Of a DNA stretch of 37,584 nucleotides, positions 1-37,584 are shown piece after piece; the stretch's first letter is position 1, and the number at the start of each line of letters is the position of its first letter. The notes under the pieces are model-generated. The model worked only from the letters and a program-made list of their open reading frames with translations. It ran no database searches and was not told the origin of the DNA. Made by a program: the position numbers and the translations under genes. This DNA comes from an uncultured cyanobacterium (lineage in GTDB: Bacteria > Cyanobacteriota > Cyanobacteriia > PCC-6307 > Cyanobiaceae): positions 1 to 37,584 of the forward strand of contig CAIOCZ010000088.1 in the NCBI GenBank assembly GCA_903856805.1, given 5' to 3'.

Positions 1-18
1 CGTGTCGCCTCCAGCGTC

Positions 19-56
19 ATCGCCCCTGGTTGTCGCCGGCGACAACCAGGGGCGAT
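19..56. repeat. 38-bp perfect palindrome
   Basis: The two 19-base arms are exact reverse complements with no loop; the arm begins ATCGCCCCTGGTTG. It could be a bidirectional terminator for a gene left of the window, a protein-binding site, or the scar of a mobile element. No T-run follows on either side, so the terminator reading is weak. The 175 bases between it and the first pseudogene hold no convincing gene. Confidence 0.8.
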
Positions 57-231
57 CAGTTCCCCTCACCGGCCAACTTGATTGACGCCAATCGGCCAAG
101 GGGCTTGACGCGGGACAGGTGTCCACCTCTGGATACGCCTGTGGATCAAGCATGCCCTCAGTCCTCCTTCGCCGCCAGGTGGGGAAACAGCCTGCTCTCA
201 GAGATGCTGCTTGCATCAACGGCAGTTCTGA

Positions 232-745
232 TCATCGTTGAGGCCATCTAAGGAGCTGGTACTTCTGCAGCCGGCTGTTGGGGGTATCCGGCAAGGTGTA
301 GCCGATCTCGTCTCGATCCAGGAGCTGGCGGATCGTGCGGTTGAGTGCCCCGGAGACGGCATCTCGCCCAAGGGCATGGGCAATTTCAGACTTACTCAAG
401 GGCCCGTCGGCCAGGGCTTGGAGCACGAAGTGGCCTAGTCCGCCCTCCGCCAGCGACTCTGCCCCTGGGCTGGGGAGCTGGGTTGGGCTAGGGGCAGAGT
501 CACCCGAAAACGCAGGCCTACCTCTTCAAACAGGGGTGGCGGCAGGTGTTGGCTGGCGGCTTCCTCCAGGATCACAGGGATACCACTGCCCCACTGCTCG
601 ATCAGGCCGAGTTCGCGGAACACGCGACTGATCACGCGATTGCGCAGGCGGCTGATTCCGCGGGGGAGATCTTCGAGGCTCAGGCCAGGAATCAGCACAC
701 CTGGGTTTTCAATTTCGATTCGGTCGTCAAAGGAGGGTTTGATCT
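232..745 (-). pseudogene. 3' remnant of AlbA_2/RecG-like ATP-binding regulator, frameshifted
   Basis: Read on the minus strand, the stretch from about 745 to 435 encodes a segment containing DDRIEIENPGVL and, further on, IEQWGSGIPVI. These are hallmarks of the C-terminal ATPase-like domain of AlbA_2 (DUF4062/RecG-like) transcriptional regulators. The matching C-terminal winged helix (LSKSEIAHALG to the end) lies at 426-232 but in another frame. The first frame stops at about 435, so a frameshift separates the two halves. The N-terminal half of the family, including the AlbA_2 domain, is absent; upstream of residue DDRIE the reading frame no longer resembles the family. I read it as a decayed remnant. 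Such regulators often accompany defence or mobile loci. Confidence 0.7.
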
Positions 746-804
746 GCGTGGGTTGTGAGCAACTCAATAGCGAATCTCGGCATATTAAACTGCTCATTAC
801 GGCA

Positions 805-1329
805 TCAAAGAAATTTGCGAAGATCAGGAGCAGCGCTAGCCGGCTTTTGCGCAGCGATAATTGCAGATCTGACGCCCCACGCTTTTTCCAATTTCTCCCT
901 ATCACGCTTGTCGATCTTGCGGGTCGAGACGATGACTGAACTCTCTCTGACTCGACGATTGATTGGGGCTAAGCTGGCTAAATGGGAAACGGCATCAGAA
1001 TACTCTTGCCTAGAATTAACAACAAAGGCTATCTGCTCATACGCATCTTCGAGATGACTTCCTTTCAGTTCAACCAATAAGACATCAATCTGATGAGATC
1101 GGAACAAGACGAACATCCCGTCACACTTCTTCCGATTGTCCGTGAAGACACATCCATCGAGGGCGACGGCAAGAGCAGCTTCGTTCTTCTTGGGCCTAAA
1201 GACAACGTGAATTCCCGCGTCCAGGAAGCACAGATCACCGCAGCAGAGATCGCAGGGCATCTTGTTTGCCAGGCAGATACATCGAGCCAGGTTTGCCGGG
1301 ACAAGAGCGGGCCGTGCTGATGTAGTCAT
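805..1329 (-). CDS. Small Cys-rich protein, candidate PD-(D/E)xK nuclease partner of the upstream ATPase
   Basis: A 174-residue protein starting three bases after the stop of the AAA ATPase gene, so the two are almost certainly co-translated. I do not recognise a named family. Visible features are a cysteine cluster near the N-terminus (C17, C19, C26, C29, C30, C34), suggestive of metal binding, then C60 and C69, followed by D70, a hydrophobic strand and E87-L88-K89-G90, with Q99 in the next helix. The order D - (E)xK - Q is the layout of PD-(D/E)xK nuclease cores, so DNA or RNA cleavage is a reasonable inference, though not shown. ATPase-nuclease pairs of this kind (for example Septu PtuA-PtuB, where the partner is HNH) act in phage defence. 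Its GC content is lower than that of the eCIS genes, consistent with separate acquisition. It could also be a non-enzymatic partner. Confidence 0.6.
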   Translation of the reverse strand: MTTSARPALVPANLARCICLANKMPCDLCCGDLCFLDAGIHVVFRPKKNEAALAVALDGCVFTDNRKKCDGMFVLFRSHQIDVLLVELKGSHLEDAYEQIAFVVNSRQEYSDAVSHLASLAPINRRVRESSVIVSTRKIDKRDREKLEKAWGVRSAIIAAQKPASAAPDLRKFL

Positions 1330-1332
1330 AAT

Positions 1333-2592
1333 TTAGCCTGCCTCTCCTTGAGAAGCCTTAAGCGCTTCCCACTCGAGATCACGCATCAAATCATAAAGAT
1401 GGGAGACATCATTGAAATTGTCGATAAGCGTGTCAGCAGTCAAACCCTCCTCTCTATCCATTAAATCAATCTGACTGTCGCGAGTAATTTGATAGACTGC
1501 TGTATCATTAGGATCAAGAGGATAAAGGTTGCGAATATGCGTCCAGTCCTCGCTTTCGCCGGATTTGGGAAGCAGCTTGTCGACAGCGAATCTCTTGAGT
1601 AGATTGTTTATGCCTTCAACAACAACTGAACTATGCGTTGTTAAGATAAACTGTGTATTAGGAAAGCACCTGAGCAGATCGGAGACAACTCTTTGCTGCC
1701 AAGCAGGATGGAGGTGAAGGTCAACCTCATCAATCATGACGATGGCCTCTGCCGCCAAGGGATCTTCCAAGTGGGGATTTGCGCCGGCCATACGCCAGCT
1801 AAGGTCGATGGCTAGGCCCAGCATTGTTTTGTATCCATCACTGAGTTGGTCGATCTCCAGCTCCTCGCCGTCCTGGCTGACGACAAAGCGCAAGGGATTA
1901 AGGGTGAACCTTGGATTTGAGAGATTTGGAAAGAGAGTTGTTATACATCTGCGAACAGCATTAAGTTCTGGCAATGTGGCATCAAAGTCTCGCCTTTCCT
2001 GTTTAAAACGGCTTTCTTCATTCTCCTTGTTGTAAAACCAGATCAAAGCCGAGCGAAACCTGCTAGTTGATTTGAGTGCATCAGCCAGGGATTCAAAGCG
2101 ACTGTGGTCTTTGGGAAAACCTCTCCTCCTCACGGGTGAGTAATCGAGCCATGCGCGGTTGACCCCATATTGAACGATCACGGGGAGTTGAAATGGTAAG
2201 CCAAGGTTCCATGGATCGAGGATTGATTCCTGAAGATAGCGGTGCAGCTGTTTGACCCCAAGTCCCGCTTTAATTTGTATGGCTGTCCTCTTGCTTTTGT
2301 CTCTCTTTTGCATCCGATCCCAGCCAACACCCGTGCTAGCAACAACCTTGATTCGAGTGTAGGGTGCAAGTTTTCCATCGTGTTGATGGATATCACCACG
2401 AGTCTTGAAGTCGATGCCTTTTACTTCTGGAAGATAGGTAAGAATTTCTCCGAGTGCGATAGCAATAGCATCCAGAAATGTGGTCTTGCCAGTACCATTT
2501 TCACCAATCAGCAGCGTCAGACGTGAGCCAAGCTCTAGGCAGCTGGAGGCTTTAGAGCGGAAATTGTCGAGGCTGACGTTTTTGAGCTTCAC
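1333..2592 (-). CDS. AAA ATPase of SMC/OLD type (COG3950-like)
   Basis: A 419-residue ABC-type ATPase. Walker A is GENGTGKT at residues 30-37. A signature-like SDGYK is at 251-255, Walker B ends with D288-E289 in IDEVDLHLHP, and the switch histidine is H320 in TTHSS. The short span between the motifs lacks the long coiled coils of SMC or RecF-type repair proteins. This matches the compact ATPases found in defence pairs. The start is GTG, 63 bases after the pglX stop, with no obvious Shine-Dalgarno sequence, and the stop is three bases before the small Cys-rich gene. Location after pglX, where pglZ would normally be, suggests that it was inserted into or replaced the tail of the BREX operon. 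The likely role is the sensor or motor half of an ATPase-nuclease module; this is inferred from context. Confidence 0.85.
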   Translation of the reverse strand: MKLKNVSLDNFRSKASSCLELGSRLTLLIGENGTGKTTFLDAIAIALGEILTYLPEVKGIDFKTRGDIHQHDGKLAPYTRIKVVASTGVGWDRMQKRDKSKRTAIQIKAGLGVKQLHRYLQESILDPWNLGLPFQLPVIVQYGVNRAWLDYSPVRRRGFPKDHSRFESLADALKSTSRFRSALIWFYNKENEESRFKQERRDFDATLPELNAVRRCITTLFPNLSNPRFTLNPLRFVVSQDGEELEIDQLSDGYKTMLGLAIDLSWRMAGANPHLEDPLAAEAIVMIDEVDLHLHPAWQQRVVSDLLRCFPNTQFILTTHSSVVVEGINNLLKRFAVDKLLPKSGESEDWTHIRNLYPLDPNDTAVYQITRDSQIDLMDREEGLTADTLIDNFNDVSHLYDLMRDLEWEALKASQGEAG

Positions 2593-2655
2593 GATTGTAT
2601 GTGGATTGAATGGATTCTAGGCTTGAATTGCCCATGGCAACGCATTGCCATCAGC

Positions 2656-5600
2656 TCACTCCTCCTTCGCCGCCAGCCCCGGGATCGGCGCAAGCACGTC
2701 CTGGAGTTTGAGGTAGTTCACCTTCACGCCATCATCGAGGTCCAGCTCGATGCGCTGCTGGGCCAGGGGCAGCAGCGCATCCTGTTCCCAGGTTTGGCAG
2801 TCCTTGAGCACCTTGGTGATTTTTTCGGCCTCCTTGCGGGCGGCGGTGCGGTCGCGGCTGGGGAGGGAATCGTTGAGTTGATCGAGGCCGAGCTGGGCTT
2901 GGCGGGCTTCCAGTTTCTGCAGGTAGGGGCGGAAGTAGTTGTTGAGAACGAGGTTGAGGGTGTCTTTGGTGTAGCGGTGCAGGTAGATCAGGCAGGCGAA
3001 GCCACCCCTTGAGGGGCCAGCGGGGCTTTGCACCAGCCAGTAGATCGGGCGTTTTTTGTAGGTTTGCAGGTGATCTTTGTAGAAGTCGCTGCAGAAATAT
3101 TTGCGGAGGTCTTTGCCGAGGGCGGTTTCGATGAAGGCCAGATCGGTGTTGAGGGAGCTGGCGGGGAAGGTGACGCGCAGGAACTCGCGGCTGCGGGCGA
3201 CGATGTCGTCTTCAAACCACTCGCCATCGAGCACGGGGATGATGCCGTCGTTGTCGGGTTGGAAGCTGAGATCGCCAGTGCTTTTGCCGACTTTGGCGAC
3301 GTAGTTCTCCAAGGTGTCGCCGGCATTGGCGAGGATCAGGCCGGGGTGATCGAGGCTGTAGCGGCCCATCATGCAGCCGGTGGCGTAGGAGAGAAATGCC
3401 GCTACATCTTTACGTTGATCGGCGCGGGCGAGGGTGATTTGATCTTCAGGCACTTCGGGTTGTAACTCGCCGTCGAGGCCATAGGCGGCGATTAAGAGTT
3501 GGTTGTTCTCCGTCTCCAGCCCCTGCATTCGGCGAATAGCATCGCTGCATTGCGCCTCCAAATTCCGCCAGCTCGCCTCTAGAACTAGCTGTATCATTGC
3601 TGCCCTGAGCAAAGGTAGGTCTTTGAAATCCCAGGAGGTCTCGACGTTGTCCCAGTCAGCGTTGGCGATTTCAACGAGTTCTCCAATGATCGGCGATATG
3701 ATCTGGTGATCCAGCAGTGCCGCTGGGATTGATTTAAAATCACCTACTCCAAAGCTGACGCTTGGATTTAAGATCTTAGTTACATGTGCGGCGAACACGC
3801 TATTGCACAGTGAAAGTATTTGCTCCGCTGAACAGCCTGGAGAAGGGAAGGCCATCATGCCTTTGATATTAGACGTAAAACCTGAAGGATAGGCCCGGAA
3901 AGAAGTAGCTGCGGTGGTTATCTCGGACCAGGAAATGAACGGCGAGAAGTAGTAGCCATCATCGTGTACCACAAAGTTGGGGTTGCCGTTTAGGTAGGGG
4001 TATTTCTCCAAGACCAGAGCTTTTATCCGCTCACCGTTGTTTCCCCAGTCAACTAAATATTCCCTATTCCCGGCCCACTTCCTAAAGGCTCCACCCTTAT
4101 TGTGCGGAAACCATTTCTTTTGGCTTTCCTGAGCTTCAAGGCTTGTAGTGGCTGAATAGCAAGTATTTGATATACCCACCTCCCACCAAAAGCGCAAGAA
4201 TAGTTCGTTGTCAGATGTCATCAGTCCCACCCTTGCGTTAACACACTGTCCGAGTGGTTGACACTTCTCAAACAGATGCAAGATCTTTTCGCCCGTCCAG
4301 TATGCAAAAGGGCTCCCAGGCATCTTGCTAAAGTCTGCCGCAGCGACCGCGTACAAATCTCCCTTCGCGACCTTGTCAAAGAACACTTTTTGTTTATCTG
4401 TGGACTGTGGAACGTCGTTCAGATTCAGATAACGTCCATCCATCTCGATCGAAGAATTGCAGAGGACGAAGGCACATGCTTGGGCTATCTTTGAATTCAT
4501 CTCTGGAAAGCTGTTGTAGCCGATTTGCATAAGCGTGATCGGCGGACTGGCATTAATTAAGCGTTCCCGAAGTTTTTCAAATGAAGAGAGGAACATCCAT
4601 GCCTGCATGGTCACCATTGACAGAAGCCCATGAGGCAAGGCAAGTTTTGTGTTTCTGTCGATGAACATGGCGAACAAGTCTGCCTTTGAATCTGAATAGG
4701 ATGCTTTTGCAAATGCCTTCAGTTTCGCATTCATTGCACCGCCTCCCAAATACGGCGGATTAGCCACGACGATGTGATACCGCTGGGTGAGCGCCTCGGC
4801 ATGTTCGAGTACGCGCAGGACTTTGAGGTGCGTCTCGCGCAAGAAGATCTGACCGCCGAGGTCTTTTGCATCGATGGCTCGGCGCATGTTGGCGATGGCC
4901 CGTTCATCGAGACACGGCTGGATGAGAGATCCGAAGTTCTTCGCCTCCTCGAACTGGTGGAGCAGCTTGAATAGGTTTGGATCGAATAGCTCACCGAGGT
5001 CGAGTGCATCGATATAGTCGTTCAGCTCGCCTTCTTCAAATCGCACATCCTGCAGCTCGATGATCTGGGGCTGCACCAGCTGTCCTGGCTGGAAGAAACG
5101 ACGCGATTGTTCCCGGGCCTTGAGTACTAAAGCCAGACCAGCCAACTGGGCTGCGCGAGGGCAAATGTCCAGCCCATAGAGATTGTGCTGCAGGATCAAT
5201 CCGGGGATTTCAGCCGCCGCATAGCCTTCCTCTGTGTAGATGTGGCTGAGCAGATCAAAGGCATAGGTGAGCATGTGCCCGCTGCCACAGGCGGGATCCA
5301 GCAGTTTGATGTCTTCTGGTTTGGTGATCTGTAGAAAGTCGCTTTCTGCTTCCCCTTCGATGTAGTACGGCATCTGGTCTCGCAGCTTCGACTCCGGCCG
5401 GTTCAGCAGCCAGAGCCGCCCCAGTGAGTTCTCCACCAGATAGTGCACGATCCAGTGGGGCGTGAACAGCTGGGTGACAGCCGGGATGTCCTCAGAAGGC
5501 ACCGCTTTCTTGCGGGCCATCACCTCATCTTTCTTTTCGGCGATATAGAACTGATACAACCAGCCCAGAATCTCGACGTCCTCGCAATCGCCGTCGCTGA

Positions 5601-6183
5601 TCTCACGGCGAAACCCGCCAGCAATCGAGCCATCACTGAGCAGGTCGTCCGGCAACAACAACTCGCTGGCATCATCCAGCCCTTCAAACAGATTCGGCAG
5701 CAGCTGGTGATAGGAGCGGCACACCGCCAGGATCAGCTCGCGATACACCTCCCCCTGGGGATCGGCGCCGGCCGTGGCCGTGGGGAGCCGGCCATCGAGC
5801 AGGCCCTGCAAGCGCGCCTCATCCGTGTGGGGTTGCAGTTCAGCGGGCAGGCTGCCGCTGCGCAGCAGTTTCAGCACTTCGGGCTGGGTTTCTGACTCCG
5901 TCTGCGCCATCAACACCCTGGCGCCGAAGGGATGCCAACCCCGGGCATCGAGATAACGCAGTGCCGCCAGGCGGTTGAACCAGCTGTAGGCCACCCGCTC
6001 CAGCAGCTCCTGGCGATTTGTTGCCTCCTGCTGCCGCAGCTCCTCGATCGGGCCGGCGGCGGTGGTCAGCGTGTCGGCGCTGGCCTGGTGCAGCAACAGG
6101 TCCAGCTTGCGGCCCACCGCCTCGATCAGCTGCCGCCGCATCGCCGGGGCGAAGGTCTTGAGGGCGGCGGTGTTGACGGGCAT
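2656..6183 (-). CDS. pglX: BREX-1 adenine-specific DNA methyltransferase PglX
   Basis: A 1175-residue N6-adenine methyltransferase that marks host DNA at the BREX site and is needed for phage restriction in type 1 BREX. Motif I is D296-PACGSG, which binds S-adenosylmethionine, and motif IV is N475-PPY, the catalytic loop. The N-terminal helical region (QELLERVAYSWFNRLAALRY) and full length match the family. The segment from about residue 483 to 870, the region expected to carry target recognition, is clearly lower in GC than both flanks, suggesting specificity exchange by recombination. The ATG at 6183 has no good Shine-Dalgarno sequence. Its partners brxA, brxB and brxC lie 24 kb upstream on the same strand. 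A second copy of this gene's first 30 or so codons lies at 7048-6951. Confidence 0.95.
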   Translation of the reverse strand: MPVNTAALKTFAPAMRRQLIEAVGRKLDLLLHQASADTLTTAAGPIEELRQQEATNRQELLERVAYSWFNRLAALRYLDARGWHPFGARVLMAQTESETQPEVLKLLRSGSLPAELQPHTDEARLQGLLDGRLPTATAGADPQGEVYRELILAVCRSYHQLLPNLFEGLDDASELLLPDDLLSDGSIAGGFRREISDGDCEDVEILGWLYQFYIAEKKDEVMARKKAVPSEDIPAVTQLFTPHWIVHYLVENSLGRLWLLNRPESKLRDQMPYYIEGEAESDFLQITKPEDIKLLDPACGSGHMLTYAFDLLSHIYTEEGYAAAEIPGLILQHNLYGLDICPRAAQLAGLALVLKAREQSRRFFQPGQLVQPQIIELQDVRFEEGELNDYIDALDLGELFDPNLFKLLHQFEEAKNFGSLIQPCLDERAIANMRRAIDAKDLGGQIFLRETHLKVLRVLEHAEALTQRYHIVVANPPYLGGGAMNAKLKAFAKASYSDSKADLFAMFIDRNTKLALPHGLLSMVTMQAWMFLSSFEKLRERLINASPPITLMQIGYNSFPEMNSKIAQACAFVLCNSSIEMDGRYLNLNDVPQSTDKQKVFFDKVAKGDLYAVAAADFSKMPGSPFAYWTGEKILHLFEKCQPLGQCVNARVGLMTSDNELFLRFWWEVGISNTCYSATTSLEAQESQKKWFPHNKGGAFRKWAGNREYLVDWGNNGERIKALVLEKYPYLNGNPNFVVHDDGYYFSPFISWSEITTAATSFRAYPSGFTSNIKGMMAFPSPGCSAEQILSLCNSVFAAHVTKILNPSVSFGVGDFKSIPAALLDHQIISPIIGELVEIANADWDNVETSWDFKDLPLLRAAMIQLVLEASWRNLEAQCSDAIRRMQGLETENNQLLIAAYGLDGELQPEVPEDQITLARADQRKDVAAFLSYATGCMMGRYSLDHPGLILANAGDTLENYVAKVGKSTGDLSFQPDNDGIIPVLDGEWFEDDIVARSREFLRVTFPASSLNTDLAFIETALGKDLRKYFCSDFYKDHLQTYKKRPIYWLVQSPAGPSRGGFACLIYLHRYTKDTLNLVLNNYFRPYLQKLEARQAQLGLDQLNDSLPSRDRTAARKEAEKITKVLKDCQTWEQDALLPLAQQRIELDLDDGVKVNYLKLQDVLAPIPGLAAKEE

Positions 6184-6482
6184 GGAGGGGGGGCGGGTGT
6201 GCAGGACAAGGCATGGGCCAGCAGGGCCTGGCGCTCGACCTCTGCTACGGCGCTGCTCCAGCCCTTGAGATTAGGTGCCGCTCCATCAGCAGCAATGCCG
6301 CTGCCCACCACCACGATCTCGCCGCACTGATCGCCCCCCCGATCGCCACCGATGTTGCCACTGTGATCGCCGTCATCGCCTAGGCTTCAGCAACTGAAAA
6401 TGAGAGAAACAGAGTTGCGCGAAGAGCGGCAATTAGCATTCCACCCTTTATATCAACACTGCTGCCAAGCACCTTATCTTAA
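6184..6482. other. Intergenic region between pglX and the transporter pseudogene
   Basis: About 300 bases between two divergent reading frames. It should hold the pglX promoter now that pglX is cut off from brxABC, but I see no strong -35/-10 pair. The part next to pglX is GC-rich with G-runs and short repeated GATCG motifs, while 6385-6480 is AT-richer. No gene is supported here. Confidence 0.4.
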
Positions 6483-6920
6483 ATGAGCCCAATCCCCGCC
6501 CTGCCGCTTTAGTTTACCTGGGCTTTTTTATCTGCGCTTTTTGGAACGGTATCTGCGGTAATTGGCAGGATTGGACTCGAGAGTGTCGATGCTGATCTAG
6601 CCACCCTAATCCGCACCATTGTCATCGCGATCTTTCTGCCATTGCTCATTCTAGCAACCGCAAAATTAAGCAGACCATTCGCGTTATCCCAGCAAGCTTG
6701 GCTATTCATTGTGCTTTCGGGTCTGGGCAGTGGCTTATCATCGTTCTGCTTTTTTAGAGCCCTGAAGCAAGGGGACGCTTCGTTAGTCGTGCCCGTTGAT
6801 CGACTAAGCCTGATGGTGGCTTTAGTAGGCTTTGCTTTTCTTGGTGAACGCCCTTCGGTGATGGGCTGGGCAGGCTTGCTGTTTGTCGCTGGGGGCGGAA
6901 TACTCTTATCGCTTGCGTAG
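6483..6920 (+). pseudogene. EamA-type small DMT transporter with amber codon 10
   Basis: Reading from the ATG at 6483 gives a 145-codon frame that encodes a half-size drug/metabolite transporter of the EamA (COG2510-like) group. It has roughly five hydrophobic segments, including WAFLSALFGTVSAVIG near the start and WAGLLFVAGGGILLSLA at the end. Codon 10 (6510-6512) is TAG, and no ATG, GTG or TTG follows in frame before the first membrane segment. The first usable start is TTG at 6642, which would remove two membrane segments. Homologues normally begin right before the TWAFLSA-like sequence, so the start codon itself may have been lost. Composition is lower in GC than neighbours. The gene is wedged between the intact pglX and the pglX 5' duplicate and points the opposite way. 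Confidence 0.75.
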
Positions 6921-6950
6921 TTGCCAAGCCGGTCTGCGGCATTCGGCATG

Positions 6951-7048
6951 GCAGCAGAAGATCCAGCTTGCGGCCCACCGCCTCGATCAGCTGCCGCCGC
7001 ATCGCCGGGGCGAAGGTTTTGAGGGCGGCGGCATTGACGGCTATGGGG
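6951..7048 (-). pseudogene. Duplicate of the pglX 5' end, start codon lost
   Basis: This 98-base stretch is nearly identical to 6090-6187, the first 30 or so codons of pglX, differing at only about ten positions. In translation it preserves KTFAPAMRRQLIEAVGRKLD. The ATG start has become ATA and the frame diverges after the LDLL codons. It is therefore the 5' stump of a second pglX on the same strand, located on the brxC side of the intact gene. It may be what is left of the original pglX of the operon, or the scar of a tandem duplication. It cannot encode a methyltransferase. Confidence 0.85.
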
Positions 7049-7133
7049 GGTTTGGGGGTGGTGCGGGAGAAGGTGGTGGGTTCTGGCTAGGCTCATTTCG
7101 TCGTTGTGGTCCGGTGGTTTGCCGGAGCGTCCG

Positions 7134-7343
7134 ATGGGCTCAGACCTGCTCAACCTGCCCCTGCCCCAGCGCCTGGAACTTGTGCAGGACCTGTGGGATT
7201 CGATCGCCGCAGAGCAGCAGGGTCCTGCCGCCAGCCTGCAGGAGCAGCGGCTGGTGGCCGAACGGCTGGAGGCCTTCCGCCAGGACGGGCACCCCGGCGA
7301 GGATGCCCTGAAGCTGTTGGAGGAGCTGGAACAGGCACTCTGA
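7134..7343 (+). CDS. Addiction module antitoxin (TIGR02574-like)
   Basis: A 69-residue protein with LPLPQRLELVQDLWDSI near the N-terminus and LKLLEELEQAL at the end, the pattern of the short helical antitoxins of ParE/RelE-type modules. I chose the ATG at 7134; a longer frame from 7104 adds ten residues without family character. It lies 26 bases upstream of the toxin gene in the same direction and should neutralise that toxin and repress the pair. No lesion is visible. Confidence 0.8.
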   Translation: MGSDLLNLPLPQRLELVQDLWDSIAAEQQGPAASLQEQRLVAERLEAFRQDGHPGEDALKLLEELEQAL

Positions 7344-7369
7344 CAGGGCGCTAAATCGCGGTTGCACCC

Positions 7370-7672
7370 ATGCGGGTTCTGATACGCCCAGAGGCGCGAG
7401 ACGATCTCCGCAACGCTTCGGCTTGGTATGCCAAGCAGGGTCCTGGTCTGGGCCTTAGCTTTCTGGCCGCCATTCGCCAGCAACTGCTGCAGATCAGGGA
7501 GAGACCGGAAGCCTTCCCAATTTTTCAAAGCCAAACCCGCCGCGCTCTGATCAAGCGCTTCCCCTACGGAATCATCTTCCTCGTGCAGCGTGACCAGGAA
7601 CGCATCATCGTCCTGGCTGTCCTGCATTGTGGCCGGGACCCGCTTCTTTGGCAGGCACGATCGCAGTTTTGA
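7370..7672 (+). CDS. ParE/RelE-family toxin
   Basis: A 100-residue toxin of the ParE/RelE superfamily. Visible family features are the N-terminal RPEARDDLRNASAWY helix, the central ERPEAFPIF turn, and the C-terminal strands with RRALIKRFPYGIIF and VLAVLHCGRDPLLW. ParE members act on DNA gyrase and RelE members on ribosome-bound mRNA; the sequence resembles ParE more closely, but the target is inferred. It is paired with the antitoxin directly upstream. The pair appears complete in a strip where every neighbour is broken, which fits selection by addiction. Confidence 0.85.
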   Translation: MRVLIRPEARDDLRNASAWYAKQGPGLGLSFLAAIRQQLLQIRERPEAFPIFQSQTRRALIKRFPYGIIFLVQRDQERIIVLAVLHCGRDPLLWQARSQF

Positions 7673-7733
7673 GTTCAGCATCCCCAGCCCTTCGATGATC
7701 AGCTGATCCTTCTCAAGGATCGAGGGCGCCAGA

Positions 7734-7916
7734 TCAGTCAACGAGCAACCACAGGGCCTCACGGCCGCCAGCCACCGCCTCGCAGCTCAGGCGGCGATCG
7801 AAGCTCACCAGCCGGCCGCCGTGGTGCACCGCCAGGGCCAGCAGGGCGATCAGCACGTTCACATCCAGCAGGGCCGGGCCCATGGCTGGTCGTTGCCCCA
7901 GCTGTTCCTGGCTCAT
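7734..7916 (-). pseudogene. VapC-type PIN toxin with internal deletion
   Basis: The 60-codon frame begins with an ATGA overlap with vapB and reads LLDVNVLIALL, the N-terminal PIN strand with its first catalytic aspartate. It then jumps directly to ALAVHHGGRLVSFDRRL, which is the C-terminal part of a PIN domain. A normal VapC has about 130 residues, so roughly the middle half, with the central acidic residues, is missing in frame. The junction lies in the similar sequences gccctgctgg/ccctgg, which suggests a slippage or short-repeat deletion. The product is unlikely to be an active RNase. Confidence 0.8.
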
Positions 7917-8164
7917 GCCAGCTCGTCCCGCAGGCTGTTGACCAGCTCCAGATCCACTGGCGCGCCCTGGGCCTTCCATGGCAGCAGCGGCAGCCCGTTG
8001 CGATGCTCAGGTGTGAGGGTGCGGCTGCTGGGGTTCGTCGCCGGAGCCACCAGGGCCTGGCGCGCCAGGTCACTGATCACGGCCCCCAGGCTGGTGCGCT
8101 GTTGCCGGGCCAGCACCCGGGCGGCCGCCAGCACGTCGTCGTCGAGCTGCAGGGTGGTGCGCAT
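7913..8164 (-). CDS. vapB: VapB-type ribbon-helix-helix antitoxin
   Basis: An 83-residue protein beginning MRTTLQLDDDVLAAARVLA, the ribbon-helix-helix start of VapB/CopG antitoxins, with a C-terminal tail that would bind VapC. I chose the ATG at 8164; upstream ATGs at 8179 and 8182 are possible. The stop overlaps the start of the broken vapC by ATGA. With its toxin disabled it is probably an orphan, though it may still bind its own promoter. Confidence 0.8.
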   Translation of the reverse strand: MRTTLQLDDDVLAAARVLARQQRTSLGAVISDLARQALVAPATNPSSRTLTPEHRNGLPLLPWKAQGAPVDLELVNSLRDELA

Positions 8165-8268
8165 CTGATGACTCCGCATCAAGCATCAAGCTTAGGGTGC
8201 GGGTCATGTCTGCAGCCCCTGCCAGTCGGCAAAGCGGGGGAATGCCTTCCGGAAGCGTGCCCCATGGC

Positions 8269-8296
8269 TGACGTGGCCCCCGGAACTCGGTCCAGG
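8269..8296 (+). repeat. Left inverted repeat of IS3-family element
   Basis: The 28 bases begin TGACGTG and end TCGGTCCAGG. They match the reverse complement of 29870-29896 at about 22 positions, with identical outer TGACGTG, an inner CCCCC run and the final TCGGTCCAGG. The five bases outside it (ATGGC) do not match the bases outside the right repeat (CCTTC), so no target-site duplication is left. Confidence 0.8.
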
Positions 8297-8662
8297 GTGA
8301 ATGAGAGTCCGCAGCCGGCCAGTCTGGGCCGGGTACTCGACCATGAAACGCACCAGCCACACAGCGGAGCAGATCATCCGCAAACTCAAAACCGCAGAGC
8401 ACCTAATCGCCCAGGGCAAGACCGTCGCCGCAGAGCCGTCACGGTTCGGCAGGAGCGTTACCGGGCATCTGAACGCCTGGTCTGCGCGGTAAGGTCGTCG
8501 ACCTGGAGGAGGCCAAGCTCCGGCATCGTCTCCGCGAGATCGCCGCTGAGCCCATCCGCTGGGGCCGGCGGATTGCCTACCCCCAGAAAACGCAAGCGGG
8601 CCCGGCCTGCGGACGGATTGGTGAGACCTCACCGGGCCGAACATCCCCACCAGCTGGCGCAC
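8269..8662 (+). mobile_element. Left end of eroded IS3-family element
   Basis: After the left terminal repeat, the ATG at 8343 opens an orfA start (MKRTSHTAEQIIRKLKTAEH) that shifts frame after about 30 codons. Pieces of orfB follow in changing frames: QERYRASERLVCAV near 8455-8490, EEAKLRHRLREIAAEPIRWG near 8505-8565, and PRKRKRARPADG to RAEHPHQ near 8580-8655. In intact IS3 transposases these blocks occur in this order, separated by more sequence. At least three internal deletions have therefore occurred. The catalytic DDE core is missing here. Its continuation in the same orientation is found at 29785-29896, beyond the eCIS. Confidence 0.85.
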
Positions 8663-8784
8663 CGCAGCCAGGTCAATTACCCTGCTGCTCGTGGGATTGC
8701 GCCGGCCGCCCCGGTGCCATCGTGGATCTTCCTCGTCACACCCCGTCAGCGACTGCCTGTCCAAAGCAACAACCGCTTGCTCCG

Positions 8785-9084
8785 ATGCCTCCCGCTGCCC
8801 GCCTCAACGATCTGCACACCTGCCCGATGCAGACCCCCGCCGTGCCACCCGTTCCCCACGTGGGTGGTCCGGTCATCGGGCCTGGATGTGTCACGGTGCT
8901 GATTGGTGGCCTGCCCGCGGCGGTGCTGGGAGATAGTTGCGTTTGCGTGGGGCCTCCGGATTCGATCATCAAGGGCTCTGCCACCGTCCTGATCGGCGGC
9001 AAACCCGCGGCGCGCATGGGCGACAGCACGGCCCATGGCGGCACGATCGTTGTGGGCTGTCCCACGGTGATGATCGGCGGCTGA
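8785..9084 (+). CDS. eCIS PAAR-domain tip protein (Afp10/Pvc10-like)
   Basis: A 99-residue PAAR protein that would cap the VgrG-like spike and form the sharp tip of the injection machine. Two repeat units are visible, VTVLIGGLPAAVLGD and ATVLIGGKPAARMGD, with the terminal TVMIGG typical of the family. I chose the ATG at 8785; an in-frame ATG at 8722 adds 21 residues that look unlike the family and lie next to the IS fossil. It is the first gene after the IS3 remnant. It is separated from the rest of the eCIS by about 410 bases, whereas in Afp and PVC loci it follows the gp25 gene. Confidence 0.9.
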   Translation: MPPAARLNDLHTCPMQTPAVPPVPHVGGPVIGPGCVTVLIGGLPAAVLGDSCVCVGPPDSIIKGSATVLIGGKPAARMGDSTAHGGTIVVGCPTVMIGG

Positions 9085-9497
9085 GTAGCCGCTGCCCTGG
9101 CAGCAGTGCAGTGGATACCCCCTCGAGGTTGGTTGCAGCAGATGTATTATGCGCTACAAAGCGAGGCGGTTCATCCACCTCAACCCACGAAGAAAGATTG
9201 GATAATTGCCCGCTTGTGGGTTTGAATCGGTCTTGACCGTGAAGGGTCTACGGTCTCGATTCCTAACGTTTGTAACGCTGGCTAAAACAACGGGACCAGC
9301 TTCCCATAGGCTCTCTTCCGAAGACCCCCAAGCGATATCGGGCTCTTGAGCCGGAGATCGCGGCAGGAGCATACGTATTCTGGCTCAATCCTACTCGCCG
9401 AAGGGCGTCAAAAGGAGGCTTTGGTGTCATCCACGCACCTCACCAAGAATCTCTTCACGCGCCGGTTGCCGTGTGGGTGTATGCGGGGCCTACGCCC
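9085..9497. other. Structured intergenic region, probable eCIS leader
   Basis: About 410 bases without a convincing gene. Several inverted repeats cluster here: AACCCAC/GTGGGTT arms at 9182-9223 and a nested hairpin at 9224-9262 (outer arms GAATCG/CGATTC, inner arms GACCGT/ACGGTC). A short CGTT-TGT-AACG repeat follows at once. The downstream structural operon is packed tightly, so this is the best place for its promoter and control region. I cannot point to clear -35/-10 boxes. Confidence 0.45.
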
Positions 9498-10133
9498 ATG
9501 ATCGGCACCGCTCTGAACTACATCAGAAAACGCCTGGACGCCCACCTGCTCTCTGTTCCGGGGTTGGAGAAGGATGGCAAAACGCCGGTGCGTGTGATCT
9601 TCGTGGAAGGCGACAAGCTGGATCCCCTCACAATCCCCCAAGACGCCATCGCGATGCTGGTGGCCAATGTGCAGGAAGATCGGGAGTTCCGAGCTCCTGA
9701 TCGGTATCACCGACGGATCGCCGGTGTCCATGGTAGCCAGATCGAGAGCCATCATCCCGATATCCATTTGGAGATCACGGTTCTGTTCATTGCCCAATTC
9801 AAGGATTATGGCAACGCTTGGAATCAGCTTGCCCACTTGCTCTTCTTCTTTCAGGAGCATCCTGTCTTTGATGTTGCGGTAGATAAGGATCTTCCAGCGG
9901 GTGTTGGTCGATTGGCCAATGAACTCTGCTCGCAAACGTTTCAGCAGCAGAATGAATTGTGGACCGCTCTGAGGTGCTCTCTGCGTCCTTCTGTTCTCTA
10001 CCGCTTTCGCATGATTACGCTGCGAGGCAAGGCGATGCAGGGGCAGCCGGTTCCGATCCAGAAGGTCGAAACCCGTCTCAATCAGCAAGAGATTCAGGCC
10101 AACCTTCGCTCTCCCCCTCCCCCAAAGCTTTAG
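9498..10133 (+). CDS. eCIS tube-cap protein, DUF4255 (Afp16/Pvc16-like)
   Basis: A 211-residue protein starting MIGTALNYIRKRLDAHL, the N-terminal signature of the DUF4255/Pvc16_N family, followed by NQLAHLLFFFQEHPVFD, also typical. In PVC and Afp particles this protein ends tube and sheath assembly at the distal end and sets particle length together with the tape measure. I chose the ATG at 9498; a GTG nine codons upstream is in frame but adds no family residues. It opens the compact structural operon 75 bases before the sheath gene. The last 15 residues are proline-rich. Confidence 0.88.
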   Translation: MIGTALNYIRKRLDAHLLSVPGLEKDGKTPVRVIFVEGDKLDPLTIPQDAIAMLVANVQEDREFRAPDRYHRRIAGVHGSQIESHHPDIHLEITVLFIAQFKDYGNAWNQLAHLLFFFQEHPVFDVAVDKDLPAGVGRLANELCSQTFQQQNELWTALRCSLRPSVLYRFRMITLRGKAMQGQPVPIQKVETRLNQQEIQANLRSPPPPKL

Positions 10134-10208
10134 CGCTTATCCCCACTTGACCACAAGGCCAGTAGGGCACCCCATCCCATTCTCCTCACCCTGCGCAGCT
10201 GTTCATCC

Positions 10209-11663
10209 ATGTCACCCATCTCCTACGCCACACCTGGCGTTTACGTTGAGGAAATCTCAACTCTCCCCCCTTCGATTGCCGAGATTGGCACTGCCATTCC
10301 CGCCTTCATCGGCACTACGGCTAACCATGGCGCCAGCAAAAAAGTAGTGGTTCATGAAATCAGTTCCCTTCGGGAATATGATGATCTGTGTGGATGTGCG
10401 TTAACTACGAAGTGGAAGGTCTCTTACGACTCGGCTCAGGATGTCTTCACTATTCTTGACCAAAAAGATAAGCCTGTTGACCGATTCTCCGAGCCTGAAT
10501 GCCTGCTCGAATACGCTATTGATCACTATTTTCGCAATGGCGGCAGCCGTTGCTACATCGTCTCGGTTGGTCTTGCCAAGCCGGATGGCTTGCCGGAAGT
10601 AAAACAGTTCATGGATGGGCTGGAGGCCCTGGAGAGCCATGATGAACCAACCTTGATCGTGATTCCCGAAGCCATCAGGCTCTCGAAGGAAGATCATGGA
10701 AGTGTGTGCGCGGCGGCGTTGAGCCATGCGGCGAAGATGGGGGATCGCTTTGCGCTTCTGGATGCCAAAATTCCGCCGTCCAACACGTTGACCAAGGCCG
10801 ACATGGACACCATGCGTGGACATCTGGGGACGAACAATTTAGATCGTGGTGCTATTTACTTTCCCTTCCTCCAGACCACTCTGCCCCACCTCGTTGCCGA
10901 GGAGAGCATTCAAGTGCTCGGCTTGCCCGCTGAGTTCGTTGCAACGCCAACGGCGCAGGGTGGAGAAGGCGCCAAGTCGACAACCGGGACGAACCCCGCT
11001 GGTGCCGGCGTCAGTCTGCAGTCCCTGGCCACAACCCATACCAGCCATTACAACCAAATCAAGAAGTTGCTTGCTAATCAGCGGGTGATCCTTCCTCCCA
11101 GTTCGGCGATTGCCGGGGTCATCGCCAGTGTCGATCGTGAGCGGGGCGTCTGGAGGGCTCCAGCGAACGTTGGCCTTCAGGCCGTGATTGCTCCAGTGGT
11201 GCAAGTGACGGATGAACAGCAGGCCCTGTTGAACATTGATGCAACATCGGGAAAATCCATCAACGCCATCCGCAGTTTTGCGGGCAAGGGGCCGCTGGTG
11301 TGGGGGGCCCGCACCCTGGCCGGCAATGACAATGAATGGCGATACATCTCAGTTCGAAGGTTGTTTATAACCGTGGAAGAGTCGGTTAAAAAAGCTTCGG
11401 CATTTTCTGTCTTTGAGGCCAACGATATTTCCACATGGCTGAAGGTGAAGGGAATGATTGACAGCTATCTCTTTGCTCTTTGGGAGCGTGGCGCCTTGCG
11501 AGGAGCCAAAGCCGAAGATGCCTATTTTGTAAATGTGGGCCTTAACAAAACGATGACCATGGATGATGTCTTGAATGGTCGCTTGATTGTGGAAATTGGT
11601 TTGGCCGCTGTGCGGCCAGCTGAGTTCATCATTTTACGCTTTAGCCACAAGCTGGCTCAATAA
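10209..11663 (+). CDS. eCIS contractile sheath protein
   Basis: A 484-residue tail-sheath protein; its rings surround the inner tube and contract to drive it out. The N-terminus SYATPGVYVEEI followed by IGTAIPAFIGTT is the classic sheath start. The C-terminal domain has KGPLVWGARTLAG, WRYISVRRLF and the closing AVRPAEFIILRFSHK, all usual for sheath subunits of phage tails, T6SS-like and eCIS machines. Only one sheath gene is present, whereas Afp and PVC have three, so a uniform sheath is expected. There is no clear Shine-Dalgarno sequence. The tube gene follows after 55 bases. Confidence 0.95.
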   Translation: MSPISYATPGVYVEEISTLPPSIAEIGTAIPAFIGTTANHGASKKVVVHEISSLREYDDLCGCALTTKWKVSYDSAQDVFTILDQKDKPVDRFSEPECLLEYAIDHYFRNGGSRCYIVSVGLAKPDGLPEVKQFMDGLEALESHDEPTLIVIPEAIRLSKEDHGSVCAAALSHAAKMGDRFALLDAKIPPSNTLTKADMDTMRGHLGTNNLDRGAIYFPFLQTTLPHLVAEESIQVLGLPAEFVATPTAQGGEGAKSTTGTNPAGAGVSLQSLATTHTSHYNQIKKLLANQRVILPPSSAIAGVIASVDRERGVWRAPANVGLQAVIAPVVQVTDEQQALLNIDATSGKSINAIRSFAGKGPLVWGARTLAGNDNEWRYISVRRLFITVEESVKKASAFSVFEANDISTWLKVKGMIDSYLFALWERGALRGAKAEDAYFVNVGLNKTMTMDDVLNGRLIVEIGLAAVRPAEFIILRFSHKLAQ

Positions 11664-11718
11664 GTCCGAAGATTATCAAGTCTCTGCCCAGTCTTAACCC
11701 CCAATTCCCTCAATTCTC

Positions 11719-12189
11719 ATGGCCACCACAGCTGAAACCATTCGCAATGAGTACCCGTTACCAGTCTATAACTATCGAGTAGAGATTGGCGGTCAGGCCA
11801 TGGCTTTCTCTGAGGTCTCGGGCCTCAACATTGCCTATGACGTGGGCACCTTCAAAGAGAGCCCTGTGTCTCCCCAGGCGGGCCCGCGGACGCTCTACTA
11901 CCCCACCCAAAGTACCGCCACGTCCATCAGTCTTAAGAAGGGCATCGTCAAGGGTATCAGTATCAAGGCTCTCTATGACTGGATCATGACAGTGCAAACC
12001 AATCAGGTTGACAAGCGGGATGTCTTCATCCGCCTCTGTGATGAGAAGGGGGAGCCGGTCATTTCATGGAAGGTTGGCAATGCTTTCCCCACCAAGCTCT
12101 CGGCACCCACGTTTGATGCCACCAGCAACGATGCCGCCATTGAAACCCTGGATCTCCAGGCGGATTTCATCACCATGCAAGAGCATTAA
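11719..12189 (+). CDS. eCIS inner tube protein (Afp1-like)
   Basis: A 156-residue tube protein of the T4 gp19-like fold; stacked hexamers form the hollow tube that carries cargo. YPLPVYNYRVEIGG and FSEVSGLNIAYD at the start, LKKGIVKG in the middle and LQADFITMQEH at the end match the family. It lies directly after the sheath, as in other eCIS loci, and three bases before a paralogue. It is the best candidate for the main tube subunit because it keeps the consensus best. Confidence 0.93.
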   Translation: MATTAETIRNEYPLPVYNYRVEIGGQAMAFSEVSGLNIAYDVGTFKESPVSPQAGPRTLYYPTQSTATSISLKKGIVKGISIKALYDWIMTVQTNQVDKRDVFIRLCDEKGEPVISWKVGNAFPTKLSAPTFDATSNDAAIETLDLQADFITMQEH

Positions 12190-12192
12190 TCC

Positions 12193-12633
12193 ATGTCTCC
12201 TCCAGCTGGTGCGGTTGATTATCCATTAGTCGCCTATAACTATCGAGTGGTTGTAGGATCAATGAACATGCGCTTTACCAAGGTGGATGGTCTCGTTTGG
12301 GAGCGCAAGGCTATCACCTATCGCGATGGGTTTTCGTTTCTTGATGGAGAGAGCATTACCCTCTGCCGCGTTGATACTTACACCACCCTTACCCTGCAAC
12401 AGGGGGTGATGGCCAACGATCCGTCCCTCCATCACTGGCTGCACTCCGGGGATGCGCGCTGGCTCCATGTGCAGCTGTGTAAGGCCGATGGCGAGCCCGT
12501 GCTGGCTTGGCAGGCGGCCCGGGCCATTCCGGTGAAGTTGACGGGCTCCGCTCTCGATGCCAACACCAACGACGTGTTCATGGACACCCTGGAGCTTCGC
12601 GCTTCCGGTTGGTCCATCAAACATCCCCTTTAG
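12193..12633 (+). CDS. Second tube-fold protein, paralogue of the inner tube
   Basis: A 146-residue protein whose first part (YPLVAYNYRVVVGS, FTKVDGLVWERK) aligns with the preceding tube protein; even the DNA tataactatcgagt is shared. Tandem duplication is the simplest origin. The C-terminal half has diverged. In PVC the paralogous tube-fold proteins form initiator layers between the spike and the tube, so this is probably an initiator or adaptor rather than the bulk tube. It follows the first tube gene after three bases and precedes the third after eight. Confidence 0.88.
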   Translation: MSPPAGAVDYPLVAYNYRVVVGSMNMRFTKVDGLVWERKAITYRDGFSFLDGESITLCRVDTYTTLTLQQGVMANDPSLHHWLHSGDARWLHVQLCKADGEPVLAWQAARAIPVKLTGSALDANTNDVFMDTLELRASGWSIKHPL

Positions 12634-12641
12634 GCACCGCC

Positions 12642-13124
12642 ATGGGTTTCCCCATCCCACCTATTTCCCTGAATCAGGCTGTGGGTCCGCCGATGACCCA
12701 TCGCTTTGGGGTCCTTTTTCTGGTTACCGGAAAGTTTCCGAACCCCTTGGATATTCGCTTTCAGGAAGTCTCCGGCTTGGAGGCGAAGATTTCAACGCGA
12801 GCAGATGTTTCCGCCTCCGCTACCTTGTGTCACAGGTTAACCCCCATAGGTGTCGAATATGGCGATCTGGAGTTGCAGCGGGGCATGGTGCTTGGCTCCT
12901 CTTTGATGCAACAAGTTCTCGACACGTTTAATAACTTTAAGTTCACTAGATCAGACGTGCTTCTAACCATCTTTTCGGAGACAGGAGTGCCCACGACCGC
13001 CTATGTCTTTAGTGAAGCTTATCCCATTGGCTGGAGAGTGGGCAAGCTAAGCGCCGTTACCGAAGACATCCTGATCGAGTCTTTGACGCTCACCTACGCC
13101 CGTGTTCGCACGTTCAGCATCTGA
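12642..13124 (+). CDS. Third tube-fold protein, Afp5-like tube initiator
   Basis: A 160-residue protein with HRFGVLFLVTG, DIRFQEVSGLEAKI and LQRGMVLGSSL, the layout of Afp5/Pvc5-type tube initiators that connect the spike hub to the tube. I chose the ATG at 12642; a longer frame begins inside the preceding gene. The stop overlaps the start of the DUF5908 gene by one base (TGATG), indicating coupled translation. Confidence 0.88.
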   Translation: MGFPIPPISLNQAVGPPMTHRFGVLFLVTGKFPNPLDIRFQEVSGLEAKISTRADVSASATLCHRLTPIGVEYGDLELQRGMVLGSSLMQQVLDTFNNFKFTRSDVLLTIFSETGVPTTAYVFSEAYPIGWRVGKLSAVTEDILIESLTLTYARVRTFSI

Positions 13125-13267
13125 TGACTATACAAATCCGCCAGTTGGTCATCCGTGCTGTTGTGACAGCCGCTCCACGGCCTGCCGAATTGGACCTTGA
13201 GTCCCAATTGGTTGCCCGCTGTGTGCGTGCCGTGCTGCGCCAGCTGGATCGAATCAAGGCTCGTTGA
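13124..13267 (+). CDS. DUF5908 small eCIS protein (Afp6/Pvc6-like)
   Basis: A 47-residue frame starting MTIQIRQLVIRAVV, the diagnostic N-terminus of DUF5908, a small protein always found between the tube genes and the LysM gene in Afp/PVC loci. The remainder is a short basic helix ending RAVLRQLDRIKAR. Its role in the particle is not well established. It overlaps the stop of the preceding gene by one base and ends 12 bases before the next start. Confidence 0.85.
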   Translation: MTIQIRQLVIRAVVTAAPRPAELDLESQLVARCVRAVLRQLDRIKAR

Positions 13268-13279
13268 GGTGAGCTAACG

Positions 13280-14023
13280 ATGCCGATCCCAGCAACTGCC
13301 AAATCCTCCAGGTTGCGTCTTAACGCTTTCTTGGACAGCGGTTTTACCCGTCCGTTGCAACCTATGCCCAATGGGATGTGGCTTGTATACAATCCCGATA
13401 CTCTGAGTATTAAGCAAGAAAACAAGTTTGAAGGTGAGCAGGGAGCTTCCACCAGTGCCCCTACAGCTGACTTTTATGCCAGCAGCCCGCGCCTGATGAC
13501 AGTGACTTTCTCCTTCGTCGGCATTGATTTCGGATCCTATGGACTCAACCCCTTCCAGCTCCAAAAGCGGCGGGAGGATGTGAGGAAGCAGCTGGATCTT
13601 TTTCAACGCCTTTGCCAGCGTATCAATGGTGCTTCCCATGAACCGTCTTTCCTGCGCTTGAACTGGAACAGGGGAGGCTTTCGCAGTACGTTTGAGGCGC
13701 GGCTGAAAAGTTACGATGAAAATCTCGTTCTGATGGACCGGGGCGACAGGGAGCTCGTGGCGGATATTACGGCTACCTTTGTGGAAGCGGTTCACCCCGC
13801 CAAGCAACGGGCACGGGAGCGGCTCTCCTCCCCGGACTTGAGCCATCGCCACCTGGTGTTGGCAGGGGAGACCCTGCCGATGCTCTGCCGCCGGTATTAC
13901 GGCACTACGGACCCTTATCTCCAGGTGGCCGCCTTCAATCAGTTGGATGACATTCGTGAACTCACCCCGGGACAACAGTTGTTGTTTCCACCCTTGGAGT
14001 CGTCCGGGGGGCAGGATCGATGA
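13280..14023 (+). CDS. eCIS LysM-domain baseplate hub protein (Afp7-like)
   Basis: A 247-residue protein with an N-terminal CIS tube/hub domain (LVYNPDTLSIKQENKF, MTVTFSFVG) and a C-terminal LysM domain from about residue 190 (VLAGETLPMLCRRYYG to LTPGQQLLFPP). In PVC the homologue bridges the spike and the tube initiator, with LysM acting as a baseplate clamp rather than as a wall binder. It overlaps the spike gene by four bases (ATGA). It appears complete. Confidence 0.92.
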   Translation: MPIPATAKSSRLRLNAFLDSGFTRPLQPMPNGMWLVYNPDTLSIKQENKFEGEQGASTSAPTADFYASSPRLMTVTFSFVGIDFGSYGLNPFQLQKRREDVRKQLDLFQRLCQRINGASHEPSFLRLNWNRGGFRSTFEARLKSYDENLVLMDRGDRELVADITATFVEAVHPAKQRARERLSSPDLSHRHLVLAGETLPMLCRRYYGTTDPYLQVAAFNQLDDIRELTPGQQLLFPPLESSGGQDR

Positions 14024-15864
14024 GCCTGCCAACCATCAAGATCACCTGTGGCGGCCGGCCCCTTCCCGACCACATCCAGGTGCTGGATCTGGAGATTGAC
14101 TGGGCGATCAACCGCGTGCCCCAGGCTACTCTCACCCTCCTCGATGGCTCCCTGCCCGATCGACGCTTTGCGATCAGTGATGGCAGCCTGCTCGCTCCGG
14201 GCTCCAAGGTCAGCATTGCCCTGGGCTACGTGTCCGATGGGCCCCTTGCCAAGCAGGTGTTTGAAGGCATCGTGACGCGTCACGCTGTCAATGCCACTTC
14301 AGAGGGCTGTCGTTTGCGGGTACAGCTCAGTGACCGAGCCATCCAGCTGACCCGTGCTCGTCGCTCTGCCATCTACAGCCAAGTCCGTGACGCAGAGGTG
14401 ATGCGCAAGCTCATCCAGGGGGCGGGATTACGGGTCGGACGGATTGCATCAACTCCGATCACTCACCCTGAGCTGGTGCAGTTCAACGTTAGCGACTGGG
14501 ATTTCCTGGTTTCCCGCGCCGATGTGCTCGGATTGGCGGTTCGGGTGAGCAAGGGCAGCGTGAGTGTGCTCCCCTTGACGCTGGGGGCGCCAGCCCGGCT
14601 CCTCAACCATGGCCTGGACGATACCCGCGAGTTGGAATTGGAGATCGATGGCGCCCAGCAATGGGCCTCCTTGAGTGTGAGCGGCTGGGACGCCGCAACG
14701 CTCAAGCGGAGTCAGCCGGTGCGGGCCAAGTCCGGGAACCTGAAGATCGGCAGCCAGAGCGACCAGAGTCTTGCTACCGCTGTCAAGGCTCCTGCGGCGG
14801 CTCTGTTCCATGGCGCCCCCACGGCGCCTCAGGAGTTGCAGAGCTGGGCTGATGCCCGACTGGGCAAGCTGCGGCGGTCGCTTTTGCGAGGCACGGTGAC
14901 GGTGGATGGCAGCGCCAGCTTGAAGCCCCTTGACACGGTGGACATCAAGGGGGTTGGGGCGCGGTTCAACGGCAGGGCGCTGGTGTCGGGCGTCACGCAC
15001 ACGGTCAACCGCGATGGTTGGAACACCCATCTCACGCTCGGGGCGAGTGCGGAGTGTTTTGTCCGTGCCCCCGACCTTTTGGAGATGCCGTCGGCGGGGT
15101 TGTTGCCGGCGGCCACGGGGCTGCAGATTGCCATCGTGCAGTCGTTGGACGCGGATCCAAAGGGTGAGCTGCGGGTGCGGGTGCGCCTGCCCCACATGGG
15201 GGGAGCGAAGGGGGAGTTGTGGGCCCGGCTGCTCACGCCAGATGCGGGTGCCAAGCGGGGTTTTGTGTTCAGGCCCGAGGTGGGCGATGAGGTGGTGCTG
15301 GGTTTTCTCAATGACGACCCACGCCAGCCTTTGATCCTGGGCGCGATGTTCGGCAGTAAGAACAACCCCCCCCAACCGGTGCAGGCGCCCGACAAGAAAA
15401 ACAACCTGAGGGCCATCGTCAGCCGCGCCGGCACTCGCATCGTGTTCGATGACGCCGCTCCAGCCTTGCGCCTGGAAACCACAGCCTCGGGCAATGCCGA
15501 TGGTACCTATAAAAACCGTATCAGCATCAATGAGAAAGAAAAAACCATCACCATTGAAGATCAGCACAAGAATAAAATCCTTCTCAGTGAGCAAGGTATT
15601 GCCCTGAGTTCAGAGAAAGATATCAGCCTTGCCGCCAAAGGGGAAGTCAAGATCAAAGGCATGCGCGCCGTGACCGTCGACGGTAAAAAAACCAGCCTGC
15701 AGTCGCAGCAACTTGAGGCTACGGGGAAAACAAAAGTGAGCCTGAAGGGGGCCCAAATGGAGCTTACGGCTGATGCCATCCTCGCCCTCAAAGGTGGGGC
15801 CCAAACCAAGGTGGGATCCGATGCCATGGTCGAAATCAAGGCTGCTCTCGTGAAGATCAATTAA
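14020..15864 (+). CDS. eCIS spike protein, VgrG-like (Afp8-like)
   Basis: A 614-residue protein combining a gp27-like N-terminal hub (DLEIDWAINRVPQATLTLLDG) with a gp5-type OB fold from about residue 370 (LRVRVRLPHMGG, then DEVVLGFLNDDPRQPLILG). The repetitive C-terminal beta-helix contains EKDISLAAKGEVKIKG and ends KAALVKIN. It would form the trimeric needle topped by the PAAR protein. No extra effector domain follows the helix. Length is normal for the family. The start overlaps the LysM gene stop by four bases. Confidence 0.94.
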   Translation: MSLPTIKITCGGRPLPDHIQVLDLEIDWAINRVPQATLTLLDGSLPDRRFAISDGSLLAPGSKVSIALGYVSDGPLAKQVFEGIVTRHAVNATSEGCRLRVQLSDRAIQLTRARRSAIYSQVRDAEVMRKLIQGAGLRVGRIASTPITHPELVQFNVSDWDFLVSRADVLGLAVRVSKGSVSVLPLTLGAPARLLNHGLDDTRELELEIDGAQQWASLSVSGWDAATLKRSQPVRAKSGNLKIGSQSDQSLATAVKAPAAALFHGAPTAPQELQSWADARLGKLRRSLLRGTVTVDGSASLKPLDTVDIKGVGARFNGRALVSGVTHTVNRDGWNTHLTLGASAECFVRAPDLLEMPSAGLLPAATGLQIAIVQSLDADPKGELRVRVRLPHMGGAKGELWARLLTPDAGAKRGFVFRPEVGDEVVLGFLNDDPRQPLILGAMFGSKNNPPQPVQAPDKKNNLRAIVSRAGTRIVFDDAAPALRLETTASGNADGTYKNRISINEKEKTITIEDQHKNKILLSEQGIALSSEKDISLAAKGEVKIKGMRAVTVDGKKTSLQSQQLEATGKTKVSLKGAQMELTADAILALKGGAQTKVGSDAMVEIKAALVKIN

Positions 15865-15868
15865 TCCC

Positions 15869-15988
15869 ATGGTTTCCAGCATCCCCCTCCCTCTCGTTCC
15901 GCTGTCAGCCCAGCGTGGCCCTTCGCGGCCTCCCCATTCCATATCACGGGGGCCCGATCCACCCCGCTCGATCCCACCAACGCTCTGA
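15869..15988 (+). CDS. Possible 39-residue small ORF between spike and gp25 genes
   Basis: An ATG five bases after the spike stop opens a 39-codon frame that is rich in proline, serine and arginine and resembles nothing I recognise. It fills most of the 148-base gap before the next gene. The composition may only reflect local C-rich sequence. I list it because the operon is otherwise nearly gapless. Confidence 0.15.
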   Translation: MVSSIPLPLVPLSAQRGPSRPPHSISRGPDPPRSIPPTL

Positions 15989-16012
15989 CGGCACCATCCT
16001 TTTCTCCCCAGC

Positions 16013-16195
16013 ATGAACGAATCCACGATCCACTTGGAACTCAGCATTGCTGAGGTGAACCTGATCCTCGAAGCCCTTGGCGAGCAACCCTTTAAATCGG
16101 TGTTCGGTCTGGTGAGTCGCCTGCAGGCTCAGGCCCGGGACCAGCTGCAAATCTCTGCCGACGCATCGGCTCCTGAGCATGAGGAGGCCCCATGA
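16013..16195 (+). CDS. Small helical protein upstream of gp25 gene
   Basis: A 60-residue protein with an amphipathic helical pattern, containing VNLILEALGEQPFKSVFGL and LVSRLQAQARDQLQ. Short proteins with this E-LGEQPF--V--L--KLQ-QA pattern are common in phage and phage-like loci. The function is unknown to me; a chaperone or structural accessory role is a guess. Its stop overlaps the gp25 start by four bases, so it is part of the eCIS operon. Confidence 0.7.
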   Translation: MNESTIHLELSIAEVNLILEALGEQPFKSVFGLVSRLQAQARDQLQISADASAPEHEEAP

Positions 16196-16614
16196 ACGTT
16201 GCGGAACCCATGGGTTTCCTGGGCACTGGCTGGGCGTTTCCGCCAGCCTTCTCCCCGGGGGGGCAGCAGGTGGCGATGGTGTCTGATGAGGAGGACATCC
16301 AGCAATCCCTGGGCTTGCTATTCGCCACCCGACTTGGAGAACGTCGGATGCAGGAAGGTTATGGCGCTTCCCTGCAGGATTGGCTGTACGCCGAAGTGGA
16401 TGAGGAGCTGGTGAGCCAATTGAGCACGTCGATCGAGGAAGCCGTACTGCTGCACGAACCGCGCATCGAGCTGCTTGATCTGGACGTGAGCCTTCATCCC
16501 CAGCTAGATGGAGTCTTGCTGATCCGCATCGACTACCAGATTCCTACCACCAACTCCCGCTTCAATATGGTGTTTCCTTTCTACCTGAACGAGGCCACTT
16601 CGGTGAGCATCTGA
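16192..16614 (+). CDS. eCIS baseplate wedge protein, gp25-like (Afp9-like)
   Basis: A 140-residue GPW/gp25 protein. The conserved EDIQQSLGLLFATRLGERRM segment carries the EPR-like wedge motif region, and the chain ends in short strands (IRIDYQIPTTNSRFN). It anchors the first sheath ring to the baseplate. It is the link between the spike group and the two giant wedge proteins, and the next gene starts three bases after its stop. Confidence 0.92.
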   Translation: MNVAEPMGFLGTGWAFPPAFSPGGQQVAMVSDEEDIQQSLGLLFATRLGERRMQEGYGASLQDWLYAEVDEELVSQLSTSIEEAVLLHEPRIELLDLDVSLHPQLDGVLLIRIDYQIPTTNSRFNMVFPFYLNEATSVSI

Positions 16615-16617
16615 GCC

Positions 16618-19600
16618 ATGGACCAATCCCTCGCGCGATGGCTGATGGTGGATGACCCCTTCGGTTGGGGAACAACCGCCGAGTCGCGTAGGCGACAGGC
16701 GCCGGATCCACGGGCGGTGGCGCTGGATGGCCGTGGGGATGCGGATCAGATCCGCTTCGTGCAAGAGATGGCCAAGGTGCTGCGTTGGCCGGATCCTGCG
16801 GACGCCGGCCGTTCCGCCTCGGCCTTAGCGGAGGGAGCACCGCTCCATTGGGACCCCTTTTGTTGCCATTCGGAGCTCACGCCGGAGGCCATGGCCGCGT
16901 TCAGTTTGGCGGATCCTGGTTCGGGCGCCTTCAGTGAAGCCCAGCTCCGCTGGCTCGGTCGTCCCCACTTTGCCCTGCTCCTGGTGTTCATCCGCTTGCT
17001 GCGGCACCAGCGCGAGCTGTTGAACGCCCTTCCTGCTCGCCATCTCCACCACTTCTATCAAGATCGGCTCGGCTTCACGCCGCTGCCGGGGGAGCCCGAT
17101 CGGGTGACAGTGGCGTTCAGCCTGATGGAAGATGCCCTTCCCCAGGTGCTGGCGGCCGGCACCATGCTGCGGGCTGGGGTGGATGGCTTGGGACGGGAGC
17201 GCTTCTACCGGACGCTCACGGATCTTTCAGTCAACCATGCCAGGGTGCGCCGGCTGCGGGCCATTCAGCTGGAGCGGGGTCTGATCAGCCTGGACACGCT
17301 CCAGGTGGAGGAGGCGGTTCCCAGCCAACGGTTCGAGCGCATGCTGCGATTGGTGTACGGGGACGATGGCCCGTCGGTCGAGGGGCTCCGCGCCCTGCTG
17401 CCCACCCTCCGCTTTTGCTCGATTGATGGCAAGGCGGAGCACCTGCAGCTGGAACTGCATGAGTTTGTGCGGCTGATGCGTCTGGTGCGCCAGCGCACCG
17501 ACGCAGGGGCGGATCAGGAATGGGCGGCCATCAATCACTGGCTCGGGCTCGACCCGTTGTTCCAGAGCGGTGTGCTCACCGATCCGCGCGATTTCAGTCG
17601 CAACGTTGCAGCGAGCCTGCTGGGGCCCAATGGAGGCGCGCTGGATTGGAAGGCGGATGGCCTCAGTGAGGTGAACAGCATTGATGATCTCCACGTCTGC
17701 CGCGACGAAGAGGCGGTGCAGACGTTCCTCCGGCGCCTGTTCACTGCCCCGTCCTGCCGGCTCCTCCACGACCTGCCGCCCGAGGGGCGAGGCAATCAGG
17801 ACGCCCTCTTCTCGGCGCGGCTGCAGACCTTCGTGCGGCTGATGACGATGAAATTGCACATCGACGGCCAATGGCAGCAGGTCAACTGGTTGCTGGAGCG
17901 CTGCGGCAAACGGCGCCGGCAACTTCCCAGCTGGCAACTGGACCCCGGCAGCCCCAACTCCTGCTCCACCCGGTTCGCCGAAAACCTGGCCCTGGCGTTG
18001 GGGAGCAAGGACGCCAATGGGATCCCCTGGCCCGTGGCTCCAAAGGGGGAGCCATCCCCCGACGTGCCCGCCATCATCCCTGTCCCGTGCTGGGGTTATT
18101 TCACGCATCTTGAGGTCCTGGAGCGGCGTTATGCCCTGCCCCTGGAGGACCTCCTCCGTCTCTGTGTCCTGGCGGAGCAGGTGGTGAAGGGGCAGACCAG
18201 GGGGGACGCCTGGGCGCCCATCCAGGAGCTGCTGCGGGCCGCCCACAGCGAACGCTGGCTCACGGCACGTCGGGCCAGCCTCGACCGCTGCCTTGACGGC
18301 CACGAGGATGAGGAGGCCTTCACGCGCCTGCTGCGGCAGGCCCTGCCGGCGACCAAGAGGGGCGGGGCGGCGTCGACCGCGGCCCCGGGGTCGGCTGAGG
18401 CCTCGTCGATGTCCTGGCAGAGCTATCTAGACCAGCTGGCTCCCTGGTTGGCGCCGGGTGCTGCCGAAGCCCTGGAGCGCTTCGGGGCGCTGTTGCGGGC
18501 GCCCGGCACCGATCCCCGGCGTCTGAGCTGGGGGCAGGTGGTGGCCCTGGTGGAGGGGGCGCAACGGACCGCCACCGGGGAGCAACCACCGGCCCTCAGT
18601 CGGATCGATTGGCGTCAGTTGCACGGCGGGGAGCAGGAGATCGTGGCGGAGGCGATGGCCGCTGGAGAGGCGCTGGAGCCCTGTTTCCGTCGGCAGCGGG
18701 CTGGGGTGGGCGAGGCGCCGGCTCCCAAAGCGGGCCCTGGCTTTGGGGTGGCGAGCCGGCTCCTGGGCCTGGCGGAGGGATTCCGCCGCATTGAGATCAC
18801 CTTTCGCTTCACGGCCGCGAGCGGCACGCCGGAGGCCCTCCTGGCGTCCCTGCGGGCGCCCGACGGTGAGCTCCTCGAGGCCGACGATTGCGCGGGTTTG
18901 CCGCCCCCGTCACCTGAGCAAGCCGGCTGGGGCTTGAACCAGGCGCTTCTGGTGGAGGTGAGCACGGCGGAGGGCTGGTGGGTGCTGCCCATCTCCCGGG
19001 CCAGCCTGCGGGAGGAGATCGCTCGGCAGCCCGAGCCATGGGATCTGACGGTTGCCCTGGAGTTGACCCCCTCCGATCCGCCGCTGGCGCCGCTGGCGGC
19101 GGGGGATCTGCCCCGGCTGCGGCTGCGGCTCCGCCCCTGGCGGGAGGGCAGCGGTGATGCTGACCCCTGGTGCAGTTGCGGGGGCTTCGAGGAGCTGCGG
19201 CTGGTCAACGCCTTGCTGCGGGTGGAGGTGAACGGGCTCAAGGGGCTGCGCCTTCAGCAGGAGGGCGTCTCCGTGGATCCCCGCGAGCCGTTCACACCCT
19301 TTGGCAGCAGTCCGGAGGTTGGTCGATGCCTTTACATCAGCCATCCGGAGCTGATGGACGGCGATCTGGAGGAGATCCGCTTCACCGGGAGGTGGAAGGG
19401 CCTGCCCGCCGATCTGAAGACCCACTACGGCTCCTACCGCGGCTGGCCAGGCCTGGCCGCCGCTGGGGCCGTAACGGCGGAGAGCTTCCTGACTGATCTG
19501 AGCCTTCAGGTTCGCCATAGAGGCGCGGAGCAGGAGATCAAGTCCCTGCCGTTGTTCGCGAAGAAGGGCGACACCCTGGCGCTGGGCGGCCGCCTCACTC

Positions 19601-21324
19601 CGCTCTCCGCCCCGTCCGCGGTGATGGCCGCGGCGGAGAGCGTGGAGGATCTGCGGGAGGAGGCGCGCCTGTGGTGCTGGCGGTTGACGCCCACCGATTT
19701 CGGCCATGGCATCTACCCCACCCTCGCGGCCCGCAGGGTGCAGGAGATGGTCGTGGCGATCAGCGGCGCGGCTGGCCGGCAGGCCCTGGCGATGGCCGAC
19801 GCGATGGCCAGCCGGCAGGGCAGCCTGCAACAGCGCTACGACCAGGCCCTCCAAGCGGCCGGCGCCACAACGGTCAATCCCGACGATTACACCGTGCCTG
19901 AGCCCTACACCCCCCTTCTGGAGGGGCTGGAGGTGAGCTATAGCCGTTCCCAGGTGCTCGGCACCGCCGGGGTGGCGGGGGGGCAGCTGCTGCGGGTGCA
20001 TCTGTTCGGGGAGGAGGAACCGCTGGCTCTGCCGCCTCCCTCCCCGCCCGGAGAGGAGGAGGCGGGCGGGGAGGCGCCGTTGCTGCTGCCCAGCCATCCC
20101 CACCCCGGCGAGCTGTGGTTGGAGCTGGACGGTGCCCGACCCCGGGAGCCGGTTGCGCTGGCCTTCCAGCTGGAGGAGGGCAGCGCCCGGGGGCCGCGAC
20201 CCACCCCGGCGGTGCAGTGGGATGTGCGGCAGGGCTGGGAGTGGCAGCCGTTGCCGGTGGGGGGGGATGGCACCGACGGCCTGCTCCACAGCGGCATCCT
20301 GCGCTTCACCGTGCCGGACACGTTGGGGGAGCGTCTGTGGATCCGAGCCAGCTTGCGGGCACCGGTGGAGGCTTACGCCACAGTGCTGGCGATCCAGAGC
20401 CAGGCGGTGGAGGCCGAGGCGGTGCCGCCCCTCGTGGATGCCGCCGAGGAGGGGGAGGATCCGGCCGACGCGACGGTGGCGGGGGATCCGGGCTCCCAGC
20501 AGCCCCTGGCGCCCCACAGCATCACAGCCCTGGAGGAGCCGCAGCCTGCGATCGTGGCGATCCACCAGCCCTTCAGCTCCCGGGCCGGGCGGGCCGCCGA
20601 AACGGAGGCGGAGCTGGGGATCCGGGCTGCGGAGCTGCTGCGCCACAAAGGCCGGGCCCTGGCGGGCTGGGATTACGAGCGGCTGCTGTGGGAGGCCTTT
20701 GCCAGCCAGTTGCACACGGTGGTGTGCCAGCCGGTGCGGGAGGGCCAGCCGGTGGAGGTGGTGGTGATCCCCGATCTGCGGGCGCAGGTGCCCCGCAACC
20801 TGTTTGCACCCGGCGCGCCGGCCGATCAGCTGGCCGCGATGGAGCGCCATCTGCGTCAGCGCTGCCCGGCGGAGGCCGAGCTGGTGGTGCGCAATGCCAC
20901 CTATGTGCATGTGATGGCGCGGTTGTGGGTGTGCCTGCGGGAGGGCGTGGATCCGGCCTATGCGGAGCGGGAGCTGCGGCAGTCGGTGATTCGCGTGTTG
21001 TCTCCCTGGTGTTTCGATCCCGGCGCCGAGGTGCGACTGGGCGGCGAGGTGCGGGTGAGCGACCTGGCTGCAGCGATCGATGCGCTGCCGTTTGTGGCCT
21101 ATCTGGAGCGGTTGCGGCTGTTTCTGGTGGATCCTGGCGGCAAGCCCTTGCGCCTGGATGGGCTGGAGACCAGCAGTGAGGAGATCCTGAGGGCTCCTGC
21201 CGCGGATGTGGTGCTGATTGCCGCTCCCAGCCACAGCATTGAGTTTGTCTCGGCCACCGCTCCCTTGTCCTCCCTGGTCGGGATCGGTGCCATGAGGATC
21301 GAGCTGGATTTCCAGGTCGCCTGA
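16618..21324 (+). CDS. Giant eCIS baseplate J-like wedge protein (Afp11/12 group)
   Basis: A 1568-residue baseplate protein. The N-terminal part (HHFYQDRLGFTPLPGEPDR and GTMLRAGVDGLG) and the C-terminal part (KGRALAGWDYERLLWEAF, ILSPWCFDPG-like RVLSPWCFDPGAEVRLG) are baseplate J/gp47-type domains found in gp6-like wedge proteins. The long middle region, rich in Ala, Gly, Leu and Glu with alternating low-complexity stretches, is not one I can assign. It is larger than typical Afp/PVC members. I cannot decide between Afp11 and Afp12 from sequence reading alone; the second giant protein at 22791 is its likely partner. It starts three bases after the gp25 gene. Confidence 0.85.
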   Translation: MDQSLARWLMVDDPFGWGTTAESRRRQAPDPRAVALDGRGDADQIRFVQEMAKVLRWPDPADAGRSASALAEGAPLHWDPFCCHSELTPEAMAAFSLADPGSGAFSEAQLRWLGRPHFALLLVFIRLLRHQRELLNALPARHLHHFYQDRLGFTPLPGEPDRVTVAFSLMEDALPQVLAAGTMLRAGVDGLGRERFYRTLTDLSVNHARVRRLRAIQLERGLISLDTLQVEEAVPSQRFERMLRLVYGDDGPSVEGLRALLPTLRFCSIDGKAEHLQLELHEFVRLMRLVRQRTDAGADQEWAAINHWLGLDPLFQSGVLTDPRDFSRNVAASLLGPNGGALDWKADGLSEVNSIDDLHVCRDEEAVQTFLRRLFTAPSCRLLHDLPPEGRGNQDALFSARLQTFVRLMTMKLHIDGQWQQVNWLLERCGKRRRQLPSWQLDPGSPNSCSTRFAENLALALGSKDANGIPWPVAPKGEPSPDVPAIIPVPCWGYFTHLEVLERRYALPLEDLLRLCVLAEQVVKGQTRGDAWAPIQELLRAAHSERWLTARRASLDRCLDGHEDEEAFTRLLRQALPATKRGGAASTAAPGSAEASSMSWQSYLDQLAPWLAPGAAEALERFGALLRAPGTDPRRLSWGQVVALVEGAQRTATGEQPPALSRIDWRQLHGGEQEIVAEAMAAGEALEPCFRRQRAGVGEAPAPKAGPGFGVASRLLGLAEGFRRIEITFRFTAASGTPEALLASLRAPDGELLEADDCAGLPPPSPEQAGWGLNQALLVEVSTAEGWWVLPISRASLREEIARQPEPWDLTVALELTPSDPPLAPLAAGDLPRLRLRLRPWREGSGDADPWCSCGGFEELRLVNALLRVEVNGLKGLRLQQEGVSVDPREPFTPFGSSPEVGRCLYISHPELMDGDLEEIRFTGRWKGLPADLKTHYGSYRGWPGLAAAGAVTAESFLTDLSLQVRHRGAEQEIKSLPLFAKKGDTLALGGRLTPLSAPSAVMAAAESVEDLREEARLWCWRLTPTDFGHGIYPTLAARRVQEMVVAISGAAGRQALAMADAMASRQGSLQQRYDQALQAAGATTVNPDDYTVPEPYTPLLEGLEVSYSRSQVLGTAGVAGGQLLRVHLFGEEEPLALPPPSPPGEEEAGGEAPLLLPSHPHPGELWLELDGARPREPVALAFQLEEGSARGPRPTPAVQWDVRQGWEWQPLPVGGDGTDGLLHSGILRFTVPDTLGERLWIRASLRAPVEAYATVLAIQSQAVEAEAVPPLVDAAEEGEDPADATVAGDPGSQQPLAPHSITALEEPQPAIVAIHQPFSSRAGRAAETEAELGIRAAELLRHKGRALAGWDYERLLWEAFASQLHTVVCQPVREGQPVEVVVIPDLRAQVPRNLFAPGAPADQLAAMERHLRQRCPAEAELVVRNATYVHVMARLWVCLREGVDPAYAERELRQSVIRVLSPWCFDPGAEVRLGGEVRVSDLAAAIDALPFVAYLERLRLFLVDPGGKPLRLDGLETSSEEILRAPAADVVLIAAPSHSIEFVSATAPLSSLVGIGAMRIELDFQVA

Positions 21325-21370
21325 ACCCCACTTTTCTGTCCCCCTGTTTGCCCTTTCAGTTGTTTCAACC

Positions 21371-22675
21371 ATGCCTAATCCCACCACCAAAAGCCGTCAA
21401 GAGCTGCGATCACGGTTTGTGCGGAACGCGATCCCCACAGAGGCGGATTTCGCCGACCTGATCGCCGCCAGCCTCAACCTGGCCGATGACGGCCTGCGCA
21501 AGTTGCCGAATGAACCGCTGAGCTTGGTGCGCCAGAAGGCGGATCAGGCGACGGTGTTGCGCTTCTTTGCCGACCCTGCAGCGGAAGGATCCGTCTGGCA
21601 GATGAATCTGGTCGGCACGCAAGAAACCGGTCTTGGCTTTGCCAATCAGACGGGAATGTCGATTTTATTTCTGGATGGGCCGACGGGCAATGTAGGAATT
21701 GGCACACAGACTCCCTACGGTAAACTTACCATTTCTGAGATGGTTGGCACCAAGGCATCGGCCACTCTGGGCGCAAGGGCCTCGTTGGTGATCGACCATG
21801 AAGATTCACCTGGCGGCGGTAGCATCCTCTTTCGCAGAAAGGGGAGTCTAAATGTAAGTGGCGATTATGCCTACATGGAGTATTGGGGCAAAAATCCACA
21901 CGTCAGCAACGCTGATGCAGGTTTGCTTACGATTGGAATCCAAAATGATGCCGATGACCATATCGCATTGATGCCCTCAGGAAATGTGGGAATTAATACC
22001 CTTGCCCCGGCGTATAAACTCCATGTCAATGGCACGGCTGGGGTGAGCGGCCAGGTCGACCTGGTGACGGGGAGCAATCCGATTCGCTTCTCTGGGGTCT
22101 ATTCTGGCTTTCCAGATAATGCACTCAATACTGCCGAGATCTGTAACAGTACAGCTGGTGATAAACGCCTCATTATCGCTGGCAACAAGTCTGCTGGAGG
22201 TTCGGTTTCGAGTAGGAGGATTGTTGGCATCTATGATGATCTGATTGTTAACGGCGTCGTTGTGCGAAAGGTCTGGGCGGCCACTGGGTATGCCAACGAT
22301 GAGAAAAATGAAGGACAGCTCTTAGATCGAATCTTAAATGTCACTAAGCTATTGGGCGCGGAATCAGTATTGCGAATCACCTACTTTGATAACTTTAGGG
22401 TCATGGGAGATATGGTAGGAGCCAGGTGGGAAATTCGCATTAATGGCCAAAACGCTACTCCGGCAATTGTTCTAGATAGATACGAAAAATCTACTTCTAA
22501 TAATTCGCATATCTCAGGAACGTTGGTTGGATATGCCAAAAATCTCAAAGCTGGAACTTATGAGATCCAGGTCTGGGTGGGTACTATACCCGGGACGAAT
22601 GCTCCAGATGTGTTTACTGGATGGGCTGGGCAGACATGGACTCTCGAGGCGGAAGAGGTTAGGTTAAATAGTTAA
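21371..22675 (+). CDS. eCIS tail fibre (Afp13-like)
   Basis: A 434-residue fibre. The N-terminal part (RSRFVRNAIPTEADFADLI) is the sort of baseplate-attachment segment seen in cyanobacterial eCIS fibres. Two GNVGI motifs (GNVGIGTQTPYGKL and GNVGINTLAPAYKL) are typical of trimeric phage fibre shafts. The C-terminal 150 or so residues have a beta-rich receptor-binding look and drop to about 37-38 percent GC in counted lines, against about 75 percent in the next gene. That suggests the tip was acquired by recombination. It would determine the target cell. It lies between the two giant wedge genes, an unusual position. Confidence 0.85.
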   Translation: MPNPTTKSRQELRSRFVRNAIPTEADFADLIAASLNLADDGLRKLPNEPLSLVRQKADQATVLRFFADPAAEGSVWQMNLVGTQETGLGFANQTGMSILFLDGPTGNVGIGTQTPYGKLTISEMVGTKASATLGARASLVIDHEDSPGGGSILFRRKGSLNVSGDYAYMEYWGKNPHVSNADAGLLTIGIQNDADDHIALMPSGNVGINTLAPAYKLHVNGTAGVSGQVDLVTGSNPIRFSGVYSGFPDNALNTAEICNSTAGDKRLIIAGNKSAGGSVSSRRIVGIYDDLIVNGVVVRKVWAATGYANDEKNEGQLLDRILNVTKLLGAESVLRITYFDNFRVMGDMVGARWEIRINGQNATPAIVLDRYEKSTSNNSHISGTLVGYAKNLKAGTYEIQVWVGTIPGTNAPDVFTGWAGQTWTLEAEEVRLNS

Positions 22676-22790
22676 CTTTTTCTTCAAATCTTGTGAGTTA
22701 ACCATTGCTTCTGCGGCTGATTTTTCACCCAGTCAACCGCGTTCTGTGGGCTCCAGGGCCTGTCAACGCACCACCGATCCGTTGAACGAG

Positions 22791-25700
22791 ATGACCACGC
22801 TGCCCCCCTCCATCACCCTGGATTCCGCTCCCCATCCCGCCTTGAGCTACGCCGGGCTGCGGGCCGAGGCGCTGGAGCTGCTGGGGCGGCTGTGCGGTGC
22901 TCAGTGGAGCGATTTCAACACCCACGATCCGGGCATCACGATCCTCGAGCAGTTGTGCTTTGCCCTCACCGAGCTGGCCTATCGCAGCCAGTGGCCGATG
23001 GAGGATCTGCTTGCCAGCGCCGGCGCCGATTGGCAACCGGCCGCGGCGGAGATTCTCAGCGGCGATCCGGTGACGCGGGACGATCTGCTGGCCCTGCTGA
23101 GGGCCCTCGGCTGCCAGGGGATGGTTGTGGATGGGCTGGATCAACCGGACCTGCCCCTCTACTTCCGCCCCTCCACCACAGCCAGCGTCCTGGCGGGCCG
23201 GGGTGAGGGGGACAGCGCCCCCCCCGTGGCCGGTGATCTGGAGCTGGAGGCCAACCTGGAGACCAGCCGGGCGAGCGGCCCCCCGCAACCCGTGGCCCCC
23301 CGGGGCATCTGGCGCGTGGCGGCCCAATTGGGCGGCCACGGCTCAGCGCTAGTTCCCGCTTCCCTGCTCTCGATCGCCCAGCACCTCCACGGCACGCGCC
23401 TGTTGGGCCGCGATTTCACCCTGGAGGTGCTGGTGCCCTTCGAGGTGGTGGTGCAGGCGGATCTGGAGCTGGTGTCGCCAGCGGTGGCCCCGGGCCTGAT
23501 GGAGCGCCTGAGCGCCTGTCTCGATGCCGTGATCACGGAGGTTGGGGCCACGGGCGCAGCCTGTGGCCTGCGCACCGCGGCCCTGATCCAGGCCCTCGAC
23601 ACCCTGCCGGAGGTGCGTCGGGTGATCTCCCTCGGTCTGGCGGGCAGCCCGGCAGGCCCCTTCCATGCCTGGCATCTTTCCCTGCCAGGTCGGGGCGCCC
23701 GCCTCCACCCCGCCTCCCCCATTCGCCTGGTGCACCGCGGCCTGCCCCTGGAGCCGCCCCCCGCCAGCCCGCCCCCCGCCCTCCCGGTCGCCGTCAGCAC
23801 CTCCAGGCTCGCCACTGCAGCGGAGGCGCTGGAGCTGGCCGTGGCTCCAGCCCCCGCGGCCCGCTCCGGCCGCCGGCGCACGCTCTCCAGCCCGCGTTCC
23901 CTGGCCCGCCAACTGCCCGCCGTCTATGGCGTCGGCCCCGCCGGACTGCCAGCGGATGCCACCCCGGAACAACGCGCCCGGGCCCTGCAGCTGCGGGCCT
24001 ACCTGCTGTTTTTTGACCAACTCCTGGCCAATGGCGAGGGCCAGCTCGCCTTCGCCTCCCAACTCCTCGCCCCCGTCGACCCCAGCGACCCCAACCCCCT
24101 CGATGCCGAGGCGGTGCGGCTGGCCAGCGATCGGGAGTTGCCGCTCACGGATCTCTCCGATCTTTTCCACGGCACCCCCGCCCAGTGGCAGGAGGACCTG
24201 CGGCAGGCCCTGCGTGCCAGCGCCCCCCCTGGTGTGGCCCGCCAACGGGCCGACTTGCTTGCCCACCTGCTGCGGTGTTTCGGGGAGGAGCTCGACCTCG
24301 AGGTGCCCCTGCGCGGGGGTGACCAGGCGGCGCCGTTCACGGAACAGACCCTCATAACCAGCCTGGTGGTGGCCCGCTCGGAGTTTCTGCGCCGCATCGT
24401 TCCCCTCACGGGCGGGCGCGGCTCCGGCCCCGACCTGCTCGCCAGCGACGCCAGCCAGGGTCCCTTCGCCGAGCGGTTGTGCCGCAAGCTCGGCCTGGCC
24501 CTCAGCCCCGATGGCACCCCGCCCCTGCTCGTGATCGAGCATCTGCTGTTGCGGCCCCTCGCCGATGACAGCGGCCAACGGGTGCAGGGGGGGGAAGATC
24601 CGATCCCCTTCCTCTCCGATGTGGCCCGCCCCGATCCCTGGAGCGGCCGGGTGAGTGTGGTGATCGACGCCGCCCGGCTGCCCGCCATGGCCGACGTCGA
24701 TCGGGATCGCTGGCTGGTGCGCCTGCTGCGGCAGGAGCTGCCGGCCCATCTGCAGGCGGAGCTCCACCTCCTCGCCGACGACCCGGCCACCCCCGGCGAG
24801 GGTCCTTGGAGCGCCATGCTCAATGCCTGGTGTCGCTTCCGCGCCCTGCTCCAGGCCCATCGTCTCGCCGGCCTGGGCGCTGCGGACACCGATCCTGCCG
24901 ATCCCATCCAGCCGCTGCTGCGCTCCCTGCGCCTGCGGGACAGCCGTGATTGCCTCCTCAGCCTGCTACGCATCGGTCTTCCCTGGCCCCTGCGGTCCAT
25001 CCCCCTGCCGGAGCAGGTGATGGTGGCCAGTGGCCAGACCGGGGCCATCGAGCTGCCCTACAGCCAGAAAGGGGTGCGCTATCAGCTCGTGGACATCGCC
25101 AGCGGTGCCCTGGTCGGGGAAGGTGCCGAGGGCACCGATGGCCCCCTCACCCTCGCCACGCCGTTGATCAACGACGACCTCACCCTGCGGGTGCTGGCCA
25201 GCGTGCTCCCCACGCGCACACCGGATCCTGGTGTTTCGGTCTCCGGGGTGGCCCTCACCGCCAGCGGCCGGGCTCGCTCCACCTTGCTCACGGGCGCGAT
25301 TCGGATGGTGGAGGGCATCGATGTGGGGTTGTCCTTGAGCCTCCTCGATCTCTGCCCCAACCCCCTTCCCCTTCTCCATCCCGAGGGGACGGCCCTGGTG
25401 ATTGACCACGGCCAACGCCTTTATGTGTTGATCCTCGCCAGTCAGGAGGGCGTGGTGTACGAGGTGATCGACGACGCCCAGCGCAGCCTGCCCCATAGCC
25501 GCCAGAAGCCCCTCAGCGCTCCCGTGACCGGCACCTCCCGGCCGATTTTTCTGGAGTTGTTCGATGCCGCCACGGAGGATCGGGATCTGGCCGTGCGCGC
25601 CAGCCTGGAAAAGCGGCGCGGGCGCGCCCGCGCCGAAGACAGAAGGGTGCTCACCATGGTGCTGCCCCTGCGGGTGCGGGCCAATCCGGCAGTGCCGCTG

Positions 25701-28226
25701 CGGCTCCTCACCCCGGTCGTGGATGCCGAGGCCCAGGCCACGGTCGCTATCGGCGACGCCCCGGGCAAGGAGGCGGTCGTCAGCCAGGCCAGCGTGTCTT
25801 ACCAGCTGCGGGTTCGCCCCTTGGCGGACGCCGACTGGCTCTTCGACAACCCGGCCGCCGCACCCGAGCTGATCGCAACGGGCCACAAACAGCAGGGTTT
25901 GGAGTCGCAACCGACCAGCACGCCTGGCAACGGCGCCGCGCTCACCCTGGAGCAGACCATCCGCGGTGAGGGAATGGTGGTGGCGGCCCTGGCGCGCAAG
26001 GAACACCGCCTGACTTCCTTCCGTGTGGACGACCCGCGCACCCATGCTACGGAGGTCCCCTTGTGCCAGGCCGCCGTGGCGTTGGCCCGTCCTGATGCCA
26101 AGCGGCGGCTGCTCCTACGGCGCGAAATGGAGGGCCGCTGCGTCTGGTCGTTCTGGGGCGGTCAACCCGGGGTGGTGTACACCCTGATGGCCGCGGGGGC
26201 CAAGGGAGCGCAAACCCCCATCGCCGATCCCGTGCCGATTCCAGAAGCCCAAGGTGCCGTGGGAGGCCAGCGCGGGATCGGGCGCGTGCGGGTGGCCCGC
26301 GATCTGGTGGTGGCCGGCGACGACGGCCCGATGCGGGCGGCGTTTGACCCGGATCCCTCCCAGGTGAAGAAGTTGCTGGTGTGGGCCCGTTTCCTGCGCA
26401 GCGGCATCGAGGTGGCCCTGGAACGTCCCCCCATCCTGGTAGCGGTGGAACCGCCCGCTGTGTCCGCCGGCGAGAGTGCCTGTGTGGCGGTGTCCCGGCT
26501 GGATCCGGCTCAACAGGGCCGCCTGCTGCGGGCCGACACCCTTCTGCGGGAGGGCACCGCGGACGCTGAGGGGCGCCTGCTCCTCGACACCGGCCCCCTG
26601 GCGGGCGCCACCCAGCTGCTGCTCGACGTGGGGGTGTCCTGCCCCGTAAGGATCGCCCAAGGGGTGACCACCGATCTGGACGTGCGGGTGGTCGACTTCC
26701 AGCCCCTTCAGGCCGGAGCTCCAGCCCATCTTCTCGCCTGGGGCGCCAGCGCCGAGGTGGAGCTGGCCAACAGCCAGGACAACGTGACCTACACCCTGAT
26801 CAACGCCGCCGATCGCGAGAAACCGCCCCCACAGCAGCGGGACCTCTCCAGGCCCCTGCGGGGCACAGGTGGCCCGTTGCGGCTCCGCAGCGACGCCCTG
26901 CAGGAAGACGTGGATCTGCTGGTGCGCGGCATCCGTCTTCTCGACGCTTCGGGACTGCAACAGACCACTGGTTACCTGTCCACCGTGCTTCCCCTGCGGG
27001 TGCGGGCCAATCCGGCGGTGTCCCTCTCCTTGGTGGAGCCGGTGATCGACCCCGCGAGTGATGGCCTGGTATGGGTGGGCGATGACGCGATACCTTCCCA
27101 GGCCAACGTCACTTATGTGCCCTGGTCATTGCCGCTTAAGCCTGAGGATTGGCAATGGAGGGACGGCTCCGCCACGGCGCCCACATCCCAGTCACCATCA
27201 GCTTTTCAAGGCGCACTGGATATGGATTTTACAGGCATAGTGTCATCGGATTCCAACTCAATGACTTCTACGCTAACTTCGTCGCAGGCCAACTCGTCAT
27301 TGCCGCTGAATTCCCAAGATGGCCAGATTAAGGATGGCTTCGTCACGGCACCCATGCCTCAGTTGCCGTCTCCGCTACCTGACACAGCCTGGTTAATCAA
27401 AAACGGCTGGCGCGACTTAGCAGGCAAAGTCGCCCAATCCGGCAGCGATGGGGATGCGACGCGGGGCAGCACGGGCCGACTGCGCCTCTCCCTTGGCCCG
27501 GTCGGCTCCGAGGCCTTTTTCATGGTGGTCGCCCGCAAGCAACACAATCCTTTCCCGCTGGGGAGCCAAGATAAGAACACGGTCATTGCGTTCAGCTGGC
27601 AACCGTTGGCCACGATGGTGCTGCAATGCACCCGCCCCGATCCGGGGCGACGGCTGGCCTTGGTGGCAGATGCCCGCGGCTGGCGGCTGGTGGGCGGTGA
27701 ACCCGGATGCTTCTACACCGTCTTGCGCCGATCGGATGACAAGCCCCTGGGGCAGCCGGTGTATGTGCATCAGCGCACCACGGAAGCTCCCCCGAACGAC
27801 TGGGGCATCGGGCGGCTGCGTATCGGCTTCGATCTGGCCGTGGCAAGCGCCGCTGGGCCCGCGCTGGATTCCGGGCTCGCTCTCCCGGATCCGTGGGCGG
27901 CGGTGGTCATCGCCCGTCGGGTTTTCAGCGGCACTACAAGCCGGCTCCGCCAAGCCCCTCTGCTGGTGACTCAGGAGTCGCCTCCGGCCGGGAGCAAGGA
28001 CACGGCCACCCTGGTGGTGAAGGGCTTGGCCCCGGGAGAACGGGTCCGTCTTCTGGCCCCAGCGGGTCAACCCCCTGCCGTCGCGGTGGCGGGCGATCCC
28101 GCCCGGATTGGCAGCGGCGCCTTGCCTGAAAACACGGAGCTGACTCTTGAAATCTGCCATCAGAACGGCACGCCGCTCTGGTCTTTTCCCGTGAAGCTGC
28201 TGGCGAAGGGGGCCACTGTCCCGTGA
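22791..28226 (+). CDS. Giant eCIS baseplate protein with repeated C-terminal modules (Afp11/12 group)
   Basis: An 1811-residue protein from the ATG at 22791; a GTG at 22746 would add 15 residues. The N-terminus carries NTHDPGITILEQLCFALTEL, the signature of the gp6-like wedge group, and LRAYLLFFDQLLANGEGQLA further on is also usual for these proteins. The C-terminal half is unusual: beta-rich modules recur, each with VLPLRVRANPAV (DNA copies at 25665-25690 and 26991-27016, identical over 26 bases, 442 codons apart). Companion segments such as GVVYEVIDDA, NVTYTLINAA and GVVYTLMAAG also repeat. These look like Ig-like spacers or an added outer platform. It overlaps the tape-measure gene by GTGA. 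The function of the extension is inferred. Confidence 0.85.
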   Translation: MTTLPPSITLDSAPHPALSYAGLRAEALELLGRLCGAQWSDFNTHDPGITILEQLCFALTELAYRSQWPMEDLLASAGADWQPAAAEILSGDPVTRDDLLALLRALGCQGMVVDGLDQPDLPLYFRPSTTASVLAGRGEGDSAPPVAGDLELEANLETSRASGPPQPVAPRGIWRVAAQLGGHGSALVPASLLSIAQHLHGTRLLGRDFTLEVLVPFEVVVQADLELVSPAVAPGLMERLSACLDAVITEVGATGAACGLRTAALIQALDTLPEVRRVISLGLAGSPAGPFHAWHLSLPGRGARLHPASPIRLVHRGLPLEPPPASPPPALPVAVSTSRLATAAEALELAVAPAPAARSGRRRTLSSPRSLARQLPAVYGVGPAGLPADATPEQRARALQLRAYLLFFDQLLANGEGQLAFASQLLAPVDPSDPNPLDAEAVRLASDRELPLTDLSDLFHGTPAQWQEDLRQALRASAPPGVARQRADLLAHLLRCFGEELDLEVPLRGGDQAAPFTEQTLITSLVVARSEFLRRIVPLTGGRGSGPDLLASDASQGPFAERLCRKLGLALSPDGTPPLLVIEHLLLRPLADDSGQRVQGGEDPIPFLSDVARPDPWSGRVSVVIDAARLPAMADVDRDRWLVRLLRQELPAHLQAELHLLADDPATPGEGPWSAMLNAWCRFRALLQAHRLAGLGAADTDPADPIQPLLRSLRLRDSRDCLLSLLRIGLPWPLRSIPLPEQVMVASGQTGAIELPYSQKGVRYQLVDIASGALVGEGAEGTDGPLTLATPLINDDLTLRVLASVLPTRTPDPGVSVSGVALTASGRARSTLLTGAIRMVEGIDVGLSLSLLDLCPNPLPLLHPEGTALVIDHGQRLYVLILASQEGVVYEVIDDAQRSLPHSRQKPLSAPVTGTSRPIFLELFDAATEDRDLAVRASLEKRRGRARAEDRRVLTMVLPLRVRANPAVPLRLLTPVVDAEAQATVAIGDAPGKEAVVSQASVSYQLRVRPLADADWLFDNPAAAPELIATGHKQQGLESQPTSTPGNGAALTLEQTIRGEGMVVAALARKEHRLTSFRVDDPRTHATEVPLCQAAVALARPDAKRRLLLRREMEGRCVWSFWGGQPGVVYTLMAAGAKGAQTPIADPVPIPEAQGAVGGQRGIGRVRVARDLVVAGDDGPMRAAFDPDPSQVKKLLVWARFLRSGIEVALERPPILVAVEPPAVSAGESACVAVSRLDPAQQGRLLRADTLLREGTADAEGRLLLDTGPLAGATQLLLDVGVSCPVRIAQGVTTDLDVRVVDFQPLQAGAPAHLLAWGASAEVELANSQDNVTYTLINAADREKPPPQQRDLSRPLRGTGGPLRLRSDALQEDVDLLVRGIRLLDASGLQQTTGYLSTVLPLRVRANPAVSLSLVEPVIDPASDGLVWVGDDAIPSQANVTYVPWSLPLKPEDWQWRDGSATAPTSQSPSAFQGALDMDFTGIVSSDSNSMTSTLTSSQANSSLPLNSQDGQIKDGFVTAPMPQLPSPLPDTAWLIKNGWRDLAGKVAQSGSDGDATRGSTGRLRLSLGPVGSEAFFMVVARKQHNPFPLGSQDKNTVIAFSWQPLATMVLQCTRPDPGRRLALVADARGWRLVGGEPGCFYTVLRRSDDKPLGQPVYVHQRTTEAPPNDWGIGRLRIGFDLAVASAAGPALDSGLALPDPWAAVVIARRVFSGTTSRLRQAPLLVTQESPPAGSKDTATLVVKGLAPGERVRLLAPAGQPPAVAVAGDPARIGSGALPENTELTLEICHQNGTPLWSFPVKLLAKGATVP
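27126..27381 (+). repeat. 57-codon direct repeat inside the giant baseplate gene
   Basis: Two diverged copies of about 85 bases, at 27126 and 27297, start with the same tcattgccgct and encode SLPL--(E/Q)D-Q--DG--TAP. They are 171 bases apart, exactly 57 codons, so the frame is kept. The sequence between them is Ser/Thr-rich (SSDSNSMTSTLTSSQANS) and lower in GC than the rest of the gene. It looks like a flexible linker expanded by duplication. Confidence 0.75.
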
Positions 28227-29671
28227 GCCACCTGGTTGATTGCCTGGAACTGGAGGTGCAGGCGGGGGATGAGGCCTTGGCCCGTCAGCTGCTCAATCGC
28301 CTCAGCCGGCTCCACCGTCAGGCCCTGGAGCAGCTGTTGGCGCGGGTGTTGGACCAGCTCAGCCCGCCGGGCTCCCTGCACCGGTTGGAACGCTTGGAGC
28401 TTGACCTCGGGGAGATTCCTGAGGATCAGCTGGAGCGGCAACTCCCCCAACGGTTGGAAAACGCCCTGCGGCAAGCCTTGACGCCCAGACTGGGGACTGC
28501 CCAGGAGACCGAGGCCCCCGAAACCTCCCTGAGCTCCCACGCTCCGTTCCCCTCCCTTGGCGGCGACCCACCGGAGCCTGTGGTGCCGCATCTGCCTTCC
28601 GAGGACCGGCTTCTGCCGGCGTCCCCGGGGGAGCCTGGCGAAAGAGCCTTGGCCGTGGAGCCGCATCTGCCTTCTGACGACCGGCTTCTGCCGAGGTCCT
28701 CGGAGGACCGGCTTCTGCCGAGGTCCTCGGAGGACCCTGGCGAAAGCACCTTGGAGTTGCTGGCCTTCTTTGCCGCTACAGGCACCCTGCCCTGGTGGGC
28801 TCCCCGAAACGACGTTCGCCTGATTCCCTCCGCTTTCAACGCATTCCTGCGCCTCCCCTCGGAACAGTCCGCCCATTTGCGGCGCCAGCTAGTCGCGGTA
28901 CCTGCGGCCCCGCATCGGCTCCGCCTTGCCCTCGATCCCGCCCAACGGCTCCTGTTGTCGGAGCTCCTGGGTGCTGGGGCGGGAGCCTCCCTGGAAGGCC
29001 CCGTCCACCCGGGGGAGCGCGAAAGGGAGGCCCCCCATGGGGTGGAGGCCCGTCCGGCCGGGGAGAGGAGTGCCGGAGACCCTCCGGCCTCACCCAGTCC
29101 CCCACCAGCTGCCGCCCTCCCGGAGGCCAGGCCCGAGGTTGTCCTTCCCCCCCGCTCCTGGTTGGGTGAGGATCTCCAGGTGGATGGCGCCGGCCTTGTG
29201 CTGCTCTGGCCCTTCCTGGAAACGTTGCTGGACCGATTGGAGTGGCTCTCCCCGGAGCGGCAATTCGTCGGGGCGGCGGAGCAACAACGGGCGATGGCGT
29301 TGTTGGGGTTTCTGGTGGATGGGGATCCGAAGCCGCCCGAATGGCGGCTTCCGTTGGTCAAGCTTCTCTGCGGCGCCTCCCTTGAGAGCCTCTGGGGGCT
29401 CGAAGGTGACCTGAGCGAGGTGGAGCAGGGTGAGGCGGAGAAGCTCCTTGGGGCGGCCCTGGCCCATGCCGAGGGTCGGCTGGGGGAGGAGATCGCTGTT
29501 CTGCGGGGGCAGTGGCTGCAACGCCCCGGGCTGCTGACCAGGCGGCCCGGGGCCTGGCTGCTGGTGGTGCAAGGGCGGGACGACCTGGATGGGGCACTGG
29601 AGCAGCTGCCCTGGAGCTGCAGCTGGATCCGGCTGCCCTGGATGACGGATCTGATCCAGGTGGCATGGTGA
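28223..29671 (+). CDS. eCIS tape-measure protein (Afp14-like)
   Basis: A 482-residue contractile injection system tape-measure protein, which sets tube length. The N-terminus has HLVDCLELEVQ and LERLELDLGEIPEDQLE, the family start, and the chain ends WSIRL-type (CSWIRLPWMTDLIQVAW), the family end, so it is complete. Between residues about 85 and 180 there is a Pro/Ser/Glu-rich linker built of short tandem repeats, followed by another disordered stretch. Repeat number changes in a length ruler could change particle length. GTG start overlapping the stop of the previous gene. It is the last eCIS gene; neither an Afp15-type ATPase nor cargo follows. Confidence 0.88.
   Translation: MSHLVDCLELEVQAGDEALARQLLNRLSRLHRQALEQLLARVLDQLSPPGSLHRLERLELDLGEIPEDQLERQLPQRLENALRQALTPRLGTAQETEAPETSLSSHAPFPSLGGDPPEPVVPHLPSEDRLLPASPGEPGERALAVEPHLPSDDRLLPRSSEDRLLPRSSEDPGESTLELLAFFAATGTLPWWAPRNDVRLIPSAFNAFLRLPSEQSAHLRRQLVAVPAAPHRLRLALDPAQRLLLSELLGAGAGASLEGPVHPGEREREAPHGVEARPAGERSAGDPPASPSPPPAAALPEARPEVVLPPRSWLGEDLQVDGAGLVLLWPFLETLLDRLEWLSPERQFVGAAEQQRAMALLGFLVDGDPKPPEWRLPLVKLLCGASLESLWGLEGDLSEVEQGEAEKLLGAALAHAEGRLGEEIAVLRGQWLQRPGLLTRRPGAWLLVVQGRDDLDGALEQLPWSCSWIRLPWMTDLIQVAW
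28586..28760 (+). repeat. Nested tandem repeats in the tape-measure gene
   Basis: Two perfect 27-base units at 28679-28705 and 28706-28732 encode DRLLPRSSE twice. A larger 75-base (25-codon) period starts at 28586 and 28661 (CCGCATCTGCC), with GAGCCTGGCGAAAG-like ends at both. All periods are multiples of three, so unit gain or loss keeps the frame. Confidence 0.85.
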
Positions 29672-29784
29672 GTGGGATAGACCCGCTTGCAGGTCGCCGC
29701 ACTTCCCCGCGCTGCAGTGGTGTCAGATATCAATAAGGTTGATGGGCGCTTTGCCTCAATAAACTGTCAGCAGTTTTGCTGTTC

Positions 29785-29896
29785 GTGGAACACTGATCGG
29801 TGGCGCTGGGAGTACAACACCCTCAGGCCGCACTCGGCTGCATGACCACATCCACCCACTCTCATAAGGCCTGGACCGACAAAGGGGGTCACGTCA
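29785..29896 (+). mobile_element. Right end of eroded IS3-family element
   Basis: Plus-strand translation reads DRWRWEYNTLRPHSAA and stops. RWEYNTLRPHSAL is the highly conserved C-terminal signature of IS3-family OrfB transposases, normally following the last catalytic glutamate. After a short spacer comes the right inverted repeat. The orientation is the same as the left fragment at 8269-8662, and the two fragments together cover both ends of one element. The middle of the transposase is absent and replaced by the 21-kb eCIS. Confidence 0.82.
29870..29896 (-). repeat. Right inverted repeat of IS3-family element
   Basis: The 27 bases start CCTGGACCGA and end CACGTCA, the reverse complement of the left repeat at 8269-8296 apart from a few differences and one gap. 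It lies at the expected short distance after the transposase stop codon. Confidence 0.8.
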
Positions 29897-29984
29897 CCTT
29901 CGCCAGCTCCGCCCGCTCGCGCCTCCTGCCGTAGAAGCCCCACTCCGCCATCGTGCTCGTTACTTAATCTTATTTAAGTTAGCC

Positions 29985-30006
29985 GCCTGGCCCAGTGGGG
30001 GCAGGC
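29985..30006 (-). terminator. Hairpin downstream of brxC, possible terminator
   Basis: A 22-base hairpin with nine-position arms (GCCTGGCCC and GGGGCAGGC, one mismatch) and a four-base loop lies 12 bases after the brxC stop on the minus strand. No clear U-run follows, so it may be a weak or Rho-assisted terminator or only a stem that protects the transcript. If it works, brxABC transcription does not reach the distant pglX. Confidence 0.35.
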
Positions 30007-30018
30007 CATCTGGGGACA

Positions 30019-33000
30019 TCACAGGCTGATCCGATGCCCTTGGTCGAGCTCCCTGCGGGCCGCCGCGCCCAGGGCCTCCAGCCACTGCTGCAGCTCCGCC
30101 TCGTTGGTGATCTGGCTCAGCGGGCAGTCCACCTTCAGGGCGGAGTGCGCCACCACCGTGATTGGTGTGGCAGTGGCTGTCTCGGGAGGTGCCGTCAGCG
30201 CTGCCATCCGTTGGAGCTGCTTGGGCACCTCCTCGGCTTGGTAGCGGTTCACCCGCATCAGCACCCTGCCCGGCTGGCTGGCGGCCTGCACATCAGCCTT
30301 CGCCCGCGTCGTGGCCGCCAACACCTGCTCTTGTTGCTCCCGCTCCAGCTTCTGGAAATCGGTCGTGGCTTTCAGGCGATGTTCCTGGGCCTTGATCTGC
30401 TCCAATGCTTCGGTTTGAACCTGCTGTAAGCGCTCGCTCAGCAGACCCTGCAGCGCCGTCATGGCGTTGTTGGCCTGGGGGATCAGCCCACCGGCAAAGG
30501 GTCTGTCGCTGGCCAGAAGGCTTTGCAGCGGCTGCACGTGCTCGGCGGGTAGATCCGCAAACTCCTCGCCGTAGCGGGCCTCGAAAGCCCGCACCTGGTC
30601 GAACACCGTTTTCTGATTGCCCTTGAGGAACTGCTTCAGGGGGGTAAGCAGGTCTTCTTCGAGATCCAGCCAGCTGTCCTTGAAGGTGCCCAGCTGGTTG
30701 AGCAGGTAGCCGTCGTCCTTCTTGGCCATCGCTTCGGCCTGCTCGGCCCAGGGTTTCACCGCTGCCAGGAAGGGGTAGTTGGACGCCTGGGCTGCGATCT
30801 CCCGCAACTCCTGCGCCTCGTCGGCCATCGCCATGCGGAAGGCTTCGCAGCTGCTGCGGGCATCGGTGCCAGGACTCTGCACGTTGAACAGCTCCTGGTG
30901 GAAGCGCTTCAGGGCGTCGATCGCGCTGGTATCGAACTGGTCCTGCTTGCGCACGCTCACCCCCCCCAGCCGGCGGCTGTTGATGAGCGCCTCGATCACC
31001 TCCACGCTGCTGAGCAGTTCCTTCTCCCGCAGCTCCAGCTTTCCGAGCCGATACAGCCGGGCAATGAAGGTGAGGGTGGCCCAGTTGCTCCAGCCATAGG
31101 GGCGCCCCTCAAACTTGCGCACCAGGTCGTCCGCGCTGAGGCGCTCGCCCAGCTTCTGCTGGCGCTCCACATTCACCAGCACCTCCTGCTCCGCCTCAGA
31201 CAACTGCACCGCCAGGCCATCGAGCAGGTCGTCCTGGTCGCGCACCACCTGGGCCACGGTGGCCTCGCTGAAGTTGCCGCGAATCATCTTCAGCTTGGGG
31301 AAGGCCGAGCGGATCAGCTCCTGGTAGGCCTTGCTGAAGCGGGTCTTGGGATCGCCCTCCCCCACCGACAGGGTCTGGCCATTCACCACCAGCGGAGCGG
31401 TGCGCAGGAGCTCCTCGGCTTGGCGGCTGATCTCCTGGCGCCGGGTGCTGTTCTGCCGAGCCCGCACCGCCAAGATCGCGTTCAGGGCTTCGTCTTCGCT
31501 GCCGCTGTTCTGGCGGATGTAGAGGTCGGTTTTGAGGTGGCTGCGGATCTGATCGAGCAGCCGATCCTTCGCCGGCAGGATCGCCATCAGCTCGGTGCCG
31601 CCCATGTTGCGGCTATGGAGGATCGCCTCGTTGCCGTAGTTGGGGTGCTCGGGGGTCACCAGGTTCACCATCACGTCGGTGTCACGTCCCTTGATCAGGC
31701 CGTCGTCGATCTTCTGGGCGAAGGAGTAGTCGTTGCCGTTATCTTCGAAGCGGATCTTGTTGGTGCGCAGCACATCGTCGAACACCACGCCATGCAGGGT
31801 TTTCACCACCATCGAATCCGACACCTCAACCCGCTTGATCTCCTGCTCCACATCCTTTTCCTTATCGGTGAGGAACTCATAGATCTCACCACTGCGCTGC
31901 AGGTAGCTCTGGCTCTCGAGGTTGATCAGGGCCTCCTTCACCGCCTGCTCATGGGCGCGGATGTCGAAGTTGGGCTGATTGATTAACAAAATGGCGATGT
32001 TGCGCGCCGTGCCCTTGAACTGCGGCACCCACTTGAGCAGGAACAGGGCCTTCAGGAGGCGCAGCTCCAGCTCGCCCACCTGGTTCTGGGCGGTCACCAT
32101 CGTCTGCTGTTTGTCGGCCCGGATCACATCGCGGATGCCGTCGTAGAGCTGGTCAAAGCTGGCCAGGCGCCCCACCGGCAGTTCCTTGATCGCCTTGGCC
32201 ACTTCCTGAAACACCGAGAGCATCGAGCGTTCGCCCACGGCCATATTGCGACCCTCAAAAATGCTGTGGGTCGCCAGGGTTTGAATCGCGGTCTGGAACA
32301 GACTCAGCTGGTAGGGGTGGAAGGGGTAGAGCCCGCAGAAGCTCTGGCAGTCGCCCCAGCCCTTGAGCTGAATTGAGCCATCGCTGAAGCGATACAGGGT
32401 GGTGAAGTTGTCCTTCTCCTGCTCGTAGATCGACATCAGCTGCTCCGGTTCCTCCGGGGCCTTGGCCAGCAGGCGCCGCTGGATCACCTCCTGCACATCG
32501 GCACTGGCCAGGGTGAGCTTGGTCTTGAAGCGGCCCTGGATCTTGCTCAGGTCGTCCGCCTGCTCAAACTTCACCTGGCCCAGGATTCCCTCCAGGTCGG
32601 CCTGGGAGGTGATGAACACCGTGGCCCGCCCATCGGTGGCCGTGGCCAGGCTCTCCACCACGGTCTGCAGGTTGAGCAGGCGGCTGCGCTCCTGGCCGAT
32701 GAACTGGCCCGCCTCATCCACGAAGAAATTGAGCCGGAAACCCGGCGGCTGGCTGGCGAGGTAGTCCTTCACCCGGCCGGCGAAGCCCTCGATCGAGAGC
32801 CGGTAGCTGTCCTTGGCGTCACTGACTACTTTTATGGCGTCGTCTTCGCTGCCGCCGAACTGCTCGGCATAGGCCTTGGCGAAGCTGCGCTTGGTGACGG
32901 TGGCCAGGGCATCACGGTCGTTGTCCCAGCTGCGGCCGTTCACCCGCTGGTAGGTCTGCTGGAACGCCTCGAACTGGCCGCGCTTGTTGAGGTCGTGCTC

Positions 33001-33519
33001 AAACTGGGCCACGTAGCCCTGGTTGCCGTAGTAGCCCTGCAGCTCATTGAGCACCTTCATGAACACCTCGAGGATCGGTGCCTCGTGGGTGCCGCCGATG
33101 CCATCGAACTTCTGATCGATGTTGAACAGCAGGCTGCGGGCCGGAATCCCAGCGGCCTTTTTGAGGTCGGCGCGAATGATCTCGTCCTCTACTTTGGGCA
33201 GCAGGATCTCCACCGGCCGCCTGTCCTGCTCGCCAGCCTGTTCTGAGGGGACGCGCTTCTCGCCATCCAGCATCAGCGACAGCATCTTCAGCAGGTGCGA
33301 CTTACCCGATCCGAAGAAGCCCGAGATCCACACCCCATTGGCGGTGGGGTTGTGCAGGTAGGCCTCGGTGAACGCCCCCAGGCCCTTGCTCACCTCCCGG
33401 GTCACCACATACTCATCGAGTTCGACCTGCAGATGGCGCTCGTCGTCGGCCTTGATCACGCCGTCGATCGGGCGATCCACCGGTTTGGCGAAGAGCCCTT
33501 GGATGGTGGAAGCGGTCAT
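30019..33519 (-). CDS. brxC: BREX P-loop ATPase BrxC
   Basis: A 1166-residue BREX core ATPase. Walker A is G67-FFGSGKS-74 and Walker B ends with D268-E269 in LNFFVDEAGQF. The N-terminus (TIQGLFAKPVDRPIDGVIKAD) and full length are those of BrxC/PglY. In type 1 BREX it is required for host methylation and for blocking phage replication. It overlaps brxB by four bases. Normally pglX follows at once; here the next 24 kb are the eCIS and scarred sequence. No frame lesion is visible. Confidence 0.95.
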   Translation of the reverse strand: MTASTIQGLFAKPVDRPIDGVIKADDERHLQVELDEYVVTREVSKGLGAFTEAYLHNPTANGVWISGFFGSGKSHLLKMLSLMLDGEKRVPSEQAGEQDRRPVEILLPKVEDEIIRADLKKAAGIPARSLLFNIDQKFDGIGGTHEAPILEVFMKVLNELQGYYGNQGYVAQFEHDLNKRGQFEAFQQTYQRVNGRSWDNDRDALATVTKRSFAKAYAEQFGGSEDDAIKVVSDAKDSYRLSIEGFAGRVKDYLASQPPGFRLNFFVDEAGQFIGQERSRLLNLQTVVESLATATDGRATVFITSQADLEGILGQVKFEQADDLSKIQGRFKTKLTLASADVQEVIQRRLLAKAPEEPEQLMSIYEQEKDNFTTLYRFSDGSIQLKGWGDCQSFCGLYPFHPYQLSLFQTAIQTLATHSIFEGRNMAVGERSMLSVFQEVAKAIKELPVGRLASFDQLYDGIRDVIRADKQQTMVTAQNQVGELELRLLKALFLLKWVPQFKGTARNIAILLINQPNFDIRAHEQAVKEALINLESQSYLQRSGEIYEFLTDKEKDVEQEIKRVEVSDSMVVKTLHGVVFDDVLRTNKIRFEDNGNDYSFAQKIDDGLIKGRDTDVMVNLVTPEHPNYGNEAILHSRNMGGTELMAILPAKDRLLDQIRSHLKTDLYIRQNSGSEDEALNAILAVRARQNSTRRQEISRQAEELLRTAPLVVNGQTLSVGEGDPKTRFSKAYQELIRSAFPKLKMIRGNFSEATVAQVVRDQDDLLDGLAVQLSEAEQEVLVNVERQQKLGERLSADDLVRKFEGRPYGWSNWATLTFIARLYRLGKLELREKELLSSVEVIEALINSRRLGGVSVRKQDQFDTSAIDALKRFHQELFNVQSPGTDARSSCEAFRMAMADEAQELREIAAQASNYPFLAAVKPWAEQAEAMAKKDDGYLLNQLGTFKDSWLDLEEDLLTPLKQFLKGNQKTVFDQVRAFEARYGEEFADLPAEHVQPLQSLLASDRPFAGGLIPQANNAMTALQGLLSERLQQVQTEALEQIKAQEHRLKATTDFQKLEREQQEQVLAATTRAKADVQAASQPGRVLMRVNRYQAEEVPKQLQRMAALTAPPETATATPITVVAHSALKVDCPLSQITNEAELQQWLEALGAAARRELDQGHRISL

Positions 33520-34130
33520 GAGCTCTTGATGTCGAAGTAGTCGAGGTTGGTGGCGCGGTAATGCGGGTTTTCGATCTTGCTGGCGGTTGTGGTGCCAAAC
33601 AGCCGCAGGTAGGAGCCGCCGTCGGCGTCCTGGGAGTACTCGCCGGGAAAGAAGATCACCACCGGGTGGCGCACCATCGCCGGTTGCAGCGCTTCCAGGA
33701 TCGTGTGGGTGCGCAGGAACGGATAGATCCGCCCAGAGCCGGTGATCAGGCTGATCTGGGTGTCGTTCCCCAGGGCCTCCATCAGCTTCGGCACCAGGGC
33801 TGAGGTGGGTTCGGCCACGTTCTGCAGGGTGTCGAACAGGTCGCCCTTGCTCCAGCTCGCTTCCTCCTGCAACACCACATCCAGGTAGCCCTTGGCCTCC
33901 AGCAGCTGCAGCACCAGCTCAAACAGATCCACCTGCTTCACCCGCAGCCCCTGCTTGCGCAGGAACTGCTCGGCACCCTTCACCACCACCCGCAGCTGGT
34001 CTTCATCGGCGGGGCTGTAGGTCTGGATGAAGATCGGCACCTCCTTGGCAACGCCCCGCATCTCCAGGAACTCAGGGCGGGTGAGGACCTCCTGCAGGCG
34101 CTTGTCGAGGCCGGTGACGCTGCTGCTCAT
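33516..34130 (-). CDS. brxB: BREX protein BrxB (DUF1788)
   Basis: A 204-residue DUF1788 protein; family features include FIQTYSPADEDQLRVVV, LLEAKGYLDVVL and the ending HPVVIFFPGEYSQDADGGSYLRLFG. BrxB is an essential small component of type 1 BREX whose biochemical activity is unclear. It overlaps brxA upstream (ATGA) and brxC downstream by four bases each, so the three genes form one translationally coupled unit. Confidence 0.93.
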   Translation of the reverse strand: MSSSVTGLDKRLQEVLTRPEFLEMRGVAKEVPIFIQTYSPADEDQLRVVVKGAEQFLRKQGLRVKQVDLFELVLQLLEAKGYLDVVLQEEASWSKGDLFDTLQNVAEPTSALVPKLMEALGNDTQISLITGSGRIYPFLRTHTILEALQPAMVRHPVVIFFPGEYSQDADGGSYLRLFGTTTASKIENPHYRATNLDYFDIKSS

Positions 34131-34795
34131 GGCGCAGTACCCCCAGTCCTGGCCCTGCGCTGACGCTCCGGGGTGCGCAGAAAACCGCTCAGCAGAGCTG
34201 GGTCGTCGTCCTCCACCAGCTGTTGAGCCCGGGGAGAGAGGGAGGGTCGCTGAACCGTGCCGAGAATCCCCCCCCTGGTCGCCTTGCCCGCCAGCAGCCC
34301 CGCGTCCCGCAACATTTTGAGAAGGGCGGAGCGGATCTTCTGCTGGGAGGAAGGGGAGAGGGCCGCGAGTTCAGGGTGGTCGCGTTCACAGGCCGCATAG
34401 AAGGCCGCCATGTCCGAACGGCGCAGTTCAAGGTCCTGGCTGCTCAGTTTCCCGTCCAACACCTCCCGGGCCAGGTCCGCCGCGATCTCAATCCGCTTCA
34501 GCACCGCCAGCCAGGCCATGGCACTTCGCTCCTCGCTCGATCCCCTCGCCAGCAATTGGATCTGGGGTGCGTTCAGGCGCTGCAGCCGCTGGCGCAGCTC
34601 CGATTCAAGCCGCTTGCCCGTGCTGGCCGAGCGGGCCTGCAGAGCATTGCGTTCCAGCACTGTGGCCTTGGTTCGGGGCCAGTCGCCCTGCTCCTCCAGG
34701 TGGATGGCCGCGATCACAGCAGCCAGCTCAGGCCTCAGGCCTGCGGCCGTGAAGCTCAGGGAGTAGCGGGGCGCCTGCGGCGCTGAGCGGGGCAA
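34127..34795 (-). CDS. brxA: BREX protein BrxA (DUF1819), start uncertain
   Basis: A DUF1819 protein of about 222 residues; RYSLSFTAAGLRPELAAVI at the start, STGKRLESELRQRL, and LRDAGLLAGK near the end match the family, which is a small DNA-binding BREX component. The start is unclear. The only good Shine-Dalgarno/ATG pair (AAGGAG, then ATG at 34806) is out of frame by one base and leads to a stop after 16 codons. In frame, the first usable codon before the conserved region is TTG at 34795, 16 bases from AAGGAG. Either TTG is used or a one-base shift has occurred close to the start. The open frame runs on upstream to 35221, but that part is the shadow of arsM. Confidence 0.85.
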   Translation of the reverse strand: MPRSAPQAPRYSLSFTAAGLRPELAAVIAAIHLEEQGDWPRTKATVLERNALQARSASTGKRLESELRQRLQRLNAPQIQLLARGSSEERSAMAWLAVLKRIEIAADLAREVLDGKLSSQDLELRRSDMAAFYAACERDHPELAALSPSSQQKIRSALLKMLRDAGLLAGKATRGGILGTVQRPSLSPRAQQLVEDDDPALLSGFLRTPERQRRARTGGTAP

Positions 34796-34997
34796 CGAAA
34801 GGACATGGAAACTCCTTGCCAATCCTGGCACTCGGCTGGGGGCGATGACCGCCAAGTTGCCCGTCTCCGTATGGCGTTGATCGCCAGAACCTATGCGCAG
34901 GGTGCATAGAAATGACCTCAGCAAGTAGCTGAGTGCCCCGCCATGCGCAGCTGCTCCATCCATCGGTTGGTGGCGAAACACGGAACGCCAGCCAGCC

Positions 34998-36050
34998 TCA
35001 ACAGCAGGAGCCACCCGCTGCCGCGCCCCCGTCAAAGGGCAGGACGGACCCGCAACCCTCGAACAGGCCGTAGTGACGGCTGAAATCACCGATGAAGTCG
35101 AAATGGGGCGATAGACGGCTGCCCGCGAGCATGCGGAAAGTGTTGCCGCACACCGGAAACACCTTGCCGGCCCCGATCCAGTGGTGCTTGTCGAAGGGCA
35201 GGGCGTGGGGGTGTTCGGCAATCGTGCCGCGGTAGATCACCGCCTGACCGTGGTCTTCGCAGGCGTCCTCCAGCTCAGGGAGATGGAACAGTCGATAGGT
35301 GGCGGAGAAGAAGCGGATCGGGCCGGTGCGGGCGGTGAGCGCCGCATCGGTGATCTCCAGGGGCCGGTCGCTCACCAGGCGGGGATCGGCGAAGCCGGCC
35401 CGGCGGGCCAGGCGCAGGAAATCGTTCCAATAGAGGGCGCCACTGAGGCATTCGCCGTAGAGCACCGGATCGTGGCGCAGCGCCTCGGGCACGCGCCGGT
35501 CGGCATAGACGTCCGCGAAGAAGAACTCACCGCCGCTCTTCAGCAGACGCCGCACCCCGTTCAGCACGGCCAGCTTGTCGGTCGAGAGGTTCACCACGCA
35601 GTTGGAGATCACCAGATCGAAGCTGCCGGGCTCCAATGGCAGCTGCTCCAGCTGCTCGATGCGGCCCTCCAGAAACTCCACGTTGGCGAAGCCGAACCGT
35701 TCGGCGTGGTGCTGCTGGTGCCGCCGGGCCACCGCCAGCTGCTCCGGCGTCATGTCCACGCCCACCACCGAACCAGCCGCACCCACCAGCTGGGCCAACA
35801 GATACACATCGCGGCCGCTGCCGCAGCCCAGATCCAGCACCCGCAGTCCCTCCAGCAACGGTGGCATCACCAGCCCACAGCCGTAGTAGCGCGACAGCAC
35901 CTCGGGGTGGATGCGGGCCAGCAGCGGACGCAGGGCCTCGGGAACGCTGCTGGCGTCACAGCAGGCGTCGGTGCGCAGATCGGCGCTGCTGCTGAGGGTG
36001 GCGCCGTAATACTCCTGCACGCCGCGGCTCAGGTCGGGGGAGGTCGTCAT
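34998..36050 (-). CDS. arsM: Arsenite S-adenosylmethyltransferase ArsM
   Basis: A 350-residue SAM-dependent methyltransferase that converts As(III) to methylated arsenicals. SAM motif I is VLDLGCGSGRD at residues 71-81. C151 (in ISNCVVNLS) and C201 (in YGECLSGA) are 50 residues apart, the spacing of the As-binding Cys174 and Cys224 known in the algal enzyme. C30/C31 (DACCDASS) and C58 may supply the others. The chain ends in GGSCC, a Cys pair also seen in many ArsM. I chose the ATG at 36050; ATGs at 36080 and 36251 extend into sequence without family features. It is unrelated to BREX, and its neighbour on the other side is transcribed divergently. Confidence 0.9.
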   Translation of the reverse strand: MTTSPDLSRGVQEYYGATLSSSADLRTDACCDASSVPEALRPLLARIHPEVLSRYYGCGLVMPPLLEGLRVLDLGCGSGRDVYLLAQLVGAAGSVVGVDMTPEQLAVARRHQQHHAERFGFANVEFLEGRIEQLEQLPLEPGSFDLVISNCVVNLSTDKLAVLNGVRRLLKSGGEFFFADVYADRRVPEALRHDPVLYGECLSGALYWNDFLRLARRAGFADPRLVSDRPLEITDAALTARTGPIRFFSATYRLFHLPELEDACEDHGQAVIYRGTIAEHPHALPFDKHHWIGAGKVFPVCGNTFRMLAGSRLSPHFDFIGDFSRHYGLFEGCGSVLPFDGGAAAGGSCC

Positions 36051-36552
36051 GAAGGAAGCGGCAGGTCCGGTTGTCTGCATCTGATTAAAGGGCGGGCTGA
36101 CAACCAGGTGGCCGCTGGGGGGAGCTGCCGAAGCAGCTAAGGGATCGGCGTCAGGCGCGTCATCGCCCCTGGCGGAGGGGGCTGCCGCTGGAACGAAAAG
36201 AGGATGCAGCGAATCCGATGCGAATAAGAGCTCCGAAAGACTTAGAGGCACTAGAAATTAACAATATCGTGCAACAGTTCAGCCACGTCCGCCAGGGCAT
36301 TCACATCGGCAATGCCAGAAGACCACGAATGAATTTGATGCATTCAAGGATCTTCTCAAGCCGTATTAAGTGCATGCGCATACGGCAAGAAGTAATGATT
36401 CAGACACGCCATGCATCCGCCCAGCTCGCGTTGGGGAAATTCATTCAGAGGTTCTTTTAATGGCCGTCACAGCGGAAGAGTGCAGGCTGATCTAAGCAAT
36501 AAAGACCATGCAAAAGATCATCAAAAGCACCCATTTCCGCCACTTTTAATCC
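36051..36552. other. Divergent promoter region between arsM and the peroxidase gene
   Basis: About 500 bases, with an AT-richer core from 36230 to 36550, unlike the GC-rich flanks. It contains a long hairpin at 36352-36392 with arms GCCGTAT/ATACGGC and outer CTTCT/AGAAG. The two genes point away from one another, so this stretch must hold both promoters, and the hairpin might be an operator. The 16-mer GCGTCATCGCCCCTGG at 36157-36172 also occurs at 14-29 in the palindrome at the left end. No gene is convincing here. Confidence 0.45.
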
Positions 36553-37584
36553 ATGAAACTCGTTAGACACGACCTTCAGTTCATCCTCGACCAGATCCTG
36601 ATCGCCAATGGCCACGCCGCCGGCGGCGACCTGCTGACGCTCGTGGCCAGCACCTTGCTGCCCTACGGCCTGCGTACGGTCGACGGCAGCTACAACAACC
36701 TCACGCCGGGCCGGGAGAACGACGCCGCCGCCGACCGGCCGATGCCCACCCGCTTGACCCAGACCTTCCGCACCGCCGAGGCGGTGACCTTTGATGTGGA
36801 CGGCCCGGGCCCGGTCAACGTCGGCGACACCACCTCGTACGCCCAGACCAGTGGCACCATCTTCGACTCCCAGCCGCGCACCATCAGCAACCTGATCGCC
36901 GACCAGACGATCAGCAATGCCGCAGCTGTGGCGGTGCACAACACGATCAGCCCCGGCGTGGTGTCGTCGGACGGCACGGTATTCATCGAGAACGTGGCTA
37001 CGGACGAGGGCCTGTCGGCGCCGTACAACTCCTTCTTCACGCTATTCGGCCAGTTCTTCGACCACGGTCTCGACAAGATCGGCACCGGTGGCAATGGCAC
37101 GGTGATCATGCCGTTGAACCCCGACGACCCGCTGATCGCAGGCGCCGATGGCCAATTCGGCACCGCCGATGACTTGGCCGATCACCTGCGCTTCATGACC
37201 CTGACGCGCGCCACCATCGCCACCAGCGCCCCGGGTACCGACGGCATCGCAGGGACCGCCGACGACGTGCGTGGCTACAACAACTCCACCGCCCCGCTGG
37301 TCGACCTGAGCCAGAACTACAGCTCGCACCCCTCGCACCAGGTGTTCCTGCGCGAGTACGCCTTCAATGCCCTCGGCCAGCCCGTCTCCACCGGCAAGCT
37401 GGCCGAGGGCGCGGGCAGCGCGATCATCAACTGGGGCGAAGTCAAGGCGATGGCCCGCACGATGCTTGGGATCGAGCTGACCGACGCCGACGTGTTCAAC
37501 GTGCCGGTCCTTCTCACGGACGCCTATGGCAAGTTCATCCCCGGTGCGAACGGCCTGCCGCAACTGGTCACCGCCACCGGCCTC
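36553..37584 (+). CDS. Secreted haem peroxidase family protein, 5' part
   Basis: An open frame of 344 codons from the ATG at 36553 to the window edge, with no stop. The N-terminus (KLVRHDLQFILDQILIANGH and YGLRTVDGSYNNL) is typical of large bacterial RTX-associated animal-type haem peroxidases. FGQFFDH at residues 165-171 carries the distal histidine region. Acidic GADGQFGTADD and GTDGIAGTADD segments resemble calcium-binding loops. No classical signal peptide is visible, consistent with type I secretion through a C-terminal signal beyond the window. These proteins usually exceed 1000 residues. Its role may be oxidative defence or halide oxidation; it faces away from arsM. Confidence 0.88.
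   Translation, partial: MKLVRHDLQFILDQILIANGHAAGGDLLTLVASTLLPYGLRTVDGSYNNLTPGRENDAAADRPMPTRLTQTFRTAEAVTFDVDGPGPVNVGDTTSYAQTSGTIFDSQPRTISNLIADQTISNAAAVAVHNTISPGVVSSDGTVFIENVATDEGLSAPYNSFFTLFGQFFDHGLDKIGTGGNGTVIMPLNPDDPLIAGADGQFGTADDLADHLRFMTLTRATIATSAPGTDGIAGTADDVRGYNNSTAPLVDLSQNYSSHPSHQVFLREYAFNALGQPVSTGKLAEGAGSAIINWGEVKAMARTMLGIELTDADVFNVPVLLTDAYGKFIPGANGLPQLVTATGL

Follow-up and report, generated by a model that had tools for sequence, protein, structure and literature searches.

Pairs of an OLD-ABC ATPase and a small PD-(D/E)xK nuclease have already been published as WonAB, as PD-T4-4 and from BREX loci. In WonAB both genes are required, the K71A substitution in WonB abolishes defence, and infection is aborted, translation being shut down while the genomic DNA stays intact (PMC12137116). 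The WonB nuclease is predicted to dock on a C-terminal extension of WonA (PMC12137116). PD-T4-4 (Vassallo et al. 2022, PMC9519451) likewise joins an ATPase to a PD-(D/E)xK-type partner (PMC12137116, PMC10952713). OLD-ABC ATPases with alternative nucleases (HNH, PD-(D/E)XK, PIN) were reported in BREX loci of 594 taxa, and these nucleases were proposed to be back-up effectors (Rakesh and Krishnan 2026, PMC12839542). Septu combines the ATPase PtuA with the HNH protein PtuB, and the PADLOC library holds a further candidate, PDC-M29, on which no paper was found.

The window (37,584 nucleotides, one whole contig of an uncultured cyanobacterium) contains a pair that is already known as a kind, although the preliminary description, made from the letters alone, had presented it as a candidate for a new one. 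It shares with the BREX back-up modules of PMC12839542 the combination of an OLD-ABC ATPase with a PD-(D/E)XK-type enzyme inside a BREX locus. As far as was searched, what seems to be unreported is a hybrid ATPase and the exchange of its head. No description of either was found in the literature searched, with supplements, preprints and most subscription papers outside its scope. The words "PtuA", "Septu" and "cyanobacteri" are absent from the main text of PMC12839542 (its supplements lying outside the scope), and its passage on OLD-ABC modules makes no mention of a PtuA head on a foreign tail or of head exchange. Among the best 15 of 160 records on PtuA with another nuclease, no title or abstract opening describes this hybrid.

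The pair is likely to be an ATPase–nuclease defence pair. The reading preferred here, at a probability of roughly 0.7, is that of a two-gene back-up defence module, composed of a sensor ATPase and a nuclease, embedded in a type 1 BREX operon.

The pair and its BREX setting

The features of the window are as follows.

250..905, minus strand: HATPase_c_4 gene with broken frame, downstream of the pair (Pfam HATPase_c_4, 7.1e-24)
805..1329, minus strand: 174-aa putative PD-(D/E)xK nuclease of the PDC-M29B/WonB-like family (ORF with ATG start)
1033..1122 (codons), minus strand: predicted active site D70 ... E87-L-K89 ... Q99 (residue conservation in 48 distinct ORFs)
1243..1281, minus strand: C17-x-C19-x6-C26-x2-C29, possible metal site (conserved in close relatives)
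1333..2592, minus strand: 419-aa OLD/ABC-type ATPase (ORF with GTG start; Pfam AAA_21, 6.7e-25)
1333..1641, minus strand: ATPase tail, residues 318–419, predicted nuclease dock (hhalign to tails of nuclease-paired ATPases)
1642..2592, minus strand: ATPase head, residues 1–317, of Septu PtuA lineage, cut before the H-loop (hhalign)
2656..6183, minus strand: pglX (brxX), BREX-1 adenine methyltransferase, directly upstream of the pair (NCBIfam BREX_1_MTaseX, 1230 bits; PADLOC PglX)
30019..33519, minus strand: brxC (NCBIfam BREX_BrxC, 989 bits)
33516..34130, minus strand: brxB (Pfam BrxB, 1e-27)
34127..35221, minus strand: brxA (Pfam BrxA, 8.1e-32, residues 152–336); its true start probably lies around residue 150 of the ORF as listed

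The ATPase gene comes first and the 174-residue gene second, 3 bp apart on the minus strand, and the ORF list agrees with the preliminary description in both. The compact ATPase with all ABC motifs that it had recognised was likewise confirmed: Walker A (residues 30–37), the signature LSDG (250–253), Walker B (284–289), the D-loop region (292–296) and the H-loop (318–321) were located, with Walker A, signature, Walker B and H-loop in this order. The cysteine cluster near the N-terminus of the smaller protein (cysteines at 17, 19, 26, 29, 30, 34, 60 and 69) and its D70...E87-x-K89...Q99 arrangement were found at the residues that it had named. The order of ATPase and nuclease is the same in six further loci (L010, L011, L109, L110, L111 and L112, the nuclease match of L112 being split over two frames). 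Since all six share this order and the motif residues recur in relatives, the pair is not a product of chance. Of 299 genomes of the order, among them that of the window, eight have a match; identity is at least 34% in six of the eight and 23–28% in the other two. A scan of genome contigs gave two loci.

On its minus strand the window carries brxA, brxB, brxC and pglX, followed by the pair, which is thus encoded inside a type 1 BREX operon. This setting had escaped the preliminary description. The pglZ gene of the window genome was found on a separate contig (C139); the PglZ query began with about 50 non-PglZ residues, to which a second match in that search was ascribed. In loci L109 and L110, brxA, brxB, brxC, pglX, the ATPase gene, the nuclease gene and pglZ follow each other uninterrupted, so that the pair lies directly between pglX and pglZ. 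In L010 and L011 the pair comes after pglX and is followed by further ORFs and then pglZ, only the 3' end of pglX being present in L010. Pfam identified PglZ of these four loci as well as BrxC, PglX and BrxL of L109, and the other BREX genes of L109 and L110 were named by likeness to those of the window. The HATPase_c_4 gene near the contig end consists of two pieces in different frames and is not a constant companion of the pair, the gaps between nuclease gene and pglZ measuring only 153 bp in L109 and 109 bp in L110. Altogether, five of the seven close-family loci are in BREX, and L111 and L112 lie outside it (19 kb read). The relatives of the wider family were read with flanks of about 1.5 kb, which is too short to place them inside or outside BREX.

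The putative nuclease and the composite ATPase

The 174-residue partner has no family match in Pfam or NCBIfam, and no HNH family of Pfam, NCBIfam or PADLOC matches it, as the preliminary description had supposed. Its other statement, that no named family was recognised for the partner, has to be amended: the PADLOC candidate family PDC-M29B matches the protein weakly (E-value, 6.5e-4; 17.8 bits; the library displays no cut-off), and it also matches 12 of 15 sequences in an alignment containing the partner. Among 386 genomes of the phylum, 26 have PDC-M29B-like genes and 26 have matches to the window-family profile, the two sets overlapping. The ATPase of that candidate system, PDC-M29A, has another type of head; it is not among the best 25 of 190 PADLOC families for the window ATPase, whereas the ATPase of L012 reaches 639.8 bits on PDC-M29A. 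L005, a close relative of the window nuclease, matches PD-T4-4_B (E-value, 3e-4), and the window nuclease itself shows no match to this family at E < 1.

The nuclease proteins of the wider family are mostly 140–200 residues long, broken pieces aside. As in WonAB, an ABC ATPase gene is followed by that of a small nuclease of the same motif plan, and the partner directly behind the ATPase has the conserved D...E-x-K...Q residues. The catalytic lysine is residue 71 in WonB, 70 and 67 in loci L116 and L117 from viral contigs, and 89 in the longer window protein. For 35 of 40 distinct partner ORFs an ATPase-type ORF was found directly upstream, with a visible Walker A motif in 32 cases and a gene cut by the locus edge in three; these 40 had passed a motif filter, which was used for the first conservation and adjacency counts and favours D, E and K. 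Without this filter, E87 is conserved in 46 of 46 non-gapped rows, K89 in 46 of 46, D70 in 43 of 46 and Q99 in 45 of 47 (48 distinct ORFs, chosen with profiles built from earlier rows; seven of 66 loci were dropped because they had no covering ORF or no profile match). The motif residues persist in relatives down to about 18% identity. The exceptions at D70 are L016 (E), L018 (G) and L006, which is a fragment of the broken L112 gene; some copies in the wider family, those of L016 and L018, may be inactive. Conservation of D70, E87 and K89, which the preliminary description had named as decisive, therefore stands, and it is the pattern expected of a putative PD-(D/E)xK nuclease.

All five distinct close relatives with an intact protein share the C-x-C-x6-C-x2-C motif of the window protein. 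Position 26 is a histidine in the broken L009/L112 copy, and such a replacement of the third cysteine would be compatible with a metal site. Across the wider family, C17 occurs in 35 of 48 ORFs, C26 in six of 48 and C29 in seven of 48.

Two AlphaFold2 runs on the 174-aa protein gave pLDDT values of 37 and 40, too poor to use. In the five-row model, poor as it is, strands at residues 70–77 and 80–88 followed by a helix resemble a PD-(D/E)xK core, and this was not counted. A Foldseek search returned nothing at E < 0.001, its best hits (E-value, 0.0096) being unrelated clamp loaders; FokI at rank 6 and Shedu at rank 13, with E-values above 0.1, were likewise left out of account. Nothing better than E 0.2 was obtained with the nuclease profiles among PDB sequences, and the matches at 0.2–0.7 look like chance. 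Two weak matches, with one member each, were seen in PHROGs.

The best PADLOC model for the ATPase is PtuA (E-value, 3.6e-90; 301 bits), but only residues 1–326 are matched, corresponding to positions 1–352 of the 455 in the model; with the PtuA model of NCBIfam the score is 197 bits, below the cut-off of 500 bits. Profiles of the seven close-family ATPases, 29 PtuA proteins and 29 ATPases paired with wider-family nucleases, all cut at the H-loop, were therefore compared half by half using hhalign. The close-family heads align with the cyanobacterial PtuA heads over 307 columns (P = 100; E-value, 7.5e-75), and with the heads of the wider-nuclease-paired ATPases over 59 columns only. For the tails the relation is the reverse: 92 columns were aligned with the tails of the nuclease-paired ATPases (P = 97.7; E-value, 1.4e-12), and 12 columns, that is the H-loop alone, with those of PtuA. 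After removal of the H-loop and eight more residues, the tails still matched those of the nuclease-paired ATPases (P = 87.9; E-value, 3.3e-6), compared with P = 0.12 for PtuA.

In searches of single proteins with profiles lacking the H-loop, the wider-family tail profile gave 9.0–21.1 bits for the seven close-family tails, 7.1 for the best shuffled sequence and at most 5.8 for PtuA. The close-family tail profile, applied to the 29 wider tails, gave a best score of 18.7, a median of 8.6 and a worst of −0.4 bits; its best shuffled sequence, at 6.4 bits, exceeds some of the wider tails, and PtuA reached at most 4.2. The last ~100 residues bear a moderate resemblance to the tails of ATPases that carry this type of nuclease. 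The window head is of PtuA type and is not of the lineage of the wider-family ATPases, and the tail is not that of PtuA. The ATPase thus appears, in sequence comparison, to combine a Septu head with the type of tail that accompanies this nuclease, a composition that the preliminary description had missed.

From WonAB the window pair differs in its PtuA-lineage head, in the extra N-terminal cysteine segment of the nuclease and in its BREX location; the WonAB-type match of the tail was obtained with the wider-family ATPases, and the likeness to WonA and WonB is one of description rather than sequence. From Septu it differs in having a PD-(D/E)xK-type protein in place of the HNH protein PtuB and in missing the PtuA tail, despite the shared head. 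Of the two systems to which the preliminary description had likened the pair, Septu is hence matched in the head and in neither tail nor partner. Gabija was rejected, as no TOPRIM was among the Pfam matches of the 419-aa ATPase and no helicase (UvrD-like GajB) match was found for the partner.

The usual partner of PtuA was surveyed in 292 genomes of the phylum. A match at E ≤ 1e-30 to the PtuA model is present in 48 of them, and for 30 of these 48 the best loci were read, one per genome: the partner is HNH PtuB in 28, has been lost in one (L074), and is the 174-aa nuclease in one, the window. Nine of the 28 assignments were made by PADLOC models (PtuB or its retron HNH form) and 19 by eye. The partner in L086 has no Pfam HNH match, yet a clear PtuB match. 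The window genome has a separate, ordinary Septu as well (L113), the partner of which is PtuB or its retron HNH form according to the PADLOC models.

Proposed mode of action

The pair is most likely a back-up abortive-infection module within BREX that has an exchangeable sensor. The ATPase would dimerise through its ABC sites, and its Septu-type head would sense a product of infection, perhaps a phage product that blocks BREX. The tail would hold the 174-residue nuclease by a dimeric C-terminal dock, as predicted for WonA and WonB. Upon activation, the nuclease would cut nucleic acid by means of a metal site at D70/E87-x-K89, and the infected cell would stop.

The enzymes of the PD-(D/E)xK type are mostly DNases. 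The substrate cannot be read off from relatives, because the nucleases of Septu and retrons are reported to act on DNA in some cases and on tRNA in others: two studies describe action of retron and Septu PtuAB on tRNA-Tyr (PMC11555353, PMC13096335), and according to PMC11555353 E. coli Septu PtuAB was reported to attack nicked DNA. On the analogy of WonAB, the target is considered slightly more likely to be RNA (tRNA or rRNA) than DNA.

Plain Septu is ruled out by the partner and the tail. The pair might still be an unusual Septu, with an ATPase that functions like PtuA and a nuclease directed at phage or nicked DNA, RNA playing no part. The PtuA head, the nicked-DNA report from E. coli and the prevalence of DNases among PD-(D/E)xK enzymes all fit this reading, but the partner matches neither PtuB nor any HNH family, the tail is not of PtuA, tRNA is the target of some PtuAB of Septu and retrons as cited above, and WonAB, the nearest tested relative in plan, leaves DNA intact; an unusual Septu is thus regarded as rather unlikely.

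The pair combines the likely sensing part of Septu with a likely cutting part like that of WonAB, which suggests that bacteria mix and match sensors and effectors. To our knowledge, both the signals recognised by many ATPase heads in systems resembling Septu and WonAB and the way in which these heads select an effector are still largely open questions. A natural hybrid with a clear border between head and tail marks where a sensor may end and an effector dock begin. The window pair also provides a concrete case for the proposal of back-up effectors in BREX loci.

Direction of change and exchange of heads

The head tree, for which 13 of the wider-family ATPases were used, was built from 50 of 55 rows (five long or unclear rows were left out) and rooted on the wider-family ATPases. 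In 0 of 200 bootstrap trees (two row sets) did the HNH-partnered PtuA proteins come together apart from the window group. By the AU test on the 50 rows, a single clade of HNH-partnered PtuA was not rejected (p = 0.17); the value fell to p = 0.040 without two more long-branch rows (seven of 55 left out), which were chosen after the first tree. To judge from these trees, a graft of a Septu head onto a foreign tail appears likelier than the reverse order. The opposite history, in which the tail and nuclease of the window are ancestral and the HNH partner with its own tail arose as a later change in Septu, is compatible with the AU test on 50 rows and with the presence of this type of tail on many OLD/AAA_15-like ATPases; it is doubtful in view of the bootstrap trees and of the lower p value.

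The head and the tail of the ATPase also diverge to different degrees between close relatives. When the proteins are divided directly behind Walker B, the window and L010 are 55% identical in the head, 98% in the tail and 95% in the nuclease. Their DNA is 95.8% identical from about position 1746 downwards and 92.4% identical at the end of pglX, and between these two stretches no blastn match was obtained. Between the window and L011, identity amounts to 53% in the head and 92% in the tail. The window head is nearest to that of L110 (76%), the tail and nuclease of which are 64% and 49% identical to those of the window. Since the heads of the window and L010 are so much less alike (55%) than their tails and nucleases (95–98%), heads have seemingly been exchanged by recombination. 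Head and tail have had separate histories, for which recombination at about Walker B is the simplest explanation.

The operon varies outside the ATPase head as well, pglX and pglZ also being mosaic. The window shares 57–65% identity with its relatives in pglX and 71–85% in pglZ; the middle of pglX falls to 30–37% in most 100-column blocks, and its ends stand at about 65–93%. The variable middle of pglX may, comparably, be an interchangeable DNA reader. It is tentatively proposed, with the odds leaning somewhat against it, that in these cyanobacterial BREX systems a Septu-type head became fused to a tail of WonA type with its nuclease and that heads have since been swapped by recombination in front of a constant tail and nuclease. 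The tail and nuclease would then form a plug-in effector, and the head would serve as an interchangeable receptor for phages. The probability of sensor exchange was lowered because pglX is mosaic as well. If head exchange is only part of a general operon mosaicism that leaves the trigger unchanged, the finding would be worth no more than one additional accessory pair. Near-identical tails under different heads offer ready pairs for swap experiments.

In four relatives the pair lies in the same direction between pglX and pglZ, and in the window it immediately follows pglX; this position would also suit a working part of this BREX type that is called in by the BREX proteins rather than an independent back-up. 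This appears unlikely, given that the close relatives L111 and L112 are outside BREX and that the heads of the window and L010 differ although the 3' end of pglX in L010 is 92% identical in DNA. It is very improbable that the heads of the window and L010 differ because of chimeric contigs: the L010 genome was assembled from a metagenome and that of the window consists of 185 contigs, but both ATPase frames are open across the junction, the L010 head groups with the L011 and L109 heads (72–75%) as a copy of none, and L011 repeats the lower identity in the head.

For the occurrence of the pair on mobile elements, plasmid, phage and viral records were searched. The close-family nuclease has no match in the plasmid records at E 0.01, and a wider-family nuclease has one, in a Bacteroides record. 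The ATPase has matches in 19 plasmid records, of which six were examined; annotated HNH partners occur in Bacteroides, Rhizobium and Zymomonas, HNH-looking partners were recognised by eye in Enterobacter and Annamia, and none is evident in Rhodococcus. Two distant matches to a wider-family nuclease were found in phage records. The viral contigs gave no match for the close family or the PDC-M29 type, and they contain two wider-family loci, one of which (L117) is a full ATPase–nuclease pair.

The injection-type cluster between brxC and pglX

The type 1 BREX operon of the window looks to have been split by a contractile-injection-type gene cluster, which lies between brxC and pglX, on the strand opposite to both:

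8722-29671, (+), contractile-injection-type gene cluster, with sheath, tube, hub, gp25 and PAAR proteins recognised by Pfam

In two close-relative loci that carry the ATPase-nuclease pair inside BREX (L109 and L110), brxC and pglX are neighbours without any insertion, and in a third (L011) only an AbiE-like pair separates them, the end of brxC having been read there by eye.

pglX and the genes beside it

The following features occupy the pglX side of the injection-type cluster:

2656-6183, (-), pglX, conserved at its ends and variable in the middle
6090-6199 and 6951-7060, direct repeat of 110 nt, copies 88% identical
6509-7762, (-), ORF with an AbiEii-like beginning
7370-7672, (+), ParE-type toxin gene (Pfam, 4.2e-11)

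The middle of pglX shares 30-37% identity with three relatives in most blocks, and it is a probable exchangeable target-recognition region. Through the 110-nt repeat, the start of pglX is duplicated outside the gene, on the side toward the injection cluster, and this is perhaps a trace of the rearrangement. In its beginning, the AbiEii-like ORF resembles, by eye only, the AbiEii gene of L011, the identity of which was confirmed by Pfam. A Pfam search with the window ORF returned no match; judged by eye only, it is probably a wrecked AbiE toxin gene.

Possible counterparts of described BREX components

250-905, (-), HATPase_c_4 gene, spread over two frames
L109, 15211-17307, BrxL whose C-terminal domain is phospholipase-D-like (Pfam MIT_C)

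The L011 copy of the HATPase_c_4 gene is intact and has an additional Fic-like C-terminal domain. Schlafen-HATPase effectors are reported from BREX loci (PMC12839542), and the window gene may be a remnant of such an effector. The same paper describes an HKD-nuclease C-terminus in some type 1 BrxL proteins, which may be what the phospholipase-D-like domain of L109 BrxL represents.

Related pairs in other settings

L099, 6001-7999, PtuA-like ATPase and HNH-looking partner, on an Enterobacter plasmid
L117, 2667-4387, full pair of the WonAB plan, on an IMG/VR viral contig

The Enterobacter plasmid pair lies within a type I restriction locus, where the S gene and the R gene flank it; Septu is also nested in other systems. 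The viral-contig pair consists of a 432-aa ATPase and a 140-aa E-L-K nuclease, the genes of which overlap by one base.
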